In this document: piece after piece, positions 1 through 64,000 of the stretch | Layout of the letters: every line of letters starts with the position of its first letter | Position numbering within the stretch: the first letter of the stretch is position 1 | Assembly: GCA_015057525.1 (NCBI GenBank) | Contig: SVEE01000001.1 | Span: 372,001 to 436,000, forward strand | Direction of reading: 5' to 3' | DNA from: Lachnospiraceae bacterium | Lineage (GTDB): Bacteria; Bacillota; Clostridia; Lachnospirales; Lachnospiraceae | DNA length: 64,000 nucleotides | Program-made: the position numbers and the translations under genes | Notes under the pieces: model-generated | Seen by the model: only the letters and a program-made list of their open reading frames with translations | Told to the model about the DNA's origin: nothing | The model's database searches: none

Positions 1-674
1 TTCATACATATTCTCTCATTCATGATGACCTTCCGGCATTAGACAATGATGTGCTTAGACGTGGACTTCCAACAGTTCATGTTAAATTTGGTGAAGACAT
101 AGCCATTTTAGCAGGAGATGGTTTGCTTAATTATGCCTATGAAACAGCTGCAAAGACATTTATGGTTTCACCAGGAGATGTAAGAGTTGAGAAGGCATTT
201 TCTTTGCTTACAGCTAAACCGGGAATATATGGTATGATTGGTGGTCAAACGCTTGATGTTGTTATGTCAGGTAGTAAAATAGATGACAATCAGCTTGAAT
301 ATATTTACTTAAATAAAACAGCAGCCTTGATTGAGTGTTCTATGATGATAGGTGCAATTTTAGGTGGGGCAGATGATGCCACAGTAGAAAATATTGGTCA
401 GGCAGCCAAAGCTGTTGGTATGGCATTTCAGGTTCAGGATGATGTTCTTGATATATTAGGTGATGAGGCTACACTTGGTAAGCCTGTACTTAGTGATGAA
501 AAAAATGACAAATATACTTATGCAACAATTTATGGTATTGATAAAGCAAAAACATACGTAAATAATATGTCAGATAAGGCTAATAATATTATTAATGAAA
601 TTAGTTCAAAAAATAAAGAGTCTAAGGAAGCTCTTGTTAGTCTTATTAAGACATTAATTGACAGGGATAGATAA
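1..674 (+). CDS. ispA: Farnesyl diphosphate synthase (polyprenyl synthetase), 5' truncated by window edge
   Basis: Condenses isopentenyl diphosphate with allylic diphosphates to make C10-C15 prenyl diphosphates in the cytoplasm. The reading frame is open from base 3 and begins inside the first aspartate-rich motif (HDDLPALDND, bases 21-50), followed by RRG. The second aspartate-rich motif is FQVQDDVLDILGD near bases 427-465. The start codon and roughly the first third of the protein lie to the left of the window. The stop at 672-674 is one base before the dxs start, so the two isoprenoid genes are in one operon. The family assignment is firm. Chain length (farnesyl rather than geranylgeranyl) is inferred from the dxs neighbour. 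Confidence 0.93.
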   Translation, partial: HTYSLIHDDLPALDNDVLRRGLPTVHVKFGEDIAILAGDGLLNYAYETAAKTFMVSPGDVRVEKAFSLLTAKPGIYGMIGGQTLDVVMSGSKIDDNQLEYIYLNKTAALIECSMMIGAILGGADDATVENIGQAAKAVGMAFQVQDDVLDILGDEATLGKPVLSDEKNDKYTYATIYGIDKAKTYVNNMSDKANNIINEISSKNKESKEALVSLIKTLIDRDR

Positions 675-675
675 T

Positions 676-2538
676 ATGAGTGTATTAGATAAAATACAGC
701 ATGAAAACGATATAAAGAAAATCAACAAAAAGGATTACGACAAGCTAGCGTCTGAAATCCGTTCTTTTTTAGTTGATAAAGTTAGTGAAAAAGGTGGGCA
801 TTTGGCTTCAAATCTTGGCTCTGTTGAGCTTACTATGGCACTACATCTGTGCATGGATTTCCCAGAGGACAAGCTTATATTTGATGTTGGTCATCAGGCA
901 TATACACACAAGCTTTTAACAGGTAGAAGAGATGGCTTTGATTCCTTGAGACAGTATGGAGGAATGAGTGGTTTTCCTAAGACTAAGGAAAGTGACTGTG
1001 ATTCCTTTAACACTGGACACAGCTCTACCAGTATTTCTGCTGCAATGGGTTTTGCCGTTGCCAGAGATTTGAAGAAAACAAATGAGAAGGTTGTGGCTGT
1101 TATTGGCGATGGCTCTTTGACTGGCGGAATGGCTTATGAGGCTATGAATAGTCTTGCACAGGCAAGAACAGGCTGTGTAATTATTCTTAATGATAATGAG
1201 ATGTCCATAGACAAAAATGTAGGTGGATTGTCTAAATATTTAAATAATATTCGTGTGGGAGCAGCCTATAATGATTTAAAGGTTGGAGTGGAACATAGTC
1301 TTCTTGGTTCAAAAACAGGTGAAATTGTGGCCAGAACAATCAAGCGTTCCAAGGATTCCCTTAAACAGTTACTTGTTCCTGGAATGTTTTTTGAGGAACT
1401 TGGAATTACCTATGTAGGCCCTATAGATGGACATGACATAGAATCTATGGTTTCTACGTTCAATAAGGCATTTAGATTAAATAAACCTATTATTATTCAT
1501 GTTAAGACAAAAAAGGGTAAGGGATACAGATACGCGGAGAAACATCCGGATTATTTTCACGGAATTTCTCCTTTTGATAAGGAAACAGGCAGAGAATTAA
1601 CTAAGAAGACCACTAGCTCATATACAGATGTATTTTCAAAGCATTTGGTTACCTTGGGAGAAAAATACCCTAACATGACAGCCATAACTGCGGCTATGTC
1701 CATAGGAACTGGTTTGCATAGATTTAATGCTAAATATCCTGACAGAATGTTTGATGTGGGTATTGCAGAACAACATGCGGTTACTTTTGCAGCGGGAATG
1801 GCGGCATCAGGAATGATTCCTGTTGTAGCAATTTACTCATCCTTTTTACAGCGTGCTTATGATCAGTTATTGCACGACGTATGTTTACAAAACTTACATG
1901 TGGTTTTTGCCGTTGACAGGTCTGGTCTTGTGGGACAGGACGGTGAGACTCATCAGGGAATATATGATATATCATATCTGACACATTTACCAGGAATGAC
2001 AGTAATGGCACCTAAGAATAGGTACGAGCTTGAGCAGATGATGGATTTTGCCATGGAGCATCAGGGGCCTATAGCAATAAAGTATCCAAGAGGAGATGCT
2101 TATAAGGGTCTTGATGAGTTCAATACTCCTATAGAGTACGGCAAAAGTGAATTTTTGTACAAGGGCAGCAAAGTGGCAATTCTTGCTTGTGGAAATATGG
2201 TTGAAGAAGCAGATGTTCTTCACGAAATGCTTGGTAAAGATGGTATTTCACCTACTTTGGTAAATGTTAGATTTTTGTCATCTGTTGATTGTGATATGAT
2301 GAGCTATGTTGTTGATAATCATGATATTGTGGTTACCATGGAAGAAAATATTTCCCAAGGTGGTTATGGAGAGAAGATAGCTGCATACATGACAGATGAA
2401 GCCATGGATAAAAAAATAAAGCACATTAATGTTTCTATTAAGACAGGTGCTGTTGAGCAGGGAAATATTAAAATTTTAAGAAGTGAGCTTGGCTTGGATG
2501 CTGAGAGTATATATAAACAGATAAGAACGGAGTTATAG
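676..2538 (+). CDS. dxs: 1-deoxy-D-xylulose-5-phosphate synthase
   Basis: Thiamine-diphosphate enzyme that joins pyruvate and glyceraldehyde 3-phosphate in the first step of the MEP isoprenoid pathway. The 620-residue length is normal. Visible hallmarks are the N-terminal GGHLASNLG, the cofactor-binding GDGSLTGGMAYEAMN, the later NDNEMSIDKNVGG, and the transketolase-type middle domain with DVGIAEQHAVTFAAG and DRSGLVGQDGETHQG. An in-frame TTG exists at 658, but ATG 676 gives the standard N-terminus and directly follows the ispA stop. The operon continues into tlyA seven bases downstream. Confidence 0.97.
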   Translation: MSVLDKIQHENDIKKINKKDYDKLASEIRSFLVDKVSEKGGHLASNLGSVELTMALHLCMDFPEDKLIFDVGHQAYTHKLLTGRRDGFDSLRQYGGMSGFPKTKESDCDSFNTGHSSTSISAAMGFAVARDLKKTNEKVVAVIGDGSLTGGMAYEAMNSLAQARTGCVIILNDNEMSIDKNVGGLSKYLNNIRVGAAYNDLKVGVEHSLLGSKTGEIVARTIKRSKDSLKQLLVPGMFFEELGITYVGPIDGHDIESMVSTFNKAFRLNKPIIIHVKTKKGKGYRYAEKHPDYFHGISPFDKETGRELTKKTTSSYTDVFSKHLVTLGEKYPNMTAITAAMSIGTGLHRFNAKYPDRMFDVGIAEQHAVTFAAGMAASGMIPVVAIYSSFLQRAYDQLLHDVCLQNLHVVFAVDRSGLVGQDGETHQGIYDISYLTHLPGMTVMAPKNRYELEQMMDFAMEHQGPIAIKYPRGDAYKGLDEFNTPIEYGKSEFLYKGSKVAILACGNMVEEADVLHEMLGKDGISPTLVNVRFLSSVDCDMMSYVVDNHDIVVTMEENISQGGYGEKIAAYMTDEAMDKKIKHINVSIKTGAVEQGNIKILRSELGLDAESIYKQIRTEL

Positions 2539-2544
2539 TTTAAA

Positions 2545-3375
2545 ATGCAGGAGAAGATAAAAAAAGAAAGACTGGATGTTCTTCTTGTAGACAGAGGTTT
2601 TGCCACATCAAGGGAGAAGGCAAAAGCGATTATTATGTCTGGAATTGTCTATGTGGATGGCAACAAGGAGGATAAGGCAGGCACTACATTTCCAACAACT
2701 GTTAATATAGAAGTCAAGGGTAGTACCTTAAAGTATGTGAGCAGAGGTGGTCTTAAGCTTGAGAAAGCTATGAATGAGTTTAATCTTTCTCTTGATGGTT
2801 TTTGTTGTATGGATGTAGGCTCATCTACGGGTGGATTTACAGACTGTATGCTACAAAATGGTGCTGTTAAGGTGTATTCGGTTGATGTGGGTCATGGACA
2901 GCTTGACTGGAAACTTAGAAATGATGATAGAGTTGTTGTGATGGAGAAGACTAATATTAGATATGTTACTCCAGAGCATATAGACGATGTCTTAGATTTC
3001 GCATCCATAGATGTTTCTTTTATATCTCTTACAAAGGTGCTCCTTCCTGTAAGAGAGCTTCTGTCTGATAAAGGCAGAATTGTGTGTTTAATTAAGCCGC
3101 AGTTTGAAGCAGGAAGAGAAAAGGTAGGTAAGAAGGGTGTTGTTCGTGACAAAAAGGTTCACGAGGAAGTAATTGAGATGGTTAAAAACTATGCAGAGTC
3201 CATTGGATTACATCCTATAATGCTATCATTTTCACCAGTTAAGGGACCGGAAGGAAATATAGAATATTTGCTTTATTTAACAAAGGATAAATCCCAGGTA
3301 GAGGAACTGGGTGGAACATCACCTATAGATATACATGAGGTTGTGGAGGCCTCACATGTTACTCTTGATAAGTAA
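2545..3375 (+). CDS. tlyA: TlyA family rRNA 2'-O-methyltransferase
   Basis: S-adenosylmethionine-dependent ribose methyltransferase of the TlyA/hemolysin A family, which modifies 16S and/or 23S rRNA. Residues about 5-65 form an S4 RNA-binding domain (RLDVLLVDRGFATSREKAK). The FtsJ-like methyltransferase domain follows, with the SAM motif DVGSSTGGFTDCML and the later LIKPQFEAGRE. The 276-residue length is typical. It sits between dxs and nadK, which is the usual Clostridia order. Despite the old name hemolysin, nothing here indicates a toxin. Confidence 0.93.
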   Translation: MQEKIKKERLDVLLVDRGFATSREKAKAIIMSGIVYVDGNKEDKAGTTFPTTVNIEVKGSTLKYVSRGGLKLEKAMNEFNLSLDGFCCMDVGSSTGGFTDCMLQNGAVKVYSVDVGHGQLDWKLRNDDRVVVMEKTNIRYVTPEHIDDVLDFASIDVSFISLTKVLLPVRELLSDKGRIVCLIKPQFEAGREKVGKKGVVRDKKVHEEVIEMVKNYAESIGLHPIMLSFSPVKGPEGNIEYLLYLTKDKSQVEELGGTSPIDIHEVVEASHVTLDK

Positions 3376-3392
3376 AGAATAGGAAGAGGCAT

Positions 3393-4229
3393 ATGAATAA
3401 ATTTCTTATACTTGCTAATACTGAAAAGGATATTGACTTAAAGCTTAGCAATAAAATTTCAGAGTATTTGTCTGGCTTTGGAGCAGATGTACGCATAATA
3501 AGCGACATGCTTAAAGAGCAGGATGAGAATATTATTAAGGCTGAATATATGGAAGGTGTGCAGGCAGCTATCGTTTTAGGCGGCGATGGAACCATGCTTC
3601 GTGCAGCGCACTGGATTGGCTCTTATGAGGTACCTCTTATGGGGGTTAATCTTGGAACAATGGGATTTTTGACCGAGGTTGAGGAATCCAATGTATATAC
3701 AGCTTTAGATAGACTTTTGAATGATGATTTTAAAATCGAAAATAGAATGATGATTGAGGGAAGAGTTAAGGACAAGGTTTATCATTCTCTCAATGATATA
3801 GTTATAACAAGAGCTGGCTTTTCTCGAATAATTGGTCTTAATGTATATGTTAATGGGCAGTTGCTTGATACATACGAGGCGGATGGTGTTATTGTTGCTA
3901 CACCTACAGGCTCAACAGGTTACAATTTATCAGCAGGAGGACCTATTGTCAGCCCTAAGTCTAAAGTTATTGTTGTTACACCTATTTCCCCACATTCTCT
4001 TACAACCAAGAGTGTGGTTTTCGACAGTAATGATAATATTCGTATAGAAATTGTAAAAAAGAGAAAAACTCAGGAAACAGAGGCTATTGTGTCCTTTGAT
4101 GGTGGAAGCAATATGGAACTTTCAGCAGGTGATAATGTTTACGCCAATATTTCATCTAAAGAAATCAGCCTCATAAAAATGTATGATGTAAATTTTTACA
4201 GTGTACTTCGTGAAAAAATCGGAGGGTGA
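3393..4229 (+). CDS. nadK: NAD kinase
   Basis: Phosphorylates NAD to NADP in the cytoplasm. The signature GGDGTMLRAAH is at about residues 57-67. NLGTMGFLTE and the conserved second motif DGVIVATPTGSTGYNLSAGGP follow, so all family blocks are present. Length 278 residues is normal. ATG 3393 has a purine-rich ribosome site (GGAAGAGG) just upstream. The stop codon overlaps the ribosome site region of argR, so the two are likely translated together. Confidence 0.96.
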   Translation: MNKFLILANTEKDIDLKLSNKISEYLSGFGADVRIISDMLKEQDENIIKAEYMEGVQAAIVLGGDGTMLRAAHWIGSYEVPLMGVNLGTMGFLTEVEESNVYTALDRLLNDDFKIENRMMIEGRVKDKVYHSLNDIVITRAGFSRIIGLNVYVNGQLLDTYEADGVIVATPTGSTGYNLSAGGPIVSPKSKVIVVTPISPHSLTTKSVVFDSNDNIRIEIVKKRKTQETEAIVSFDGGSNMELSAGDNVYANISSKEISLIKMYDVNFYSVLREKIGG

Positions 4230-4234
4230 GTTAT

Positions 4235-4681
4235 TTGAAAAAGGAAAGACAAAACGCTATCATACAAATTATTACAAATAACAATGTTGAAACTCAGGAG
4301 GATTTACAGGCCTTACTTAAGGAAAAAGGGTTTGATGTAACACAGGCAACTATCTCTAGAGATATGAGAGAGTTGAAGGTTACTAAGATATCTTATGATG
4401 GTAACAAGCATAAATATTCTGCTAATCCTGTGATTGATTCCGGTACAAAAGCATCCTATAAGCATGTTCTTGGCAATTGTGTATTGTCTATTGATCATGC
4501 TCAAAATATCATAGTTATTAAAACTGTTTCAGGTATGGCTATGGCCGTTGGTGCAGCTATTGATCATATGGATATAAGTGGAATAATGGGATGTATTGCC
4601 GGTGATGACACTATTTTTCTTGCAATAAGGGACAGTAAAATGGCCGAGGATATTATTGGAGATATAAAAAAATGTTATTAA
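4235..4681 (+). CDS. argR: Arginine repressor (ArgR/AhrC)
   Basis: Arginine-sensing DNA-binding repressor/activator of arginine biosynthesis and catabolism. The N-terminal winged helix contains VTQATISRDMRELKV, the classic ArgR recognition segment. The C-terminal arginine-binding trimerisation domain has GTVSGMA-like and GCIAGDDTIF motifs. I chose TTG 4235 as start because GGAGGG at 4221-4226 lies eight bases upstream and the protein then begins MKKERQ as in relatives. A GTG at 4226 is also in frame but lies on the ribosome site. argD in this window (27.7 kb) is a plausible target, but I saw no clear ARG box there. Confidence 0.93.
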   Translation: MKKERQNAIIQIITNNNVETQEDLQALLKEKGFDVTQATISRDMRELKVTKISYDGNKHKYSANPVIDSGTKASYKHVLGNCVLSIDHAQNIIVIKTVSGMAMAVGAAIDHMDISGIMGCIAGDDTIFLAIRDSKMAEDIIGDIKKCY

Positions 4682-6357
4682 ATATGCATATTAAAAATAT
4701 TGCTCTTATTGATGATATTGATGTGAGTTTTAATGAAGGTCTCAATATTTTAACAGGAGAGACTGGAGCTGGTAAATCAATAATCATTGGTTCTCTTGGA
4801 ATATGCCTAGGTGGTAAGTTTCAAAAAGAGCTTTTAAGAGATGAAGAAAAAGATGGTCTTGTTGAGCTTTTGTTTTCTGTTGATAACGACAGGATTAAGA
4901 ATATGCTCTTAAGCATTGATGTGGATCCTGGTGAGGAGGATGAGATTCTCATATCCAGAAGACTTAATCAGGCAGGAAAGACCATTAATCGTATAAATGA
5001 TAATACTGTCACTGTGGGTAAGCTGAAGGAGGTAGCAGGAATACTTATTGACCTCCATGCTCAGCATGAACAGCAAACACTGCTTAAGAAGGATAAACAT
5101 CTTGTTATTCTTGATAGATTCGGTGGAAAAAATATTGAAGAATTAAAATCACAGGTTAATGTCTGTTATAAAGAGTATATTCAAATAAAGGATAAGCTTG
5201 AAAAAGATTCTATAGATGAGGCTGAGAAGAATAAGCAGATGGATTTCTTAAAGTATCAGATTAATGAGATTAAGTCAGCTAATCTTATATCTGGTGAGGA
5301 TGAAGAACTTGAAATTGCGTATAGAAAGGCTGTTAATTCTAAGGATATTTTATCTACAGCAGACGGAATTTACCAAAGTACAGGATATGAAGTTGGTGGA
5401 ACAGGAGATGCTGTAGGAAGAGCTTTACAACAGCTTGGAAGATTAATAGATTTGGATCCTGATTTAGTTAATTTACATGAAACCTTGGGAGATATAGATG
5501 GAATGCTTAATGATTTTAACAGAGAGCTAAGTGCCTATATGAAATCTCTTGAGTTTGATGGTCAGGAATTTGCTGCTTTAGAGCAACGTTTAGATTTGAT
5601 TAACTCTTTAAAGGCTAAATATGGCAATTCTATAGAAACAATAATGAATACCTGTGATGAATATGAGAAAGAATATAATAAGCTTCTTTCTTACGAGGAA
5701 TACATAGATTCATTAAATATAGAGTTGAATAATAAAGGTAAGATTTTGACTGAATTAAGTGATAAGCTTACTAAGGCAAGAATGGAAGCAGGAAATAAAC
5801 TGTCTGAATTAATAAAGGCTTCACTTCAAGAACTTAATTTTCTTACAGTTGAATTTGATATGAAATTTGAAAAATTAGATCACTTTACTGCCAACGGTAT
5901 GGATGATGCTTGTTTCATGATTTCTACAAATGTAGGAGAGCCTATGCGACCTCTTTATGAAGTTGCATCTGGTGGTGAATTATCGAGAGTGATGCTTGCC
6001 ATTAAGTCCTGTCTTGCCTATGAGGATGATACACCAACCCTTGTTTTTGACGAAATTGATGTAGGAATAAGTGGAAGAACAGCTCAGAAAGTTGCAGAGA
6101 AGATGTCTCTAATTGGCAAGAGTCATCAGGTTATTTGTATTACTCATTTGCCACAGATTGCTGCTATGGCGGATTCACATTATTCTATAGAAAAAAATGT
6201 GGAAAATAGTAAAACAATAACCAATATAAGGATTCTTTCAAGAGAAGAACAAATTGGCGAGATTGCAAGACTTTTGGGTGGTGCAGAAATTACAGATGCA
6301 ACAATTGTAAGTGCCACTGAAATGAAAGGATTGGCAGATAAAGCAAAATTATACTGA
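4672..6357 (+). CDS. recN: DNA repair protein RecN
   Basis: SMC-like ATPase acting in double-strand break repair. It has a Walker A motif GETGAGKSIIIG near residue 30, the RecN motif DLHAQHEQQ, a long coiled-coil centre (about residues 150-390), the ABC signature ASGGELSRVMLAIK, Walker B TLVFDEIDVGISG, and the switch CITHLPQIAAMA. Length 561 is typical. The start overlaps the end of argR by ten bases, and a GGAG lies upstream. The argR-recN-spoIVB-spo0A order is conserved in Firmicutes. Confidence 0.96.
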   Translation: MLLNMHIKNIALIDDIDVSFNEGLNILTGETGAGKSIIIGSLGICLGGKFQKELLRDEEKDGLVELLFSVDNDRIKNMLLSIDVDPGEEDEILISRRLNQAGKTINRINDNTVTVGKLKEVAGILIDLHAQHEQQTLLKKDKHLVILDRFGGKNIEELKSQVNVCYKEYIQIKDKLEKDSIDEAEKNKQMDFLKYQINEIKSANLISGEDEELEIAYRKAVNSKDILSTADGIYQSTGYEVGGTGDAVGRALQQLGRLIDLDPDLVNLHETLGDIDGMLNDFNRELSAYMKSLEFDGQEFAALEQRLDLINSLKAKYGNSIETIMNTCDEYEKEYNKLLSYEEYIDSLNIELNNKGKILTELSDKLTKARMEAGNKLSELIKASLQELNFLTVEFDMKFEKLDHFTANGMDDACFMISTNVGEPMRPLYEVASGGELSRVMLAIKSCLAYEDDTPTLVFDEIDVGISGRTAQKVAEKMSLIGKSHQVICITHLPQIAAMADSHYSIEKNVENSKTITNIRILSREEQIGEIARLLGGAEITDATIVSATEMKGLADKAKLY

Positions 6358-6383
6358 TTATAAAATTATATATTTTAAATACT

Positions 6384-6414
6384 AAGAGTACATGGAGAAT
6401 GTACTCTTTTTATT
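6384..6414 (+). terminator. Intrinsic terminator after recN
   Basis: A 10-bp stem AAGAGTACAT / ATGTACTCTT with a GGAGA loop is followed by a T-rich tract. It separates recN from spoIVB, suggesting that spoIVB has its own sporulation promoter. Confidence 0.85.
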
Positions 6415-6442
6415 TTGAAATATATTAAGCGGAGGTAATGTT

Positions 6443-7567
6443 ATGAGTAGAAAGTCGTACAGGGCTATATTATATACATTGCTTTCATTTATCAGTATTT
6501 TGCTTGTGTTTGCCTTGGTTTTATATAAGGAGGAAAGTAGTCAAGCAGGTAATTATACTTTTAGCATAGTTAGTGAGCTTGAAGGTGCTGATAGGGAGAA
6601 AGCCGTAATATATAGCGAGACCTTTGGAAGTAGTGAAGGAACTCAGCATTTGGTTATGCCGTCAGGTGAAACAATAGGGATATATGTTAAGGCAGACGGT
6701 ATAATGGTGGTTGGTGTAGGTACGGTCACTGATAATATGGGAAATAATTGTTCACCCTGCTATGGTATTCTTCAAACAGGAGATTATATTGTGGGAATAA
6801 ATGGACAAGAGGTAAAAGAGAAGAAAGCTTTAAGCTCCATTTTAAATTCCTGTGGGGGAGAAAGTGTAGATATTACTGTGATGAGGGATAACGAAGAAAA
6901 AACGTTATCAGTGACTCCGGTATTAGCTGATAAAGGAAACTATATGTTAGGTGTTTGGGTCAAGGATGACATATCTGGTATTGGAACGTTAACTTATATT
7001 GATGAAAATGGGTTTGGTGCCTTAGGCCATGGAATAAACGACAATGATACGGGAGAATTATTTCAAATTTATGATGGAGCAATATATAAGACTAGTCTTA
7101 TAAATATTGTGAAAGCTGGATATAATCAGCCAGGACGTCTAGAGGGTATGATTGATTATTCTTCCGCTAATATTGTTGGTAGAGTAGAAGATAACAATTG
7201 TTATGGAATAAAAGGTTATATAACAAAAAAAGGAGCTAATAAGATTGTTGGTGATGAATGGATGCCAGTTGGGACAAAAAATGATGTGCATTTAGGAAGT
7301 GCCTATATACTTTCCTCAGTATCAGGACAGTCAGTATATTATGATGTAGAAATAACAGGCATAGATTTATCATCTTCGGCAGGTAACAAGGGAATTGAGC
7401 TTAAAATAACAGACGAGGATTTAATAAGTTTAACAAATGGTATTGTTCAAGGAATGAGCGGCACTCCAATCATACAAGATGGAAAACTTATAGGAGCAAT
7501 AACCCATGTTTTTGTCAATGATGCTACAAAGGGGTATGGAATTTTTATTGAAGAAATGTTGGAATAA
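6443..7567 (+). CDS. spoIVB: SpoIVB sporulation serine peptidase
   Basis: Forespore-secreted S55-family serine protease. In Bacillus it triggers processing of pro-sigmaK from the intermembrane space. The 374-residue protein has an N-terminal membrane segment (about residues 10-28), a PDZ domain (about 95-165, with LQTGDYIVGINGQEV), and the peptidase domain. Likely catalytic residues are His196 in ALGHGIND and Ser339 in GMSGTPI. ATG 6443 is preceded by GGAGG. The gene lies between recN and spo0A as in other spore formers, with terminators on both sides. Confidence 0.93.
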   Translation: MSRKSYRAILYTLLSFISILLVFALVLYKEESSQAGNYTFSIVSELEGADREKAVIYSETFGSSEGTQHLVMPSGETIGIYVKADGIMVVGVGTVTDNMGNNCSPCYGILQTGDYIVGINGQEVKEKKALSSILNSCGGESVDITVMRDNEEKTLSVTPVLADKGNYMLGVWVKDDISGIGTLTYIDENGFGALGHGINDNDTGELFQIYDGAIYKTSLINIVKAGYNQPGRLEGMIDYSSANIVGRVEDNNCYGIKGYITKKGANKIVGDEWMPVGTKNDVHLGSAYILSSVSGQSVYYDVEITGIDLSSSAGNKGIELKITDEDLISLTNGIVQGMSGTPIIQDGKLIGAITHVFVNDATKGYGIFIEEMLE

Positions 7568-7573
7568 GATATG

Positions 7574-7620
7574 AAGGGACTGTCAATATACACTATTGAT
7601 AGTCCTTTTTCATTTTTTTT
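7574..7620 (+). terminator. Intrinsic terminator after spoIVB
   Basis: An inverted repeat of about 14 bp (AAGGGACTGTCAATA paired with TATTGATAGTCCTTTTT, one G-T wobble) with a 5-base loop is followed by a run of T. Confidence 0.85.
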
Positions 7621-7673
7621 AGCATAAATTTTATAAGTATCGACATTATTTTTATCGCAAAAAATGTTGGAAA

Positions 7674-7811
7674 ATGCTGTCAATATTTACTGTCGCAACT
7701 TGCGTATTGTTATATATTGCTATGGCCAAAATGCGATTATATAATACAAAAGAACAAAGGCTTAAGCATGTATCGAATGAAGATATATTAAAATATCTGG
7801 AAGGAGGATAA
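7674..7811 (+). CDS. Candidate 45-residue small membrane protein coupled to spo0A-like gene
   Basis: A short open frame runs from ATG 7674 to TAA 7809-7811. The product starts [19 protein letters not shown], which reads as one membrane-spanning or signal-anchor helix (residues 2-18). A basic, polar tail of about 25 residues ends YLEGG. The last codons lie on the AAGGAGG ribosome site of the next gene, whose ATG is one base after the stop. That arrangement suggests translational coupling. There is no strong ribosome site for this ORF itself; only a weak GTTGG is close by. I do not recognise a family, and the coding status is inferred. Confidence 0.45.
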
Positions 7812-7812
7812 T

Positions 7813-8607
7813 ATGAAAACAAAGGTGCTTATTGTTAAGCATGATATAAAAAGTATGGCAGAATTAAAAAATATATTGGGAAAGAGAAAGGATATGGAAG
7901 TGTGTGATACCATAAATGATGGACAGGCTGCTATAACTTCTATAAAGAAGCATAACCCCGATGTAGTAATTATTGATTTGTTGTTACCTAACCTTGATGG
8001 TATGGCAGTTATGGAAGAAATAAATTCCTGCACAAGCAGGGGATATAAATTTATTGTGAAGGCAAACAGTAGTCAGATAAAATTTATGGAAAATACATAT
8101 AAGGGTATTATGGATAATATATTTATAAATATTATTGAAGATAGTATTCAGGATATTGATATTGTAGAAGAGATTATAAATACAAGCAGAAGTAAGTTGA
8201 AGGATATTTATATATATAAGAAAGATAATCAGGGTTTCTACAGTCAGAATGAATTAGAGGTTAAGGTCACCGAAATAATACATGAAATAGGTGTTCCAGC
8301 ACATATAAAAGGATATCAGTATTTAAGAAGCTCAATTATGATGGCTGTAAATGATATGGATATTTTAAATTCAATTACTAAGCAGTTGTATCCATCTATA
8401 GCAAAGGAACATGATACTACACCATCAAGAGTAGAGCGAGCAATAAGACATGCTATTGAAGTGGCATGGGGAAGAGGAAAGACAGATACAATTAATGAGT
8501 TATTTGGATATTCAATTAATTCAGGTAAAGTAAAACCTACAAATTCTGAATTTATTGCACTTATTGCGGACAAAATAAGGCTTGAGACTAAGGTCAAAAG
8601 TGCATAA
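7813..8607 (+). CDS. Spo0A-like response regulator, copy 1, with degenerate receiver
   Basis: The protein has 264 residues. The C-terminal half (about 150-262) is a clear Spo0A DNA-binding domain, with [15 protein letters not shown] and the recognition region [19 protein letters not shown]. The N-terminal receiver keeps the phosphoacceptor position Asp55 ([13 protein letters not shown]). Compared with B. subtilis Spo0A, however, the acidic pair after beta-1 is replaced (IVKHD), the conserved Thr position reads FIVKANSS, and no Lys-Pro is visible where LKPFD should be. It occupies the canonical spo0A site after spoIVB. AAGGAGG precedes ATG 7813. Normal phosphorylation is doubtful. It may act as a phosphorylation-independent or antagonistic paralogue (inference). 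Confidence 0.85.
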
Positions 8608-8630
8608 TTTATTGTATTTTTGTCATATTG

Positions 8631-8637
8631 TGTCGAA
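8631..8637 (+). promoter_or_regulatory. Candidate Spo0A-binding site (0A box) upstream of second spo0A
   Basis: The heptamer TGTCGAA matches the 0A box core known from Bacillus and clostridia. It lies about 46 bases upstream of the -35 of the promoter at 8683-8711, consistent with autoregulation. A single heptamer can occur by chance. Confidence 0.45.
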
Positions 8638-8682
8638 TAAAGTATAACCGTGAGAATATAGTTAAAAATTAAAGAATATTTC

Positions 8683-8711
8683 TTGACAATAAAAAATTAA
8701 AATTATATTAT
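8683..8711 (+). promoter_or_regulatory. SigmaA-type promoter for second spo0A-like gene
   Basis: TTGACA at 8683-8688, a 17-base spacer and TATTAT at 8706-8711. It lies in the 154-base gap between the two spo0A-like genes and gives a leader of about 45 bases before ATG 8762. Confidence 0.75.
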
Positions 8712-8761
8712 CATCTGCGTACGGTTAAGTTGATACGTGGATGTAGCAAAGGAGAGATTGT

Positions 8762-9559
8762 ATGTCAGAACACAAAGTTCAGATTGTGATTGCTGATTTA
8801 GGCTACGAAATGTTATCAAAGCAATTACAGGTCAATATCGGTAATAATATTGATGTGGTTGGTACTACTGATGACGGTGCCAAGGTATATGATTTGGTAA
8901 AAGAATTTAAGCCGGAGGTTCTGCTTATAGATGTGTTTATGACCAACGAAGACGGGCTAGAGGTTGTGGAACAAATACGAGCAAATGAAAGCTTAAGCGA
9001 TACCAAGATAATTTTCTATACAAATGTTGGTTCACCAAGAATTATTAGTATGGCATTTAATCTGGGGGCAGATTACTATATAATGAAGCCGTGTGATTCA
9101 AAGATTTTGGGGAAAAGAATAGTACAGGTTGCGGACATAGATATGACTGATATTGATTTTTCGGATTTTGACAAGTCAAAGGCTGACAATACATATGAGG
9201 TTTCAACTATTGAAAATGATGTAACAGATATTATCAGAGAAATTGGAATTCCAGCACATATTAAAGGTTATCAGTATATTAGAGAAGGAATAATAATGGC
9301 AATTAACGATATGAATATGCTTAATTATATAACTAAGCTTTTATATCCAAGTATTGCAAAGAAATATAAAACTACTTCAAGTAGTGTAGAAAGAGCAATA
9401 AGACACGCCATTGAAGTGGCATGGGGACGCGGAAAGATTGATGTTATTGAGGAGATGTTTGGTTACACAGTAAGTGCAGGTAAGGGAAAACCTACTAATT
9501 CGGAATTTATTGCCTTGATTGCAGATAAACTTCGAATTGAATATAAAATGCACGCGTGA
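8762..9559 (+). CDS. spo0A: Stage 0 sporulation protein A (Spo0A), copy 2
   Basis: Master regulator of entry into sporulation. It has 265 residues, close to the 267 of B. subtilis Spo0A. The receiver has Asp57 ([12 protein letters not shown]), a Thr in FYTNVG and Lys109 in YIMKPCD. The usual acidic pair is reduced to one Asp (VIADLG). The C-terminal DNA-binding domain (about 152-262) contains [15 protein letters not shown] and [19 protein letters not shown], very similar to copy 1. GGAGAG precedes ATG 8762. Its own sigmaA-type promoter and a possible 0A box lie upstream. By receiver quality this is the more likely phosphorelay-responsive Spo0A. Confidence 0.9.
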
Positions 9560-9607
9560 TTTTTATAGATTATAATACAAAAAGTATACAAAATTAACAA
9601 ATAATTG

Positions 9608-9636
9608 TTGACGAATATTAAAACCTAACCTAAAAT
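9608..9636 (+). promoter_or_regulatory. SigmaA-type promoter
   Basis: TTGACG at 9608-9613, a 17-base spacer and TAAAAT at 9631-9636. It lies just upstream of the basic low-complexity gene. Confidence 0.6.
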
Positions 9637-9685
9637 ATAGAGGTTGAATAATATTTACTCTTATTATTTGGAAGGAGATACGAAA

Positions 9686-10189
9686 GTGGCAACGCAGGGA
9701 ACAAATGATAATGGTTCCAACATGAACAAGAACAGAACCAGTGGCTCATACAAGTCTGATTATTCAGGAAAGAAGCATGGCACTGGGGAAAGAAAATTTA
9801 CTAAACCTGATGGTAATCGCAATTCTACAGGAAGGTATGGTAAGACAGAAGGAAGCAGGTCAGGAAGACCGGAACAGCGTTTTGACAAGAACAGAGGTTA
9901 TGGTAGTGCACCAAAATTTTCTGGTAAGGATGAGGATGATGAAGATAATAGTCGTAGAAGTAAGCCTTCTCGTCCAAAGGAAAGTAAGCCATCTGTTGCA
10001 ATTCCTGATAAAAATAAAACTATGCTTCGCATAGAAAAAGAACAGAAAACTATGAAGAAGAAGCAACAGAGTAAGAAAAAAGAGAGCAACAGACCTCAAC
10101 CTAGAGTTAAGAGGGCTAATAATGTCAACTATACTCGTAATTATGCTAATGGCGATTATGATGATTACGAGGATTATTATGATATGTAG
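9686..10189 (+). CDS. Basic low-complexity protein of unknown function
   Basis: A 167-residue, strongly hydrophilic protein rich in Lys, Arg, Asn, Ser and Gly through most of its length. A Lys/Gln stretch (KKKQQSKKKESN) precedes an acidic, Tyr-rich tail (GDYDDYEDYYDM). No membrane segment or enzyme motif is visible, and it is probably largely disordered. I chose GTG 9686 because AAGGAG at 9672-9677 lies eight bases upstream; a TTG at 9644 would extend it by 14 codons without a ribosome site. It has its own promoter and a strong terminator, so it is monocistronic. A nucleic-acid-binding role is possible from composition only. Confidence 0.65.
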   Translation: MATQGTNDNGSNMNKNRTSGSYKSDYSGKKHGTGERKFTKPDGNRNSTGRYGKTEGSRSGRPEQRFDKNRGYGSAPKFSGKDEDDEDNSRRSKPSRPKESKPSVAIPDKNKTMLRIEKEQKTMKKKQQSKKKESNRPQPRVKRANNVNYTRNYANGDYDDYEDYYDM

Positions 10190-10211
10190 AACGGAATGCA
10201 ATATATTCTAA

Positions 10212-10254
10212 CAAAAAAGCGTTTGTAAGATTTGCTTACAAACGCTTTTTTGTT
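10212..10254. terminator. Bidirectional intrinsic terminator
   Basis: A perfect 18-bp stem (CAAAAAAGCGTTTGTAAG and its complement) with a 5-base loop and A/T runs on both flanks. It can serve both the plus-strand gene ending at 10189 and the minus-strand gene ending at 10283. Confidence 0.9.
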
Positions 10255-10282
10255 ATGTAGGAGTTTTTAAGAAATACCTAAA

Positions 10283-10486
10283 TTATTCTTCAATAGAAAA
10301 ACTACCTGTAACATCTTCATTAAATACGTAGTACGCCATATTATCTTCTGGCTTAACATAAATGTTAAGAGAAGAGATATCGCTTACCTTATTACCACTC
10401 TTAGTCCAAATTGCTTTAGCTTTTTTTACTAAGTCAGCTTCTTCAATCTGTTTACCGTAGTATTCGATATAGAAATTAGATTTCAT
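10283..10486 (-). CDS. DUF6465-like small protein
   Basis: A 67-residue protein starting [16 protein letters not shown], with the motif [18 protein letters not shown] near residues 41-58. This pattern matches, from memory, a small family common in Lachnospiraceae (DUF6465), which has no known function. I chose the ATG at 10484-10486 because GGGAGGTG lies just upstream on the minus strand; a TTG five codons earlier is on the ribosome site. It is a single gene converging on the shared terminator at 10212-10254. Confidence 0.75.
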
Positions 10487-10579
10487 AGTGTCACCTCCCA
10501 AATTATATATCTGCTATTTCCCATAACAATATTATAATATAACATGAGTTTTCAAAAAGCAAGATACATAAACAATTTC

Positions 10580-10608
10580 TTGTTAATTAAAATATTATAT
10601 GTTATTAT
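10580..10608 (+). promoter_or_regulatory. SigmaA-type promoter for Asp-rich membrane protein
   Basis: TTGTTA at 10580-10585, a 17-base spacer and TATTAT at 10603-10608. It lies 60 bases upstream of ATG 10669. Confidence 0.6.
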
Positions 10609-10668
10609 TATATCAATTATGTACTGATGAAGGCAGAAGTTTGCATGAAGGTACTTTTGGAGGAAACA

Positions 10669-12249
10669 ATGGACGAGAATTATCTTGATGACCTATTAAA
10701 CGAGGTCTCTTCAAACCCAAAACAGAATAAGAATTTTGATAATAACGTCAACAGTGATTCCAGTGTAGACATAGATATGTCCGATTTAGACGATATATCG
10801 TTAGATGAATTAGATAATCTGGATGATTTGGATTTAGGTGATTTCGATTTAAATGACTTAGATTTGGATGAATTGGATTTTGACGATTTAGATATAACAA
10901 GATTAGATGTCAAGAATGATAAGCCATCAGTAGATAAATCTGATGATGATTTTAGTTTAGATGATTTAATTAATGAAAGCGAAGCATCAGAGGAAATAGA
11001 AGAAACCACAGAGGCGTTAGATGATTATTCTTTTGAAGATATCTCAGAAGAACAAGAAGTGAGAGAGGAAATTTCTGATAATAATGCTGATTCACCAGGA
11101 TTTGATTTAGATGAATTACTTGGTGGAGCTACTTCTAGTGAGGATGCATTGTTCGACAGTGTATTTAATGAGGCAAACAATCAGCTAGAGGAAGATACAA
11201 ACGTAGATTTTGCTGGTTTGGATGAACTTACTTCTGGTGGAGAAGAATCTACAGGTTCAGATAGTTTTGATTTGGATGATCTTTTTTCAGCATTAGGAAT
11301 AGAGGAAGAGTCTACGTCTGAGTCTAACCCATATACAGCAGGTCAAGATGATTTAGATGCTCTTTTTGAGTCCACTAATGCGTCTGCTATAGAGTTAGGC
11401 GAGTTAGAGGATATTGAGGAAGTTCCTGGGGTTAAGGGCAAGAAAAAGAAAAATAAAGGAAGCAAAACAAAGAAAACCTTATCTGAAATTGTATTTGGTG
11501 AGCCTGATGAGGATGATTTTGAAGAGGAAGAGTATCTTAAAGTAAAACAAGCTGAAAAGGAAGAGAAAAAGGAAGCTAAGAAAGCTCAAAAAGAAGCAAA
11601 ACAAGCTGAAAAACAAGAGAAACTCAGCCTAAAAAAACAGGCAGACAAAATAAAAACAGATGAAAAGAAGCAGAAGAAGTTCGCCAAGCAGGAAGCGATT
11701 AGACTGGAGCTAGAGGCAGAGAAGAGTGCAAAAAAGGTTCCAACCCCAGTTGTAATAATTGTATTCTTGGCATTTGCAGCTTTAGGTGCTCTTGTTGTTC
11801 TTGGTTCTAAGGAGTTTAATTATGCTCAGCTTATTGAAAAAGCTGCAGATTATTTTGAGAGACACAGATATAGATTAGCATATGATGAAGTGGCTGGTGT
11901 TGATGTCAAGGAGGAGGATGAAGAACTTCGAGACAGAATATATACAGTTATGTATGTAGAGCGCTTATATGAATCATATGAGAACAATATGTCATTAGCT
12001 AGGTATGATAAGGCACTAGATGCATTGCTCAGAGGTCTTGAAAAATATGATGTTCACTATGAGGAAGCTGTAGAACTTGATATAGTGGAAGATATTGATT
12101 ATTGTAGAGGCAAGATACTTACAGCCTTAGCCGAGGTTTTTGGCATATCGGAGGCTCAGGCATACGAGATTATGAACTTAGAAGGACAGGATTATTCAGA
12201 CATGCTTAATGAATGTTGTGAGGATTTCGAGACTGTCGTGGGAGAATAA
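10669..12249 (+). CDS. Asp-rich membrane protein of unknown function
   Basis: A 526-residue protein in four parts. An extremely acidic N-terminal region is built of repeated DLDDL-type segments (about residues 30-85), with further acidic blocks to about 270. A Lys/Glu/Ala-rich, probably coiled-coil stretch spans about 285-350. One membrane helix (PVVIIVFLAFAALGALVVLG, about 360-380) follows. A C-terminal domain of about 145 residues is helical and TPR-like in pattern. No enzyme motif is recognised. ATG 10669 has GGAGG five bases upstream; earlier in-frame ATGs at 10627 and 10645 lack one. It is one base from hisH, so the two may be co-transcribed, but a functional link is not evident. Confidence 0.7.
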   Translation: MDENYLDDLLNEVSSNPKQNKNFDNNVNSDSSVDIDMSDLDDISLDELDNLDDLDLGDFDLNDLDLDELDFDDLDITRLDVKNDKPSVDKSDDDFSLDDLINESEASEEIEETTEALDDYSFEDISEEQEVREEISDNNADSPGFDLDELLGGATSSEDALFDSVFNEANNQLEEDTNVDFAGLDELTSGGEESTGSDSFDLDDLFSALGIEEESTSESNPYTAGQDDLDALFESTNASAIELGELEDIEEVPGVKGKKKKNKGSKTKKTLSEIVFGEPDEDDFEEEEYLKVKQAEKEEKKEAKKAQKEAKQAEKQEKLSLKKQADKIKTDEKKQKKFAKQEAIRLELEAEKSAKKVPTPVVIIVFLAFAALGALVVLGSKEFNYAQLIEKAADYFERHRYRLAYDEVAGVDVKEEDEELRDRIYTVMYVERLYESYENNMSLARYDKALDALLRGLEKYDVHYEEAVELDIVEDIDYCRGKILTALAEVFGISEAQAYEIMNLEGQDYSDMLNECCEDFETVVGE

Positions 12250-12250
12250 T

Positions 12251-12856
12251 ATGATTGCAATATTGGATTATGATGCGGGCAATATAAAAAGCGTAGAAAA
12301 GGCATTAGGATATTTAGGTGAAGAAGCAATAATTACCAAGGATAGAGATATAATTATGTCTAGTGATAAAGTAATTTTGCCTGGTGTTGGTTGCTTTAAG
12401 GATGCAATGGACAAAATCAGAGAGTATAAGCTGGATAATGTTATATACGATGTAGTAGATTCAGGTAAGCCATTTCTTGGTATATGCTTAGGACTACAGC
12501 TTTTATATAAAGCAAGTGAAGAAAGTCCAGGAGCGACAGGTCTTGGTATATTAGATGGTGAGATACTTCGTATACCAGATGCACCAGGATTAAAAATCCC
12601 ACAGATTGGTTGGAATTCTTTAGAAATTACTCCTGGAGCAAAACTTTTCAAAGGTATTGAACAAAATTCATATGTGTATTTTGTTCATTCCTATTATTTG
12701 AAATCTGAGAATATAGAAGATGTTGCGGCGACAACTCATTTTTCTGTTGATATACATGCATCAGTTGAGCGTAATAATGTATTTGCATGTCAGTTTCATC
12801 CTGAAAAGAGCTCAACTGTAGGATTGAAAATATTACAGAATTTTATTGATTTATAG
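12251..12856 (+). CDS. hisH: Imidazole glycerol phosphate synthase, glutaminase subunit
   Basis: Supplies ammonia from glutamine to HisF for the fifth step of histidine biosynthesis. The 201-residue class I amidotransferase has the nucleophile Cys in [10 protein letters not shown] and the His-Glu pair in CQFHPEKSS. It begins [18 protein letters not shown] as in relatives. ATG 12251 follows GGGAG. hisF starts 14 bases after its stop, giving the two subunits together. No other his genes are in this window. Confidence 0.96.
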
Positions 12857-12870
12857 GGAGTGTACTTAAT

Positions 12871-13632
12871 ATGCATACAAAAAGAATTATTCCCTGCCTT
12901 GATGTTAATAAAGGTAGAGTTGTAAAAGGGGTTAATTTTGTAAATCTTATAGATGCAGGTGACCCTGTTGCCATAGGAGCAGCTTACGACAAGGCGGGTG
13001 CTGACGAGTTAGTGTTCCTTGATATTACAGCATCATCAGATTCCAGAAATATTGTCATTGATATGGTAAGAAAGGTTGCAGAAACTGTTTTTATTCCCTT
13101 TACTGTAGGCGGTGGAATTAGAACTGTGGACGACTTTAAGGCTATTCTTAGAGAAGGAGCAGATAAGGTATCTGTTAATTCAGCAGCTATTGATAATCCT
13201 AGATTAATAAGCGATGCAGCGGATAAGTTTGGAAGCCAATGTGTTGTTGTTGCAATAGATGCTAAGAGAAGGGAAGATGGCTCAGGCTGGAATATATATA
13301 AGCATGGTGGAAGATTAGATACAGGAATAGATGCTGTTGAATGGGCTATTAAAGCAAATAGCTTAGGTGCGGGAGAGATACTTCTTACAAGCATGGATTG
13401 TGATGGTACTAAGGCTGGATATGATGTTGAGCTTACTCGCATGGTATCTGAAAATGTTTCGATTCCTGTAATTGCATCGGGTGGTGCAGGGACAAAGGAT
13501 CATTTCTATGATGCTCTTACTGAGGGTAAAGCAGATGCGGCTTTAGCTGCGTCATTATTCCATTTTAAAGAACTTGAAATTATGGACTTAAAGGCCTATT
13601 TAAGAGACAGAGGCTTGTCCATGAGAATATAA
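12871..13632 (+). CDS. hisF: Imidazole glycerol phosphate synthase, cyclase subunit
   Basis: TIM-barrel cyclase that uses HisH-derived ammonia to make IGP and AICAR. The first catalytic Asp lies in [25 protein letters not shown] and the C-terminal phosphate-binding [12 protein letters not shown] are present. The second catalytic Asp is in [15 protein letters not shown]. Length 253 is normal. It directly follows hisH. Confidence 0.97.
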
Positions 13633-13653
13633 ATACATATTTGAGGCAGAAAC

Positions 13654-14070
13654 ATGGTAACATTAATTACTAACGATATTTCATCAGAGGAATATCTTTA
13701 TCTTAGAGAAAAAGTCGGTTGGGTAAAATTAAGTAGTCGTCAAACAAAACAGGCTATAGAGAAAAGCTTATTTATAGTTAAGGCAATTGATGATGAAGGA
13801 AATGTGATTGGCATGGGTCGAATTGTTGGTGACGGTGCTGTCATATGCTATATTCAGGATTTGGTTGTCATTCCAGAGGCGCAGGGCAAGGGTGTAGGTT
13901 CTCTGATAATTGATAAGCTTATTTCATATGTAAGAAGCATTAAAGAAGATGGAACTACTATGATGCTTTGTCTTATGTGTGCTAAGGGAAGAGAAAAATT
14001 CTATGAAAAACATGATTTTATGGCTAGACCAACAGATTCTTTGGGACCAGGAATGATACAATATTTATAA
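13654..14070 (+). CDS. GNAT family N-acetyltransferase
   Basis: A 138-residue acetyl-CoA-dependent acyltransferase fold. The acetyl-CoA-binding motif is in VIPEAQGKGVGSLIIDKL (about residues 72-89), preceded by a beta-strand IGMGRIVGDGAVICYIQDL. The C-terminal FYEKHDFMARP is typical of small-molecule GNATs. The substrate is unknown. It starts 21 bases after hisF and ends at a strong terminator, so it may be the last gene of the hisH-hisF transcript without a demonstrated role in histidine synthesis. Confidence 0.85.
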   Translation: MVTLITNDISSEEYLYLREKVGWVKLSSRQTKQAIEKSLFIVKAIDDEGNVIGMGRIVGDGAVICYIQDLVVIPEAQGKGVGSLIIDKLISYVRSIKEDGTTMMLCLMCAKGREKFYEKHDFMARPTDSLGPGMIQYL

Positions 14071-14089
14071 TTTTTATATAATGCAGGAT

Positions 14090-14124
14090 AAAGAAAAAGT
14101 CGCTTGTTAGCGACTTTTTCTTTG
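14090..14124. terminator. Bidirectional intrinsic terminator
   Basis: A perfect 15-bp stem (AAAGAAAAAGTCGCT and its complement) with a TGTT loop, flanked by A-rich and T-rich arms. It lies between the GNAT gene and the convergent HPr-like gene. Confidence 0.9.
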
Positions 14125-14134
14125 CGTTAAACAA

Positions 14135-14368
14135 TTATTCTGCAAGATATGGCTTAAGAGCTGCCATAATATCTTCTGTTTCATCCTCTGTGTGGATGTT
14201 GAGATCGATAGGTTTTGATATATCCAAGCTGAAGATACCCATAATAGATTTTGCATCAATAACGTATCTTCCAGAAACTAAGTCAAATTCAGCGTTGAAA
14301 CCGCTAATATCATTTACGAAGCTCTTTACCTTATCAATTGAATTAAGTGATATTTTAACTGCTAACAT
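14135..14368 (-). CDS. HPr-like protein lacking the active-site histidine
   Basis: A 77-residue protein with the HPr fold pattern: MLAVKISLNSIDKVKSFV, then YVIDAKSIMGIFSLDISKPI, then an acidic DETEDIMAALKPYL helix. In PTS HPr the His15 phosphosite sits in a HARPA motif after strand 1; here that segment reads LNSIDKVK and has no His. The Ser46-region match (DAKSIMGIFSLD) is kept. It is therefore unlikely to pass phosphate to PTS EIIA, and a regulatory role is possible. The start at 14366-14368 has AGGAGG upstream on the minus strand. Confidence 0.8.
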   Translation of the reverse strand: MLAVKISLNSIDKVKSFVNDISGFNAEFDLVSGRYVIDAKSIMGIFSLDISKPIDLNIHTEDETEDIMAALKPYLAE

Positions 14369-14466
14369 CGTAAAACCTCCTTGTTTACATTTTATTATTA
14401 TGTATGATACTATAATATAAGTTTGAAAAGTAAAAGTCAATAATGTGTCAGGAGTTTTTTAGTAAA

Positions 14467-15762
14467 ATGTTTGTAAATTTAAGTGAAAAAAAAGTCGCAA
14501 TATATACATTGGGGTGCAAGGTTAATCAATACGAGTCAGACAGTATGATGGATATCTTAAAAAAAGAGGGCTGTAAGATTGTTCAGTTTTCTGAATATGC
14601 AGATGTGTATATTATTAATACATGTTCAGTAACTAATATGGCAGACAGAAAATCCAGACAGATTATTCACAGGGCAAAGAAAATAAATCCTAATGGTGTG
14701 GTAGTAGCAGTAGGATGCTATGTACAGGCAGCGAAGGAGCAGCTTCTTCAGGATAAGGATATTGATATAGTTGTCAGCAATAATCGCAAGAAGGATATTG
14801 CGAGATTATTGGATGAATATTTTTGTACAAGCAAGGTTAATGATAACTTTATAGACATTAATGCTACTAAGGATTATGAGGATATGTGGCTAGTTAAACC
14901 AAGTGAACACTGCCGTGCATATGTTAAAGTTCAGGATGGCTGTAATAATTTCTGTACCTATTGTATCATCCCATATACTCGAGGTCGAATTAGAAGTAGA
15001 GAGTTATCAAATGTAATAGCTGAAATTGAAGGTTTGGCAGAAAGAGGAATAAAAGAAGTGGTTATAACCGGTATTAATCTTTCCTCGTACTGTGATAGTA
15101 ATGGGGCTTCGTTACTTGATTTGTTACTATCGGTAAGTAGAATACCTGGTATTGAACGCATAAGAATGGGTTCTCTTGAACCAAGGGTTATAACAGAAGA
15201 GTTTCTTAAGGCAATTAGCAATGAGCCTAAAATATGTCCCCATTTTCATCTTTCGCTTCAGAGTGCATGCAATGAAACACTAAAGCGAATGAACAGAAAG
15301 TACACAATAGAAGAGTACATGGATAAGTGTAATCTTATAAGAAAATACTATGATAGGCCTGCTCTTACAACAGATGTTATTGTAGGATTTCCAGGAGAAA
15401 CAGATGTAGAATTTGATATAACCTACAAAAACCTACAGAAACTTAATTTATATGAAATGCATATATTTAAGTATTCAAAAAGAAATGGAACTATAGCTGC
15501 AACAATGCCTAATCAGGTTCCGGAGGACGTTAAGAATAAGAGAAGTGAAATTCTTTTAGATATGACTAAGAATCACAAAGATGCATATGAAGCATCCTTC
15601 GTGAGAGAGAAAATAAAGGTCCTTATAGAGGAATACGAAGAAAAGGATGGAAAATATTTTGCTAAGGGTCATACAGAAAGGTATATCTTATGTAGATGGG
15701 AAGAGCAGGAAGAATACTGCAAAAACCATGTAAATGATATTGTTGAAATTGAATATAAATAA
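14467..15762 (+). CDS. mtaB: tRNA (t6A37) methylthiotransferase MtaB
   Basis: Radical-SAM enzyme that converts t6A37 to ms2t6A37 in ANN-decoding tRNAs. The N-terminal UPF0004 domain begins KKVAIYTLGCKVNQYES. The radical-SAM cluster motif is CNNFCTYCIIPYTRGR, and a TRAM-like C-terminal domain follows (about residues 365-431). TLGCKVNQ places it in the MtaB rather than the MiaB or RimO branch. I chose ATG 14467, which has GGAG at 14451 twelve bases upstream; ATG 14443 has no ribosome site. It is followed by an AT-rich gap and a tRNA gene. Confidence 0.93.
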   Translation: MFVNLSEKKVAIYTLGCKVNQYESDSMMDILKKEGCKIVQFSEYADVYIINTCSVTNMADRKSRQIIHRAKKINPNGVVVAVGCYVQAAKEQLLQDKDIDIVVSNNRKKDIARLLDEYFCTSKVNDNFIDINATKDYEDMWLVKPSEHCRAYVKVQDGCNNFCTYCIIPYTRGRIRSRELSNVIAEIEGLAERGIKEVVITGINLSSYCDSNGASLLDLLLSVSRIPGIERIRMGSLEPRVITEEFLKAISNEPKICPHFHLSLQSACNETLKRMNRKYTIEEYMDKCNLIRKYYDRPALTTDVIVGFPGETDVEFDITYKNLQKLNLYEMHIFKYSKRNGTIAATMPNQVPEDVKNKRSEILLDMTKNHKDAYEASFVREKIKVLIEEYEEKDGKYFAKGHTERYILCRWEEQEEYCKNHVNDIVEIEYK

Positions 15763-15822
15763 CATAAAATGGTCTTATTTTACATTTTAAAATAAAAAAA
15801 ATAAAAAAATTAAAAAAAATGC

Positions 15823-15851
15823 TTGCATTTATTTATATTGTTTGTTATACT
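15823..15851 (+). promoter_or_regulatory. Promoter of tRNA-Glu
   Basis: TTGCAT at 15823-15828, a 17-base spacer and TATACT at 15846-15851, ending 17 bases before the tRNA 5' end. Confidence 0.75.
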
Positions 15852-15868
15852 GACAAAGGTTCAAACGT

Positions 15869-15940
15869 GGTTCGTTGGTCAAGCGGCTAAGACGTCGCCC
15901 TCTCACGGCGAAAACAGGGGTTCGATTCCCCTACGAACTG
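15869..15940 (+). tRNA. tRNA-Glu (anticodon CTC)
   Basis: The 72-base gene folds as a cloverleaf. The acceptor arm pairs GGTTCGT with ACGAACT (the terminal pair is G-T), followed by discriminator G. The anticodon stem is TCGCC/GGCGA with loop CTCTCAC, so the anticodon is CTC at 15902-15904. The T arm is AGGGG-TTCGATT-CCCCT. The 3' CCA is not encoded. It is a single tRNA with its own promoter and terminator. Confidence 0.93.
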
Positions 15941-15944
15941 CTAG

Positions 15945-15977
15945 AAGCAGAGAATAATATGTTCTCTGCTTTTTTTA
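15945..15977 (+). terminator. Terminator of tRNA-Glu
   Basis: AGCAGAGAA pairs with TTCTCTGCT across a 7-base loop, followed by seven T. Confidence 0.85.
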
Positions 15978-16112
15978 TTTTGTTTTGTACAATATATACC
16001 ATATATTGTGTGTAAATTGACGAAAAATACTATTTTTAGTCTAAAATACTTGATAAAATGTTACAATTACGATATACTGATTTTGATTTTGTTAATATTA
16101 CGGAGGAGAGAT

Positions 16113-16517
16113 ATGGTAGATGTAGTTTGGAAGGACCGTAAACGTATAATCTTTGGATTGCCATGGACATTTACTAAGTATGGTTTATCACAGGACAGAA
16201 TATTTATTGAGACAGGAATTTTAAATTTACATGAGAATGAAGTAAGATTATATAGAATTATGGATGTCTCCTTAGAAAGAAAGCTTTGGCAGAGACTTTT
16301 TGGATTAGGAACAATAACTTGTTATTCGTCTGATAAGTCAATGGGAGTTTTCCAGATTAAGAACATAAAAGCACCTAGTGAGGTCAAGGAGCTTATTTCT
16401 TCATATGTTGAGGAAGAACGTTCAAGAAAGAGAGTAACTAGTAAGGAATTTATTATGGATGATGGATTCGGCGAAGATGATTCTGATTCTGACATAGATT
16501 CAGACGATATGTTATAA
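16113..16517 (+). CDS. Bacterial PH domain protein
   Basis: A 134-residue protein whose centre (about residues 15-105) matches the YdbT/DUF304 type bacterial PH domain: YGLSQDRIFIETGILN, then EVRLYRIMDVSLERKLWQR, then GTITCYSSDK. Its C-terminal tail is acidic (DDSDSDIDSDD). There is no membrane helix. ATG 16113 follows CGGAGGAG; the longer in-frame start at 16008 lacks a ribosome site. The role is unknown. It is followed 21 bases later by a zinc-ribbon membrane protein and is probably co-transcribed with it. Confidence 0.8.
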   Translation: MVDVVWKDRKRIIFGLPWTFTKYGLSQDRIFIETGILNLHENEVRLYRIMDVSLERKLWQRLFGLGTITCYSSDKSMGVFQIKNIKAPSEVKELISSYVEEERSRKRVTSKEFIMDDGFGEDDSDSDIDSDDML

Positions 16518-16538
16518 AATATAAGAGGGGGTTATATT

Positions 16539-17324
16539 ATGAAAACATGTCACAAGTGTGGAGCTTACGTTGAGGATAAAGCTCAGTATTGCCCAGAATG
16601 TGGCGCAACGATTGTTAAAAGCTATGGTAACTTGTCGTTAAAAGAAGAGGTAGAAGTTAAGAAAAAGGGTAATCCAATGGGAACAACTGTAAGTACAGGT
16701 TCTGGTTTAACAGACATACTTAGAGCTGAGGATCACGGCGACTTAGACGAGAGCTTCTATGGAGGAGGTCCTGTTACATTTACAGACCCTTATGCTAATG
16801 ACGACTATGTAGCTAAAGAAAAGACGGATTTCAGTGCTGTTAAGACTCTTATTAAGCTTATTATTCTTGCAGCGATTATATACGCAGGATATTACGTAAT
16901 CCATGATGTTATCTTAGCTAGAAAAGATGTAACATCATATGAGGAAGCATTTGAGATATACGTGGAAGCTGTTAACGAACAGGATAGTAATGCTCTTAAA
17001 GAAATAATGGCACCTTACATTAATGATAGATTAGGTGAGGTTGAGTATCAGTTAGAGCAGATGGAAGGTGTTGAATTTACTGAGTGGGAAATTGTGTCTG
17101 CTGAGGAGTTTACTGAATCAGAAGAGAAGGCATTACAGCAGGAGATTACTCTTAATGGTAAGTCCTTTGGTATCCAAAGAGCATATCACATAAAGGCTAA
17201 CTTCTATGGAACTGTTGATGGAAGTAAGAGAGGCGCAGAGAACGTAGATATGGTTTTCATCAAGGGAGACAATAAGTGGTTCTTTGATCCATCAGATTAC
17301 GATAATTCAACATTTACACAGTAA
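16539..17324 (+). CDS. Zinc-ribbon membrane protein
   Basis: A 261-residue protein with an N-terminal zinc ribbon (CHKCGAYVEDKAQYCPECG, residues 4-22). A polar linker follows, then one membrane helix (LIKLIILAAIIYAGYYVI, about residues 106-124). The extracytoplasmic domain of about 130 residues begins SYEEAFEIYVEAVNEQD and resembles NTF2-like or DUF4878-type folds. Its function is unknown. It lies downstream of the PH-domain gene and ends at a strong terminator. Confidence 0.8.
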   Translation: MKTCHKCGAYVEDKAQYCPECGATIVKSYGNLSLKEEVEVKKKGNPMGTTVSTGSGLTDILRAEDHGDLDESFYGGGPVTFTDPYANDDYVAKEKTDFSAVKTLIKLIILAAIIYAGYYVIHDVILARKDVTSYEEAFEIYVEAVNEQDSNALKEIMAPYINDRLGEVEYQLEQMEGVEFTEWEIVSAEEFTESEEKALQQEITLNGKSFGIQRAYHIKANFYGTVDGSKRGAENVDMVFIKGDNKWFFDPSDYDNSTFTQ

Positions 17325-17330
17325 CAAATA

Positions 17331-17373
17331 AAAGTGGTAAAAAGGTTAATTCTTTTTACCACTTTGTTTTTTT
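17331..17373. terminator. Intrinsic terminator between convergent genes
   Basis: A perfect 14-bp stem AAAGTGGTAAAAAG / CTTTTTACCACTTT with a 7-base loop and a T run. It ends the zinc-ribbon gene and overlaps the 3' end of the minus-strand sleC. Confidence 0.85.
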
Positions 17374-18613
17374 ATTCAGCAATTTTGGTTACGCCAACAT
17401 ATATTTGGGAAATTTTATACCAGGTAGGGTAGTCAACTATACCAGAAACAGGTAGGTTGAATACTCTTTGAAACTCACGTACAGCATTAGCTGTGTTTTC
17501 TCCATATATTCCATCAGCAGTTACTGATGGTAAAGCGGGGTAGTTTCTAGCAATTCTGTTTAATTGTTGCTGAATTTGGATTACAGCGTCTCCTCTTGAA
17601 CCTATAGTAAGATTATAGCCGGGGAATGAGGCGGGAATTCCTGATATTATTTCAGCAGAGTTAATATACATGTCGCTACCGTAATAGTATCGTATTATTT
17701 CGCTGGCTGTAAGTCCATCATCACCTAGTGCCTTTGAACCCCATTGACTCATCCAATTTGGACAGGTGACTCTTTTACCGTCACAATATTGTGTTAAAAT
17801 AGGCTGCTTAACATTTGGACGAGCAAGAAAATTGTTATATAGACTGTCAACTACCTGGGATATTCTAGTATATATGGTTTTTCCATAAATCCACTTGTGG
17901 TCGTATGCTGTGGATGAGGTGATTGTGAAATTATAATTTTTATTTCTGTACCATTCAGTGAATACTCTGTTTAATGTAAAGGACATGATGGCAAGAACGT
18001 TAGCTTGAATAGTGGCTTCAGGCCATGTGGAATATATTTCGCAACAGGCCACATTTTTTATGTAGTCAAGATAGGGTATATAGTAGTCTCTAGCTGTTGA
18101 GTCGCTTGGAACACCGTCGTGAACTACAATGGTTTCTGGAATAACTACTTTCCGGAGTACAATTTCACCAGATTCATTCTCGGGTTTCACCTCTGCTTCT
18201 GCAATTTTTGGAGGATAGTATTCCCATAATGTATGACCTCCTATTACAATAGGGTTGAATACAGGTTGGGAGGAAGTTTGAAGATTTAGACTGAAATCTT
18301 GAATCCCTGTTTCCCCAGGAAGGATTTGAACTGCTGATATTAATTGTTCTTCAAAATCTTGTGAAGTTATTCGTATATTATATTCAGAGTAAGGTTGATT
18401 GTCAGAAGGTTCCATGCTGTATTCGAGAGGCGGTGCATCAAGTGCTATGGTGTCAGTCTGTCCGTTTGAGTCAGTAGTTAATCTTTCTAATATAATATTT
18501 GGATTACCAGTGCTTGAAATTTCAACTGTAGCACCAGAGATTGGAGTTAATGTTTCGCTACTTACAGCATTTATCTTGAGATAACCTTTGTCACTTAGAA
18601 TTGAAGTATCCAT
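17372..18613 (-). CDS. sleC: SleC-like spore cortex-lytic enzyme
   Basis: A 413-residue protein with the architecture of clostridial SleC, the cortex-degrading enzyme stored as a proenzyme in the spore and activated at germination. The N-terminal region is a beta-rich domain (GYLKINAVSSETLTPISGATV, about residues 10-115). The centre is a SpoIID-like lytic transglycosylase domain with likely catalytic Glu192 in NVACCEIYSTWPEA, followed by ANVLAIMSFTLNRV. The C-terminus is a peptidoglycan-binding domain (about 336-405, with QIQQQLNRIA and DGIYGENTANAVREFQ). No signal peptide is visible, as expected for mother-cell synthesis. AAAGGAA lies before the start. No csp protease genes are in the window. 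Confidence 0.8.
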   Translation of the reverse strand: MDTSILSDKGYLKINAVSSETLTPISGATVEISSTGNPNIILERLTTDSNGQTDTIALDAPPLEYSMEPSDNQPYSEYNIRITSQDFEEQLISAVQILPGETGIQDFSLNLQTSSQPVFNPIVIGGHTLWEYYPPKIAEAEVKPENESGEIVLRKVVIPETIVVHDGVPSDSTARDYYIPYLDYIKNVACCEIYSTWPEATIQANVLAIMSFTLNRVFTEWYRNKNYNFTITSSTAYDHKWIYGKTIYTRISQVVDSLYNNFLARPNVKQPILTQYCDGKRVTCPNWMSQWGSKALGDDGLTASEIIRYYYGSDMYINSAEIISGIPASFPGYNLTIGSRGDAVIQIQQQLNRIARNYPALPSVTADGIYGENTANAVREFQRVFNLPVSGIVDYPTWYKISQIYVGVTKIAE

Positions 18614-18644
18614 GCTGGAATTCCTTTATAAAATACGTTGTTAA

Positions 18645-18672
18645 ATTATATGATTGGAGGTGAAAAATATAC
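18645..18672 (-). promoter_or_regulatory. Candidate sigmaE-type promoter for sleC
   Basis: On the minus strand, GTATATT (18672-18666) and CATATAAT (18652-18645) are separated by 13 bases. They resemble the sigmaE consensus ATATT and CATACAAT, about one base short in spacing. sleC is mother-cell expressed in studied clostridia, so the class is plausible. Confidence 0.35.
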
Positions 18673-18707
18673 ATGTTATAAAAAATATGTTTGTCAAGAA
18701 AAAATAC

Positions 18708-18736
18708 TTGACATATTGATTGGTGTGTTATATTAT
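18708..18736 (+). promoter_or_regulatory. SigmaA promoter of the ylxM-ffh operon
   Basis: TTGACA at 18708-18713, a 17-base spacer and TATTAT at 18731-18736, with the coding start 44 bases downstream. Confidence 0.8.
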
Positions 18737-18779
18737 ACTAGAGGTTGTAAAGCAAAATAACTTTACAGGTGGTGTTTTT

Positions 18780-19136
18780 TTGGAAAAGATAGTCAGACAG
18801 TCGTTGCTCTATGATTTCTATGGTGAGCTTTTGACTGAACATCAAAAAAGTATATATGAAGATATTGTTATGAATGACTTGTCTTATTCAGAAATTGCCA
18901 GATTAAACGGTATTTCGAGACAAGGTGTCTATGACATGATTAAGAGATGCGACAAAATTTTAGAAGGCTATGAGTCGAAGCTTAAGCTTGTTGAGAAATT
19001 TGTTAATGCACGAAATAAAATTGCTGATATACAAGAGAGTATAGAGGTGCTTAAGACTAAAAATCAAGATGAACAACTCGGTTCGATGATTATAGATATT
19101 GAAGAAAAGACGTCAAAGATACTGGAGGATTTTTAG
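18780..19136 (+). CDS. ylxM: YlxM family DNA-binding protein
   Basis: A 118-residue UPF0122/YlxM protein, a sigma-70 region-4-like helix-turn-helix protein found next to ffh and linked to the signal recognition particle. The core is LLYDFYGELLTEHQKSIY, then LSYSEIARLNGISRQGVYD (the HTH, about residues 35-55), then a coiled-coil tail. I chose TTG 18780 because AGGTGGTG ends six bases upstream; the ATG-less extension to 18720 overlaps the promoter. ffh starts 16 bases after the stop. Confidence 0.88.
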   Translation: MEKIVRQSLLYDFYGELLTEHQKSIYEDIVMNDLSYSEIARLNGISRQGVYDMIKRCDKILEGYESKLKLVEKFVNARNKIADIQESIEVLKTKNQDEQLGSMIIDIEEKTSKILEDF

Positions 19137-19152
19137 AAAAAGGAGGTATTTG

Positions 19153-20499
19153 ATGGCTTTTGACAGTTTAACAGACAAACTACAAAATGTATTCAAAAAG
19201 CTTAGAAGTAAGGGTATGCTTACTGAGGCCGACGTTAAAGAGGCTATGAAAGAAGTTAAGCGTGCGTTGCTTGAGGCGGATGTAAACTTTAAGGTTGTTA
19301 AGCAGTTTATTAATTCTGTTAGCGAGAGAGCGGTAGGTGAGGAGGTTTTAAAAGGCCTTAATCCTGGACAGATGGTTATAAAGATAGTAAAAGAAGAGAT
19401 GGATAAGCTTATGGGCTCTGAGACTACAGAGTTAAAGCTACTTCCTTCTAATGAAATCACTGTCATTATGATGTGTGGTCTTCAGGGTGCTGGTAAGACA
19501 ACTACAGTTGCAAAGCTTGCAGGGCAATTTAAGAATAAAGGTAAGAGACCTCTCTTGGTTGCCTGTGATATATACAGACCAGCAGCTATAAAACAGCTTG
19601 AAGTTAACGGTGAAAAGGTTGGCGTTCCTGTGTTTACCATGGGAGATGGACATAAGCCGGTAAATATTGCTAAGGCAGCTATTGAGCATGCTTCTAAGAA
19701 TAATATTAATTTAGTATTTATTGATACCGCTGGTCGACTTCATATTGATGAAGATATGATGGCTGAGCTTCAAGAAATTAAGGAAAATATTTCAGTTACA
19801 TATACAATCCTTACTGTCGATGCAATGACAGGTCAGGATGCTGTAAATGTTGCCACATCTTTCAATGATAAGATTGGTATAGATGGAGTTATTTTAACTA
19901 AGCTTGATGGTGACACCAGAGGTGGTGCTGCACTTTCAATTAAGGCTGTTACAGGTAAACCTATACTTTATGCAGGTATGGGAGAAAAACTTACTGATTT
20001 GGAACAGTTTTATCCAGACAGAATGGCCAGCCGTATTCTCGGTATGGGTGATGTTGAGAGTCTTATCGAGAAAGCACAGAATGCAATTGACGAAGAGAAA
20101 GCCAAGGAAATGGAACAAAAGATTAAAAAGGCTTCCTTCGATTTCAATGATTTGTTAGACCAAATGGAGCAGATGCAGAAGATGGGTGGCATGAACGACA
20201 TCCTCAAGATGCTCCCAGGTTTCTCAAGTAATAAACAGCTTAAGAATGTGGAAATAGACGACAATGCGATGAATATGCCAAAGGCAATTATTCTTTCTAT
20301 GACTCCACAGGAAAGAAGTAACCCTGACATTATTAATCCTAGCCGTAAAAAGCGTATTGCTGATGGCGCAGGAGTTCAGGTCAGTGAAGTAAATAAGTTG
20401 CTTAAGCAATTAGAACAGTCCAGAAAGATGATGAAGCAAATGTCTGGACTTATGGGTGGTAAGAAGCGTGGAGGCTTCAAATTACCTTTTGGATTTTGA
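19153..20499 (+). CDS. ffh: Signal recognition particle GTPase Ffh
   Basis: Targets nascent membrane and secreted proteins to the FtsY/SecYEG site together with SRP RNA. It has 448 residues: an N domain, a G domain with GLQGAGKTTTVAKLA, DTAGRLHID and TKLDGDTRGGA, and a methionine-rich M domain (about 300-448, with MEQMQKMGGMNDILKMLPG) that binds the signal peptide and RNA. ATG 19153 has AGGAGG six bases upstream; the longer in-frame start at 19099 overlaps ylxM and gives an atypical N-terminus. The SRP RNA gene was not seen here. Confidence 0.97.
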   Translation: MAFDSLTDKLQNVFKKLRSKGMLTEADVKEAMKEVKRALLEADVNFKVVKQFINSVSERAVGEEVLKGLNPGQMVIKIVKEEMDKLMGSETTELKLLPSNEITVIMMCGLQGAGKTTTVAKLAGQFKNKGKRPLLVACDIYRPAAIKQLEVNGEKVGVPVFTMGDGHKPVNIAKAAIEHASKNNINLVFIDTAGRLHIDEDMMAELQEIKENISVTYTILTVDAMTGQDAVNVATSFNDKIGIDGVILTKLDGDTRGGAALSIKAVTGKPILYAGMGEKLTDLEQFYPDRMASRILGMGDVESLIEKAQNAIDEEKAKEMEQKIKKASFDFNDLLDQMEQMQKMGGMNDILKMLPGFSSNKQLKNVEIDDNAMNMPKAIILSMTPQERSNPDIINPSRKKRIADGAGVQVSEVNKLLKQLEQSRKMMKQMSGLMGGKKRGGFKLPFGF

Positions 20500-20551
20500 T
20501 AATAGATTATTACTATTATAGATATTTACATTTTAAGGAGGTGAAACTGAC

Positions 20552-20797
20552 ATGGCAGTAAAGATTAGATTAAGAAGAATGGGATATAAGAAGCATCCTT
20601 TTTATAGAGTAATCGTAGCAGACTCTAGATCACCTAGAGATGGTAGATTTATCGATGAGATAGGTACTTACGACCCAAATCAGGAGCCAGCAGCTGTTAA
20701 GATTGATGCTGAGGCAGCAAAAAAGTGGCTTTCTAACGGTGCTCAGCCAACTGAGACAGTAGCAAAGTTATTTAAGCAGGCAGGTATCGAGAAGTAA
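20552..20797 (+). CDS. rpsP: 30S ribosomal protein S16
   Basis: An 81-residue ribosomal protein beginning [31 protein letters not shown] (first residues 1-20 are diagnostic). A GGAGGTG ribosome site precedes ATG 20552. It follows ffh and precedes khpA-rimM-trmD, the conserved Firmicutes ribosome-maturation cluster. Confidence 0.97.
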
Positions 20798-20816
20798 GAC
20801 AAGGGAGGTGCCGGTA

Positions 20817-21044
20817 ATGAAAGAATTAGTCGAAATTATTGCAAAATCCCTCGTTGATTACCCTGACGAAGTTGTTGTAAATGAGACAGTCGAGGAAGAT
20901 ACTATTACAATTGAACTTAAAGTTGCACCAGATGATATGGGTAAAGTAATCGGCAAACAGGGCCGTATTGCCAAATCTATACGTACTGTTGTTAAGGCAG
21001 CAGCGTCGAAGGGTGACAAGAAGGTAATTGTAGACATTAAATAA
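20817..21044 (+). CDS. khpA: KH-domain RNA-binding protein KhpA (YlqC)
   Basis: A 75-residue single KH-domain protein with the RNA-binding motif VIGKQGRIAKSIRTVVKAAA (about residues 44-63). In Gram-positive bacteria it pairs with KhpB (EloR/Jag) and affects cell division and elongation. ATG 20817 is used because GGGAGGTG ends six bases upstream; a GTG at 20808 is part of that ribosome site. It lies between rpsP and rimM as usual. Confidence 0.93.
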   Translation: MKELVEIIAKSLVDYPDEVVVNETVEEDTITIELKVAPDDMGKVIGKQGRIAKSIRTVVKAAASKGDKKVIVDIK

Positions 21045-21048
21045 TTCT

Positions 21049-21083
21049 GAATTTCCCCGGTATATATCGGGGGAATTTTTTTA
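21049..21083 (+). terminator. Intra-operon intrinsic terminator or attenuator before rimM
   Basis: A 10-bp stem (AATTTCCCCG with CGGGGGAATT, one T-G wobble) and an 8-base loop are followed by seven T. It lies in the 50-base gap between khpA and rimM, so it should reduce read-through into rimM-trmD. Confidence 0.8.
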
Positions 21084-21094
21084 TAGGAGATTGC

Positions 21095-21601
21095 ATGGAA
21101 GATTTATTTAGAATTGGTGTTATTACTTCAACACATGGATTAAAGGGTGAAGTAAAGGTTTTTCCTACAACAGATGATGCGAACAGATTTAAGAAACTAA
21201 AGAAATGTATATTAAGAACACCTAAGGGTGATATAGAAGTTGAAAAAAATTCTTGCAAATTTTTTAAGAACATGGTCATTTTATCTTTTAAGGAATTTAA
21301 GGATATTAATGAGGTTGAAAAATACAAAAATTGCGAGCTTTATGTTACAAGAGATAACGCCGTGCCCCTTGATGAAGATGAATATTACATTGCCGATGTT
21401 ATAGGTATGGATATTTGTGAAAACGGTGATAAATTAGGTGTGCTTGCTGATGTTATGCAGACAGGTGCCAATGATGTTTTTGTGGTGGATTTAGGAGATA
21501 AAAAGGAACTTCTTATTCCTGTTATAAAAGAATGTGTACTAGACATTGATTACGAGGAAGGTAAGATAAATGTTAAGCTTATGAAGGGAATGTTAGATTA
21601 A
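21095..21601 (+). CDS. rimM: Ribosome maturation factor RimM
   Basis: Binds S19 and assists 30S head maturation. It has 168 residues, with the N-terminal beta-barrel motif [18 protein letters not shown] and a PRC-barrel C-terminal domain ([12 protein letters not shown], then [15 protein letters not shown]). AGGAGA lies upstream of ATG 21095. Its stop codon shares a base with the trmD start. Confidence 0.95.
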
Positions 21602-22350
21602 TGAATTTTCATATTATGACCCTCTTTCCAGATATGATAAACAATGGCTTGTCGGAAAGTATAACCGGAAGAGCAATGGATAAGGGAATTATCAATATTA
21701 ACACAATTAATATAAGAGATTTTGCTGGTAATAAGTATGGTCATGTTGATGATTACACGTACGGTGGTGGTGCAGGAATGCTTATGCAGGCAGAGCCTAT
21801 TTATAAAGCTTATGAGTCATTAATAGATGGATTTTGTGGTGGAGACTTGACTAAAAAACCAAGAGTAGTTTATATGACACCACAGGGTACACCGTTTAAT
21901 CAGGCAATGGCTGAGGAATTTGCTAAGGAAGAGGATTTAGTACTTCTTTGTGGGCATTACGAAGGAATTGATGAAAGAGTATTAGAGCTTATTGTAACTG
22001 ACAATGTTTCTATAGGAGATTTTGTTCTTACTGGAGGAGAACTTCCAGCTATGATGATCGTAGATGCAGTTTCAAGATTAGTTCCAGGAGTACTGGGAAG
22101 TGATGAAAGCGCGCTGTATGAATCTTTTTATGATGGTTTGCTTGAATATCCTCAGTATACTAGACCAGAAGTGTTTATGGATATGAAGGTTCCAGATGTA
22201 TTACTTTCTGGACACCATAAAAATATAGCTGATTGGCGTTATGAGAAGTCTCTTGAGAGGACAAAGGAACGTCGTCCTGACCTATATGAAAAATATATTA
22301 AGGAACATGAAGAAGAATATATTAAATTCATGAAGCGTAAGAAGAGATAA
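21601..22350 (+). CDS. trmD: tRNA (guanine-N1)-methyltransferase TrmD
   Basis: SPOUT-class enzyme that makes m1G37 in tRNAs and prevents frameshifting. The 249-residue protein begins [11 protein letters not shown]. It carries the knot motifs [23 protein letters not shown] and [15 protein letters not shown], plus YTRPEVF and VLLSGHH. It overlaps rimM by one base (TAATG). In most Firmicutes rplS follows; here a lipoprotein gene with its own promoter follows instead. Confidence 0.96.
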
Positions 22351-22351
22351 C

Positions 22352-22380
22352 TTGTTTTATTGATGGCTATGTTGTATAAT
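22352..22380 (+). promoter_or_regulatory. SigmaA-type promoter for lipoprotein gene
   Basis: TTGTTT at 22352-22357, a 17-base spacer and a consensus TATAAT at 22375-22380, directly after the trmD stop. Confidence 0.65.
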
Positions 22381-22425
22381 ATAGTTCAGTTATAAAAATT
22401 ATTTTAATTACGTGGGAGTAGAAGT

Positions 22426-22953
22426 ATGAAAAAGAAATTATATATATTTACGATGTTACTTGCATTAGCATGTGCTACATTTGGTTGTGGTAAGGAAGAA
22501 AAGAAAGATGTGACAGAAGAAGTTTCTGTTAAAGAGGATGTTGTGGAGTTCATTAATGATGAACTTACACCTATTGAGGCGTATAGAAATAGTGCGATAG
22601 CAGTCTATAATTCTTATTTTGCAACAGAAGATGTTGATTTAAATCTTTTCATAACTAATATGAAGGATAGTGCAATTCCTAGCATGGAAACATACATAAG
22701 CAATTTAACGAATGTGGAGGTTGCCACTACAGAGGTAACAACACTCAAGAATTTGTGTTTACAGAGTGCTCAAAAACAGCATGACGCCATGCTTAAGATT
22801 GTTCTTGCGGTAGAAGAACAGAATCCTGATTATCTTACTGAGGCTGAAACGCTTATAACAGAGGCTGAGGAAAGTATGGCTCAGTTCGAATCTAATTTAA
22901 GAACTATTGCGACAGATAATGGTATAACCATAGAAGGTTCGGTTTCGTATTAA
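22426..22953 (+). CDS. Lipoprotein of unknown function
   Basis: A 175-residue secreted protein with a Lys-rich start, a hydrophobic core and a lipobox-like ATFGC at residues 17-21, so the mature form is probably lipid-anchored at Cys21. The mature part is acidic and helical, with no recognised domain. It is a single gene with its own promoter and terminator. Function unknown. Confidence 0.75.
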   Translation: MKKKLYIFTMLLALACATFGCGKEEKKDVTEEVSVKEDVVEFINDELTPIEAYRNSAIAVYNSYFATEDVDLNLFITNMKDSAIPSMETYISNLTNVEVATTEVTTLKNLCLQSAQKQHDAMLKIVLAVEEQNPDYLTEAETLITEAEESMAQFESNLRTIATDNGITIEGSVSY

Positions 22954-22971
22954 TATATTCGTATAGTATTT

Positions 22972-23004
22972 AAACGACAACAGTTTTTCTGTTGTCGTTT
23001 GTTG
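22972..23004 (+). terminator. Intrinsic terminator
   Basis: A perfect 12-bp stem AAACGACAACAG / CTGTTGTCGTTT with a 5-T loop, followed by a T-rich stretch. Confidence 0.8.
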
Positions 23005-23044
23005 TATATTTTAATTTTTGGTGATTTAATGGAGGTGGAGCTTT

Positions 23045-23599
23045 ATGGCTTACAAAGGAAATAATATAGTTGACGGCTACATCTTTAAAAGTATTAAAGA
23101 GGCAGAAAGAGCTAGAAAAGAATTAGATAGTATAAATAAAATCAAATCTGAAATAGATATTAATAATGGGGATAAGATGGAACAATTATATACAAAATTA
23201 GTGGACAAAAGGTGCTATGTAACCCCTATCGGAATTAATTTTCTTCACGAAATGAGAGAATATATTATTAATGAGCTATGTATATATGACCTTCCGCCAG
23301 TTCCGGTTACTTCCCTTGTTAAAACGCAGGCTCCAGATGGTGTTGACCTTAATAAATTTGAAAAACTTAAAGAGGAACTGGACAAAGAAAGAACTTTAAG
23401 AAAGAAAATAACTATTTTTCTTGTGGCTTTTCTTGCTATTATTATTGGAATGTTTTTTATAATAGTTACCAATGATAACCTTGGATATTTTAATGCAGAG
23501 GAAAAGGTTTTAGATAAGTACTCGGCTTGGCAGGAACGACTTGAATCATGGGAAGACGAGTTAAACGAGAGAGAAGAAATTTTAAATAATATGGAATAA
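23045..23599 (+). CDS. Single-pass membrane protein of unknown function
   Basis: A 184-residue protein. Residues 1-95 are polar and begin with a helix rich in Lys/Glu (FKSIKEAERARKELDSI). A coiled coil (KFEKLKEELDKERTLRKK) leads to one membrane helix at about residues 120-140 (ITIFLVAFLAIIIGMFFIIV). A short charged C-terminal coil (WQERLESWEDELNEREEIL) follows. GGAGGTGG precedes ATG 23045. No family recognised. Confidence 0.7.
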   Translation: MAYKGNNIVDGYIFKSIKEAERARKELDSINKIKSEIDINNGDKMEQLYTKLVDKRCYVTPIGINFLHEMREYIINELCIYDLPPVPVTSLVKTQAPDGVDLNKFEKLKEELDKERTLRKKITIFLVAFLAIIIGMFFIIVTNDNLGYFNAEEKVLDKYSAWQERLESWEDELNEREEILNNME

Positions 23600-23682
23600 G
23601 TGGTGTGGTTTCACACTTTAAACAAAAAATATGTGTATAATTGTGACAGATTATGTAATACATATATTTGTTTGGAGGCGTT

Positions 23683-24360
23683 ATGATGGATAATATGAAG
23701 GTTTTAATTGTAGATGATGAGAGCAGAATGAGGAAATTGGTTAAGGATTTCCTTTCAAAAAGTGGCTTTAATGTGTTAGAAGCAGCTGACGGAGAAGAGG
23801 CTATAGATATTTTTATGTCAACTAAGGATATAGATTTAATTATACTTGATGTAATGATGCCTAAGCTTGATGGGTACGAAGTGGCAGAGGAAGTGAGAAA
23901 GGTGTCTAAGGTACCTATTATTATGCTCACAGCTAAAAGTGATGAAAAAGATGAACTTAAAGGTTTTGAGATTGGTGTTGATGAGTATATTACAAAGCCT
24001 TTTAGCCCAAAGATTTTAGTTGCAAGAGTTGAAGCTGTTCTTAGAAGAACAAAAAATGACGATGAGGACAAATTAATAAGTGTAGGTGGTATAGATATGG
24101 ATTTATCTGCCCACATTGTGAAGGTTGATGGAGAAACCATAGAGCTTAGCTTTAAGGAATTTGAACTATTAAATTATTTCTTGGTTAATCAAGGTGTTGC
24201 TCTTTCAAGAGAAAAAATATTGAATAACGTATGGAATTATGATTATTTTGGTGATGCCAGAACTATAGATACTCATGTTAAGAAACTAAGAAGCAAGCTG
24301 GGTACTAAAGGTGATTATATCAAGACAATATGGGGCATGGGCTATAAATTTGAGGTTTAA
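23683..24360 (+). CDS. OmpR family response regulator
   Basis: A 225-residue transcription factor. The receiver domain (about 4-118) has the acidic pair in LIVDDE, phosphoacceptor Asp56 in LIILDVMMPKLDG, Thr in MLTAKSD and Lys in ITKPFSP. The winged-helix DNA-binding domain (about 130-222) ends TIWGMGYKFEV. I chose ATG 23683, six bases after GGAGGC. The partner histidine kinase starts four bases after the stop. Targets are unknown. Confidence 0.92.
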   Translation: MMDNMKVLIVDDESRMRKLVKDFLSKSGFNVLEAADGEEAIDIFMSTKDIDLIILDVMMPKLDGYEVAEEVRKVSKVPIIMLTAKSDEKDELKGFEIGVDEYITKPFSPKILVARVEAVLRRTKNDDEDKLISVGGIDMDLSAHIVKVDGETIELSFKEFELLNYFLVNQGVALSREKILNNVWNYDYFGDARTIDTHVKKLRSKLGTKGDYIKTIWGMGYKFEV

Positions 24361-24363
24361 TTT

Positions 24364-25833
24364 ATGAAAAGTTCAATTCGTATGAAAATCACACTGAGTG
24401 TTGTGATTTTCACTATATTTGTTGTAGGTGCATCATGGATTATATGTAACTTCTTTGTTGGTAGTGTTTTCATACAAAATCTCAAAGTCAGCATGGAGGT
24501 TACTTTTGATTCCTGCAATTCTTATTTTTCCCAAAATAAAGAATTTGATATTGATGAAATAGAAAAAAATATTGCCAATCCAAGTAGTGCGGCTGTAGTT
24601 ATCTATGACAGCTTGAATCATCAGGCATATACCTCTATAAGTGTGGAAAGTCAGATGATGGATAGCATAAGTGGTATGATTGAGGAAATGACAAAGCCAG
24701 AAACTATAGGACGTTACGAATTTGGTGAATTTGAAATTACCAGAAACAGAGATGCGATTTTAAAGACAGAATATTTTGATTTGATTGGTATGCTTGATAA
24801 TGGGTATCTTATCATTATTAGAGCACCTATTTCACAAATTGAGTCGGCTATGGCTACGGTAACAAGGCTTTTTTATTTTGTTGCAGCAGGTCTGCTTCTT
24901 TGCGGATTTTTGTTTATGTTCCTGTTTAGTAATATTTTTTCTGTTCCAATTAAGCGTTTGTCCCATGCCGCAAAGCGTATGACTCAGCTTGATTTTGATG
25001 TTAAGGTGCCTGTGTACACTAACGATGAAATTGGTGAGTTGGGCAGATGCATGAATGAAATGTCTAATAAGCTTGAAAATACTATATCTGAGCTTAAGGC
25101 AGCAAACATAAAGCTTGAGCAGGATATTAAGGAAAAACAGCAGATTGATGACATGAGAAAAGAGTTTTTATCCCATGTGTCACATGAATTAAAGACACCG
25201 ATTGCTTTGATACAAGGTTATGCAGAAGGATTAAAGGATAATATTTTTGATGATCCTGAGAGCAAAGATTTTTATACAGATGTAATCATTGATGAAGCTC
25301 ATAAGATGAATACACTGGTAAAAAAACTATTAGACTTAAATGAGATTGAATTTGGAACAGCTCCACTAAAAATCGAAAGATTTGAGTTGGTTGAATTTAT
25401 AAATGATATATTAAATGCTTCAAGAATTCTTGTTGAGGAAGCAGATGCTACAGTAGAATTCGAAGCTACCCCTCCTGTGTATGTGTGGGCAGATGAGTAC
25501 ATGATAGAGGAGGTTTTTACAAATTACCTTACAAATGCCATTCACTATGTAAGTAAGGGTGGAAGTATAAAAATATTCTTAAAAAACATAGGCTCAGATA
25601 TTAGGGTATATGTTTATAATGATGGACAAAATATTTCTGAGAATGATATAGATAAAGTTTTTATTAAATTTTATAAGTCAGATAAGGCTAGAACTAGAGA
25701 ATATGGTGGTAATGGAATTGGTCTTTCCATAGTGGCGGCAACTATGAAAGCTCACGGCAAGAATTATGGTGTGTATAATACTGAAGGTGGAGTAGTATTT
25801 TATTTCGATTTAGATGCTAATATGCCTTGCTGA
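24364..25833 (+). CDS. Sensor histidine kinase
   Basis: A 489-residue membrane sensor. Membrane helices lie at about residues 9-30 and 168-190 and flank an extracytoplasmic sensor of about 135 residues with no recognised ligand domain. HAMP follows, then HisKA with His274 in SHVSHELKTPIALIQGYAE, and the HATPase domain with NYLTNAIHYV and GGNGIGLSI. It is paired with the preceding OmpR-type regulator. The stimulus is unknown, but the topology suggests an envelope signal. Confidence 0.92.
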   Translation: MKSSIRMKITLSVVIFTIFVVGASWIICNFFVGSVFIQNLKVSMEVTFDSCNSYFSQNKEFDIDEIEKNIANPSSAAVVIYDSLNHQAYTSISVESQMMDSISGMIEEMTKPETIGRYEFGEFEITRNRDAILKTEYFDLIGMLDNGYLIIIRAPISQIESAMATVTRLFYFVAAGLLLCGFLFMFLFSNIFSVPIKRLSHAAKRMTQLDFDVKVPVYTNDEIGELGRCMNEMSNKLENTISELKAANIKLEQDIKEKQQIDDMRKEFLSHVSHELKTPIALIQGYAEGLKDNIFDDPESKDFYTDVIIDEAHKMNTLVKKLLDLNEIEFGTAPLKIERFELVEFINDILNASRILVEEADATVEFEATPPVYVWADEYMIEEVFTNYLTNAIHYVSKGGSIKIFLKNIGSDIRVYVYNDGQNISENDIDKVFIKFYKSDKARTREYGGNGIGLSIVAATMKAHGKNYGVYNTEGGVVFYFDLDANMPC

Positions 25834-25891
25834 TAAGTGAAAAAAGTGGTAAAATTATAATGTTAAATTGACTTTAACACGGAGGATTAAT

Positions 25892-26707
25892 ATGAAGAAG
25901 TTTTTTGCTCTATGTAGCATTATAGTTCTATCATTATTCGCTGTGGGTTGTACAAAGACAATTGAGCTTTCTGATGAAGAGAGTAAACTTATTGCAGAGT
26001 ACGCAGCAGAACTATTGATTAAGTATGATAGAAATATAAACTTAAAATATGACGAAGCTAATGCCGGGCAAATTGAATTAGATACTGAAGTTGCAACAGA
26101 GGAAGCTACAACAGAAGAGATAACAACAGAGGAAGTGGCTGATATCACAACAGAGGAGATTCTTCCAGAGATAGCTACACCTGAAGATTCCCAGCCGGAA
26201 GATGATGAACCTTCTGTTCTACCTGAGGATAATAGTGAGGTTGTAACTGAGGATATAGATGACGAAGATGTCAAGGATTCTAGCTATGATATTGGAGCAT
26301 TTGTAGGAGAATCCAATGTATCTGTTCAGTATATGTACTATATGGTTACAGACCATTATCCATCTTACGATAAGGATGGTATGTACATAGAAATTGAGGC
26401 TCCGACAGGTTATAAGCTACTTGTATTAAAATTCAAGATAGAGAATAAGACTAACGAAGACCAGTATATTGACTTATATTCTAAGGATATCGAATACAAG
26501 ATTATTCTTGATAATGCTAGAAGTGCTAAGCAGATGTTGACTATTTTGATGGATGATTTATATACATATCAGGATACAGTTGAAGCTAGCATGTATGAAG
26601 AAGTTGTATTGTTGTTCCAACTTTCAGATTCTATTGCGGAAAGTATGGAAGATATTAAGCTAAAGGTGGACAATGGTACAGACGAAGTTACAATTCAACT
26701 TCAATAA
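25892..26707 (+). CDS. Lipoprotein with DUF4352-like domain
   Basis: A 271-residue lipoprotein. A signal peptide and lipobox FAVGC place the lipidated Cys near residue 20. A linker rich in Thr and Glu (TTEEITTEEVADITTEE type, about residues 62-115) leads to a C-terminal beta-sandwich (about 140-271) with LLVLKFKIENKTNEDQYIDL, resembling DUF4352 or immunoglobulin-like lipoprotein domains. GGAGGA precedes ATG 25892; an in-frame ATG at 25868 has no ribosome site. It lies after the two-component system and may respond to it (inference). Confidence 0.75.
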   Translation: MKKFFALCSIIVLSLFAVGCTKTIELSDEESKLIAEYAAELLIKYDRNINLKYDEANAGQIELDTEVATEEATTEEITTEEVADITTEEILPEIATPEDSQPEDDEPSVLPEDNSEVVTEDIDDEDVKDSSYDIGAFVGESNVSVQYMYYMVTDHYPSYDKDGMYIEIEAPTGYKLLVLKFKIENKTNEDQYIDLYSKDIEYKIILDNARSAKQMLTILMDDLYTYQDTVEASMYEEVVLLFQLSDSIAESMEDIKLKVDNGTDEVTIQLQ

Positions 26708-26743
26708 ATAGATTATTACTTACTAAACAGGGAGGGTACACAT

Positions 26744-27658
26744 ATGGATTCAAATATTATACTTGAGAGTGGAACTAATGAGCTTGAGGTGTTAGAGTTC
26801 GTTATTAACGGCAATCATTACGGCATTAATGTAGAGAAGGTAAGAGAAATCTTGACATATCAAGAGGTTACACCTATACCTAACTCACATCCTTGTATCG
26901 AAGGTATCTTTATGCCACGTGGTGATATTATTACAGTTATTGATTTATTCCAGGCATTAGGATTTCCTAATGAAGATAAGAAAAACAATTTCTTGATTGT
27001 AACCAATTTTAACAATCTTAATATTGCCTTTGATGTTCAGACAGTATTAGGTATTAACAGAGTTTCATGGTCGGATGTTGTTAAGCCAGATGCTACAGTA
27101 AGTGGTCCGGGAACTGGTATTGCAACAGGTATTATAAAGCACTTAGACAATCTACTTATAATTCTTGATTTTGAGCGTATAGTTGAGACAATTTGTCCTG
27201 AGACAAGCTTAAAAGTTTCTCAGATTAATGCATTAGGTGATAGAGAGCGTAATGAGATTCCTATACTTATTGCAGAGGATTCTATGATGCTTTGTCAGCT
27301 TATTAAGGATTCTCTTAACAAGGCAGGATACACTAAGCTTACTATTAAGAACAATGGTCAGGAAGCTTGGGATTATCTCATGCAGCTCAAGAAAAACAAT
27401 GGTGTTGAGTACGGTGCTAAATGTCTTATTACGGACATAGAGATGCCGCAGATGGATGGTCATAGACTTATTAAGCTTGTAAGAGATACAGAAGGCTTAA
27501 AACATATACCAGTAGTTATTTTCTCTTCTCTTATCAATGATGATATGAAGAGAAAGGGTGATCTTTTAGGTGCTAATGCACAGATTAGTAAGCCTGAGAT
27601 AGGTTCTCTGGTTAATATTTTAGATAATTTAATTGGTGACCATATATATGGTAAATAA
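26744..27658 (+). CDS. cheV: Chemotaxis coupling protein CheV
   Basis: A CheW-like adaptor fused to a receiver; it couples chemoreceptors to CheA and aids adaptation. In the 304-residue protein the CheW domain spans about residues 15-160 (NHYGINVEKVREIL, then MPRGDIITVIDLFQ). The receiver spans about 172-300, with an acidic LIAEDSMM, Asp in LITDIEMPQMDGHR, Ser in IFSSL and Lys in ISKPEIG. No flagellar or other che genes are in the window, but its presence suggests a motile cell. Confidence 0.93.
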   Translation: MDSNIILESGTNELEVLEFVINGNHYGINVEKVREILTYQEVTPIPNSHPCIEGIFMPRGDIITVIDLFQALGFPNEDKKNNFLIVTNFNNLNIAFDVQTVLGINRVSWSDVVKPDATVSGPGTGIATGIIKHLDNLLIILDFERIVETICPETSLKVSQINALGDRERNEIPILIAEDSMMLCQLIKDSLNKAGYTKLTIKNNGQEAWDYLMQLKKNNGVEYGAKCLITDIEMPQMDGHRLIKLVRDTEGLKHIPVVIFSSLINDDMKRKGDLLGANAQISKPEIGSLVNILDNLIGDHIYGK

Positions 27659-27668
27659 GTAAAACAAG

Positions 27669-27693
27669 TGCCGGTGGTTGTTAACTGCCGGCA
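27669..27693 (+). terminator. Strong hairpin between cheV and argD, weak terminator
   Basis: An 11-bp stem from TGCCGGTGGTT to AACTGCCGGCA with a 3-base loop and two G-T pairs. It is followed only by TAAAAATTT rather than a T run, so it may be a processing site or an inefficient terminator. Confidence 0.5.
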
Positions 27694-27714
27694 TAAAAAT
27701 TTGAGGTGAGAATG

Positions 27715-28926
27715 ATGAATTTAAAGGATACAGGCAAAACAAAGGAAGAACTTAAAGAGTTATATAATACATATTTTTACGAGACATTTAAGCGTTTTGA
27801 TTTTATCGCAGATAAGGGTGAAGGCTCATATATAATAGCTGAGGATGGAAAAGAATATCTTGATTTTATGGCAGGTATAGCAGTTAATAGTACAGGTCAT
27901 TGTAATGAGAGAGTTGCCAAGGCTATTGCTGAACAGTGCCAGACAATGATACATGCTTCAAACTATTGTTATACTGTGCCTCAGGTAATGTTAGCAGAAT
28001 TAATTTGCAAGAACATTGGAATGGAAAAGATTTATTTCCAAAATTCAGGGGCAGAGGCAAATGAAGCAATGATTAAACTTGCTCGTAAATACGGCAAGGA
28101 TAATTTTGGACCAAATAGATACAAGATAGTAACTGCATCAAATAGCTTCCACGGAAGAACACTTGCAACTCTTGCAGCTACAGGACAGCCGGGAACTGCT
28201 ATTCAGAATAATTATGATCCCTTTATTCCTGGATTTACATATGCAGAGTACAATAATTTAGAGTCATTTGCTGCAGCTTGTGATGAGGATACAATAGCAG
28301 TTATGGTTGAGCCAGTTCAGGGTGAAGGTGGAGTTATACCAGCAACTAAGGAATTCTTACAGGGGCTTAGAAAGCTTTGTGATGAGAAAAACATGCTCCT
28401 TCTTTTTGATGAAGTGCAAACTGGATGGGGACGTACAGGAAGTCTTATGGCATATATGGATTTTGGTGTTAAGCCAGATTGTGTTAGTATGGCTAAGGCA
28501 ATGGGTGGTGGAATGCCTATTGGAGCTATGTGTACTAGCAGTAAGCTTGCTCTTACATTTGGTCCTGGTGCACATGGAAGTACATATGCGGGTAACCCAG
28601 TGGCATGTGCAGCGTCATATGCTCAAATTAGTGAAATTATAGAAGAAAATCTTTCTGAAAATTCTCTTAAGATGGGAGAGTATTTAAGAGGATTATTAGC
28701 TAAGCTTCCTTGTGTAAAAGAGGTAAGAGGCAAGGGCCTCATGATTGGTGTTGAGTTTACTAAGGATATTTCTAATGATGTTAAATACAATGCTGCAGAT
28801 GAAGGATTACTAATAACTGCTGTAAGACCTGCAGTTATTAGACTCGTACCTCCACTTAATATTACTGAGTCAGATTGTGATAAAGCATTTGACATATTGA
28901 ACAATGTTGTAACAAAGCTTGTTTAA
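27715..28926 (+). CDS. argD: Acetylornithine aminotransferase
   Basis: PLP enzyme that makes N-acetylornithine in arginine synthesis. The 403-residue class-III aminotransferase has GKEYLDFMAGIAVNSTGH, the QNSGAEANEAMIKLAR phosphate-binding region, EPVQGEGGV, LLFDEVQTGWGRTG, and the PLP lysine in VSMAKAMGGGMPIGAM. GAGGTG ends six bases before ATG 27715; another ATG three bases earlier is possible. It stands alone, away from argR and other arg genes. No clear ARG box was seen in the 56 bases upstream. Confidence 0.92.
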   Translation: MNLKDTGKTKEELKELYNTYFYETFKRFDFIADKGEGSYIIAEDGKEYLDFMAGIAVNSTGHCNERVAKAIAEQCQTMIHASNYCYTVPQVMLAELICKNIGMEKIYFQNSGAEANEAMIKLARKYGKDNFGPNRYKIVTASNSFHGRTLATLAATGQPGTAIQNNYDPFIPGFTYAEYNNLESFAAACDEDTIAVMVEPVQGEGGVIPATKEFLQGLRKLCDEKNMLLLFDEVQTGWGRTGSLMAYMDFGVKPDCVSMAKAMGGGMPIGAMCTSSKLALTFGPGAHGSTYAGNPVACAASYAQISEIIEENLSENSLKMGEYLRGLLAKLPCVKEVRGKGLMIGVEFTKDISNDVKYNAADEGLLITAVRPAVIRLVPPLNITESDCDKAFDILNNVVTKLV

Positions 28927-28995
28927 TATGTTGTTATGTGGATAGAATATTATTTATATGTTTTAATAAATGATGTGAATTAATGAGGTATATCA

Positions 28996-30375
28996 ATGGA
29001 AAGAAAAAATGCATGGACAACGTACAACAAAAAGCAGATTAATGAGCTAGAGAAGGTATGTAAGGGGTATCAGGATTTTCTTGATAAAGGAAAAACTGAG
29101 AGAGAATGTGTAAAGGTAATTATAGATTTAGCTAAGAAGCAGGGGTATCAGGATCTTGCCGATATTATCAAGGATAAGAAGAAGCTTAAGGCCGGAGATA
29201 AGGTATATGCTGTTTGCATGGATAAAACCGTTGCTATGTTCAATATTGGAACAAAGAAGCTTGAAAAGGGTATGAACATTTTGGGGGCACATATTGATTC
29301 GCCTAGAATGGATGTAAAGCAGAATCCTTTATATGAAAATGGTGATTTCGCATATTTAGATACTCACTATTATGGTGGTATTAAGAAATATCAGTGGGTA
29401 ACTCTTCCTTTGGCAATACATGGTGTTGTAGTTAAGAAGGATGGTACAGTTATTGATATTTGTATTGGTGAGAAGAAGGACGACCCTGTATTTTGCGTTA
29501 CAGATCTTCTTATTCATTTGGCAGGAGAGCAGATGGAGAAGAAGGCTGGAAAGGTTATTGAAGGCGAGAATCTAGATATACTTTTTGGAAGTAAGAAGCT
29601 TAAGGATAAGGACAAGGATGCTGTTAAGGCTGGTGTCTTAGAGATTTTAAAGGAACAGTATGATATTGAGGAGGAAGACTTTATATCAGCTGAGCTTGAA
29701 ATTGTACCAGCAGGACATGCAAGAGAAGCGGGAATCGATAGAAGTATGATAATGGCATATGGTCAGGACGACAGAGTATGTGCTTACACTTCCCTTATGG
29801 CTATGCTTGATGTGGATAAGGTTGAAAAAACAACCTGCTGTCTTCTTACAGACAAGGAAGAAATAGGCAGTGTTGGAGCTACAGGTATGCGTTCCATGTT
29901 CTTTGAGAACACCGTAGCTGAAATAATGAATGCATTAGGTGAGTTTAATGAGCTTTCTCTCAGAAGATGTCTTGCAAAGTCAAGTATGCTTTCATCAGAT
30001 GTTAATGCTGCGTATGACCCACTTTTTGCCAGTGCATTTGATAAAAACAATGCATCATATTTTGGAAGAGGAATGGTATTTAGTAAGTTTACAGGTTCAA
30101 GAGGTAAATCCGGCTCTAACGATGCCAATGCAGAGTATATTGCTCGTATAAGAAATATGATGGACCAAAATGATATATGCTACCAGACAGCAGAGCTTGG
30201 AAAGGTTGATGTGGGCGGTGGTGGAACTATTGCCTATATTCTATCCCTTTATGGTATGGAGGTTATAGATTGTGGAGTGGCAGTGCTTAATATGCATGCT
30301 CCATGGGAAGTAACATCTAAGGCTGATATATATGAGACTTTAAAGGGATACAAGGTATTCTTAAAGGAAGCATAG
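28996..30375 (+). CDS. M18 family aminopeptidase
   Basis: A cytosolic zinc metallo-aminopeptidase, 459 residues. Metal-binding and catalytic motifs are GAHIDSPRMD (His99 and Asp101), MAYGQDDRVCAYTSL, LTDKEEIGSVGATG and VLNMHAPWEV near the C-terminus, all typical of M18. It has no signal peptide. It likely recycles peptides. The start codon follows a GAGG. Confidence 0.9.
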   Translation: MERKNAWTTYNKKQINELEKVCKGYQDFLDKGKTERECVKVIIDLAKKQGYQDLADIIKDKKKLKAGDKVYAVCMDKTVAMFNIGTKKLEKGMNILGAHIDSPRMDVKQNPLYENGDFAYLDTHYYGGIKKYQWVTLPLAIHGVVVKKDGTVIDICIGEKKDDPVFCVTDLLIHLAGEQMEKKAGKVIEGENLDILFGSKKLKDKDKDAVKAGVLEILKEQYDIEEEDFISAELEIVPAGHAREAGIDRSMIMAYGQDDRVCAYTSLMAMLDVDKVEKTTCCLLTDKEEIGSVGATGMRSMFFENTVAEIMNALGEFNELSLRRCLAKSSMLSSDVNAAYDPLFASAFDKNNASYFGRGMVFSKFTGSRGKSGSNDANAEYIARIRNMMDQNDICYQTAELGKVDVGGGGTIAYILSLYGMEVIDCGVAVLNMHAPWEVTSKADIYETLKGYKVFLKEA

Positions 30376-30402
30376 TACCGATATAGATGAGGATATTCAC
30401 CT

Positions 30403-33400
30403 ATGAAAAAAACATATGGATTATATAAAAAATTAATATGTTTTCAGATAATGGCTGCACTTTTAGTGGGCCTTTTTCTGGTGCCTGAAATTCCTGCCAT
30501 TGCAAAAGACACATTTATGTCAAAATTTATACAAACTGTATACAACCAGAACAATGGCATAGGAAGTAATGAAGTAAACTGTATTTATCAGTCTTCGTCA
30601 GGATATATTTGGTTTGGTACAGATGGAGGATTATATAGGTCTAATGGTTCCAGCTTCCAAAGTATTAACCTTTGGGATACTGATAGAACAGATGTGTACA
30701 CAATTAACTGTATTATTCAGGACAAAGAAGGTCGTATGTGGATTGGTACAGACAATTATGGTCTTTTCTATATAGAAAGTGGAGAGACATATCACCTCCA
30801 GGATGAGTATTACAATGGAATAAAGCAGATTCATGATGTCTGCCAGACAGAAGAAGGAGATATATATGTAGCCACATCTCAAGGTCTTTTTCTTTGCAAC
30901 AAAAATGAAAACGGTAATATGGTACTTAATGCCTATGCTGACAGTGATATAGCCTCCATGGAATTTTCAGAGATTGAATTTTTCAAAGGAAATATCTGGG
31001 CAATTAGTGGAACAGATAAAATATATATTCTTGAAGAAAATGATGTAAGAAATGTTGTTGATACATCAGATATTCTTAGTGATGAACTTACATCTTTAGA
31101 TGTTCAGGGTGAATATATTTACTTTGGTAGTACAGGTCAGAGCATTTTAAGATACAGCAATGTAGGTAAATATAAGATTTTGACAGCTAGCATTGAAGGT
31201 ATCAACAGTGTAATGCAGGATAGTAACGGTTACGTTTGGGTATGTGCAGATAATGGTGTTGGATATTTCTTATCTGAGGGTTCCTTTGTCAAAATTAATG
31301 ATTGTGAAATTGACAGTTATTTGTCTGACATGATACAGGATTACGAGGGTAATTACTGGATATCATCAACACGTATGGGTGTACTTCTGCTTTCAAGAAG
31401 TAAATTTACAGATTTTAATATGTATGTGGGTATGCAGGAGACTATGGTCAATGCTGTTCACATTTATGGTAATCACAAATATATTGGAACAGATGATGGT
31501 CTTATAATATATGATTCAAGTAACGAGCGTATTAATAATGAATTAACTGATATGTTAAATGGTATCAGTGTAAGACATATAACTAATGATTCAAATGGTA
31601 ACATATGGATTAGCACTTATCGTAAATATGGATTAGTAAAGGTTTCTTATAATGGAAGTATCTCATATTATGATAGAGGAGATAATCTCCCTAGCATTGT
31701 TACAAACTGTTCTCTTGTATTACAGGACGGAAGTGTTGCTGTAGGTACTGAGTCAGGTGTGGCAATTATTGGAGCGGATGGTGTTGTAAATGCAACATTC
31801 GAAGAAAAAGACGGAATTACTGCTAGTGTTTCTTGTTTGTATCAAGGAGAAGATAACAAGCTTTATGTAGGTACAGATGGTAGTGGAATATATGCCATAA
31901 CCTTAGGTGTTGAGCCTAAAGTTGAAAATTATACTGTAGATGACGGTTTGAATTCAAATGTTGTAACAACGATAGTAAAGGGTAATGAAGGTATATGGAT
32001 TGGTACTGATAATGGACTTTGTTTCTATAAGGATGCATTTAGAGGAATTAGCAATATTGAATATTCAAACAGTATATATGATGTAATTATTACAGAGGAG
32101 ACATTTTGGATCATAGGTTCTTTGGGTGTGCTAAAGACTACAGAGGAAGAACTTCTTGGAAGTCAAGGTATATCTGGAAGATATTTTGATTCAAACGATG
32201 GTCTCTCAAAAACATTGAATAGTATAAGTAATTCTACTATAGATAAGAACGGAATATTATATGTATGCTGTAATAACGGAATATATACCTTGGATACAAA
32301 TAATATTTACTACAATATTACGCCTCCAAGAATTAAGGTAACGGCTATTGATATAGATGGAGTTACCTATGAGTTTGATGATTTGGCAGATGGTCTTAGA
32401 ATTAAGAGCGATGTGTCAAGAGTTACAATATCCTTTGCAGTGTTTAGCTATGGTAACAGAGAAGATATTCAGGTTGAGTATTCTCTAAATGGTTTTGATG
32501 AACAACCAATTATTATATCTGGCACAGATATGATGCAGGCGGTATACACAAATCTTGATGGTGGAGTGTATGAGTTTGTAATTACAGCTTCAAATGGCGA
32601 CGGAACATTGTGTGAAAGTAAGGTTTCCTTTATTATTGAAAAGGAAAATAGTTTTTTTGAAAATCCAGCGGCCAGAATTGGATTTCTAGTGCTTATTTTA
32701 ATAGCACTTGCTTTAATGATAATTGGTTTCATAATGCTTCAGAAGAAGATTAAGAAGAAAAATATAGCACTTGAGCAGCTTTCTAAGGAGCATGAGGAAG
32801 CTGTTAAGTCAAGTAGTGCTAAAAATGACTATCTTGCAAACATGAGTAACGAGATTAAGACGCCTATAAATGCAATGATGGTTAAGGCAGAAGAGCTTCA
32901 TAACCTTATTGGGGATAACGAAAGTTATAGCGATATAATCAAGAGTATATATAACACAGGTAATGATATTATAGGTAAGGTTGATGATATTATTTTACTT
33001 GCTAAGATTGAAGCAGGTAAGGTTGATATGATAAAAGCACCTTATTCAATATCTACCATGATGTATGACCTTTCGGAAATTGTTATACAGAAAATAGGTG
33101 AGCGTTCGGTTAAGTTCTTTGTTGAAATAGGTGAAAATGTAACCGATATGGTTATTGGTGATTCAGAAAAAATAAAGGATATACTTAAGAGAATTTTAGA
33201 TAATTCCATTAAGTTTACCAAGGAGGGTTCTATTACTCTTTCTGTAGATTGCTATGCTTATGGAGATAAGGCTCACCACGATATAGTTAATGTTGTATTT
33301 ACAATAGCTGATACCGGAATCGGTATTCAGGAAGAGCGATTAGAGAGTCTTTTTGAGATATATAATATTGCAGATAATGTTAAGAATAATCCTCATTCAG

Positions 33401-34677
33401 GAAATGGAGTTGGACTTGCTATTGCTAAGGGTTATGCGGACCTTATGGATGGTGAAATTGAGGTTGAAAGTTCATACGGTGCAGGTTCTACATTTACATT
33501 TACACTTAACCAGAAGGTTACAGACAAATATAACCAGGGTCATGTTGTATCCAAGATAGAGGGTACAGTCTCTAAGGAAACTGCTGAGAAATTGTGGTTA
33601 CCTGAGGTTAATGCTTTGTTGGTGGATGATGATGAGGTAAGTAGAGAGGTGTCTCTTAAAGCACTTTCTCAATTTGAAATGAAGATTGATGTGGCGTCTT
33701 CTGGTGTTAGCGCAATAGATATGGCTTTGAACAATGATTATGATGTTGTGTTCATGGATGTTGCCATGCCGATTATGAATGGCATGGAAGCAATGATGGA
33801 AATAAGGGAATTGGCAGATGTAAAATATAGTATTTTACCGATTATTGCCATGGATACCAATGCTATTGAAGAAAACAAAGAAGAATTGCTTAGTGCTGGT
33901 TTTACAGATAGTGTTCTTAAACCTATGGATATTAAACGAGTGGCTGCCATATTAAAGGATTGTTTGCCTGAGGATAAAATTAAGGAAAAGGCTAACGATA
34001 TAGAGCAGTATATTGAGGAATCAAGATATGGAGAAGGTTTAAATCGATTAAGAGAGTATCTTGATATCGAAGTAGCCATAGGTAAGATAGGTGGAAGTAT
34101 AGATGTATTCAACAAACTTATCGTTGCTTATTACAATCAAAATGCTAATGCTATAGATGAGTTGAAAGAAAAGGTAGGGAAGGATATTAGAGGCTTCAAG
34201 ACTAAGATTCACTCCCTTAGAACAACAAGCATCAATATTGGAGCATATGACTTTGCACATCAGGCATTAAAGATTGAAGCTGCCATAAACATAGGTAATC
34301 GAGAGTATATTAGTAATAACATTGATGAACTTATTGATGAATTATCTACTATAATTCTTGCTGTAGAGGATTACATGGACTTTATTGACGGTTTATCAGG
34401 TGTATCAGATGAAGAATTAAGTCAGCGTAATCAGGCTGAAAAGGAAAGTAAGAAGGAAGAAAAGCAGGTCATTGACTTTACTATTTTGGAATCAATCAAA
34501 TATTCATCTTTGGAGAAAGATTTTGAAGAAGTAGACAAATATATGAATGAACTTGCTGCAAATGAATATAAGGGCGACGACAATGAATTTATTTCAGTGT
34601 TGAAAGAAGCGATAGAGGCTAGAAATATAGAAACCATAGATGAGTTAGTTACAACTTATATGGATTTAAAAATGTAG
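30403..34677 (+). CDS. Hybrid two-component sensor with beta-propeller, HATPase, receiver and HPt; kinase His replaced by Asn
   Basis: A 1424-residue membrane protein. It has an N-terminal signal anchor, then two-component-regulator propeller repeats (about 45-640, many IWIGTDNG-type strands), a Y_Y_Y domain (about 655-745) and a membrane helix (about 757-779). The dimerisation helix reads ANMSNEIKTPINAMM. The phosphoaccepting His of the H-box is Asn816 (codon AAC, 32848-32850). The HATPase has ILDNSIKFT, ADTGIGI and GNGVGLAI. The receiver has DDDE, Asp1119 and LKPMD. A C-terminal HPt domain keeps His1270 in KIHSLRTTS. It resembles hybrid sensors that detect polysaccharides. Autokinase activity in the classical way is doubtful. 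Confidence 0.88.
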   Translation: MKKTYGLYKKLICFQIMAALLVGLFLVPEIPAIAKDTFMSKFIQTVYNQNNGIGSNEVNCIYQSSSGYIWFGTDGGLYRSNGSSFQSINLWDTDRTDVYTINCIIQDKEGRMWIGTDNYGLFYIESGETYHLQDEYYNGIKQIHDVCQTEEGDIYVATSQGLFLCNKNENGNMVLNAYADSDIASMEFSEIEFFKGNIWAISGTDKIYILEENDVRNVVDTSDILSDELTSLDVQGEYIYFGSTGQSILRYSNVGKYKILTASIEGINSVMQDSNGYVWVCADNGVGYFLSEGSFVKINDCEIDSYLSDMIQDYEGNYWISSTRMGVLLLSRSKFTDFNMYVGMQETMVNAVHIYGNHKYIGTDDGLIIYDSSNERINNELTDMLNGISVRHITNDSNGNIWISTYRKYGLVKVSYNGSISYYDRGDNLPSIVTNCSLVLQDGSVAVGTESGVAIIGADGVVNATFEEKDGITASVSCLYQGEDNKLYVGTDGSGIYAITLGVEPKVENYTVDDGLNSNVVTTIVKGNEGIWIGTDNGLCFYKDAFRGISNIEYSNSIYDVIITEETFWIIGSLGVLKTTEEELLGSQGISGRYFDSNDGLSKTLNSISNSTIDKNGILYVCCNNGIYTLDTNNIYYNITPPRIKVTAIDIDGVTYEFDDLADGLRIKSDVSRVTISFAVFSYGNREDIQVEYSLNGFDEQPIIISGTDMMQAVYTNLDGGVYEFVITASNGDGTLCESKVSFIIEKENSFFENPAARIGFLVLILIALALMIIGFIMLQKKIKKKNIALEQLSKEHEEAVKSSSAKNDYLANMSNEIKTPINAMMVKAEELHNLIGDNESYSDIIKSIYNTGNDIIGKVDDIILLAKIEAGKVDMIKAPYSISTMMYDLSEIVIQKIGERSVKFFVEIGENVTDMVIGDSEKIKDILKRILDNSIKFTKEGSITLSVDCYAYGDKAHHDIVNVVFTIADTGIGIQEERLESLFEIYNIADNVKNNPHSGNGVGLAIAKGYADLMDGEIEVESSYGAGSTFTFTLNQKVTDKYNQGHVVSKIEGTVSKETAEKLWLPEVNALLVDDDEVSREVSLKALSQFEMKIDVASSGVSAIDMALNNDYDVVFMDVAMPIMNGMEAMMEIRELADVKYSILPIIAMDTNAIEENKEELLSAGFTDSVLKPMDIKRVAAILKDCLPEDKIKEKANDIEQYIEESRYGEGLNRLREYLDIEVAIGKIGGSIDVFNKLIVAYYNQNANAIDELKEKVGKDIRGFKTKIHSLRTTSINIGAYDFAHQALKIEAAINIGNREYISNNIDELIDELSTIILAVEDYMDFIDGLSGVSDEELSQRNQAEKESKKEEKQVIDFTILESIKYSSLEKDFEEVDKYMNELAANEYKGDDNEFISVLKEAIEARNIETIDELVTTYMDLKM

Positions 34678-34702
34678 AAGAGCTGGAAGATACTAAAATA
34701 AC

Positions 34703-34730
34703 TTGACTTTTTTCGCCAAAATAGTATAAT
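34703..34730 (+). promoter_or_regulatory. SigmaA promoter of the trpBA T-box transcript
   Basis: TTGACT at 34703-34708, a 16-base spacer and TATAAT at 34725-34730, about 30 bases before the conserved T-box leader. Confidence 0.75.
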
Positions 34731-34759
34731 CAATCATGTTAAACTTAATAACTAAACCG

Positions 34760-35030
34760 TTGATGTGGAGATAAAAATAAACAGGGCACTTACAGAGAGT
34801 TGGGATTGCTGAGAACCGACAGAATGCTATTTATTAAATGGACCACGGAGGGCATAGTCAAAGGAACATAAGGTTCTGAGTATTCTATGACGCGACAGCA
34901 TGCGTGAGTTGCTAAGAGTATGTTAGTATTCTAATGAGAGTGTGGTTTTCACAAAACAAGGTGGCACCGCGGTAAAGTATATACCGTCCTTGATGACAGA
35001 AAAAGACTGTCATCAAGGATTTTTTTATTT
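34760..35030 (+). promoter_or_regulatory. T-box leader with tryptophan specifier
   Basis: A tRNA-sensing riboswitch controlling trpB-trpA. Visible elements are a 5' stem I region (CAGGGCACTTACAGAGAG at about 34782-34799), a likely specifier codon TGG at 34839-34841 followed by the usual A, the T-box bulge AGGTGGCACCGCGG at 34959-34972, and a terminator of 13 bp (34987-34999 with 35007-35019) plus seven T. Uncharged tRNA-Trp is expected to pair with the bulge and prevent termination. The exact 5' limit is approximate. Confidence 0.93.
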
Positions 35031-35070
35031 ATAAATACTAACTAAATTTTGATATATGGAGGATTTGATT

Positions 35071-36255
35071 ATGGAAAAGGGAAGATATGGTATCCATGGT
35101 GGACAATATATTCCGGAAACACTAATGGATGAGATTAAGAAGCTTGAGGAAGCATATGAATTTTACAAGAATGACAAAGAGTTTAATGATGAATTAAACA
35201 CATTGCTAAAGGAATATGCAGGAAGACCATCGCTTCTTTACTATGCAGAGAAGATGACTAAGGATCTAGGTGGAGCAAAGATTTATTTCAAAAGAGAGGA
35301 TTTAAATCATACAGGTTCTCATAAGATTAATAATGTTTTAGGACAGGCACTTCTCGCTAAGAAGATGGGAAAAACCAGAATTATTGCTGAGACTGGTGCA
35401 GGTCAACACGGTGTTGCCACAGCTACAGCAGCAGCCTTACTTGGTCTTGAATGTGAAATCTTTATGGGTAAAGAGGATACTATTAGGCAGGCACTTAATG
35501 TGTATCGTATGGAGCTTCTTGGAGCGAAGGTTAATGCTGTAGAGTCAGGTACACAAACTCTTAAGGATGCTGTCAATGAGTGTATGGGAGAGTGGACAAA
35601 GAGAGTAGATGATACACTTTATGTTCTTGGTTCTGTTATGGGACCGCATCCATTTCCAATGATTGTAAGAGATTTTCAGAGTGTAATAAGCAAAGAGGCG
35701 AGACAGCAGATTTTAGAGAAGGAAGGAAAGCTTCCAGATGTAGTTATGGCATGTGTTGGCGGTGGAAGTAATTCCATGGGAATGTTTTATGAGTTTATAA
35801 AGGACGAATCAGTTAAGCTTATTGGATGTGAGGCTGCGGGTCTTGGTGTAGATACAGATAAGACAGCTGCCACAGTTAATACAGGAAGTATTGGTATATT
35901 CCATGGTATGAAATCATATTTCTGTCAGGATGAATATGGTCAGATTGCACCAGTATATTCTATTTCTGCTGGTCTTGATTATCCAGGAGTAGGACCAGAG
36001 CATGCATATCTTCACGATATAGGAAGAGCAAGCTATGTGCCTGTAACAGATGATGAGGCTGTAAATGCATTTGAATATATTGCAAAAACAGAGGGTATTA
36101 TTGCTGCTATTGAGAGCTCCCATGCAGTTGCACATCTTATGAAGATTGCACCTACTATGAGCAAGGACCAAATTATTATATGTTGTCTTTCAGGAAGAGG
36201 AGACAAGGACGTTGCGGCAATAGCCAGATACAGAGGAGTTGATTTACATGAGTAA
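35071..36255 (+). CDS. trpB: Tryptophan synthase beta subunit
   Basis: PLP enzyme joining indole and serine. It has 394 residues, beginning [16 protein letters not shown]. The PLP lysine is in [16 protein letters not shown], and the phosphate-binding loop is in [24 protein letters not shown] and [11 protein letters not shown] are also conserved. ATG 35071 has GGAGG eight bases upstream. It overlaps trpA by eight bases. Expression is governed by the upstream tryptophan T-box. Confidence 0.96.
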
Positions 36256-37015
36256 GATAAGTAAAGCATTTGAAAATAAAAAAGTTTTTGTTGGATTTTT
36301 AACAGCTGGAGACCCTTCTCTAGATAAAACTGAAGAATTTATAATTGAAATGGCAGAGGCTGGAGCAGGAATAATTGAAATAGGAATACCTTTTTCGGAT
36401 CCTATAGCAGAGAGTACAATAATTCAAGAGGCCAATGTGAGAGCTTTATCAGCACCTAGGGGATGTACTACAGACATGGTGTTTGATATGGTGGAAAGAG
36501 TAAGTAAAAAAGTTGATGTACCTCTTGTTTTTGTGACATATTTAAATCCAGTATTTAAGTATGGATATGATAATTTCTGTAAGAAATGCCAGGAAACAGG
36601 AATAAGCGGAATAGTTATTCCTGATATGCCTTACGAAGAGGCAAAGGAGATTACAGACATAGCTTCTTCTTATGACGTAGATATAATTTCTACGGTGGCT
36701 TCTACTAGTATGGATAGAGTTAAAATGATTGCAAAGGAAGCTAAGGGCTATGTAATGATTTTATCATCAGCAAAGGCATTTAGAGAGGACGAGTTACCTG
36801 AAGATATTACAGATGTCTTAGATAACATACATAGTGTTACTGATGTGCCGGTTGTTATGGGGTCTGGAATAAAAAATCCTGACCAGGTATTAAAATATGG
36901 ACCACTTGCGGAAGGAATTATTGTAAAAAGTGCAATTGTAAAGCTTATCGCTAAATACGGAGAAGAAGCAGGACCATATATAAGAAAATATATAAAAAAT
37001 ATGGCTATTTTATAG
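36248..37015 (+). CDS. trpA: Tryptophan synthase alpha subunit
   Basis: Cleaves indole-3-glycerol phosphate and channels indole to TrpB. It is a 255-residue TIM barrel with [36 protein letters not shown] and [13 protein letters not shown]. One usual position is altered: [10 protein letters not shown] replaces the common PFSDPxADGP. The ATG lies inside the last codons of trpB, so translation is coupled. No trpE, G, D, C or F is present next to the pair. Confidence 0.95.
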
Positions 37016-37059
37016 AAAAATAATTTGCTATAATAATAAAAAATGCTTATGGAGGACTT

Positions 37060-37929
37060 ATGAAAGGAAGAAAAATATTTGCCTCTGTCAGTTCTAATGT
37101 TGGTACAAGGAAAAAGAAAAATGAGGATAACTTTTATTTAAACGGTGTTACACTGCCAGAAAATAATCCCAAGCATATAATGCAAAGCATTGAATTGGAT
37201 GACGGTGTATTTGCCGTTGCTGATGGAATGGGAGGCATGAGAAGGGGTGAGTTTGCCTCAAAGTGTGCAGTGTCTATTCTTGATAAATTTGTAAAAGAGA
37301 AACCTCTTGATAGCTTGGCCGCTATGGATGAATATGTAGAGCTAGTCAATAGTAAGATATGTGATAAAATTAATGAAACCAAAGAAAAAATTGGAACTAC
37401 AATAACAGTTGTATCAATAAATGATAAGACTGTAAAGATTTATAATGTTGGTGACAGCAGATGCTATTTGTATAGAGATGGCACTTTAACTTTATTATCA
37501 AAGGACCATACTCTTGTATCTCAGCTTGTGGAAATGAATGTTATCACAGCTGAGGAAGCAAAAACCGACAAGAGACGAAACCAGTTATATCAGCATATAG
37601 GAATGATGAAGGATGATGTTATAATTTCACCTTTTGAAGGTCCTGGATTTGAGCTTGCCAAGGATGATATGATTCTTTTGTTTTCAGATGGTGTCACAGA
37701 TGTTATAGATGATGATGAGATTGTTTCAATCATTGAAGAGACAACTAATATAAATAAGCTAACTAATAGATTTTTATACAGAGCATTAAAAAAAGGAACA
37801 AAAGACAATGTGACAGCTATGATTATTAAGTATGCGCCTAGCTCAAAAAGTGCAGAAATATTATCGTGGGTATTAGGTATAGTTATATCAGCTATATTAG
37901 GTATAATTGCAGGATTAATTATAATTTGA
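37060..37929 (+). CDS. Membrane-anchored PP2C-type Ser/Thr phosphatase
   Basis: A 289-residue protein. The PP2C catalytic domain (about 4-250) has metal-binding signatures NEDNFYLNG, VADGMGGMRRGE, VGDSRCYLYRDG, LLFSDGVTDVID and KDNVTAMIIKY. A C-terminal membrane helix (ILSWVLGIVISAILGIIAG, about 267-288) anchors it with the enzyme inside the cell. It is 22 bases upstream of the Ser/Thr kinase, the usual PrpC-PrkC phosphatase-kinase pairing. The C-terminal anchor is unlike soluble PrpC. Confidence 0.9.
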   Translation: MKGRKIFASVSSNVGTRKKKNEDNFYLNGVTLPENNPKHIMQSIELDDGVFAVADGMGGMRRGEFASKCAVSILDKFVKEKPLDSLAAMDEYVELVNSKICDKINETKEKIGTTITVVSINDKTVKIYNVGDSRCYLYRDGTLTLLSKDHTLVSQLVEMNVITAEEAKTDKRRNQLYQHIGMMKDDVIISPFEGPGFELAKDDMILLFSDGVTDVIDDDEIVSIIEETTNINKLTNRFLYRALKKGTKDNVTAMIIKYAPSSKSAEILSWVLGIVISAILGIIAGLIII

Positions 37930-37951
37930 TTTCACTCAGGGAGGAAGGAAC

Positions 37952-40132
37952 ATGTCAAATATTAATGATTTTTCACCACTTTGGGGAGAGTGGCATGTGA
38001 AAGAGCTTCTAGGGAAAGGCTCTTTTGGCGCAGTATACAAAGCAGAAAAACAAGAATATGGGACTACATATACTTGTGCAATAAAGCATATTCAAATTCC
38101 TTTTGAAGGATTTGATGAGGCAAGTATTTTGTCAGAGGGTTTAGCTTCTGACGAAGAATCATTGTCTCAATACTACAAAAAATTATTGAACAAGCTCTTA
38201 ACAGAAATAAATACATGTTATCAGCTTAAAGGTCATACTAATATTGTATCATACGAGGGTCATTCTGTTGTTGAAAGACCAGAAGGTAAGGGATATGATG
38301 TCTTTATTCGTATGGAATATTTAACTTCATTATCTGAATTTATGCGCCAGAATCCTTTTGATGAGCGAGAGGTTGTTAAGCTTGGTATAGATGTATGTAA
38401 TGGTCTCAAGGTTATGGACAAGAGAAACATGATACATAGAGATATTAAGCCAGCTAACATAATGGTTACAGAGGATGGAATATATAAGTTAGGTGACTTT
38501 AGTGAGGCAAGAATGATTACTCAGAATATGGGTAATATGTCCATTAGAGGTACATATAGCTATATGGCTCCCGAAATATTAAAGGGTCAGACTGCAAATA
38601 AAACCGTAGATATATATTCAGTGGGATTGCTTTTATATAGGCTTCTTAACAACAATAAGCCTCCTTTTACAGGTGATGCCAGTGTTAAGCTTACTTCAGA
38701 TTTGTCGGAGCAGTCTAATGCTATGAGATTTAGAGGTGAGGTGTTACCTCCGCCGGCTAATTGCACTAACCAAATACTTTTAAATGCAATTCTTAAAGCA
38801 TGCGAATATAATCCGCATAAGAGATGGCAGAGTGCAGATGAACTGTGTGAACAGCTTCAGTTGGCACTTAAATCTATTGAGAACCCAGGTATGGTTGTTA
38901 ACCCAGCCATGATGAATCAAGGTCAGGCTAATAGCTGGCAGAATCAGGCGATGTCAAGTGGATGGGGACAAATGTCAGCGTCTAACTTTTCAGCCCCAAA
39001 TACAAACTATGGAATACCTAATCAGGCAATGTCCAATCAAGTGATGTCTCTTGGTGGTCAACAGCCAATTCAAAATAATAACCAGATTACTGTACCTAAG
39101 AAGAAAAAATCAGCAGGTGTCATAATTGGTATCATTGTTGCCTTACTTTTGGTTGTAGCTATTACCGTAGGAGTTATTTTACTTACAAGGGATGATTCAG
39201 ATGACAAGGATAAAGACAAGGACGAAGATGTTATTGTGCAGGATGATTCAGAAGAAGATGTAGCTTCTACGGGGGATGCTTCTGATGAAGAGAAAGATAC
39301 AGAAGAGGAAAAGACAGAGGCAACTACAGAAGAAGTAGTTGAAGAATATAGTATGCCATTTTGTGAGAATCAGCCATATGAGCAAATCAAAATGGATTTA
39401 GAAGACATGGGTATGGTTGTCACAGCAACCTATGAATATAACGATAATGTTCAGTCGGGATATGTAATTAGCCAAGGCGTGGCAGAGGGTGTTACTATTC
39501 AGGCAGGAACAGAAATAAGTTTTGTTGTTTCAAACGGCCCAACACCTTGTCCATATGAGTATGAGCAGAAGGTAACAGTTACTGCTGCGTCAGGAAGTAG
39601 TAATGCAACCCTTACATTATACGAATGGCAAAGTGGAGAATGGAAAGCATTGTTTACCTGTGAGGCCAAGGTAGGAGCTAACGGTATTGGTTCTGATTAC
39701 GGTGAAGGTAAGAAGATTACACCTGCAGGAACATTTAAGCTTGGCGTGATATTAACTGATACTCAGCCATCAGGTAATATGCCATATCAGATTGTAAGCT
39801 CGTCAACATGTATTGTTGATGATGTTACTTCACCATTGTACAATATTATTTGTGATACATCTCAGGTTCCTAGTGGAGTGAGCTGTGACACAATTGGTAA
39901 TAATATTACTGGTGGTAAGTTGAGTGCGGCAATATTTATTGAACATAACGGTAATGGATATACATCAGAGAACGTTGTGCCAGGTAGATGTTCAGTTATA
40001 ACAATATGTGGTTGTGAATACAGTCCAATTGCTACAGCAGGTTGTGTAGATATTACATCAACTAGTATGGCAACACTTATGTCATTGTTAAATGCAGATA
40101 AGAATCCATATATTGAATTATATGCGAACTAA
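37952..40132 (+). CDS. Membrane Ser/Thr kinase with one PASTA domain and a C-terminal L,D-transpeptidase-like domain
   Basis: A 726-residue protein. The Hanks-type kinase domain (about 14-305) has GKGSFGAVYKAE, Lys45, catalytic IHRDIKPANIM (Asp164) and LGDFSEAR (DFS instead of DFG). A Gln/Asn-rich linker leads to a membrane helix at about 388-410, then an acidic linker, and one PASTA domain (about 465-531). A final domain (about 535-726) resembles YkuD/L,D-transpeptidase, with TAGCVDIT at Cys698 and ending DKNPYIELYA. The next gene shares this domain. In the His position the fused copy appears to read ICGCE, so activity is uncertain. It probably senses cell wall outside and phosphorylates inside. 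Confidence 0.85.
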   Translation: MSNINDFSPLWGEWHVKELLGKGSFGAVYKAEKQEYGTTYTCAIKHIQIPFEGFDEASILSEGLASDEESLSQYYKKLLNKLLTEINTCYQLKGHTNIVSYEGHSVVERPEGKGYDVFIRMEYLTSLSEFMRQNPFDEREVVKLGIDVCNGLKVMDKRNMIHRDIKPANIMVTEDGIYKLGDFSEARMITQNMGNMSIRGTYSYMAPEILKGQTANKTVDIYSVGLLLYRLLNNNKPPFTGDASVKLTSDLSEQSNAMRFRGEVLPPPANCTNQILLNAILKACEYNPHKRWQSADELCEQLQLALKSIENPGMVVNPAMMNQGQANSWQNQAMSSGWGQMSASNFSAPNTNYGIPNQAMSNQVMSLGGQQPIQNNNQITVPKKKKSAGVIIGIIVALLLVVAITVGVILLTRDDSDDKDKDKDEDVIVQDDSEEDVASTGDASDEEKDTEEEKTEATTEEVVEEYSMPFCENQPYEQIKMDLEDMGMVVTATYEYNDNVQSGYVISQGVAEGVTIQAGTEISFVVSNGPTPCPYEYEQKVTVTAASGSSNATLTLYEWQSGEWKALFTCEAKVGANGIGSDYGEGKKITPAGTFKLGVILTDTQPSGNMPYQIVSSSTCIVDDVTSPLYNIICDTSQVPSGVSCDTIGNNITGGKLSAAIFIEHNGNGYTSENVVPGRCSVITICGCEYSPIATAGCVDITSTSMATLMSLLNADKNPYIELYAN

Positions 40133-40143
40133 GAGGATGAATC

Positions 40144-41037
40144 ATGAGTAAAATCTTAATGAAAATAACTGTATTTTTCTTGGTGTTTACACTGTTTTTT
40201 GTAGGTACAGTTGTTATAGGAAGATATGTAAATAGTGATAAAGATAATGAATCAGAGGATTCTGAGGTTACTGAAGAAGAAAATGTAGAAGAGCCTACTA
40301 CAGTAGCTGATACCCAGGAGGTTGTTATAGATGTTTCTGTAACTGAGGAACCTACGACAGAACAGACAACTGAGTCAACAGAAGATGCGTCTGAAACAGA
40401 TGCATCCTCTGAGGAAGATAATGTTTCTCAGCCTGAGGAATTGACAGCTCTTCTTGCTGAAAGTGGAAGGGATTATACTTCTCTTGAAAGTGTAGGTTGT
40501 AACCAGCTTATAATTGTTGATTCTGAGGCTAATAAGGCATCTATATATATGTACGAAAAAGATGACACAGGCTTATGGGTTAATTGTGGTCTTGATACTC
40601 AGGGCTTTGTTGGAGCTAATGGTGTAAGCTCTGAATCCTATGAAGGAAGTGGAATGACTCCAGCTGGATTTTTCTCTGTAGGCGAAGCCTTCTATATTGA
40701 GGATGAACCAAAGACAGGTCTTAGCAGCTTCCATGTAACAGAAAATACTTACTGGGTAGATGACCCTGATTCACCTTATTACAATCAGAAAGTTGAGCTT
40801 GAAGGTGATCCAGAGTGGGATAGTGCAGAGCATATGATAAGCTACTATGATGCGTACATATATGGCTTTGTTATTAATTTCAATATGGATCCAGTTGTAC
40901 CAGGTAAGGGTTCTGCCATATTTTTCCATGTAGGATATAATTCTACTGCTGGATGTATAGCTGTTTCTCAAGATATGATGCTTCAATACTTGGCTAAGCT
41001 TGATGCTTCTAAAAATCCATATATAATAATGCAATAA
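40144..41037 (+). CDS. Membrane-anchored L,D-transpeptidase (YkuD-like)
   Basis: A 297-residue protein. An N-terminal membrane segment (about 6-27) is followed by a Thr/Glu-rich linker (about 35-100) and a C-terminal catalytic domain (about 103-297). His262 and Cys271 in FFHVGYNSTAGCIAVS match the L,D-transpeptidase HxG...GC motif, and MTPAGFFSVG matches the upstream TPxG motif of the family. It would cross-link 3-3 in peptidoglycan or attach proteins (family knowledge). It lies 11 bases after the kinase gene, which carries a related domain. Confidence 0.82.
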   Translation: MSKILMKITVFFLVFTLFFVGTVVIGRYVNSDKDNESEDSEVTEEENVEEPTTVADTQEVVIDVSVTEEPTTEQTTESTEDASETDASSEEDNVSQPEELTALLAESGRDYTSLESVGCNQLIIVDSEANKASIYMYEKDDTGLWVNCGLDTQGFVGANGVSSESYEGSGMTPAGFFSVGEAFYIEDEPKTGLSSFHVTENTYWVDDPDSPYYNQKVELEGDPEWDSAEHMISYYDAYIYGFVINFNMDPVVPGKGSAIFFHVGYNSTAGCIAVSQDMMLQYLAKLDASKNPYIIMQ

Positions 41038-41045
41038 AAATAGGA

Positions 41046-41072
41046 GGAGTACTTTTAAGAGTACTCCTTTTT
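41046..41072 (+). terminator. Intrinsic terminator after phosphatase-kinase-transpeptidase operon
   Basis: An 8-bp stem GGAGTACT / AGTACTCC with a 6-base loop and five T. Confidence 0.8.
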
Positions 41073-41209
41073 AGTTTCCTGTTGGTTTACTTTTATAAAT
41101 ACAAGTATCGTGTTGGGAGATTGCGTTTCTTGACTGTTTACGATATTATGTATGTAGGTTAACCAAGTATACTATTAATAAACTTTCTAGTGATAAGGAG
41201 GTTTGATAT

Positions 41210-42334
41210 ATGAGTGGTATTAATCTTTCACAAAATATAACAAGATTACGCCATGAAAAAAAGATTACCCAAGAACAATTAGCAGATTTTGTTGGTGTTA
41301 CTAAGGCATCTGTTTCAAAATGGGAAACAGGACAAAGTATGCCGGATATTCTGATATTGCCACAGCTTGCTGCATTTTTTAATGTTTCTATTGATGATTT
41401 GATGGGATATGAGCCAAGTCTTACAAAAGAACAGATTGATATGATTTATACAAGTTTGTCCTCTGATTTTGTAACGTTAGGATTTGAAGAGGCTATGGAA
41501 AAAAGTAGACAAATGGTTAAGCAGTATTATTCTTGTTATGAATTTTTGTTTAATATGGCAGTTCTATGGCTTAATCATCATATGCTTGCTGATAGCACGG
41601 AAGAACAACAAAAAATATTACAGGATTTATATGATTTATGTGAGCATATTATGTATAACTGTAATGATATGGAGATGCGTGGAAATTCTTTGTCGATAAA
41701 GGCGTTGGTTGCATTGCAACTTGGAAAAGCATTGGAGACAGTTGATATGCTGGAAGAACAGCTTAATCCCTTAAATCTTATCAATCAGAGTGAAGCGACT
41801 CTTGTTCAAGCCTATCAGGTATTAGGGCAGAATGATAAGGCAAAAAAACATACGCAAATATGCATATATAATCATTTGATACATTTAGTAGGCAATTCTA
41901 CAAATGATTTAGCACTAAATTTTGATAATTTTGAGCGATGTGAAGAGATTATAAGAAGAATTGAAAAAATAGTTGAAGCTTATAATTTATCACAGTTAAA
42001 TCAGGATGTTACGGGTGTTTTTTGGTATCAAGCAGCTATCATGTACTCAATGCATGAAAATAAGCAAAGAGCCATTGAAATGCTTGGTAGATATGTTAGT
42101 GAGATGGAGAGGATATTTAAAAGTGACATTAAATTTAAGCTCAAAAAGGATGATTATTTTACCACAGTTGATACGTGGTTTAATGATACAGATTTAAGAG
42201 GAGGCTTGCCAAGAGATATTAAGGTTATTTGGGAAAGTGCCATGTCTGTTTTTTCTAATCCGGTGTTTAGTGCATATGCAGAAGATGAGGAATTTTGTAA
42301 CTTAAAAGCCAGATTAGGCAGTTTGAAATTATAG
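41210..42334 (+). CDS. XRE-family HTH regulator with TPR-like C-terminal region
   Basis: A 374-residue protein. The N-terminal helix-turn-helix (about residues 8-62) contains LRHEKKITQEQLADFVGVT and VSKWETGQSMPDI. The remaining 300 residues are helical and TPR-like, as in peptide- or partner-sensing regulators. GGAGG precedes ATG 41210. It is followed by a YxlE-like membrane protein and an ABC exporter and probably controls them. Ligand unknown. Confidence 0.85.
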   Translation: MSGINLSQNITRLRHEKKITQEQLADFVGVTKASVSKWETGQSMPDILILPQLAAFFNVSIDDLMGYEPSLTKEQIDMIYTSLSSDFVTLGFEEAMEKSRQMVKQYYSCYEFLFNMAVLWLNHHMLADSTEEQQKILQDLYDLCEHIMYNCNDMEMRGNSLSIKALVALQLGKALETVDMLEEQLNPLNLINQSEATLVQAYQVLGQNDKAKKHTQICIYNHLIHLVGNSTNDLALNFDNFERCEEIIRRIEKIVEAYNLSQLNQDVTGVFWYQAAIMYSMHENKQRAIEMLGRYVSEMERIFKSDIKFKLKKDDYFTTVDTWFNDTDLRGGLPRDIKVIWESAMSVFSNPVFSAYAEDEEFCNLKARLGSLKL

Positions 42335-42369
42335 GATTAAAGTTTATTAAAAAGTAGGAGGATAAAAAT

Positions 42370-42591
42370 ATGTTTGCAACAGATATGATGAATCAGTTAA
42401 AAGATATGTTACCATTTTTAATTCCAATTGTTATAATAGAGATAGTGTTATTTGTGTTAGCACTTAAACATATTCTTACGCATGACACATATAAAAGAGG
42501 AAATAGAACCATTTGGCTTATTATAACAATTGTGTTTATGAATTATGTAGGACCTATTTTATATTTTGTATTAGGAAAAGAGGATTCTTAG
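42370..42591 (+). CDS. PLDc_N domain small membrane protein (YxlE-like)
   Basis: A 73-residue protein with two membrane helices (about 14-33 and 48-67) and the pattern RTIWLIITIVFMNYVGPILYF typical of the phospholipase D N-terminal membrane domain, here without any nuclease. In Bacillus the sigY operon has the same order, YxlE-YxlF-YxlG. The next gene starts one base after its stop. Confidence 0.8.
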   Translation: MFATDMMNQLKDMLPFLIPIVIIEIVLFVLALKHILTHDTYKRGNRTIWLIITIVFMNYVGPILYFVLGKEDS

Positions 42592-42592
42592 A

Positions 42593-43495
42593 ATGGAAAT
42601 ACTTAAGATTAGTAATTTAAGTAAATCATTTGGAAGCAGGAAAATAATTGATGATTTAAGCTTTTCGGTTGAGGAAAACAAGGTATTTGGCTTTATTGGA
42701 CAAAACGGTGCTGGTAAGACCACTACTATGAAGATGATACTTGGCTTACTTAAGGCGGATAGTGGTGAGATAACTGTTTGTGGTGAAAAGGTCAAATTTG
42801 GGCAGACAAAGACCAATCAATTCATAGGTTATTTACCTGATGTTCCTGAATATTACGGCTATATGACTCCTACTGAGTATCTTATGCTATGTGGTGATAT
42901 TACAGGAATAGATAAGAAGGAATTAAAGCAAAGAGTAGAGGAATTATTAAGTCTGGTTGGACTTAACGATGCAAAGAAGAGAATACATGGATTTTCACGA
43001 GGCATGAAACAGAGACTTGGTATAGCTCAAGCCTTACTTGGAAGACCAAAGCTTCTTATATGTGATGAGCCAACATCTGCCCTTGATCCTATAGGAAGAA
43101 AAGAAATTCTTGATATTTTATCAGAGGTAAAGAAAGAAACAACAGTAATATTTTCTACACATATTTTATCAGACGTGGAGAGGATTTGTGACGAGGTAGC
43201 TTTTTTACATGACGGAAAGATTGCGCTTAAAGGAACTATTGAGGAGATAAGAGCCACAAGAAAGGGAACTGACATTGAGATAGAATTCTTTAACCAGATT
43301 GATTGCGACGTGTTTTTTAATGATTTCCCTGCGGCTAAAGCCATCGGTAAAACAAAGCTTGCCTACGACAAAAAGACAGAAGAAGATATTCTAAGTATTA
43401 TGAAATATTTGTCTGATAACAAAATGGCCATACAGCGTATTGAAATGCTAGAGCCTACATTGGAAGATTTATTTGTGGAGGTGGTAGGTAAATGA
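42593..43495 (+). CDS. ABC transporter ATP-binding protein (YxlF-like)
   Basis: A 300-residue ATPase with Walker A GQNGAGKTTTMKM, the signature FSRGMKQRLGIAQAL, Walker B LLICDEPTSALDP and the switch His in IFSTHILSD. The C-terminal extension of about 80 residues is typical of ABC-2 exporter ATPases. It overlaps the permease gene by four bases. The substrate is unknown; antimicrobial or lipid export is common for this type. Confidence 0.92.
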   Translation: MEILKISNLSKSFGSRKIIDDLSFSVEENKVFGFIGQNGAGKTTTMKMILGLLKADSGEITVCGEKVKFGQTKTNQFIGYLPDVPEYYGYMTPTEYLMLCGDITGIDKKELKQRVEELLSLVGLNDAKKRIHGFSRGMKQRLGIAQALLGRPKLLICDEPTSALDPIGRKEILDILSEVKKETTVIFSTHILSDVERICDEVAFLHDGKIALKGTIEEIRATRKGTDIEIEFFNQIDCDVFFNDFPAAKAIGKTKLAYDKKTEEDILSIMKYLSDNKMAIQRIEMLEPTLEDLFVEVVGK

Positions 43496-44262
43496 GACAG
43501 CTTGTTACATTCACAAAAAAAGAATTTGTAGAGTTACAAAGAACAAATAAATTGCTTGTGTTGGGAATAGTTTTCCTTTTGTTTGGAATTATGAATCCTG
43601 CTATAGCTAAGCTTACACCATGGCTTATGGAAACCATGGCAAATGAGCTTGAGAGCTCAGGCATTTTCGTCAAGGAAGTAGTTGTTACGGCTCTTGACTC
43701 GTGGATGCAGTTCTTCAAAAATATTCCTATGGCGGTTATTGTGTTTGTCTTAATGTTTAGTGGCATTTTAACCAATGAATATCAAAAGGGAACCCTGATT
43801 AACATGGTAACCAAGGGACTTTCTAGATGGAAGATTATTGTATCAAAGCTTATTGTTATGCTAGCGGCATGGTCAATTGGTTATTGGATGTGCTTTGGCA
43901 TAACATATGTTTACAATGAGTATTACTGGGATAACAGTATTGCAAAGAACCTTTTACCATCCGTATTTGTGATTTATATTTTGGGAATATGGTTTACTAC
44001 CATGATAATACTATTTTCTAGTATATTCAGAACAAACAGCTCGGTTGCTATTATGACGGCTGTTGTATTTGGTGTTATGTATGTGCTTAGCATGGTTCCT
44101 GATATAGAAAAGTATTTGCCGGTAAAATTGATGGATGCATCTTCGATGCCTATGGGAGTAGGTGCTCCAGAGGATTTTGTTACTGCTTTGATTATTACAG
44201 GAATATGGTCAATTATTAATATATTTGCTGGAATTAAGTGCTTTAACAAAAAGAATTTGTAA
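43492..44262 (+). CDS. ABC-2 type permease (YxlG-like)
   Basis: A 256-residue protein with about six membrane helices. It starts RQLVTFTKKEFVELQRTNK, which is usual for ABC-2 permeases, and has the internal motif TNEYQKGTLINMVTKGLSR seen in this class. It overlaps the ATPase by four bases and ends the operon before a 15-bp terminator. Confidence 0.9.
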   Translation: MRQLVTFTKKEFVELQRTNKLLVLGIVFLLFGIMNPAIAKLTPWLMETMANELESSGIFVKEVVVTALDSWMQFFKNIPMAVIVFVLMFSGILTNEYQKGTLINMVTKGLSRWKIIVSKLIVMLAAWSIGYWMCFGITYVYNEYYWDNSIAKNLLPSVFVIYILGIWFTTMIILFSSIFRTNSSVAIMTAVVFGVMYVLSMVPDIEKYLPVKLMDASSMPMGVGAPEDFVTALIITGIWSIINIFAGIKCFNKKNL

Positions 44263-44280
44263 TTATATATGTATCATTAA

Positions 44281-44335
44281 AAAACAGAGTAGTATTTAAA
44301 CTGATTTGGAGTAAATATTACTCTGTTTTTGTTTT
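44281..44335 (+). terminator. Intrinsic terminator after ABC exporter
   Basis: A 15-bp stem (44284-44298 with 44312-44326, one G-T wobble), a 13-base loop and five T. Confidence 0.85.
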
Positions 44336-44406
44336 GCATATAAATAAGGATTGGCATATAATAGATTTAATGTGTATAAGCTAATTATATAAAAGGAGTG
44401 AATATA

Positions 44407-45375
44407 ATGGGAGAATGGAAGGAAATAAGCCTGCATGACATAAAAGGTATTAAAATCGGACATGCTCAGGATGAAGAAAATGGCACAGGATGTACAGTGG
44501 TTATATGTGATGACAAGGCCATATGTGGTGTTGATGTGAGAGGTGGAGGTCCCGCGTCAAGAGAGACAGAGCTACTTAATCCTATGATGAGTAATGATGG
44601 AATAAACGGTTTGCTTCTAAGCGGTGGAAGTGCCTATGGACTTGATGCAGCTGGCGGTGTGATGAAATACCTTGAGGAAAAGGGAAAAGGTATCAAGGTA
44701 GGTAAGGAAATAGTACCTATAGTAGTTGGCTCATGTATCTTTGACCTAGGATGTGCTAATGGCAAGGTTCGTCCAGATGCCAAGATGGGCTATGATGCCT
44801 GCCTGGATAGCGAAAAGCATATAGAAAGAAATGGTAACGTAGGAGCAGGAATGGGTGCAACAGTTGGTAAGATTCATGGTGATGGTCATGCTATGAAATC
44901 TGGTCTGGGATGTTATGCAGTACAGATAGGCAGTCTTAAAGTGGGAGCAATTGTTGTTGTAAATGCCATTGGAGATGTATTTGAAATGGATTCCAACAAG
45001 CAGATTGCTGGTCTGTTAAATGGTAAGAAGGATGGCATGTTATCAAGCGAACTTGAAGCGGTAAAATTGCTTCAGCTTGCCAGCAAGTTTTCTTTTAATA
45101 CAACAATTGGAGCAATTATTACCAACGCTAAGCTTGATAAGGCAGATATGAACAAGGTTGCAGCTATGGCTAGCAATGGAATTGCCCGTACAATAAGACC
45201 GGTTAATACATCTATGGATGGAGATTCAATATATGCCCTTGCCACAGGCAAGATAAAATCAAGTCCTGATGTGGTAGGAACAGTTGCTGCTCATGTGCTT
45301 GGTAAAGCTGTAAATAGAGCAGTTTTGGAAGCAGATGAGATATATGGATATAAATCTGCAAAAAGCTTTATATAA
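44407..45375 (+). CDS. P1 family peptidase (DmpA/S58 aminopeptidase-like)
   Basis: A 322-residue self-cleaving N-terminal nucleophile hydrolase family. Conserved regions are DIKGIKIGHAQDEENGTG, VDVRGGGPASRETELL, LLSGGSAYGLDAAGGV, VGAGMGATVGKIHG, and MASNGIARTIRPVNTSMDGD, where the expected nucleophile would lie upstream of the small subunit. AAGGAG lies eight bases before ATG 44407. Substrates of homologues are short peptides with N-terminal L- or D-residues; the one here is unknown. Confidence 0.88.
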   Translation: MGEWKEISLHDIKGIKIGHAQDEENGTGCTVVICDDKAICGVDVRGGGPASRETELLNPMMSNDGINGLLLSGGSAYGLDAAGGVMKYLEEKGKGIKVGKEIVPIVVGSCIFDLGCANGKVRPDAKMGYDACLDSEKHIERNGNVGAGMGATVGKIHGDGHAMKSGLGCYAVQIGSLKVGAIVVVNAIGDVFEMDSNKQIAGLLNGKKDGMLSSELEAVKLLQLASKFSFNTTIGAIITNAKLDKADMNKVAAMASNGIARTIRPVNTSMDGDSIYALATGKIKSSPDVVGTVAAHVLGKAVNRAVLEADEIYGYKSAKSFI

Positions 45376-45387
45376 GGAGGATATGTC

Positions 45388-46236
45388 ATGGGTTTTACAG
45401 ATACATTTACATTTGAATTTTTAATTCTACTTATTGTTTCTTTAGTAGTTAGCTCTATAGGTTTTTATAAGTATGTTTACTTTATTTCCCTTGGATATGG
45501 ATTTTCCGTTGCTGCCATGGGTATTGCACTTCCTATTATGTATAGAGATTACCTTGGTTGGGATACAATCATAATTAGTTTGTTGTTTGTAATATATGGT
45601 TGCAGATTAGGTGGATATTTGCTTATAAGGGAAATAAAGAGTGTATCCTACAGAAGCACCATGAAAAAAGAAATTAAAGATGGCTCATCCATGAAGCTTG
45701 TAGCTAAGTTTAGCATCTGGATAAGCTGTGCTATTTTATATGCATGTCAGATTTCTCCACTATATTTTAGATTACAGAATTTAACTAATCTTGGTGGAAC
45801 AGAAGGGGATTATGTAATTGAAACAGATGCAGTAGCTATAGTAGGTGCTGTTATTATGATTCTTGGTATTTTACTTGAGTCAATGGCTGATTTGCAGAAG
45901 TCTAAGGCAAAGAAAATTAATCCTTCAAGATTTTGTGATAAGGGCTTGTATAAGATTGTGAGATGTCCAAACTATTTAGGAGAAGTCCTTTTCTGGACAG
46001 GAGTTTATGTATCAGGTATTAATACATACGATGGAGCATGGCAGTGGGTTGCGGCTACGTTCGGATATGTATGTATAGTATACATCATGTTTGGTGGTGC
46101 CAGAAGATTAGAACTTCGTCAGAATAGAAACTATGGCGATGACCCAGAGTATCAGGAGTATGTAAAGAAAACACCAATACTTATACCTCTTGTTCCTCTT
46201 TACAGTGTGGCAAAATATAAGTGGTTAGTTGGATAA
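45388..46236 (+). CDS. DUF1295 membrane protein (steroid 5-alpha-reductase/ICMT-like fold)
   Basis: A 282-residue protein with about seven membrane helices and the C-terminal signature GLYKIVRCPNYLGEVLFWTG, then PEYQEYVKKTPILIPLVP, typical of DUF1295. The fold is related to isoprenylcysteine methyltransferases and steroid reductases; the bacterial reaction is unknown. It lies 12 bases after the P1 peptidase gene and ends at a terminator. Confidence 0.85.
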   Translation: MGFTDTFTFEFLILLIVSLVVSSIGFYKYVYFISLGYGFSVAAMGIALPIMYRDYLGWDTIIISLLFVIYGCRLGGYLLIREIKSVSYRSTMKKEIKDGSSMKLVAKFSIWISCAILYACQISPLYFRLQNLTNLGGTEGDYVIETDAVAIVGAVIMILGILLESMADLQKSKAKKINPSRFCDKGLYKIVRCPNYLGEVLFWTGVYVSGINTYDGAWQWVAATFGYVCIVYIMFGGARRLELRQNRNYGDDPEYQEYVKKTPILIPLVPLYSVAKYKWLVG

Positions 46237-46242
46237 TTATAT

Positions 46243-46278
46243 AAAAGTGGTGTTATTGTAATATAACACCACTTTTTT
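46243..46278 (+). terminator. Intrinsic terminator
   Basis: A perfect 14-bp stem AAAAGTGGTGTTAT / ATAACACCACTTTT with a 6-base loop and a T run. Confidence 0.88.
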
Positions 46279-46335
46279 TATAAATGCAACAAATTGTTGC
46301 TTTCAGATGTGTCATTAACAAAAAAATTCAATATA

Positions 46336-46399
46336 ATTGTAAACTTATTGTAAAAACATTTCAGACAGGTTGACATTATATTTTATGTGACATTAGAAT
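46336..46399 (+). promoter_or_regulatory. Promoter of two-component operon with upstream 11-bp direct repeat
   Basis: ATTGTAAA occurs at 46336-46343 and again at 46347-46354, exactly 11 bases apart, just upstream of TTGACA (46370-46375), an 18-base spacer and TAGAAT (46394-46399). Repeats of about one helical turn are typical binding sites of OmpR/PhoB-type regulators, so autoregulation by the downstream regulator is plausible. Confidence 0.5.
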
Positions 46400-46457
46400 T
46401 ATAGTATCTGAAAATATATTAAACAATATTTGTAGTAATTCATGTGAGGCTGATAAA

Positions 46458-47120
46458 ATGTTAAAAAATAAGGTACTAATAGTAGAAGATGATGAAGCAA
46501 TTGCTAATATGATAGCGATGAATCTTAGGGTAGCAGATTATGAAACTACAATTTTCAATGATGGTTTGACTGTTTTTGATGACATATGTAACAACCATGA
46601 TTACGATATTGCAATTCTTGATGTCATGCTTCCTGGAATGGATGGGTTTTCACTGTTGCCTGTGATTAGTTCATATAATATTCCTGTTATTTTTCTTACT
46701 GCAAAGGACGATTTGGCATCAAAGCTTAAAGGACTCAAGGGTGGTGCGGAAGATTATATTGTTAAGCCTTTTGAGATGCTTGAGCTTATGGTTAGAATTG
46801 AAAAGATTTTAGCACGTACAAACAAGTTGGCAAATGTAATAAATATATTGGATTTAGAAATAAATTTTGATGAACACGCAGTCAGAAAAAATGGTATAGA
46901 GGTAGTGTTAAAGCCTATGGAGTTTGAACTGTTAGCTGTGCTTGCCAAGAATAAAAATATAGCTATATCAAGGGAAAAACTACTCAATATGGTATGGGGA
47001 ATAGATTTTGTTGGTGAAACTAGAACTGTTGATGTTCATATCGGTCAGCTTAGAAAAAAATTAGGCTTGAATGAAAACATTAAGACAGTTTCCAAAATGG
47101 GCTACAGACTGGAGGATTAG
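46458..47120 (+). CDS. OmpR/PhoB family response regulator
   Basis: A 220-residue protein. The receiver has VEDDE, Asp55 in IAILDVMLPGMDGF, Thr in FLTAKDD and Lys in IVKPFEM. The winged helix (about 125-218) has VLKPMEFELLAVL, RTVDVHIGQLRKKLG and TVSKMGYRLED. The kinase gene starts five bases after its stop. The nearest downstream operon is the lipoprotein/ABC locus at 48.6 kb, a possible target. Confidence 0.92.
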   Translation: MLKNKVLIVEDDEAIANMIAMNLRVADYETTIFNDGLTVFDDICNNHDYDIAILDVMLPGMDGFSLLPVISSYNIPVIFLTAKDDLASKLKGLKGGAEDYIVKPFEMLELMVRIEKILARTNKLANVINILDLEINFDEHAVRKNGIEVVLKPMEFELLAVLAKNKNIAISREKLLNMVWGIDFVGETRTVDVHIGQLRKKLGLNENIKTVSKMGYRLED

Positions 47121-47125
47121 ATACG

Positions 47126-48538
47126 ATGAAACTTAAATCAAAGATTCTTCTGGTGACTGGATTAACTGTATTTTCCATAACTTTGGTTTGTAATCTAATA
47201 GTGGTATTTTTTCTATGGAACATTTCAATGGAGGATGCGAAGAAGAAATCTATGCAGGATGCCTACAGTACCTTCATGGAAATAGATTATATGCTTTCTG
47301 TTATAAGCGCAGAACATAACAATGATGTTATTATGAGGTACATTTTTAAAGAACTGTCGGATGATTATGTTATTTGCTGTCGAAATTTAGGTTTATATTC
47401 CGATACAGAAGACGTGGAGTTTATATATAACAATACTGTTCTTGAAGTTTCTGATTTATATGAAGCGGAGTATTCGTATGAATATAATTTTGCCAATGCA
47501 ATTAGCTCAAATGGAATAAACACTGCAAAGTTGAAATATGGAAATAAAATATATTTTATATACAGAACAGTTTATGAGGTGGGATATGATGTCTATAAGA
47601 TTGTAGATGTTACATATGTTAAGGACAGACTGAAGTTTATATGTATTGTACTATCAGTTTTGACTGTTGCAATAACGTTTTTATCACAGCTTGTAATTTC
47701 AGGAATATTAAATAAAGTTTTTATGCCTTTAAGTGTACTAAATGAAAATGCTAAGAATATAGCTATGGGTGAGTATAGACAACGAATAAAGGTTAGTGGC
47801 AATGATGAGATAAGTGAGCTCAGTGATAATTTTAATAAAATGGCAGAAGCCGTTGAACAAAGAACAACCTCTCTTGAGGAAGCAGAGCACAAGAAAACCC
47901 TTTTAATAGGTGATTTAACCCATGAATTAAAAACACCTATCACTGCAATAACGGGATATTCTAAAACCTTACTTACCACAAAGCTTAGTGAGGAAGACAA
48001 GGAAATTGCACTTTCATATATCTATAACGAAGGCTGTAGATTAGAACGCCTTTCCAAAAAGATGATGAATTTAGTCTTGCTGGGAGAGGAAACTTCTTTG
48101 GATTTAAAACATGTAAGAGCAAGTGAACTTTTTTCAAAGGCTAGTGCAGCATGTTCCCAAATTTTAGCTGAGAAAGAAATTGAACTTGTAACCAATTTTG
48201 GTGATGAGCATTTTTTTGTTGATGAGGACCTGATGGAAGAGGTACTTGTGAATCTTATTGATAACGCTGTCAAAGCCAGTGGTCTTAAAAGTAAGATAAT
48301 ATTATCTGCCAATAAAAATGAGATTAGTGTACGTGATTTTGGTATAGGAATACCAAAGGAGGAACAGGATAGGATTTTAGAACCGTTTTACATGGTTGAT
48401 AAATCTCGCAGCAAAAAAAATGGTGGTGTGGGATTAGGGCTCTCTATTACAGCCATGATTTTGGACAAACATAAATGCAAACTCTCTATTGAAAGCGAAG
48501 AGGGCAACGGTACAGTTATGATTTTACAATTTGTTTAA
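47126..48538 (+). CDS. Sensor histidine kinase
   Basis: A 470-residue membrane sensor with helices at about 7-29 and 172-194 around an extracytoplasmic domain of about 140 residues. HAMP follows, then HisKA with His266 in DLTHELKTPITAITGYS, and HATPase with NLIDNAVKAS, VRDFGIGIPKEEQ and GGVGLGLSITAMILDKH. It forms a pair with the preceding regulator. The signal is unknown. Confidence 0.92.
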   Translation: MKLKSKILLVTGLTVFSITLVCNLIVVFFLWNISMEDAKKKSMQDAYSTFMEIDYMLSVISAEHNNDVIMRYIFKELSDDYVICCRNLGLYSDTEDVEFIYNNTVLEVSDLYEAEYSYEYNFANAISSNGINTAKLKYGNKIYFIYRTVYEVGYDVYKIVDVTYVKDRLKFICIVLSVLTVAITFLSQLVISGILNKVFMPLSVLNENAKNIAMGEYRQRIKVSGNDEISELSDNFNKMAEAVEQRTTSLEEAEHKKTLLIGDLTHELKTPITAITGYSKTLLTTKLSEEDKEIALSYIYNEGCRLERLSKKMMNLVLLGEETSLDLKHVRASELFSKASAACSQILAEKEIELVTNFGDEHFFVDEDLMEEVLVNLIDNAVKASGLKSKIILSANKNEISVRDFGIGIPKEEQDRILEPFYMVDKSRSKKNGGVGLGLSITAMILDKHKCKLSIESEEGNGTVMILQFV

Positions 48539-48558
48539 AATTTGATGAATACTCGATA

Positions 48559-48601
48559 AAAGGCTCCATGCTACTATAATTGTGGCATGGAGCTTTTTTA
48601 T
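48559..48601 (+). terminator. Intrinsic terminator after two-component system
   Basis: A 9-bp stem GCTCCATGC / GCATGGAGC (48563-48571 with 48585-48593) followed by six T. Confidence 0.82.
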
Positions 48602-48653
48602 AAAAAGTATATGAATATCTTGTTGATAAAAAATACTAAAAAGGAGAATAGTT

Positions 48654-50189
48654 ATGAAAAAGAAAAAAGCAATTGTACCAATGTTAACAGTTATGTGTAT
48701 GTCTCTTACTGCCTGTGTGAAAAGTCCCCAAGAAGATATTGTTCAAAATAAAGATTTTGATGTGATGATAGAAGAAGCGGAGAATACAGAAGAGGATGCT
48801 ATTTATTATGATGATGTGGTTGAGGAAGTAAATGAGAATGCTCAAATTTATCAGACTGAGTTAACAGATGCAACGTTGGGAGTAGAGGTTTATGTGGATG
48901 CAGAAGTTATTATTCCAGAAGTAGATAAGCTTTCTGTGTATAGGGTGAGTCAAAAGGATATAAGTCAGGAATTTATAGATAAGGTAAGGGAAACGATTTC
49001 TCCTGGTGTAAGCTATTATGACGGAAGCATTATGAGTATAACAACCAAAGATGTAATTGCTATGGATATACAATTCAACAAAGAACTTATAGAAGAATGT
49101 AATGATGAATCCTTAATCGAAGAATACCAGAGAAACATTGAAGAGTTGGAACAGCAATATGAAGTGGCTCCAGAAAGAATTGAAATATTGGATTATCCTT
49201 CAGATAATTTAATTCACTCTGTAGAGGAAAAATATAACAGTAATCCAAATGATGCTTATTATTCATGGCAACACAGCTTGACACCGTCTGCAAAAGTGTT
49301 TTATGGAATGAGCGATGGTGCAGATGGACACTGTAGAACATTATATGCACAAAATAATTGTGATTATGGAAATTGCTTAAGATATGAGAGTACAAGAAAT
49401 GGTTATGCCTTTACGTCAGTTGTTGTTGTGGAAGATGGTATAACAGATGAATTAAAAGGGGATAATGAATTACCTGTGTTACAGGATTGGCTGGTTGCAG
49501 ATTGTACAACTGCAAGTTTATATGATAATGAACCGCTATCAATATCTGAATCAGATGCACGTGGTGTTGCAGATAAGCTTATGACTGATTTAGGACTTTC
49601 GGAATATGAGTATTATGATGGAGGATTATATTTTGAGCATCCGGATGTGAGATTTAAAGACGGAGAGACCTTTTATTTTGATGGAACATTGCGCTATCGT
49701 GAAATTTATGAATTTGTTTATATGAGAAATATGGATGGTGTACTTGTGGATAATACAGCAGGTGCAAAACTTACAGATGGCTGGGCTGAGGATACATACG
49801 TAAAAAAATTGTGGTCAGGTGAAGCTGTTGTTGTATGTGTAAATGATGATGGAATTGTTGGATTTAAATATCTTTCACCTATATCCATTGATGAAACCAT
49901 AGTTGAAAAGGCAAGCATAAAGTCTTTTGATGAGGTTAAAGAAATATTTGAACAGATGGTGGTTATAGAGAATGTGCCAGAAGATGGAGGTGTTTCTATT
50001 GAGGTGGATTCTGTTGAACTTGTATATGCAAGAATTAGTGAAAAAGATAGTTTTGATACTGGTATATTAGTACCAGTGTGGAATTTTAAAGGTACTAGTA
50101 CAAGCGAATATGGGATGGTGACCGAAAGAACAGTTTTATCAATAAATGCTATTGATGGCTCGGTAATTGATTGGGAGCTTGGATATTAA
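48654..50189 (+). CDS. Large lipoprotein of unknown function, first gene of ABC/surface operon
   Basis: A 511-residue protein with a signal peptide and lipobox (MSLTACVKS, Cys about 21). The mature region is acidic and Tyr-rich, with no cysteine cluster or enzyme motif that I recognise. Its last part (about 420-510) has a beta-rich PepSY-like feel (VDSVELVYARISEKD, then AIDGSVIDWELGY). AAAAGGAG precedes ATG 48654. The stop is one base before the next gene, starting a run of six closely spaced or overlapping genes. Confidence 0.72.
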   Translation: MKKKKAIVPMLTVMCMSLTACVKSPQEDIVQNKDFDVMIEEAENTEEDAIYYDDVVEEVNENAQIYQTELTDATLGVEVYVDAEVIIPEVDKLSVYRVSQKDISQEFIDKVRETISPGVSYYDGSIMSITTKDVIAMDIQFNKELIEECNDESLIEEYQRNIEELEQQYEVAPERIEILDYPSDNLIHSVEEKYNSNPNDAYYSWQHSLTPSAKVFYGMSDGADGHCRTLYAQNNCDYGNCLRYESTRNGYAFTSVVVVEDGITDELKGDNELPVLQDWLVADCTTASLYDNEPLSISESDARGVADKLMTDLGLSEYEYYDGGLYFEHPDVRFKDGETFYFDGTLRYREIYEFVYMRNMDGVLVDNTAGAKLTDGWAEDTYVKKLWSGEAVVVCVNDDGIVGFKYLSPISIDETIVEKASIKSFDEVKEIFEQMVVIENVPEDGGVSIEVDSVELVYARISEKDSFDTGILVPVWNFKGTSTSEYGMVTERTVLSINAIDGSVIDWELGY

Positions 50190-50190
50190 A

Positions 50191-50814
50191 ATGAATAGCT
50201 TTGAAACAGATATGAAAAGAGCACTGTTTAATATTAAATTTTGCATTGGGATATTTATTCAGGTACTTATTTTAACTAAGTACGGTGTAGAAGGAGCGCA
50301 GTATTCCATATGTTTACCTGTTACTGTTGCTTTGCCATATTCTACAGCATGGATTAATGAGTATAGAAACGGATTTATAAAAGAATATCTGCCTAGATGT
50401 GGTTTTGTATCATATGTAACAGGTAAATTTTTTGCCTGCGTTTTGTCAGGAGGTTTAATGTGTGTTGTATCCTGTAGAATAGCTCAAATTTTTGAAACTG
50501 GATTTGTATATGACAAGTATAACCTTGTTTTTTGTTCCGGTATGTTGTGGGCAGGTGTGGCTTCTGTGATGGCTGCAGTTTCAAATAGTAGGTACATAGC
50601 TTATGGAGGCTCCTTTGTAATCTTTTATATTTTAGTGATTATGTATGAGAGGTATTTTAAAAGCTTATATTGTCTTTATCCTATTGAATGGTATTTTCCA
50701 ACACATACATGGGTATTCGGGGAATCAGGAATTATCTTTATGATTATTGGATTTCTGGTCATGCTTTATTTAATGTATTATGAGATTTTAAGGAGATATA
50801 TAAACTATGCTTAA
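50191..50814 (+). CDS. Integral membrane protein, probable ABC-2 permease subunit
   Basis: A 207-residue hydrophobic protein with about six membrane helices. It starts MNSFETDMKRALFNIKFCIG, a cytoplasmic amphipathic start like that of ABC-2 permeases. It has WINEYRNGFIKEYLPRCGF, similar to the EYRNGT-like motif of that class. ATG 50191 directly follows the lipoprotein stop; a TTG at 50167 lies inside it. It overlaps the next gene by eight bases. Confidence 0.72.
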   Translation: MNSFETDMKRALFNIKFCIGIFIQVLILTKYGVEGAQYSICLPVTVALPYSTAWINEYRNGFIKEYLPRCGFVSYVTGKFFACVLSGGLMCVVSCRIAQIFETGFVYDKYNLVFCSGMLWAGVASVMAAVSNSRYIAYGGSFVIFYILVIMYERYFKSLYCLYPIEWYFPTHTWVFGESGIIFMIIGFLVMLYLMYYEILRRYINYA

Positions 50815-51700
50815 AATAAGACAGGTATATTATGTAGTTGTTTCTAATTTCAGAAGATGGCATAAAAATCCCCAGATTATACTGTGTTTTTTCTTAGGAT
50901 TTATATTTTGCTTTTTACTGTCAGATAAGGTTATGAGATTTGCTACTTCGCATGATACATATTTGCAGGGGTTGGAGTCATTTATATGGACATTTGGTGA
51001 TGCACAGTCAATTCTTAGTATTTCGTTGCTGTTATTATTACTGTTTGCAGATATGCCTAATTTGTCTAATGATGTGCCATTTTTTATGATTAGAACAAAA
51101 AGAAGTGTCTGGCTACTTGGGCAGATTATATATCTTATATGTGCAACCTTCATTTTTGTAGTATTTATATTAATTTCTACTATAATACTTTCAGCAACAA
51201 GATCATATCCAGCAAATATATGGAGTGAGACAGCAGCTATTCTTGGGTACTCTGGCATAGGACAAAATATCGCAATACCTTCCTTCGTCAAGGTTATGGA
51301 ACTTACATATCCATATCAATGCACTGTACATATTTTTTTACTTGTGACAGGTTATTCTCTTGCGATGTCCAGTATAATTCTTTTTTTAAATCTCTGTAAG
51401 AATAATCTGGGCATGATAGGTGGAGTGTTATTTAGTGGATTTGGTATTATATTAAATCCGAACATGGTGGCTGAATTATTTGGCATATCATTTGACAGGA
51501 TAAGATATGCAAATATTATTTTTGGTTGGCTTTCTCCTTTAAATCATGCAACGTATTATATGCATAATTTTGGTTATGACAACCTACCTAAACTTTGGAT
51601 GTCATATTTGTTTTTTACTTTGTTTAGTTTGATATTCTTTGTGATGTCGTTTTTGAAGATAAAGAAATACACCTTTGATTTTACAGGTACACAGAACTAG
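50807..51700 (+). CDS. Integral membrane protein, probable second permease subunit
   Basis: A 297-residue protein with about six to seven membrane helices and a short basic N-terminus (KIRQVYYVVVSNFRRWHKN). No characterised family is recognised. The position between another membrane protein and an ABC ATPase suggests a heteromeric ABC-2-like channel. An AAGGAG ribosome site lies within the preceding gene. Confidence 0.7.
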   Translation: MLKIRQVYYVVVSNFRRWHKNPQIILCFFLGFIFCFLLSDKVMRFATSHDTYLQGLESFIWTFGDAQSILSISLLLLLLFADMPNLSNDVPFFMIRTKRSVWLLGQIIYLICATFIFVVFILISTIILSATRSYPANIWSETAAILGYSGIGQNIAIPSFVKVMELTYPYQCTVHIFLLVTGYSLAMSSIILFLNLCKNNLGMIGGVLFSGFGIILNPNMVAELFGISFDRIRYANIIFGWLSPLNHATYYMHNFGYDNLPKLWMSYLFFTLFSLIFFVMSFLKIKKYTFDFTGTQN

Positions 51701-51712
51701 AGGAGAAAATAT

Positions 51713-52372
51713 ATGAATAATACGGATTTTGGAATAGAAGTAGAAAATGTGTATAAGGCTTTTGGTAAACAACAGGTTCTAAAGAATATAAGTCTAAAGA
51801 TTCCAAGAGGAAGTATACATGGAGTTGTGGGAAACAACGGAAGTGGAAAAACGGTTCTTATGAAATGCATATGTGGATTTATGCATTGCGATAAGGGAAG
51901 GGTTTTGGTTAATGGTAAGCAAATAGGTAAGGATGTGGATTTTCCATATGATATAGGGATTATTATAGAGACTCCTGGTTTTATATCTAATCTTAGTGGT
52001 TATAAAAATTTGAAAATTCTTGCTTCTTTGAAAGGATTGATAGGGAAAAGTGAAATTAGGGAGACTTTGATAAAGGTTGGTCTTAATCCGGACATGAAAA
52101 AACATGTGTCGAAATATTCCCTTGGTATGCGACAAAGACTTGGTATAGCACAGGCAATAATGGAAAATCCTAGTGTTCTTGTTTTGGATGAGCCATTTAA
52201 TGGATTAGATAAACAAGGTGTTTTAAAGATGAGAGAGTTGCTTAAAGGGTTAAAAAAAGAAGGGAAATCTATTCTTTTAGCCAGTCATAATGCACAGGAT
52301 ATAGAAGAGCTTTGTGACTTTGTATATGATTTAATGGAAATGGACGAGGAGAATAATAATGAAGAAATATAG
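51713..52372 (+). CDS. ABC transporter ATP-binding protein
   Basis: A 219-residue ATPase with Walker A GNNGSGKTVLMKC, a signature YSLGMRQRLGIAQAIM, Walker B VLVLDEPFNGLD and switch His in LLASHNAQD. It is short, without the C-terminal extension of many drug exporters, resembling peptide or lantibiotic immunity type ATPases. It sits after the two membrane proteins and overlaps the next gene by 14 bases. Confidence 0.9.
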   Translation: MNNTDFGIEVENVYKAFGKQQVLKNISLKIPRGSIHGVVGNNGSGKTVLMKCICGFMHCDKGRVLVNGKQIGKDVDFPYDIGIIIETPGFISNLSGYKNLKILASLKGLIGKSEIRETLIKVGLNPDMKKHVSKYSLGMRQRLGIAQAIMENPSVLVLDEPFNGLDKQGVLKMRELLKGLKKEGKSILLASHNAQDIEELCDFVYDLMEMDEENNNEEI

Positions 52373-53888
52373 AGTACAAAGAAACATTATTATATTGATT
52401 TTGACAGTTTGTATATGTTTTGGAGCAAGTATAGATATATATGCAACTAATACACCTAATGATGTCACAACTGCTGATGAAAGTGATGAGGCAGGAGAAG
52501 TCATTGATGGGGGAGGTCAAACAGAACCTGATACAGAGACTGACATAGGAAGTGATGATTTGAATGGGGATGAATCTGTAGGTGATGAACCAGCAAAAAT
52601 AACAACAAAGCTATATATTGATAATCAGAATATATATGAAGGAATGAACAAAAGTTACTCGGAAGGCTATATTCCAAGTATAGAAAATGGAAATGCACTT
52701 GTGGTGATTCCCTTAAAATCAAACAATAATATAAAAAACAGCACTATAACAGCGAAAGTTGATTTGGGTAATGGAGAAACTATACCATTTGTACAGAAAA
52801 ACTATGAAAAGAATTTTGGGGTGGGTTCTTTTGCTGTAAATGGTGGAACTAGTCAATCAGAAAGTTATCTGGTAAGGTTTAACCTTGAACTAAAACAAGA
52901 AAGATATAATGGTAGCTATCCTGTTAATATTAACGTATCCGCGTATGCGGAGGATGGAACAGAAATTAATCAGACTTTTATTACATATGTTACTATCACT
53001 GATGGAGAAGATCTTACTCCTGAACCGGAGGAGGTAGTTGTGGAGGAGGATGCACCTGTATTTATGCCTAAAATACTAGTTTCATCCTATAGCTTTTCAA
53101 GCTCAGAGATAAAGCAGGGGGATACGGTAACAGCGGAGGTTGTATTTGTCAATACAAGCAAGACAAATAGTGTAAAAAATATGACTGTTTCTGTGTCCAC
53201 AGGAGAAAAGCTTGAGTTAGTTAGTAAGACGGACAGCATATACATAGATGATGTAGGAGCAAATGAAACATTTACCGTTTCATATGATTTTAAAGTTGAT
53301 ATGATGGCGGCTGAGGGACAATATAACTTGGCGTTTTCTTTGGATTATGCGGATTATGAAGGTCGTACATATACTTCATCTAGCAATATCAAGGTAAACG
53401 TTGGGCAATTGATGAAAGTTGAATTTGACGATCTTGTAATTCCTGAGAGCATAGAGGTTGGTCAGACTGTAGAGGGCACTACTCAGGTTATGAATTTGGG
53501 GAAAGGAAAGATATATAATGTAAGGGCTGAGCTTTCAGTGGATGGATTAAAAGCAGAAAAAACAATGTTTTTAGGTAATATTGAATCAGGAAGTGCAATA
53601 AGTGGCAGTATGGAGATACTAGCTATTGGTCGCTCTGGTAATTCATATTACGGAGATACGGAAGGCGTGCTCACATTTTATTATGAGGATGAGGCAGGAA
53701 ATGAATTTAATCAGAGTGTAGAGATCAAAACGAATATTGTAGCGCCAACATATGATGAAATCGATGTAGGGAGTCAAGATAAAACAGGGCAGTGGTGGGT
53801 TATTATGGCTGTTGTTGTCTCCATAGTTATAGTAATATGTATTTTAATAGCATTTGGAAATGTGAAGAAAAAAAGATATGAAGATTAG
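52359..53888 (+). CDS. Secreted CARDB-like repeat protein with C-terminal membrane anchor
   Basis: A 509-residue protein with a signal peptide (about 1-30), an acidic Gly/Asp/Glu-rich segment (about 32-78) and several beta-sandwich repeats of CARDB or COG1361 type, e.g. SEIKQGDTVTAEVVFVNTSK and PESIEVGQTVEGTTQVMNLG. One C-terminal membrane helix (WWVIMAVVVSIVIVICILI, about 478-496) has a basic tail KKKRYED. The bulk is outside the cell. Such proteins often accompany ABC transporters, perhaps as substrate-handling or adhesion parts. It overlaps both neighbours. Confidence 0.75.
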   Translation: MKKYRVQRNIIILILTVCICFGASIDIYATNTPNDVTTADESDEAGEVIDGGGQTEPDTETDIGSDDLNGDESVGDEPAKITTKLYIDNQNIYEGMNKSYSEGYIPSIENGNALVVIPLKSNNNIKNSTITAKVDLGNGETIPFVQKNYEKNFGVGSFAVNGGTSQSESYLVRFNLELKQERYNGSYPVNINVSAYAEDGTEINQTFITYVTITDGEDLTPEPEEVVVEEDAPVFMPKILVSSYSFSSSEIKQGDTVTAEVVFVNTSKTNSVKNMTVSVSTGEKLELVSKTDSIYIDDVGANETFTVSYDFKVDMMAAEGQYNLAFSLDYADYEGRTYTSSSNIKVNVGQLMKVEFDDLVIPESIEVGQTVEGTTQVMNLGKGKIYNVRAELSVDGLKAEKTMFLGNIESGSAISGSMEILAIGRSGNSYYGDTEGVLTFYYEDEAGNEFNQSVEIKTNIVAPTYDEIDVGSQDKTGQWWVIMAVVVSIVIVICILIAFGNVKKKRYED

Positions 53889-54672
53889 AAAATTACTAAA
53901 GTTACGAAAACAAAATGATATAGTTAAAATAGCATTTTTATTTATATTTGTTGGAGCCTTTGTGATAATAATGACGATAATAAACGTGGTAAAATTCTAT
54001 GGGCAAATTAATGAGTCAGAGGAATATACAATTAAAAAGCTAGATAAAATTTCTGAAAGAGATTTGGAAAACATATTAGACATGGATAACGTATATTGTG
54101 TAAGTCCAAGTATAAATAATATTGTAAGTATAAAATATTATGTAAGTGTTGTGGATATGCCTTGCGTAATGGTTTCTGCAGATTATATTGAACGTGTATT
54201 TAGTGTGGAATGTGATACAAATTCCAGAACATTTTATGTAAATGATTTTACATTTGAAAAACTTAGGCAGGAGATGAATTTAAATAAAGATAGTAAGGTT
54301 ATTTCAGTAAAATATGCTTTTGCAGGTGATGAAGAAGCAGAATATAAAAATGCAAGAATAGTTGTTGTAGAAGATGATTTACATGCTGATGAAATAGCTA
54401 TCTATACTAATGATACAGATTTGAATTTACAAAAGAATGCAATGGAATTTAGGACTATTATTACAAAACATGATTTAGATGGAACATTGCAAAGTGATTT
54501 TGAAAATCAAGGTTATTTCTTTTCTGAAAAGGAAGCTTTAGTTAACTGGAAATATAACCTTGAAATATGGATGCTTAAGATTAAATATGGAATATTTATA
54601 TCAGCTATAGCTATTGTGGCAGGGTTTATAATGTATAAAAGAGAGTTGAAACTGGTAGAGCAAGACTGCTAA
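53878..54672 (+). CDS. Two-pass membrane protein with large extracytoplasmic domain
   Basis: A 264-residue protein with membrane helices at about 18-40 and 238-256 bracketing an extracytoplasmic domain of about 195 residues. The domain begins YTIKKLDKISERDLENILDMD. Topology resembles MacB/FtsX-type or co-polymerase periplasmic domains, but no family is recognised. It overlaps the CARDB-like gene by 11 bases and is the last gene before a strong terminator. Confidence 0.65.
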   Translation: MKIRKLLKLRKQNDIVKIAFLFIFVGAFVIIMTIINVVKFYGQINESEEYTIKKLDKISERDLENILDMDNVYCVSPSINNIVSIKYYVSVVDMPCVMVSADYIERVFSVECDTNSRTFYVNDFTFEKLRQEMNLNKDSKVISVKYAFAGDEEAEYKNARIVVVEDDLHADEIAIYTNDTDLNLQKNAMEFRTIITKHDLDGTLQSDFENQGYFFSEKEALVNWKYNLEIWMLKIKYGIFISAIAIVAGFIMYKRELKLVEQDC

Positions 54673-54688
54673 ATGATATGTTAATAAA

Positions 54689-54721
54689 CAAAAACCTTCC
54701 CGTAATCGGGAAGGTTTTTGT
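54689..54721. terminator. Bidirectional intrinsic terminator
   Basis: A perfect 14-bp stem CAAAAACCTTCCCG / CGGGAAGGTTTTTG with a TAAT loop. It lies between the six-gene operon and the convergent MFS gene. Confidence 0.9.
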
Positions 54722-54738
54722 TGTATATTTAATATAAA

Positions 54739-56112
54739 TTAGTGAACGTCGTTAGGGTCACCAACCATAGCATCTGCTGGAATTTCGCCTTCCTTTGGAG
54801 CCTTAACCAATAAAAGTGAGAGGAGTAAAGCTACAATGTAAAGAGCTATAGTTGCATATAATACGTACTGATAACCTGTTGGGTTAACCATTACAATTTC
54901 ACCGTGATCGATTACCGCGTTACCTGCTTTGTCAAGTAATGGGATTTCCTCACCGAATGTTTTAACAATCCAAGTAGCCATCTGGTTACCTGTAAGACCT
55001 GCAAATGCCCAAGCTGAAAGTGTAATACCGTGTAATGCACTTATGCTTCCCATACCGTAGTGGTCAGAGAGAAGTGTAGGAACATTTGAGAAACCACCGC
55101 CGTATCCTGCATTTACCATGAAGATAAGTGCAAGAACTAAGATAGTAAGACCAGTGCTTCCGTTACCCTTTTCAATACCGCTTGTAAGAATAGTAGCAGC
55201 AGTAAGAGCGATTGAGATAACGAATATTAACTTGTAAATTGTGTTTCTATCCTTCATACTATCAGCCCAAGCGGAGAAACCAAGACGTCCACCTGCGTTG
55301 AAGATAGCTGAAACAGTCGAGATAATACCAACTGAAGCTGCAAGTCCGATACACTTAACAATCATTTTCTCCTGAGAGATAAGTGCAAGACCACAAGTAA
55401 TGTTAATGTAGAACATTAACCAGATACCGATATAGTTACCAATTTTTCTTGTCTTAATAACAGAGAAGATACTCTTCTTTGCTTCCTTGCCCTGTGGCTC
55501 AACCCAACCTGCTGGCTTATGTAAAAGAAGGTGACCTGTGAACATCATTACGAAGTATACACAAGCTAAAATCCAGAACATCTTGTAGATACCTGTCTCA
55601 CCAAGCTTATCAAGTAAAGTCTGCATAATAGGAGAAGCAATTGCCTTAGCAGCACCGAAACCTGCTACTGCAAGACCTGTTGCAAGTCCCTTTCTATCCT
55701 TGAACCAAAGCATAAGAGTCTTAACAGGTGAAAGATATCCTGTACCGAGACCGATACCCATGATAAGACCATAGCAGAGGTAAATACCAATAAGAGCAAC
55801 TAAGTTGTGCTGATGCTGACCACCATACCAAATAAAGAAACCAGTTCCAGCCATACCTACTGAGAAGCAGATAGTAGCGATAAGAGAAGACTTGTGAATA
55901 TCCTTCTCAACAACATTACCAAGGAATGCAGCTGACATACCGAGGAAGAAGATTGCTAAACTGAATGCCCACTCAGTTGCACCCTTTGACCAATCGATGT
56001 AGTCTGCGATTTCCTGACTGAAAATAGACCAACAGTAAACTGTACCGATACTACAATGGAGTAAAAGTGCAGGGATTGCTGCGCTGACCCATTTGTTCTT
56101 TGGTTTTCCCAT
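54739..56112 (-). CDS. OFA family MFS transporter
   Basis: A 457-residue protein with twelve predicted membrane helices. It starts GKPKNKWVSAAIPALLLHCSIGTVYCWSIF and has GLIMGIGLGTGYLSPVKTLMLWF, which are typical of the oxalate/formate antiporter family. The substrate is probably a small carboxylate, but the family is broad. I chose the start at 56110-56112 because AAAGGTGA lies five bases upstream on the minus strand; the longer in-frame start at 56136 overlaps leader structure. It is monocistronic, with a 120-base structured leader. Confidence 0.88.
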   Translation of the reverse strand: MGKPKNKWVSAAIPALLLHCSIGTVYCWSIFSQEIADYIDWSKGATEWAFSLAIFFLGMSAAFLGNVVEKDIHKSSLIATICFSVGMAGTGFFIWYGGQHQHNLVALIGIYLCYGLIMGIGLGTGYLSPVKTLMLWFKDRKGLATGLAVAGFGAAKAIASPIMQTLLDKLGETGIYKMFWILACVYFVMMFTGHLLLHKPAGWVEPQGKEAKKSIFSVIKTRKIGNYIGIWLMFYINITCGLALISQEKMIVKCIGLAASVGIISTVSAIFNAGGRLGFSAWADSMKDRNTIYKLIFVISIALTAATILTSGIEKGNGSTGLTILVLALIFMVNAGYGGGFSNVPTLLSDHYGMGSISALHGITLSAWAFAGLTGNQMATWIVKTFGEEIPLLDKAGNAVIDHGEIVMVNPTGYQYVLYATIALYIVALLLSLLLVKAPKEGEIPADAMVGDPNDVH

Positions 56113-56232
56113 ATAAATCACCTTTGCAAAATGCACAAAAAAAATGTGCGTCGCCTTTATTTAATTTTTCGAGACTGAAATGTCGGCGACTGCATTATCC
56201 TTTCTCCATTTACACATTTCAGCCCAAACAAT
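56113..56232 (-). promoter_or_regulatory. Structured 5' leader of the OFA transporter with possible pseudoknot
   Basis: Read on the minus strand: a 9-bp hairpin (CTGAAATGT at 56222-56214 with ACATTTCAG at 56183-56175) encloses GTCGCC at 56190-56185. That hexamer is complementary to GGCGAC at 56155-56150, which would form a pseudoknot. A GCACA-T8-TGTGC hairpin (56149-56133) then lies just before the ribosome site. This layout could be a ligand-sensing leader; no known riboswitch class is recognised. Confidence 0.4.
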
Positions 56233-56239
56233 CTTTTAT

Positions 56240-56268
56240 ATATTACTCCTATTTTCGATATATTTCAA
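56240..56268 (-). promoter_or_regulatory. SigmaA-type promoter of the OFA transporter
   Basis: On the minus strand, TTGAAA (56268-56263), a 17-base spacer and TAATAT (56245-56240). This would start the leader near 56232. Confidence 0.6.
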
Positions 56269-56309
56269 GAAAATATTATTAAAAATTAAACTTATTTTTA
56301 TAGTTTTAA

Positions 56310-56338
56310 TTGCATTTATTATTTTTTTCTAATATAAT
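56310..56338 (+). promoter_or_regulatory. SigmaA-type promoter of candidate small RNA
   Basis: TTGCAT at 56310-56315, a 17-base spacer and consensus TATAAT at 56333-56338. It points rightward, away from the MFS gene, and has no coding region immediately downstream. Confidence 0.7.
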
Positions 56339-56344
56339 ACTTAA

Positions 56345-56449
56345 AAATAGAATCTGGATTAGATTTTTTCTGCCGCCGGGTAGGAATAATATACGTCAGA
56401 CCACCATCGTTAGGCCTTAGAAGATGGAGGGGGCTGGCGATTTTTTTTG
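56345..56449 (+). ncRNA. Candidate small RNA, about 105 nt, function unknown
   Basis: A promoter (56310-56338) is followed about 110 bases later by a GC-rich hairpin (CCACCATC / GATGGAGG with flanking GCCGCC / GGCTGGC) and eight T at 56441-56448. The GC content stands out from the AT-rich surroundings. No open frame with a ribosome site fits. It is either an independent small RNA or a terminated leader for the MATE gene at 56765. I do not recognise an Rfam family. Confidence 0.5.
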
Positions 56450-56516
56450 CACAGTTATATTGACTTTGGTTGTGATATGGCAGTTGAATGATAATATAAT
56501 CAATTAATATATAATC

Positions 56517-56617
56517 GCAAACACACTGCAACGCGTTGACGAACTACCCATTAACTGCGACTAAGACGCTCAGGAATGCCTTCGCGCCTAAGTCTTAGTA
56601 ATTGGTGGATTTCGTCA
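56517..56617 (+). repeat. Imperfect long hairpin preceded by motif shared with 63.15 kb
   Basis: CGCAAACACACTGCAACGC at 56517-56535 is followed by an inverted repeat. TGACGAA (56537-56543) pairs with TTCGTCA (56611-56617), and ACTAAGAC (56560-56567) with GTCTTAGT (56592-56599), with an imperfect stretch between. A near-identical motif lies in the loop of the hairpin at 63112-63209. The remaining bases up to 56764 are AT-rich and show nothing I can name. Confidence 0.6.
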
Positions 56618-56764
56618 GTCGCTAAATACGCAGTCAAAATGTTTACACATTATATGTTTATATATGGCGACATAATATAGAATATTTAGACAAACTGTAT
56701 CTTATTAACGATGAAAATGTACAGCACCCATTTAAACGAATTAAAAACAGGAGTTTAGTAATAG

Positions 56765-58093
56765 ATGTATAAGAATATATGGTTAAAGGAATTTATTAAA
56801 TATGTTACTTTAAGTATTTTGGGGACTCTAGGGGTGTCTTGTTATATTTTAGCGGACACGTTCTTTATTTCTAAGGGGCTTGGTGTGGATGGTTTGGCTG
56901 CCCTTAATTTAGCTATTCCTGTTTATAATTTTATTTATGGAACAGGGCTTATGTTTGGCATGGGTGGAGCAACCAAGTTTTCTATATATAAGAGTCAGGG
57001 TGAATCGAGGAGAATGGATGAGTTCTTTACGGTTACTTTTTTAATAGGATTGTTTATTTCTGTTTTTTTTGTGGCTGTGGGAGTTTTTATGCCAGAACAA
57101 CTAGCAATTTTTCTTAAAGCGGATGTGAGTAAAGAGGTTCTTGTTATGACAACTACATATTTAAGATGGCTACTTGTTTTTGCACCTGCCTTTATTGCTA
57201 ATCAAATTTTGCTTTGCTTTACAAGAAATGATGGAAATCCTAAGCTGGTAATGCTGGCTATGCTAATAGGAAGCTTTTCTAATATTGTTCTGGATTATAT
57301 TTTTATTTTTCCTATGGATATGGGAATGTTTGGTGCTATATTCGCCACAGGATTGTCGCCTGTTATTAGTATCTTGGTTATGGCGCCCCATTGGTTAAGT
57401 AAGAAAAGATGTTTTAATTTGGTAAGGACTAAATTAGATATAAGTATAGTTAAGCAGGATGTATCTATAGGTGTTTCTTCTCTTATTGCCCAGGTATCTG
57501 CTGGTATTGTAATGATTATATTCAATATTCTTATTTTAGGTCATGAAGGAAATGTAGGCGTGGCTGCCTATGGTGTGATTGCAAACATAGCTCTTGTAGT
57601 AGTAGGTATATATACGGGTCTTGCCCAGGGAATTCAGCCTCTTGTAAGTGATGGCTACGGAAGAGGAGATAAGAAATACATTAAGTATATTTATAAATAT
57701 GCAATGGTTACAATGATAGGGATATCCATAGTGATTTATGCTTTACTTGTTGTATTTGCAAAGCCAGTGGTAGAGGTGTTTAACAGTGAAGGAAATATTT
57801 TGCTAAAGGAAATTGCAGAAGTTGGAATAGTGATTTATTTTACCTCAAATATATTTGTTGGTTATAATACGGTGCTGTCAACTTATTTTGCGTCTGTGGA
57901 AAGACCATTTCAGGCACAAATTATTTCCTTGTTAAGAGGATTCTTTTTGATAATTCCTATGGCATTTATTATGTCCCACTTTTTTAAGATGACAGGGATA
58001 TGGTTGGTATATCCAATAACCGAGCTTATTGTAGCTATTATAGGTTTGGCAATTAAATATGGTTATGATAAAATGAACATAATGTTGGAATAA
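56765..58093 (+). CDS. MATE family efflux transporter
   Basis: A 442-residue protein with twelve predicted membrane helices, the typical MATE start LGVSCYILADTFFISKGLG, and internal motifs ALNLAIPVYNFIYGTGLMFG and NIVLDYIFIFPMDMGMFG. It exports drugs or cationic metabolites using Na+ or H+ gradients. CAGGAG lies upstream of ATG 56765. It is distinct from the second MATE gene at 61.7 kb in sequence and length. Confidence 0.9.
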   Translation: MYKNIWLKEFIKYVTLSILGTLGVSCYILADTFFISKGLGVDGLAALNLAIPVYNFIYGTGLMFGMGGATKFSIYKSQGESRRMDEFFTVTFLIGLFISVFFVAVGVFMPEQLAIFLKADVSKEVLVMTTTYLRWLLVFAPAFIANQILLCFTRNDGNPKLVMLAMLIGSFSNIVLDYIFIFPMDMGMFGAIFATGLSPVISILVMAPHWLSKKRCFNLVRTKLDISIVKQDVSIGVSSLIAQVSAGIVMIIFNILILGHEGNVGVAAYGVIANIALVVVGIYTGLAQGIQPLVSDGYGRGDKKYIKYIYKYAMVTMIGISIVIYALLVVFAKPVVEVFNSEGNILLKEIAEVGIVIYFTSNIFVGYNTVLSTYFASVERPFQAQIISLLRGFFLIIPMAFIMSHFFKMTGIWLVYPITELIVAIIGLAIKYGYDKMNIMLE

Positions 58094-58122
58094 TATAAAA
58101 AAGTAAATGAAAGAGTGGTTTA

Positions 58123-58785
58123 ATGCAATATTTCATATCATTTTTAGAAGGAATAATAACATTTATATCCCCATGTCTGCTGCCTATGCTACCGATTTAT
58201 ATTTCCTATTTTGCAGGAGGTAAGGAGAGAAAGCTTGGCAAAACTGTAAAATGTGCCATGGGCTTTGTAATTGGATTTACTGTTATATTTGTGATGATGG
58301 GGGCTTTAGCTGGCTCCATAGGAAGCTTTCTAAAGGAGCATCAGACTATTGTAAATATAGTATCAGGCATAATAGTGATTGTTTTTGGACTTAATTATGT
58401 TGGACTTTTTAAGATTAATATATTTAAAGGTAACAAAAAAAGTCTGGAAACTGACAATATGGGATTTATATCATCTATATTGTTTGGAGTAATATTTTCA
58501 ATAGGCTGGACACCTTGTGTTGGTGCATTTTTAGGTTCAGCCCTTATGCTAGCTTCACAGCAGGGACAGGTTATGACAGGTATGCTTATGCTGCTTTGTT
58601 ATTCTCTTGGACTTGGTATTCCATTTGTTTTAAGCGCGGTGCTTATTGATAAACTTAAAGGTACATTTGATTTTATTAAGAAAAATTACAAGGTAATCAA
58701 TTTGGTATGTGGATGCTTGCTTATAGTAATTGGAGTTATGATGGCAACGGGTACTTTGGGAAGATTACTTGCGATTCTTGGATAA
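58123..58785 (+). CDS. ccdA: CcdA-type thiol-disulfide membrane transporter
   Basis: A 220-residue, six-helix membrane protein that passes electrons from cytoplasmic thioredoxin to external thiols. The redox cysteines are in ISPCLLPMLPIYISYFAGG (about residue 19) and SIGWTPCVGAFLGSAL (about residue 130). The next gene encodes an extracytoplasmic thioredoxin-like protein, its likely electron acceptor. Confidence 0.92.
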   Translation: MQYFISFLEGIITFISPCLLPMLPIYISYFAGGKERKLGKTVKCAMGFVIGFTVIFVMMGALAGSIGSFLKEHQTIVNIVSGIIVIVFGLNYVGLFKINIFKGNKKSLETDNMGFISSILFGVIFSIGWTPCVGAFLGSALMLASQQGQVMTGMLMLLCYSLGLGIPFVLSAVLIDKLKGTFDFIKKNYKVINLVCGCLLIVIGVMMATGTLGRLLAILG

Positions 58786-58794
58786 GGAGTATAT

Positions 58795-59421
58795 ATGAAA
58801 AAGAAGATAGGGTTAATTTTGCTTGTGTTGGCATTTGCTGGTATTATTATTGGTGCCTCAATCCTCTATAATAAATTAAGTAAAGAGGAAAATAAAAATA
58901 CACTTGTAACTAATCAGGACACACAAACACAGGAGATTTCAGATACGGAAGTAACTGAATCTGATGAAACACAGGAAAACACTGAAGAAACTCAGCAGGA
59001 GTATAATCCTGCTCCAGATTTTACTGTTATTGACAAGGATGGGAATAGGGTGAGCTTGTCTGATTTTAGCGGTAAGCCGGTAGTAATTAATTTTTGGGCA
59101 AGCTGGTGTGGACCATGTCAGTCTGAGATGCCTGATTTTAATGAAGCGTATATCCAGTATAAGGATGATATTGAATTTATGATGATTAATATTACTGATG
59201 GAATGAGAGAGACATTAGATTCAGCTAAGTCTTTTGTTGATAGTACGGAATATGTATTTCCTGTATATTTTGATACAGAGTTAAGTGCATCTTCTGTTTA
59301 CAACACATATTCCATCCCCGTCACTTACTTTGTAAATGGTGAAGGTGAACTTGTTGCCTATGGAGTAGGTGCTATGGATGCCGAAACTTTACAGAAAGGT
59401 ATTGATATGATAACAGAATAG
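58795..59421 (+). CDS. TlpA/ResA-like membrane-anchored thioredoxin
   Basis: A 208-residue protein with an N-terminal membrane anchor (about 5-24), a Thr/Glu-rich linker (about 32-66) and a thioredoxin domain (about 70-208) with the active site [15 protein letters not shown] (CGPC) and cis-Pro in YSIPVTYFV. It faces outside and reduces disulfides in exported proteins, fed by CcdA nine bases upstream. Confidence 0.92.
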
Positions 59422-59428
59422 AACGTTG

Positions 59429-59463
59429 ACAAGTGTATCCCGTAAGAGATACACTTGTTTTAT
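59429..59463 (+). terminator. Intrinsic terminator after ccdA-tlpA
   Basis: An 11-bp stem ACAAGTGTATC / GATACACTTGT with an 8-base loop and a T-rich tail. Confidence 0.8.
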
Positions 59464-59498
59464 ATGGGAATATTATTATGTTGAATGGAGGAAACGGT

Positions 59499-60626
59499 AT
59501 GGTTTATAAGAAATTTCAAGATAAAGAATTGTCTGCACTGGGAATGGGGGCAATGAGACTTCCAGTGTTGGATGGAGATAACAGTAAAATAGATGAAGAA
59601 AAGACTGCTGAAATGGTAGATTATGCTATGAAGCAGGGAATTAATTATTATGATACAGCTTGGGGATACCATGATGGTATGTCTGAAATAGTTATGGGTA
59701 AGCTTCTAAACAAATATCCTAGGGAAAGTTATTACATAGCAACCAAATTTCCTGGATATGATGTAAGTAATATGACAAAGGTTGAAGAAATATTTGAGAA
59801 GCAGCTTGAAAAAACAGGAATGGAATACTTCGATTTTTATTTATTCCACAATGTTTGTGAGCTTAATATTGACGGATATCTTGACGAGAAGAACGGCATA
59901 TTTGAATATCTTATGAAGCAGAAGGAAAATGGTCGTATTAAGCATCTTGGATTTTCTGTTCATGGTTCCTATGAAACTATGAAACGTTTTATGGATGCTT
60001 ACGGTCATGCTATGGAGTTTTGTCAGATACAGCTTAACTACATCGACCTAGATTTTCAGAATGCAAAAGCGAAGATAGAGATGTTAAGAGAATATAATAT
60101 ACCTATATGGGTTATGGAGCCTTTAAGAGGTGGTAAGCTTGCCAAATTATCTGATGAATATGAAGATAGATTAAGAAGCTTAAGACCTGATGAAAAGACA
60201 CCTGCATGGGCATTTAGATTCCTACAGACTATACCTGAAGTAACTATGACATTGTCGGGTATGTCTAACTTTGAGCAGCTTAAGGAAAATATTGATACAT
60301 ATCAGGAAGATAAGCCACTTAATGATGAAGAGTACAAAGAATTAATGGATATTGCAGATAATATGGTAAAGAAAATTGCTCTTCCATGTACGGCGTGTAG
60401 ATATTGTACAACACATTGTCCTAAAGGACTTAATATTCCAGAATTACTTGAGCTATATAATGAGCATATATTTACAGGTGGAGGTTTCCTTGCAAGCTTT
60501 TCCTTAAATGCAATGCCTAAGGAGAAGTGGCCTCAGGAATGTTTAGGATGTAGACAGTGTGAAGCTGTTTGCCCACAGAACATAAAGATTTCAGATGCTC
60601 TTAAGGATTTTGTTAATAAGCTTTAA
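59499..60626 (+). CDS. Aldo/keto reductase with C-terminal ferredoxin domain
   Basis: A 375-residue protein. The AKR barrel (about 1-270) begins YKKFQDKELSALGMGAMRLP and has GINYYDTAWGYHDG with the catalytic Asp and Tyr and IKHLGFSVHGSYE. A C-terminal 4Fe-4S region contains CTACRYCTTHCPKGLNIPE and CLGCRQCEAVCPQNIKI. This fusion is common in anaerobes, where electrons may come from ferredoxin. ATG 59499 has TGGAGG seven bases upstream; a start at 59433 is unlikely because it lies in the preceding terminator. Substrate unknown. Confidence 0.9.
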   Translation: MVYKKFQDKELSALGMGAMRLPVLDGDNSKIDEEKTAEMVDYAMKQGINYYDTAWGYHDGMSEIVMGKLLNKYPRESYYIATKFPGYDVSNMTKVEEIFEKQLEKTGMEYFDFYLFHNVCELNIDGYLDEKNGIFEYLMKQKENGRIKHLGFSVHGSYETMKRFMDAYGHAMEFCQIQLNYIDLDFQNAKAKIEMLREYNIPIWVMEPLRGGKLAKLSDEYEDRLRSLRPDEKTPAWAFRFLQTIPEVTMTLSGMSNFEQLKENIDTYQEDKPLNDEEYKELMDIADNMVKKIALPCTACRYCTTHCPKGLNIPELLELYNEHIFTGGGFLASFSLNAMPKEKWPQECLGCRQCEAVCPQNIKISDALKDFVNKL

Positions 60627-60656
60627 TTATATGACTTGTTGAAAGGAGTGGATTAT

Positions 60657-61241
60657 ATGACAGACACAAAAATAATTTCTAACAAATATACTATGCCAAT
60701 ACTTTCTGTTAAGGCAAAAACTATAGTTACAGTAGTATCAGTTGCATTGGCTATATTATTGCCTCAGCTTGTGCATATGATAGGAATATCATTAGGAAGT
60801 GGCAGTGCTCTTGGTGAGATAATTCTTCCAATGCATTTGCCAGTTATTTTGGCCGGCTTGGTAGCAGGTCCTTACGTTGGATTAATCACAGGGTTTTTAG
60901 CCCCAATAATAAGCTTTGGCATTACTGGTATGCCAGGTATGGTGATACTCCCATTTATAACTATTGAATTAGCTGTGTATGGCTTTTTGGCAGGTGTCAT
61001 GAGTAATGTTAAAATTAATGTTATGAGTAAGGTGTTAATTGCTCAAATAGTTGGAAGAGTAGTTCGTGCACTTGCTATACTGGCAGCAGTTTATATTATG
61101 GGAAATAATGCGGTTAAGGTATCTATAATTTGGACTAGTATAAAAACTGGTTTTGTTGGTATTATCTTACAGTGGGCATTAATCCCTGTAGTTGTTATGA
61201 TAGTTAGAAAGGTAATTGATAATGAAAGAAGTGCTAACTAA
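60657..61241 (+). CDS. ECF transporter S component
   Basis: A 194-residue membrane protein with about six helices and the ECF S-component pattern GEIILPMHLPVILAGLVAGP followed by GFLAPIISFGITGMPG. It binds a vitamin or related micronutrient and works with a shared EcfAA'T module, not present here. AAGGAG precedes ATG 60657. It overlaps the next gene by 20 bases. The specificity cannot be told from sequence. Confidence 0.88.
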   Translation: MTDTKIISNKYTMPILSVKAKTIVTVVSVALAILLPQLVHMIGISLGSGSALGEIILPMHLPVILAGLVAGPYVGLITGFLAPIISFGITGMPGMVILPFITIELAVYGFLAGVMSNVKINVMSKVLIAQIVGRVVRALAILAAVYIMGNNAVKVSIIWTSIKTGFVGIILQWALIPVVVMIVRKVIDNERSAN

Positions 61242-61644
61242 AGCAAAAAATATCCTAGAAGAAGATGGTTACACATGTGTAATAATTAAGTATGGACATA
61301 AATATACCAGCAGAGATAGAGGCGTGAAGCCGTTGCTTGAATATATTGATAAGAAGATTGACTTAGAGGGTGCCTTTGCCGCTGATAAGGTGGTGGGTAA
61401 GGCAGCAGCATATTTATATGTTCTTCTTAAAGTTGAGGAAGTATACGCAGGGATAATAAGTAAGCCTGCATACGAGGTTTTTCATAAGTATGGTATTAAA
61501 GCTTACTATGACCAGATGGTTGTGGCAATTCGCAACCGCGAGGACAATGGATATTGTCCTATGGAGTCTGCTGTTATGGATATTGATAATCCACAGGATG
61601 CTTTAGATGCGATTATAGAAACTAAGAAAAAATTAGAAAAATAA
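61222..61644 (+). CDS. DUF1893 domain protein
   Basis: A 140-residue cytosolic protein starting KEVLTKAKNILEEDGYTCVI, with SRDRGVKPLLEYIDKK, ADKVVGKAAAYLYVLLKVEEV and CPMESAVMDIDNP, the conserved blocks of DUF1893. Structures place it near the cytidine deaminase fold, but its reaction is unknown. ATG 61222 has AAAGG nine bases upstream and lies inside the ECF S-component gene, which suggests a functional link with it. Confidence 0.85.
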   Translation: MKEVLTKAKNILEEDGYTCVIIKYGHKYTSRDRGVKPLLEYIDKKIDLEGAFAADKVVGKAAAYLYVLLKVEEVYAGIISKPAYEVFHKYGIKAYYDQMVVAIRNREDNGYCPMESAVMDIDNPQDALDAIIETKKKLEK

Positions 61645-61667
61645 GCACTTCTTCAGTAGGTGAAGAT

Positions 61668-63068
61668 ATGTTTAAGGAATTTAAAAGAAAATTTATTGGT
61701 GATAAGGACTTTTATAAATACATATTGCTTCTTGCCCTTCCAATGATTGCACAAAATGCTATCACCAGTTTTGTAAGCTTTCTTGACAATATAATGGTAG
61801 GAAAAATAGGAACAGAGCAAATGTCAGGTGTTGCTATTGTCAACCAGCTCATGTTCGTATTTAACATATGTATTTTTGGTGGTGTTTCAGGAGCAGGAAT
61901 ATTTGGAACTCAGTTTTATGGCAAGGGTGATCACGAGGGTCAGAAATATACATTTAGATTTAAAATATATATTTCCTTGATAATAAGTGCTATTGCTATG
62001 TTGTTGTTTCATTTTGCTGGAACGAAGCTTATTAATTTATATTTGAGTGACAGTGGCGATGTAGGAGATATTGAGCTCGCTCTTAATTTTGGAGAAGAGT
62101 ATCTGGCTATAATGATGATTGGGCTTATTCCTTTCGCAATAACTCAGGCATATATTAGTTCAATAAGAGAAACAGGACACACTCTTGTTCCTATGCTTGC
62201 GGGAATTGCAGCTATGCTTACCAATCTGGTGCTTGATATAATTCTTATATTTGGAGTTGGTGAGATTCCTGCACTTGGAGTAGAAGGTGCAGCTATCGCA
62301 ACTGTAGTCGCCAGATTTGTTGAGTTTGGTATAGTAATAATATGGACTCACACTCACAGTAACAAGAATAAATACATTATTGGTGCCTATAGAAGTCCTG
62401 AAATACCAGGTGGTATATTAAAGGATATTCTCCTGACAGGAACCCCTCTTATGGTTAATGAGATGCTTTGGGCATCTGGCATGGCTGTTATAGCTCAGTG
62501 TTATGCGGTTAGAGGACTTGAGGTTGTGGCAGCACAGAATATTTCATCCACCATAACTAATTTGTTTAATGTTGTTTATATTCAGCTTGGCTCATGTATC
62601 GCTATTGTGGTAGGGCAGCATTTAGGTGCAGGAAGAATTCAAAAGGCGAAGGATGTTGCAAGGAAAATGATATTCTTCAGTGTTGTTTGCTGTATGCTTG
62701 TGGCAGCAGTGATGGTATTTGTGGGAGGTTTCTTCCCTGATATTTACGAGACAGAGGAGAGTATAAAAGCACTTGCCAGAACGTTTATAACAATATCAGC
62801 ATTTGCAATGCCAGTATGCGCATTTTGCCATTGCTGTTATTTTACTTTGCGTTCGGGTGGTAAAACAATTATTACTTTCCTGTTCGACAGTGTATATACA
62901 TGGGCTCTTGTAATACCATTTGCAACATTTCTCGCGAAATACACAGGGCTTGGAATTGCATTAGTTTTTCTACTTGTGCAATGTATGGAGATTATAAAGG
63001 CAATAATAGGATTTTTCATGGTGAGAAGTGGAATATGGCTTCAAAATATCGTAGAAAAGGAAGTGTAG
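61668..63068 (+). CDS. MATE family efflux transporter
   Basis: A 466-residue protein with twelve predicted helices. It has LLALPMIAQNAITSFVSFLDNIMVGKIG, MATE-typical VAIVNQLMFVFNICIFGGVSG, and LTNLVLDIILIFGVGEIPALGVEG. The C-terminal helices are complete. AGGTGA precedes ATG 61668. It follows the DUF1893 gene by 23 bases and may share its transcript. It is followed by a large hairpin at 63112-63209 rather than a normal terminator. Confidence 0.92.
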   Translation: MFKEFKRKFIGDKDFYKYILLLALPMIAQNAITSFVSFLDNIMVGKIGTEQMSGVAIVNQLMFVFNICIFGGVSGAGIFGTQFYGKGDHEGQKYTFRFKIYISLIISAIAMLLFHFAGTKLINLYLSDSGDVGDIELALNFGEEYLAIMMIGLIPFAITQAYISSIRETGHTLVPMLAGIAAMLTNLVLDIILIFGVGEIPALGVEGAAIATVVARFVEFGIVIIWTHTHSNKNKYIIGAYRSPEIPGGILKDILLTGTPLMVNEMLWASGMAVIAQCYAVRGLEVVAAQNISSTITNLFNVVYIQLGSCIAIVVGQHLGAGRIQKAKDVARKMIFFSVVCCMLVAAVMVFVGGFFPDIYETEESIKALARTFITISAFAMPVCAFCHCCYFTLRSGGKTIITFLFDSVYTWALVIPFATFLAKYTGLGIALVFLLVQCMEIIKAIIGFFMVRSGIWLQNIVEKEV

Positions 63069-63111
63069 GTGTTCCTATAATACGGGAATAGGGCGTAAAA
63101 AGGGACGTACA

Positions 63112-63209
63112 AGACATAGTATAACAACATGCCCCATCAATATATAAATGCAAACCACTGCAACGCTTGGTTATTATATATTGATGGGGCATGTTGTTAT
63201 GCTATGGCT
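63112..63209. repeat. 98-bp near-perfect hairpin element
   Basis: Two 36-bp arms (63112-63147 and 63174-63209) pair with only two mismatches, including 27 contiguous perfect pairs. The 26-base loop contains TGCAAACCACTGCAACGC, also found near-identically at 56517. The arms are AT-rich at the tip with a GCCCC core. There is no T run as in a standard terminator and no transposase. It may be a MITE-like repeat or a long RNA hairpin that acts as a transcript end or RNase III site. Confidence 0.8.
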
Positions 63210-63224
63210 TATATTATTCAAAAG

Positions 63225-63253
63225 TTGAAACTTTAGGCTTAAAAAGGTATAAT
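63225..63253 (+). promoter_or_regulatory. SigmaA-type promoter of Lon-like protease gene
   Basis: TTGAAA at 63225-63230, a 17-base spacer and TATAAT at 63248-63253, lying 48 bases upstream of ATG 63302. Confidence 0.75.
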
Positions 63254-63301
63254 ATTTATATATAAATTAACACATAAATTCCACCAAGGAGGTACACGAT
63301 T

Positions 63302-64000
63302 ATGAGAGATATTAAAGAACTTGATTACACTCATCTTAAGAATAATTGTAGCCCTAGCGATTTCAATTTTGAGTCTACTGCAGAACTAGAACCTTGGGAG
63401 GGAATTATTGGTCAGGAACGAGCTGTTAAAGCTTTTGATTTTGGTCTTGCTGTTAAGATGAAGGGGTATAATATCTATATGTCAGGAGCTTCGGGAACTG
63501 GCAAAACAACTTATGCCAGAGTCAATACTGAGAAGTTGGCAGCGACTGAGCCAGTGCCAAAGGATTGGTGCTATGTGCATAATTTTGATAAGCCCAAGGA
63601 ACCTATAGCTTTAAGCTTTGAGCCGGGAGTCGGCAAGAAGTTTAAAGAGGATATGGATAAACTCATGACTGAGATTAAGAAGGAACTTCTTAAGACTTTT
63701 TCCTCTGAGAATTATGAGAGCGAAAAGAATGATATTATCAGCCATTTTGAGGAGTCTCAGGATGAGTTGATTGAGAAGATAGGTAAAATTGCGGCTGAAT
63801 ATGATTTTCAGCTAAAACATAGTAAAACGAAAATGTATTTTCGTCCCATTGTAGATGGAATTCCTGTGGATGATGAATCCTACGAATCGCTAAGCCCTGA
63901 AGATGTGGCTGCAATAGAGAAAAAGTCTGAACTTATGCAGGACAAGGTAGCGGTATTAATGCGAGAATTTAACGAGATTGAGAAGGCATGTGAGACCAAG
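63302..64000 (+). CDS. Lon-family ATP-dependent protease, 3' truncated by window edge
   Basis: The open frame runs from ATG 63302 (AAGGAGG upstream) to the window end, 233 codons. It begins RDIKELDYTHLKNNCSP and has GIIGQERAVKAFDFGLAV and a Walker A motif GASGTGKTTYARV, then DWCYVHNFDKPKEPIALS. This is the start of the LonB/LonC-like family with an AAA+ insertion (AAA_32 type), in which the Lon protease domain would lie beyond the window. The catalytic Ser-Lys pair is not visible here. It is assigned by N-terminal pattern only. Confidence 0.85.
   Translation, partial: MRDIKELDYTHLKNNCSPSDFNFESTAELEPWEGIIGQERAVKAFDFGLAVKMKGYNIYMSGASGTGKTTYARVNTEKLAATEPVPKDWCYVHNFDKPKEPIALSFEPGVGKKFKEDMDKLMTEIKKELLKTFSSENYESEKNDIISHFEESQDELIEKIGKIAAEYDFQLKHSKTKMYFRPIVDGIPVDDESYESLSPEDVAAIEKKSELMQDKVAVLMREFNEIEKACETK

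Follow-up and report, generated by a model that had tools for sequence, protein, structure and literature searches.

A histidine-less L,D-transpeptidase-like domain fused to a Ser/Thr kinase belongs to a clade usually encoded beside an intact YkuD protein in Clostridia

The 64,000-nucleotide stretch of Lachnospiraceae DNA analyzed here (the window) encodes a predicted membrane protein, P0001, in which a Ser/Thr kinase is joined to an outer domain homologous to the YkuD family of L,D-transpeptidases that has lost the catalytic His, and the following gene, which encodes a YkuD protein, P0002, with both catalytic residues in place. The outer domain belongs to a single clade of His-less domains that are predicted to be membrane-anchored, are evolving under purifying selection, mostly lie beside an intact YkuD neighbour with which they co-diverge and are attached to varied inner parts. 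This recurrence of a disarmed and a working member with different inner parts suggests a little-known mode of cell-wall sensing. The reading that we favour, tentatively and at slightly under even chances, is that of a conserved pseudoenzyme-enzyme pair in Clostridia, in which the pseudo-L,D-transpeptidase would serve its membrane protein as a sensor turned toward the wall, the active L,D-transpeptidase next door would be its functional partner, and the state of the wall or of L,D-cross-linking would be coupled to cytoplasmic parts that are interchangeable. The features of the locus are as follows.

37060..37929, + strand: PP2C-type phosphatase with a hydrophobic C-terminal stretch (289 aa; PF00481, 5.4e-21)
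37952..40132, + strand: Ser/Thr kinase, membrane helix, PASTA and His-less YkuD-like domain, P0001 (726 aa)
37991..38848, + strand: kinase domain, residues 14-299 (PF00069, 4.1e-39; motif alignment)
39122..39178, + strand: membrane helix, residues 391-409 (hydropathy scan)
39353..39535, + strand: single PASTA domain, residues 468-528 (PF03793, 4.8e-9)
39539..40129, + strand: putative pseudo-L,D-transpeptidase domain, residues 530-726 (matched to the standalone family by BLASTP and hhalign; single clade)
39944..39946, + strand: His665 in the motif IEHNG (in the clade, confined to members whose nucleophile site is Cys)
40007..40009, + strand: Cys686 (SVITICG), at the catalytic-His position in the ungapped hhalign register, a gap in MAFFT
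40043..40045, + strand: Cys698 (TAGC), catalytic nucleophile position (Asp in 6/19 clade members)
40144..41037, + strand: standalone YkuD/L,D-transpeptidase-like partner, P0002, predicted membrane-anchored (297 aa; PF03734, 33.3 bits)
40927..40929, + strand: partner catalytic His262 (FFHVG; His in 80/80 domains outside the clade)
40954..40956, + strand: partner catalytic Cys271 (TAGC; Cys in 97% of the 80 domains outside the clade)
41045..41068, no strand assigned: 9-pair hairpin followed by TTTTT (program listing for the - strand only; T tail read on +)

This layout of three open reading frames is the one proposed by a first-pass annotation of the window. The kinase domain of P0001 looks intact, with its motifs all in place (G-loop 21-26, K45, the HRD Asp164, N169 and the DFS D182), and is presumably active. 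The helix at 391-409 is flanked by KKKK toward the kinase and by acidic residues on the opposite side, and exactly one PASTA match lies beyond it. Like the PASTA kinases of the Stk1/PrkC/PknB type, P0001 has a kinase, one helix, an outside PASTA domain and an adjoining PP2C; in contrast with them, it reaches 174.8 bits against the Stk1/PknB model NF033483, below the cut-off of 450, and its lone PASTA is followed by 197 residues of another, YkuD-like domain instead of a PASTA-repeat ending, a departure that had already been remarked on. The upstream PP2C protein passes PF00481 (75.8 bits) and scores 182 bits with the Stp1/PrpC model NF033484, under its cut-off of 230. A second kinase-like protein of the same genome carries three PASTA domains.

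The homology of the fused domain to the YkuD family is solid at the level of sequence comparison: it aligns with P0002 over 182 aa (29%, E 3e-14, BLASTP), and the profile of its family matches that of the standalone family at 99.6% (E 4.6e-25, hhalign). The first-pass annotation had pointed out the resemblance and proposed an HMM search with both Pfam families; PASTA was recovered by it, whereas PF03734 was not, as the C-terminal domain alone gave no Pfam match at E 1 or better and did not attain the YkuD gathering score. YkuD is matched at E ≤1 by six of the eight members of alignment A4 (best 8.8e-5), the domain of the window not being among these. P0002, which has a helix at 8-26, passes PF03734 (8.6e-8, cut-off 23.4 bits) with His262 and Cys271, as had been claimed for it, and is apparently a working L,D-transpeptidase. 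The fused domain is related to a protein that satisfies the family cut-off, and differs from such proteins in the absent catalytic His, in the absent Pfam match and in residues that are invariant specifically in its clade (Gly667 and Gly687 among them). Depending on the alignment, the His column holds Cys686 or a gap and never His, and Cys698 is kept at the nucleophile position; the replacement of the usual His that had been suspected is borne out.

The domain presumably adopts a YkuD fold. By sequence profile, the nearest solved structures of the His-less family are 4xzz (E 0.003), 4y4v and Pgp2 (6xj6, weakly, E 0.37, and 6xj7), the matches being weak and mainly to the N-terminal strands. We take 4xzz, named 'Conserved hypothetical secreted protein' in the PDB, to be Csd6 of H. 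pylori, and 4y4v likewise Csd6; Csd6 and Pgp2 are presumably L,D-carboxypeptidases with a YkuD-type fold. The PDB gave no match to the single sequence of P0002, and its matches to the standalone profile A5 were confined to the N-terminal low-complexity part of that profile.

In trees calculated without two incomplete rows (L103 and L125), the His-less domains form one clade (SH-aLRT 99.4 with 19 sequences and 99 with 21, after the addition of two later finds). From alignments of all 99 distinct domains in the loci then gathered, the catalytic His is missing in each of the 19 clade members found first and present in all 80 others; these 80 are near relatives and do not stand for YkuD proteins at large, since they were found by similarity searches with profiles of the clade itself. 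Two domains found later, L183 and L169, also lack the His and fall outside the clade, so its loss is not unique to this group. In 6 of the 19 members the Cys has been lost as well, to Asp, and Asp occupies the nucleophile position in 8/21. These counts agree with the earlier suspicion of a pseudoenzyme, and the fused domain is probably inactive as a catalyst. Presence counts are lower bounds for three draws, in which the matches inspected individually were 30 of 74, 30 of 42 and a few of 33; among viral contigs, 17 pattern matches included no relative. For the pseudo-domain, the hypothesis of a decaying gene was discarded on the basis of its dN/dS, 0.04-0.07 among L002-L004, as compared with 0.06-0.11 in the partner and 0.08-0.20 in the kinase part, with dS near saturation; as judged from these ratios, purifying selection on the His-less domain is strong.

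The clade members are predicted to be membrane-anchored with this domain outside the cell, and their inner parts, assigned with Pfam, comprise an active-type kinase, a degenerate kinase, FHA, a zinc ribbon or none (lipoprotein-like). A kinase-type N-terminus is present in 9/19 and retains the catalytic motifs in only four of these nine, therefore a kinase output is not the general function. PASTA occurs in 5/19. PP2C was detected in 2 of 21 loci, the window and L077, where it lies some 2.4 kb past the partner (phmmer with the PP2C of the window as query, 3.5-18 kb of DNA per locus), and was rejected as a core component. The idea that kinase, PASTA and phosphatase are intrinsic to the module, advanced in the first-pass annotation, is not supported by these counts, and of the three-gene order that it suggested looking for in other genomes only the YkuD neighbour proved to be general.

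The proposed pairing with this neighbour recurs: in 14/17 assessable loci the next gene encodes a YkuD protein with intact His and Cys, at a spacing of -22 to +11 bp in 13 pairs and of 341 bp in one. An adjacent partner is absent in 5 of the 19 loci assessable for this among the 21 known. In a survey of 37 genomes of the genus, both genes were found in four and only one of the two in none (E 1e-12). Divergence within the pairs is correlated (r 0.85 for 14 pairs and 0.77 for the 12 left after removal of near-copies; 0/5000 permutations as high), and shared vertical descent alone may be the source of this. Since the pseudo-domains form one clade apart from the partners, an origin of each pair in a local tandem duplication was rejected. 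In L079 and L115 the partner falls into another LDT clade than the main partner group does, so it seems that a partner was replaced there and the pairing nevertheless maintained.

These observations also bear on an alternative that we consider unlikely, namely that the main role of the pseudo-domain is to form a pseudoenzyme-enzyme complex with the active partner, as a regulatory subunit by which L,D-cross-linking is controlled or localised, while the cytoplasmic part signals inside-out or merely anchors. No other feature is as constant as the pairing, whereas the inner domains differ from member to member and many of them are degenerate; the apparent retention of a replaced partner in L079 and L115 would fit such a role; against it are the five pseudo-domains that lack an adjacent partner and the partner-like LDTs in the genomes of L087, L117 and L119, in which no pseudo-domain gene was detected.

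Other alternatives come from the residues that persist around the former active site. Cys698 is kept in 13/19 clade members, accompanied by Cys686 in 13/13 and by His665 in 10/13; retention of the three would be unneeded by a merely dead domain, and this leaves room for chemistry or for redox or metal binding. That catalysis has been relocated, with Cys698 and Cys686 and/or His665 forming a new active centre for a different acyl-transfer or hydrolytic reaction, appears improbable: the strict company of the two cysteines and the occurrence of His665 only with a nucleophile-site Cys (10/10, against 0/8 Asp forms) speak for it, but His665 is missing in the Cys-bearing L112, L113 and L114, the nucleophile is Asp in 8/21, and the rows are related, which makes the association weaker than the count. 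Quite improbable is a redox or metal sensor, with the same three residues as a disulfide or metal site in the former pocket. The strict co-occurrence of the cysteines, with His665 beside both in most cases, and their joint change in L077, to Arg and Asp, count in its favour; however, the full site is missing in 8/21 members of similar overall architecture, and Cys686 persists in three Asp forms.

Returning to the conserved pair with a wall-facing sensor, we infer both its ligand and the direction of signalling or regulation. The outer YkuD-family domain would have kept much of the conserved core while losing the catalytic His, with further loss of the Cys in certain lineages, and it would bind a peptidoglycan stem, an L,D-cross-link or the partner itself; stem binding, already proposed in the first-pass annotation, is plausible. 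PASTA would help to place the pseudo-domain on the wall, binding of the ligand would alter dimerisation and activity of the kinase in this genome, and the kinase would be reset by the PP2C encoded beside it. Other inner parts (a degenerate kinase, FHA or zinc ribbon) would be wired to this outer pair in relatives. The retention of Cys698 in most members, the loss of kinase motifs in five of the nine kinase-type ones, the five loci that lack an adjacent partner and the loss of the His outside the clade weigh against this reading.

A broader form of this idea, possible but rather doubtful, is that the pairs represent an undescribed envelope signalling system of Clostridia, in which a pseudo-L,D-transpeptidase receptor would respond to the live enzyme (its substrate, its product or its state) and relay this to interchangeable inner parts, be it a Ser/Thr kinase, a pseudokinase, FHA or a zinc ribbon, coupling 3-3 cross-linking to phosphorylation. 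A search of open-access articles retrieved no published description of a pseudo-L,D-transpeptidase/partner system. Questions still open in the field are which signals PASTA kinases and related proteins perceive and by what route the cytoplasm is informed of cross-linking. If the proposal is true, a dead cross-linking-enzyme ectodomain beside a live copy would offer a defined and testable ligand space (tri-/tetrapeptide stems, 3-3 cross-links and the partner), and pseudoenzyme-enzyme pairing would be extended to the L,D-transpeptidase family; the natural swaps of inner domains reveal the constant part. A role beyond catalysis would have a parallel in LdtJ of Acinetobacter baumannii, for which the inactive C390S mutant still restores fitness, indicating a non-enzymatic role, and the growth role survives deletion of the YkuD domain; in contrast with P0001, LdtJ is itself enzymatically active and carries a peptidoglycan-binding domain, with no kinase among the domains listed there (PMC12548408).

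It is highly improbable that P0001 is an anti-phage kinase of a PD-T4-6 or MADS6 type defence. PADLOC kinase models do match it (mad6 7.2e-53, PD-T4-6 9.3e-47), but 34 PADLOC families do so and the 25 listed look like general kinase models; P0002 matches no PADLOC model and P0003 only one, weakly, and with the NCBIfam MAD6 model, whose cut-off is 460 bits, the score is 105.8 for P0001. These defence matches were set aside as cross-matches of kinase models.

Regarding the limits of the gene cluster, a trpA-like ORF ends 44 bp before the start of the PP2C gene, which is preceded by GGAGG; the partner gene begins 11 bp past the kinase fusion gene, and the hairpin at 41045..41068 with its TTTTT is a possible end of the operon.

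The three genes considered here are closely spaced on the same strand of a genome of 21 contigs and 2.35 Mb. They follow trpB and then trpA (gene names assigned by eye), and the gaps separating trpA, the PP2C gene, the kinase fusion gene and the YkuD gene are 44, 22 and 11 bp, respectively.

Genes of the group, in window coordinates
37060-37929, + strand, PP2C phosphatase gene (Pfam PP2C match)
37952-40132, + strand, kinase fusion gene, 726 residues (Pfam Pkinase and one PASTA)
40144-41037, + strand, standalone YkuD gene (Pfam YkuD match)

A hairpin followed by TTTTT is found after the YkuD gene and may be the end of this group. The first-pass annotation had read the fusion as a kinase with HRD Asp164, a membrane helix (388-410) and one PASTA domain, and these elements were recovered: Pfam matches Pkinase and gives a single PASTA, the glycine loop, Lys45, Asp164, Asn169 and Asp182 are retained (the last in DFS, not DFG), and one membrane helix is located at residues 391-409, with lysines on its kinase side. 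The genome carries a second PASTA kinase of 772 aa with three PASTA domains (G000:C6:308708-311026; L040 4709-7027), preceded by a PP2C-like gene (by eye); the kinase of the window is therefore an additional one.

The C-terminal domain of the fusion had been proposed to resemble YkuD with its usual His replaced. Its homology to the neighbour is clear (29% identity with the product of the next gene over 182 aligned residues, E 3e-14; profiles of the two families align at 99.6% probability), although the domain alone has no Pfam match. In the profile alignment GRCSVITIC lies over GKGSAIFFH without gaps, so Cys686 occupies the place of His262 of the standalone protein (P0002); MAFFT alignments place a gap at the His column instead of Cys686, and in both registers the His is absent, as had been proposed. 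Cys698 matches the nucleophile Cys271 of P0002, which, in agreement with the annotation, carries the full motif (Pfam YkuD match, His262 and Cys271). Among known structures, the His-less family profile matched PDB 4xzz (E 0.003) and, weakly, Pgp2 (6xj6, E 0.37). A broader standalone profile matched both near 1e-4.

A protein search, followed by profile searches of genomes and a scan of bacterial genome contigs, yielded 21 distinct loci with a His-less domain: the window, 16 other genomes and 4 additional records of the contig scan. Such domains occur in at least 3 of 391 genomes of the class draw, in at least 11 of 200 from the family of genome G676, and in 6 of 394 from its order at E 1e-20; in the phylum draw (398 genomes) the window's genome was the sole carrier at E 1e-20, and in the 397-genome family draw the inspected loci other than the window's own had no His-less domain. 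The catalytic His is present in none of the 19 members found first, versus all 80 other distinct domains in the collected loci, and in 6 of the 19 the nucleophile Cys is changed to Asp. These 19 pseudo-domains form one side of a branch (SH-aLRT 99.4); in a second tree with 28 later domains, L159 and L160, both with Asp at the Cys site, join the clade (21 rows, support 99). The remaining 26 fall outside; His is kept in 24 and absent in two (by eye), L183 and L169, so that loss of this residue has occurred elsewhere too, the placement of L169 being unsure given its very long branch (2.08). LDT-like proteins outside the clade have degenerate motifs in L183 1024-2040 (FMYC...DGGIA), L169 856-2328 (VLLRAD...DGEIS) and L167 1495-2412 (FLHV...NGGIG; the same gene as L124), perhaps independent losses of catalytic residues.

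Within the clade many core positions are kept: Gly575, Gly578, Glu585, Pro591, Gly593, Asp624, Tyr630, Asn631, Asn666, Ser681 and Gly697. Clade-specific invariant positions include Gly667, Gly687 and Pro719. Relaxed in the clade and near-invariant in the other domains are Phe183, Trp204, Tyr238, Tyr240, Ala258 and Phe260 (P0002 numbering). Among L002, L003 and L004, dN/dS was lowest in the pseudo-domain (0.04-0.07), followed by the catalytic domain of the partner (0.06-0.11), the kinase part (0.08-0.20) and the linker together with the helix (0.17-0.24), and between L075 and L076 it was about 0.05 for the pseudo-domain and 0.23 for the N-terminal part; only the ranking is meaningful because dS is near saturation. 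The distribution of the cysteines favours a rival reading, in which the site is remodelled or serves in redox or metal binding: Cys686 accompanies Cys698 in 13 of 13 cases, and His665 appears only alongside Cys698 (10/10, and in none of the 8 Asp forms). In L077, Arg and Asp replace the two cysteines.

The proposed pairing of the fused domain with a neighbour that keeps the active-site residues recurs. A YkuD protein is encoded directly downstream, in the same orientation, in 14 of 17 assessable loci among the 19 found first (L075 and L111, cut off by their contig ends, were left out), and all 14 partners have both His and Cys; L159 and L160 also lack such a neighbour, which brings the rate to 14/19 over all 21. 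No adjacent partner was found in L080, L112, L116, L159 or L160. Spacing is -22 to +11 bp in 13 pairs and 341 bp in L077, and the partner is present in 11 of 12 assessable Cys forms versus 3 of 7 Asp forms. In the window's genus both genes occur in 4 of 37 genomes and either alone in none (E 1e-12), several genomes of this set being incomplete; the LDT of G032 is merely an ordinary, distant one. Identities of pseudo-domains and partners are correlated (r 0.85 for 14 pairs, 0.77 for the 12 without near-copies; reached by 0 of 5000 permutations), a result that common descent alone could give. The partners of L079 and L115 belong to an LDT clade other than that of the main partner group, so the pairing appears to have persisted even though the partner itself was exchanged. 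LDTs of the partner type are also found where a pseudo-domain gene was not detected (L087, L117, L119).

The inner part of these proteins is interchangeable. It is of kinase type in 9 of 19 (the window, L074, L077, L110, L111, L112 and L002-L004), a zinc ribbon without kinase in seven (that of L114 scores below the Pfam cut-off) and FHA in L113; L079 and L115 have a lipoprotein-like start (by eye) and no inner Pfam domain. Since L002-L004 are close relatives, independent cases are fewer than counted. Five of the 19 contain PASTA, and 17 have a single hydrophobic helix between the inner part and the pseudo-domain. The proposed three-gene order is conserved only as regards the YkuD neighbour: with the window's PP2C as phmmer query, PP2C was found in the window and L077 only (21 loci, each covered by 3.5 to 18 kb of DNA). 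In L077 (4381-11059) a kinase-PASTA-pseudo-LDT, the YkuD partner, an ABC ATPase with two FHA domains and PP2C lie inside 7 kb. In L074 (2174-8756) one partner lies amid three receptor-like genes with differing ectodomains: RCC1-like, PASTA with pseudo-LDT, and zinc ribbon with PASTA and F5/8-type C.

The constant elements are a membrane-anchored outer pseudo-enzyme and, usually, a putatively active paralogue. The most economical reading of the function is that the presumably dead domain reports a ligand shared with the live enzyme, its product, or the live enzyme itself: it would bind one of these and pass its bound state inward, in the window to a kinase whose phosphatase is encoded next door. 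Catalytic motifs are intact in only four of the nine kinases (the window, L074, L077 and L111); in L110 HRD is replaced by SCE and DF by NF, in L112 HRD is replaced by SHL, and L002-L004 keep only the C-lobe. This frequent loss of kinase motifs points to a rival reading, in which signalling may be less important than control of the partner.

Searches of the main text of open-access papers gave none on YkuD fused to PASTA or kinase, or on a pseudoenzyme or noncatalytic transpeptidase/YkuD. The main text of two surveys of bacterial kinase architecture (PMC1262709, PMC2877116) is without 'transpeptidase', 'YkuD' or 'ErfK', and 'transpeptidase' is likewise absent from that of a review (PMC4601284). 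A non-enzymatic role is described for an LDT protein, LdtJ of A. baumannii (PMC12548408).

Elsewhere in the window, 30403-34677 encodes a 1424-residue protein that by eye resembles a hybrid sensor of the two-component type, with a beta-propeller region on the outside. Past the YkuD gene, 41210-44262 holds an HTH+TPR regulator (41210-42334), an ABC ATPase and a permease, and equivalents of these three genes, in the same order, adjoin a divergent pseudo-LDT of L192 (773-3790). The two regulators share 30% identity over their length (E 4e-59) and the ABC genes were matched by eye; this shared order may be due to chance.
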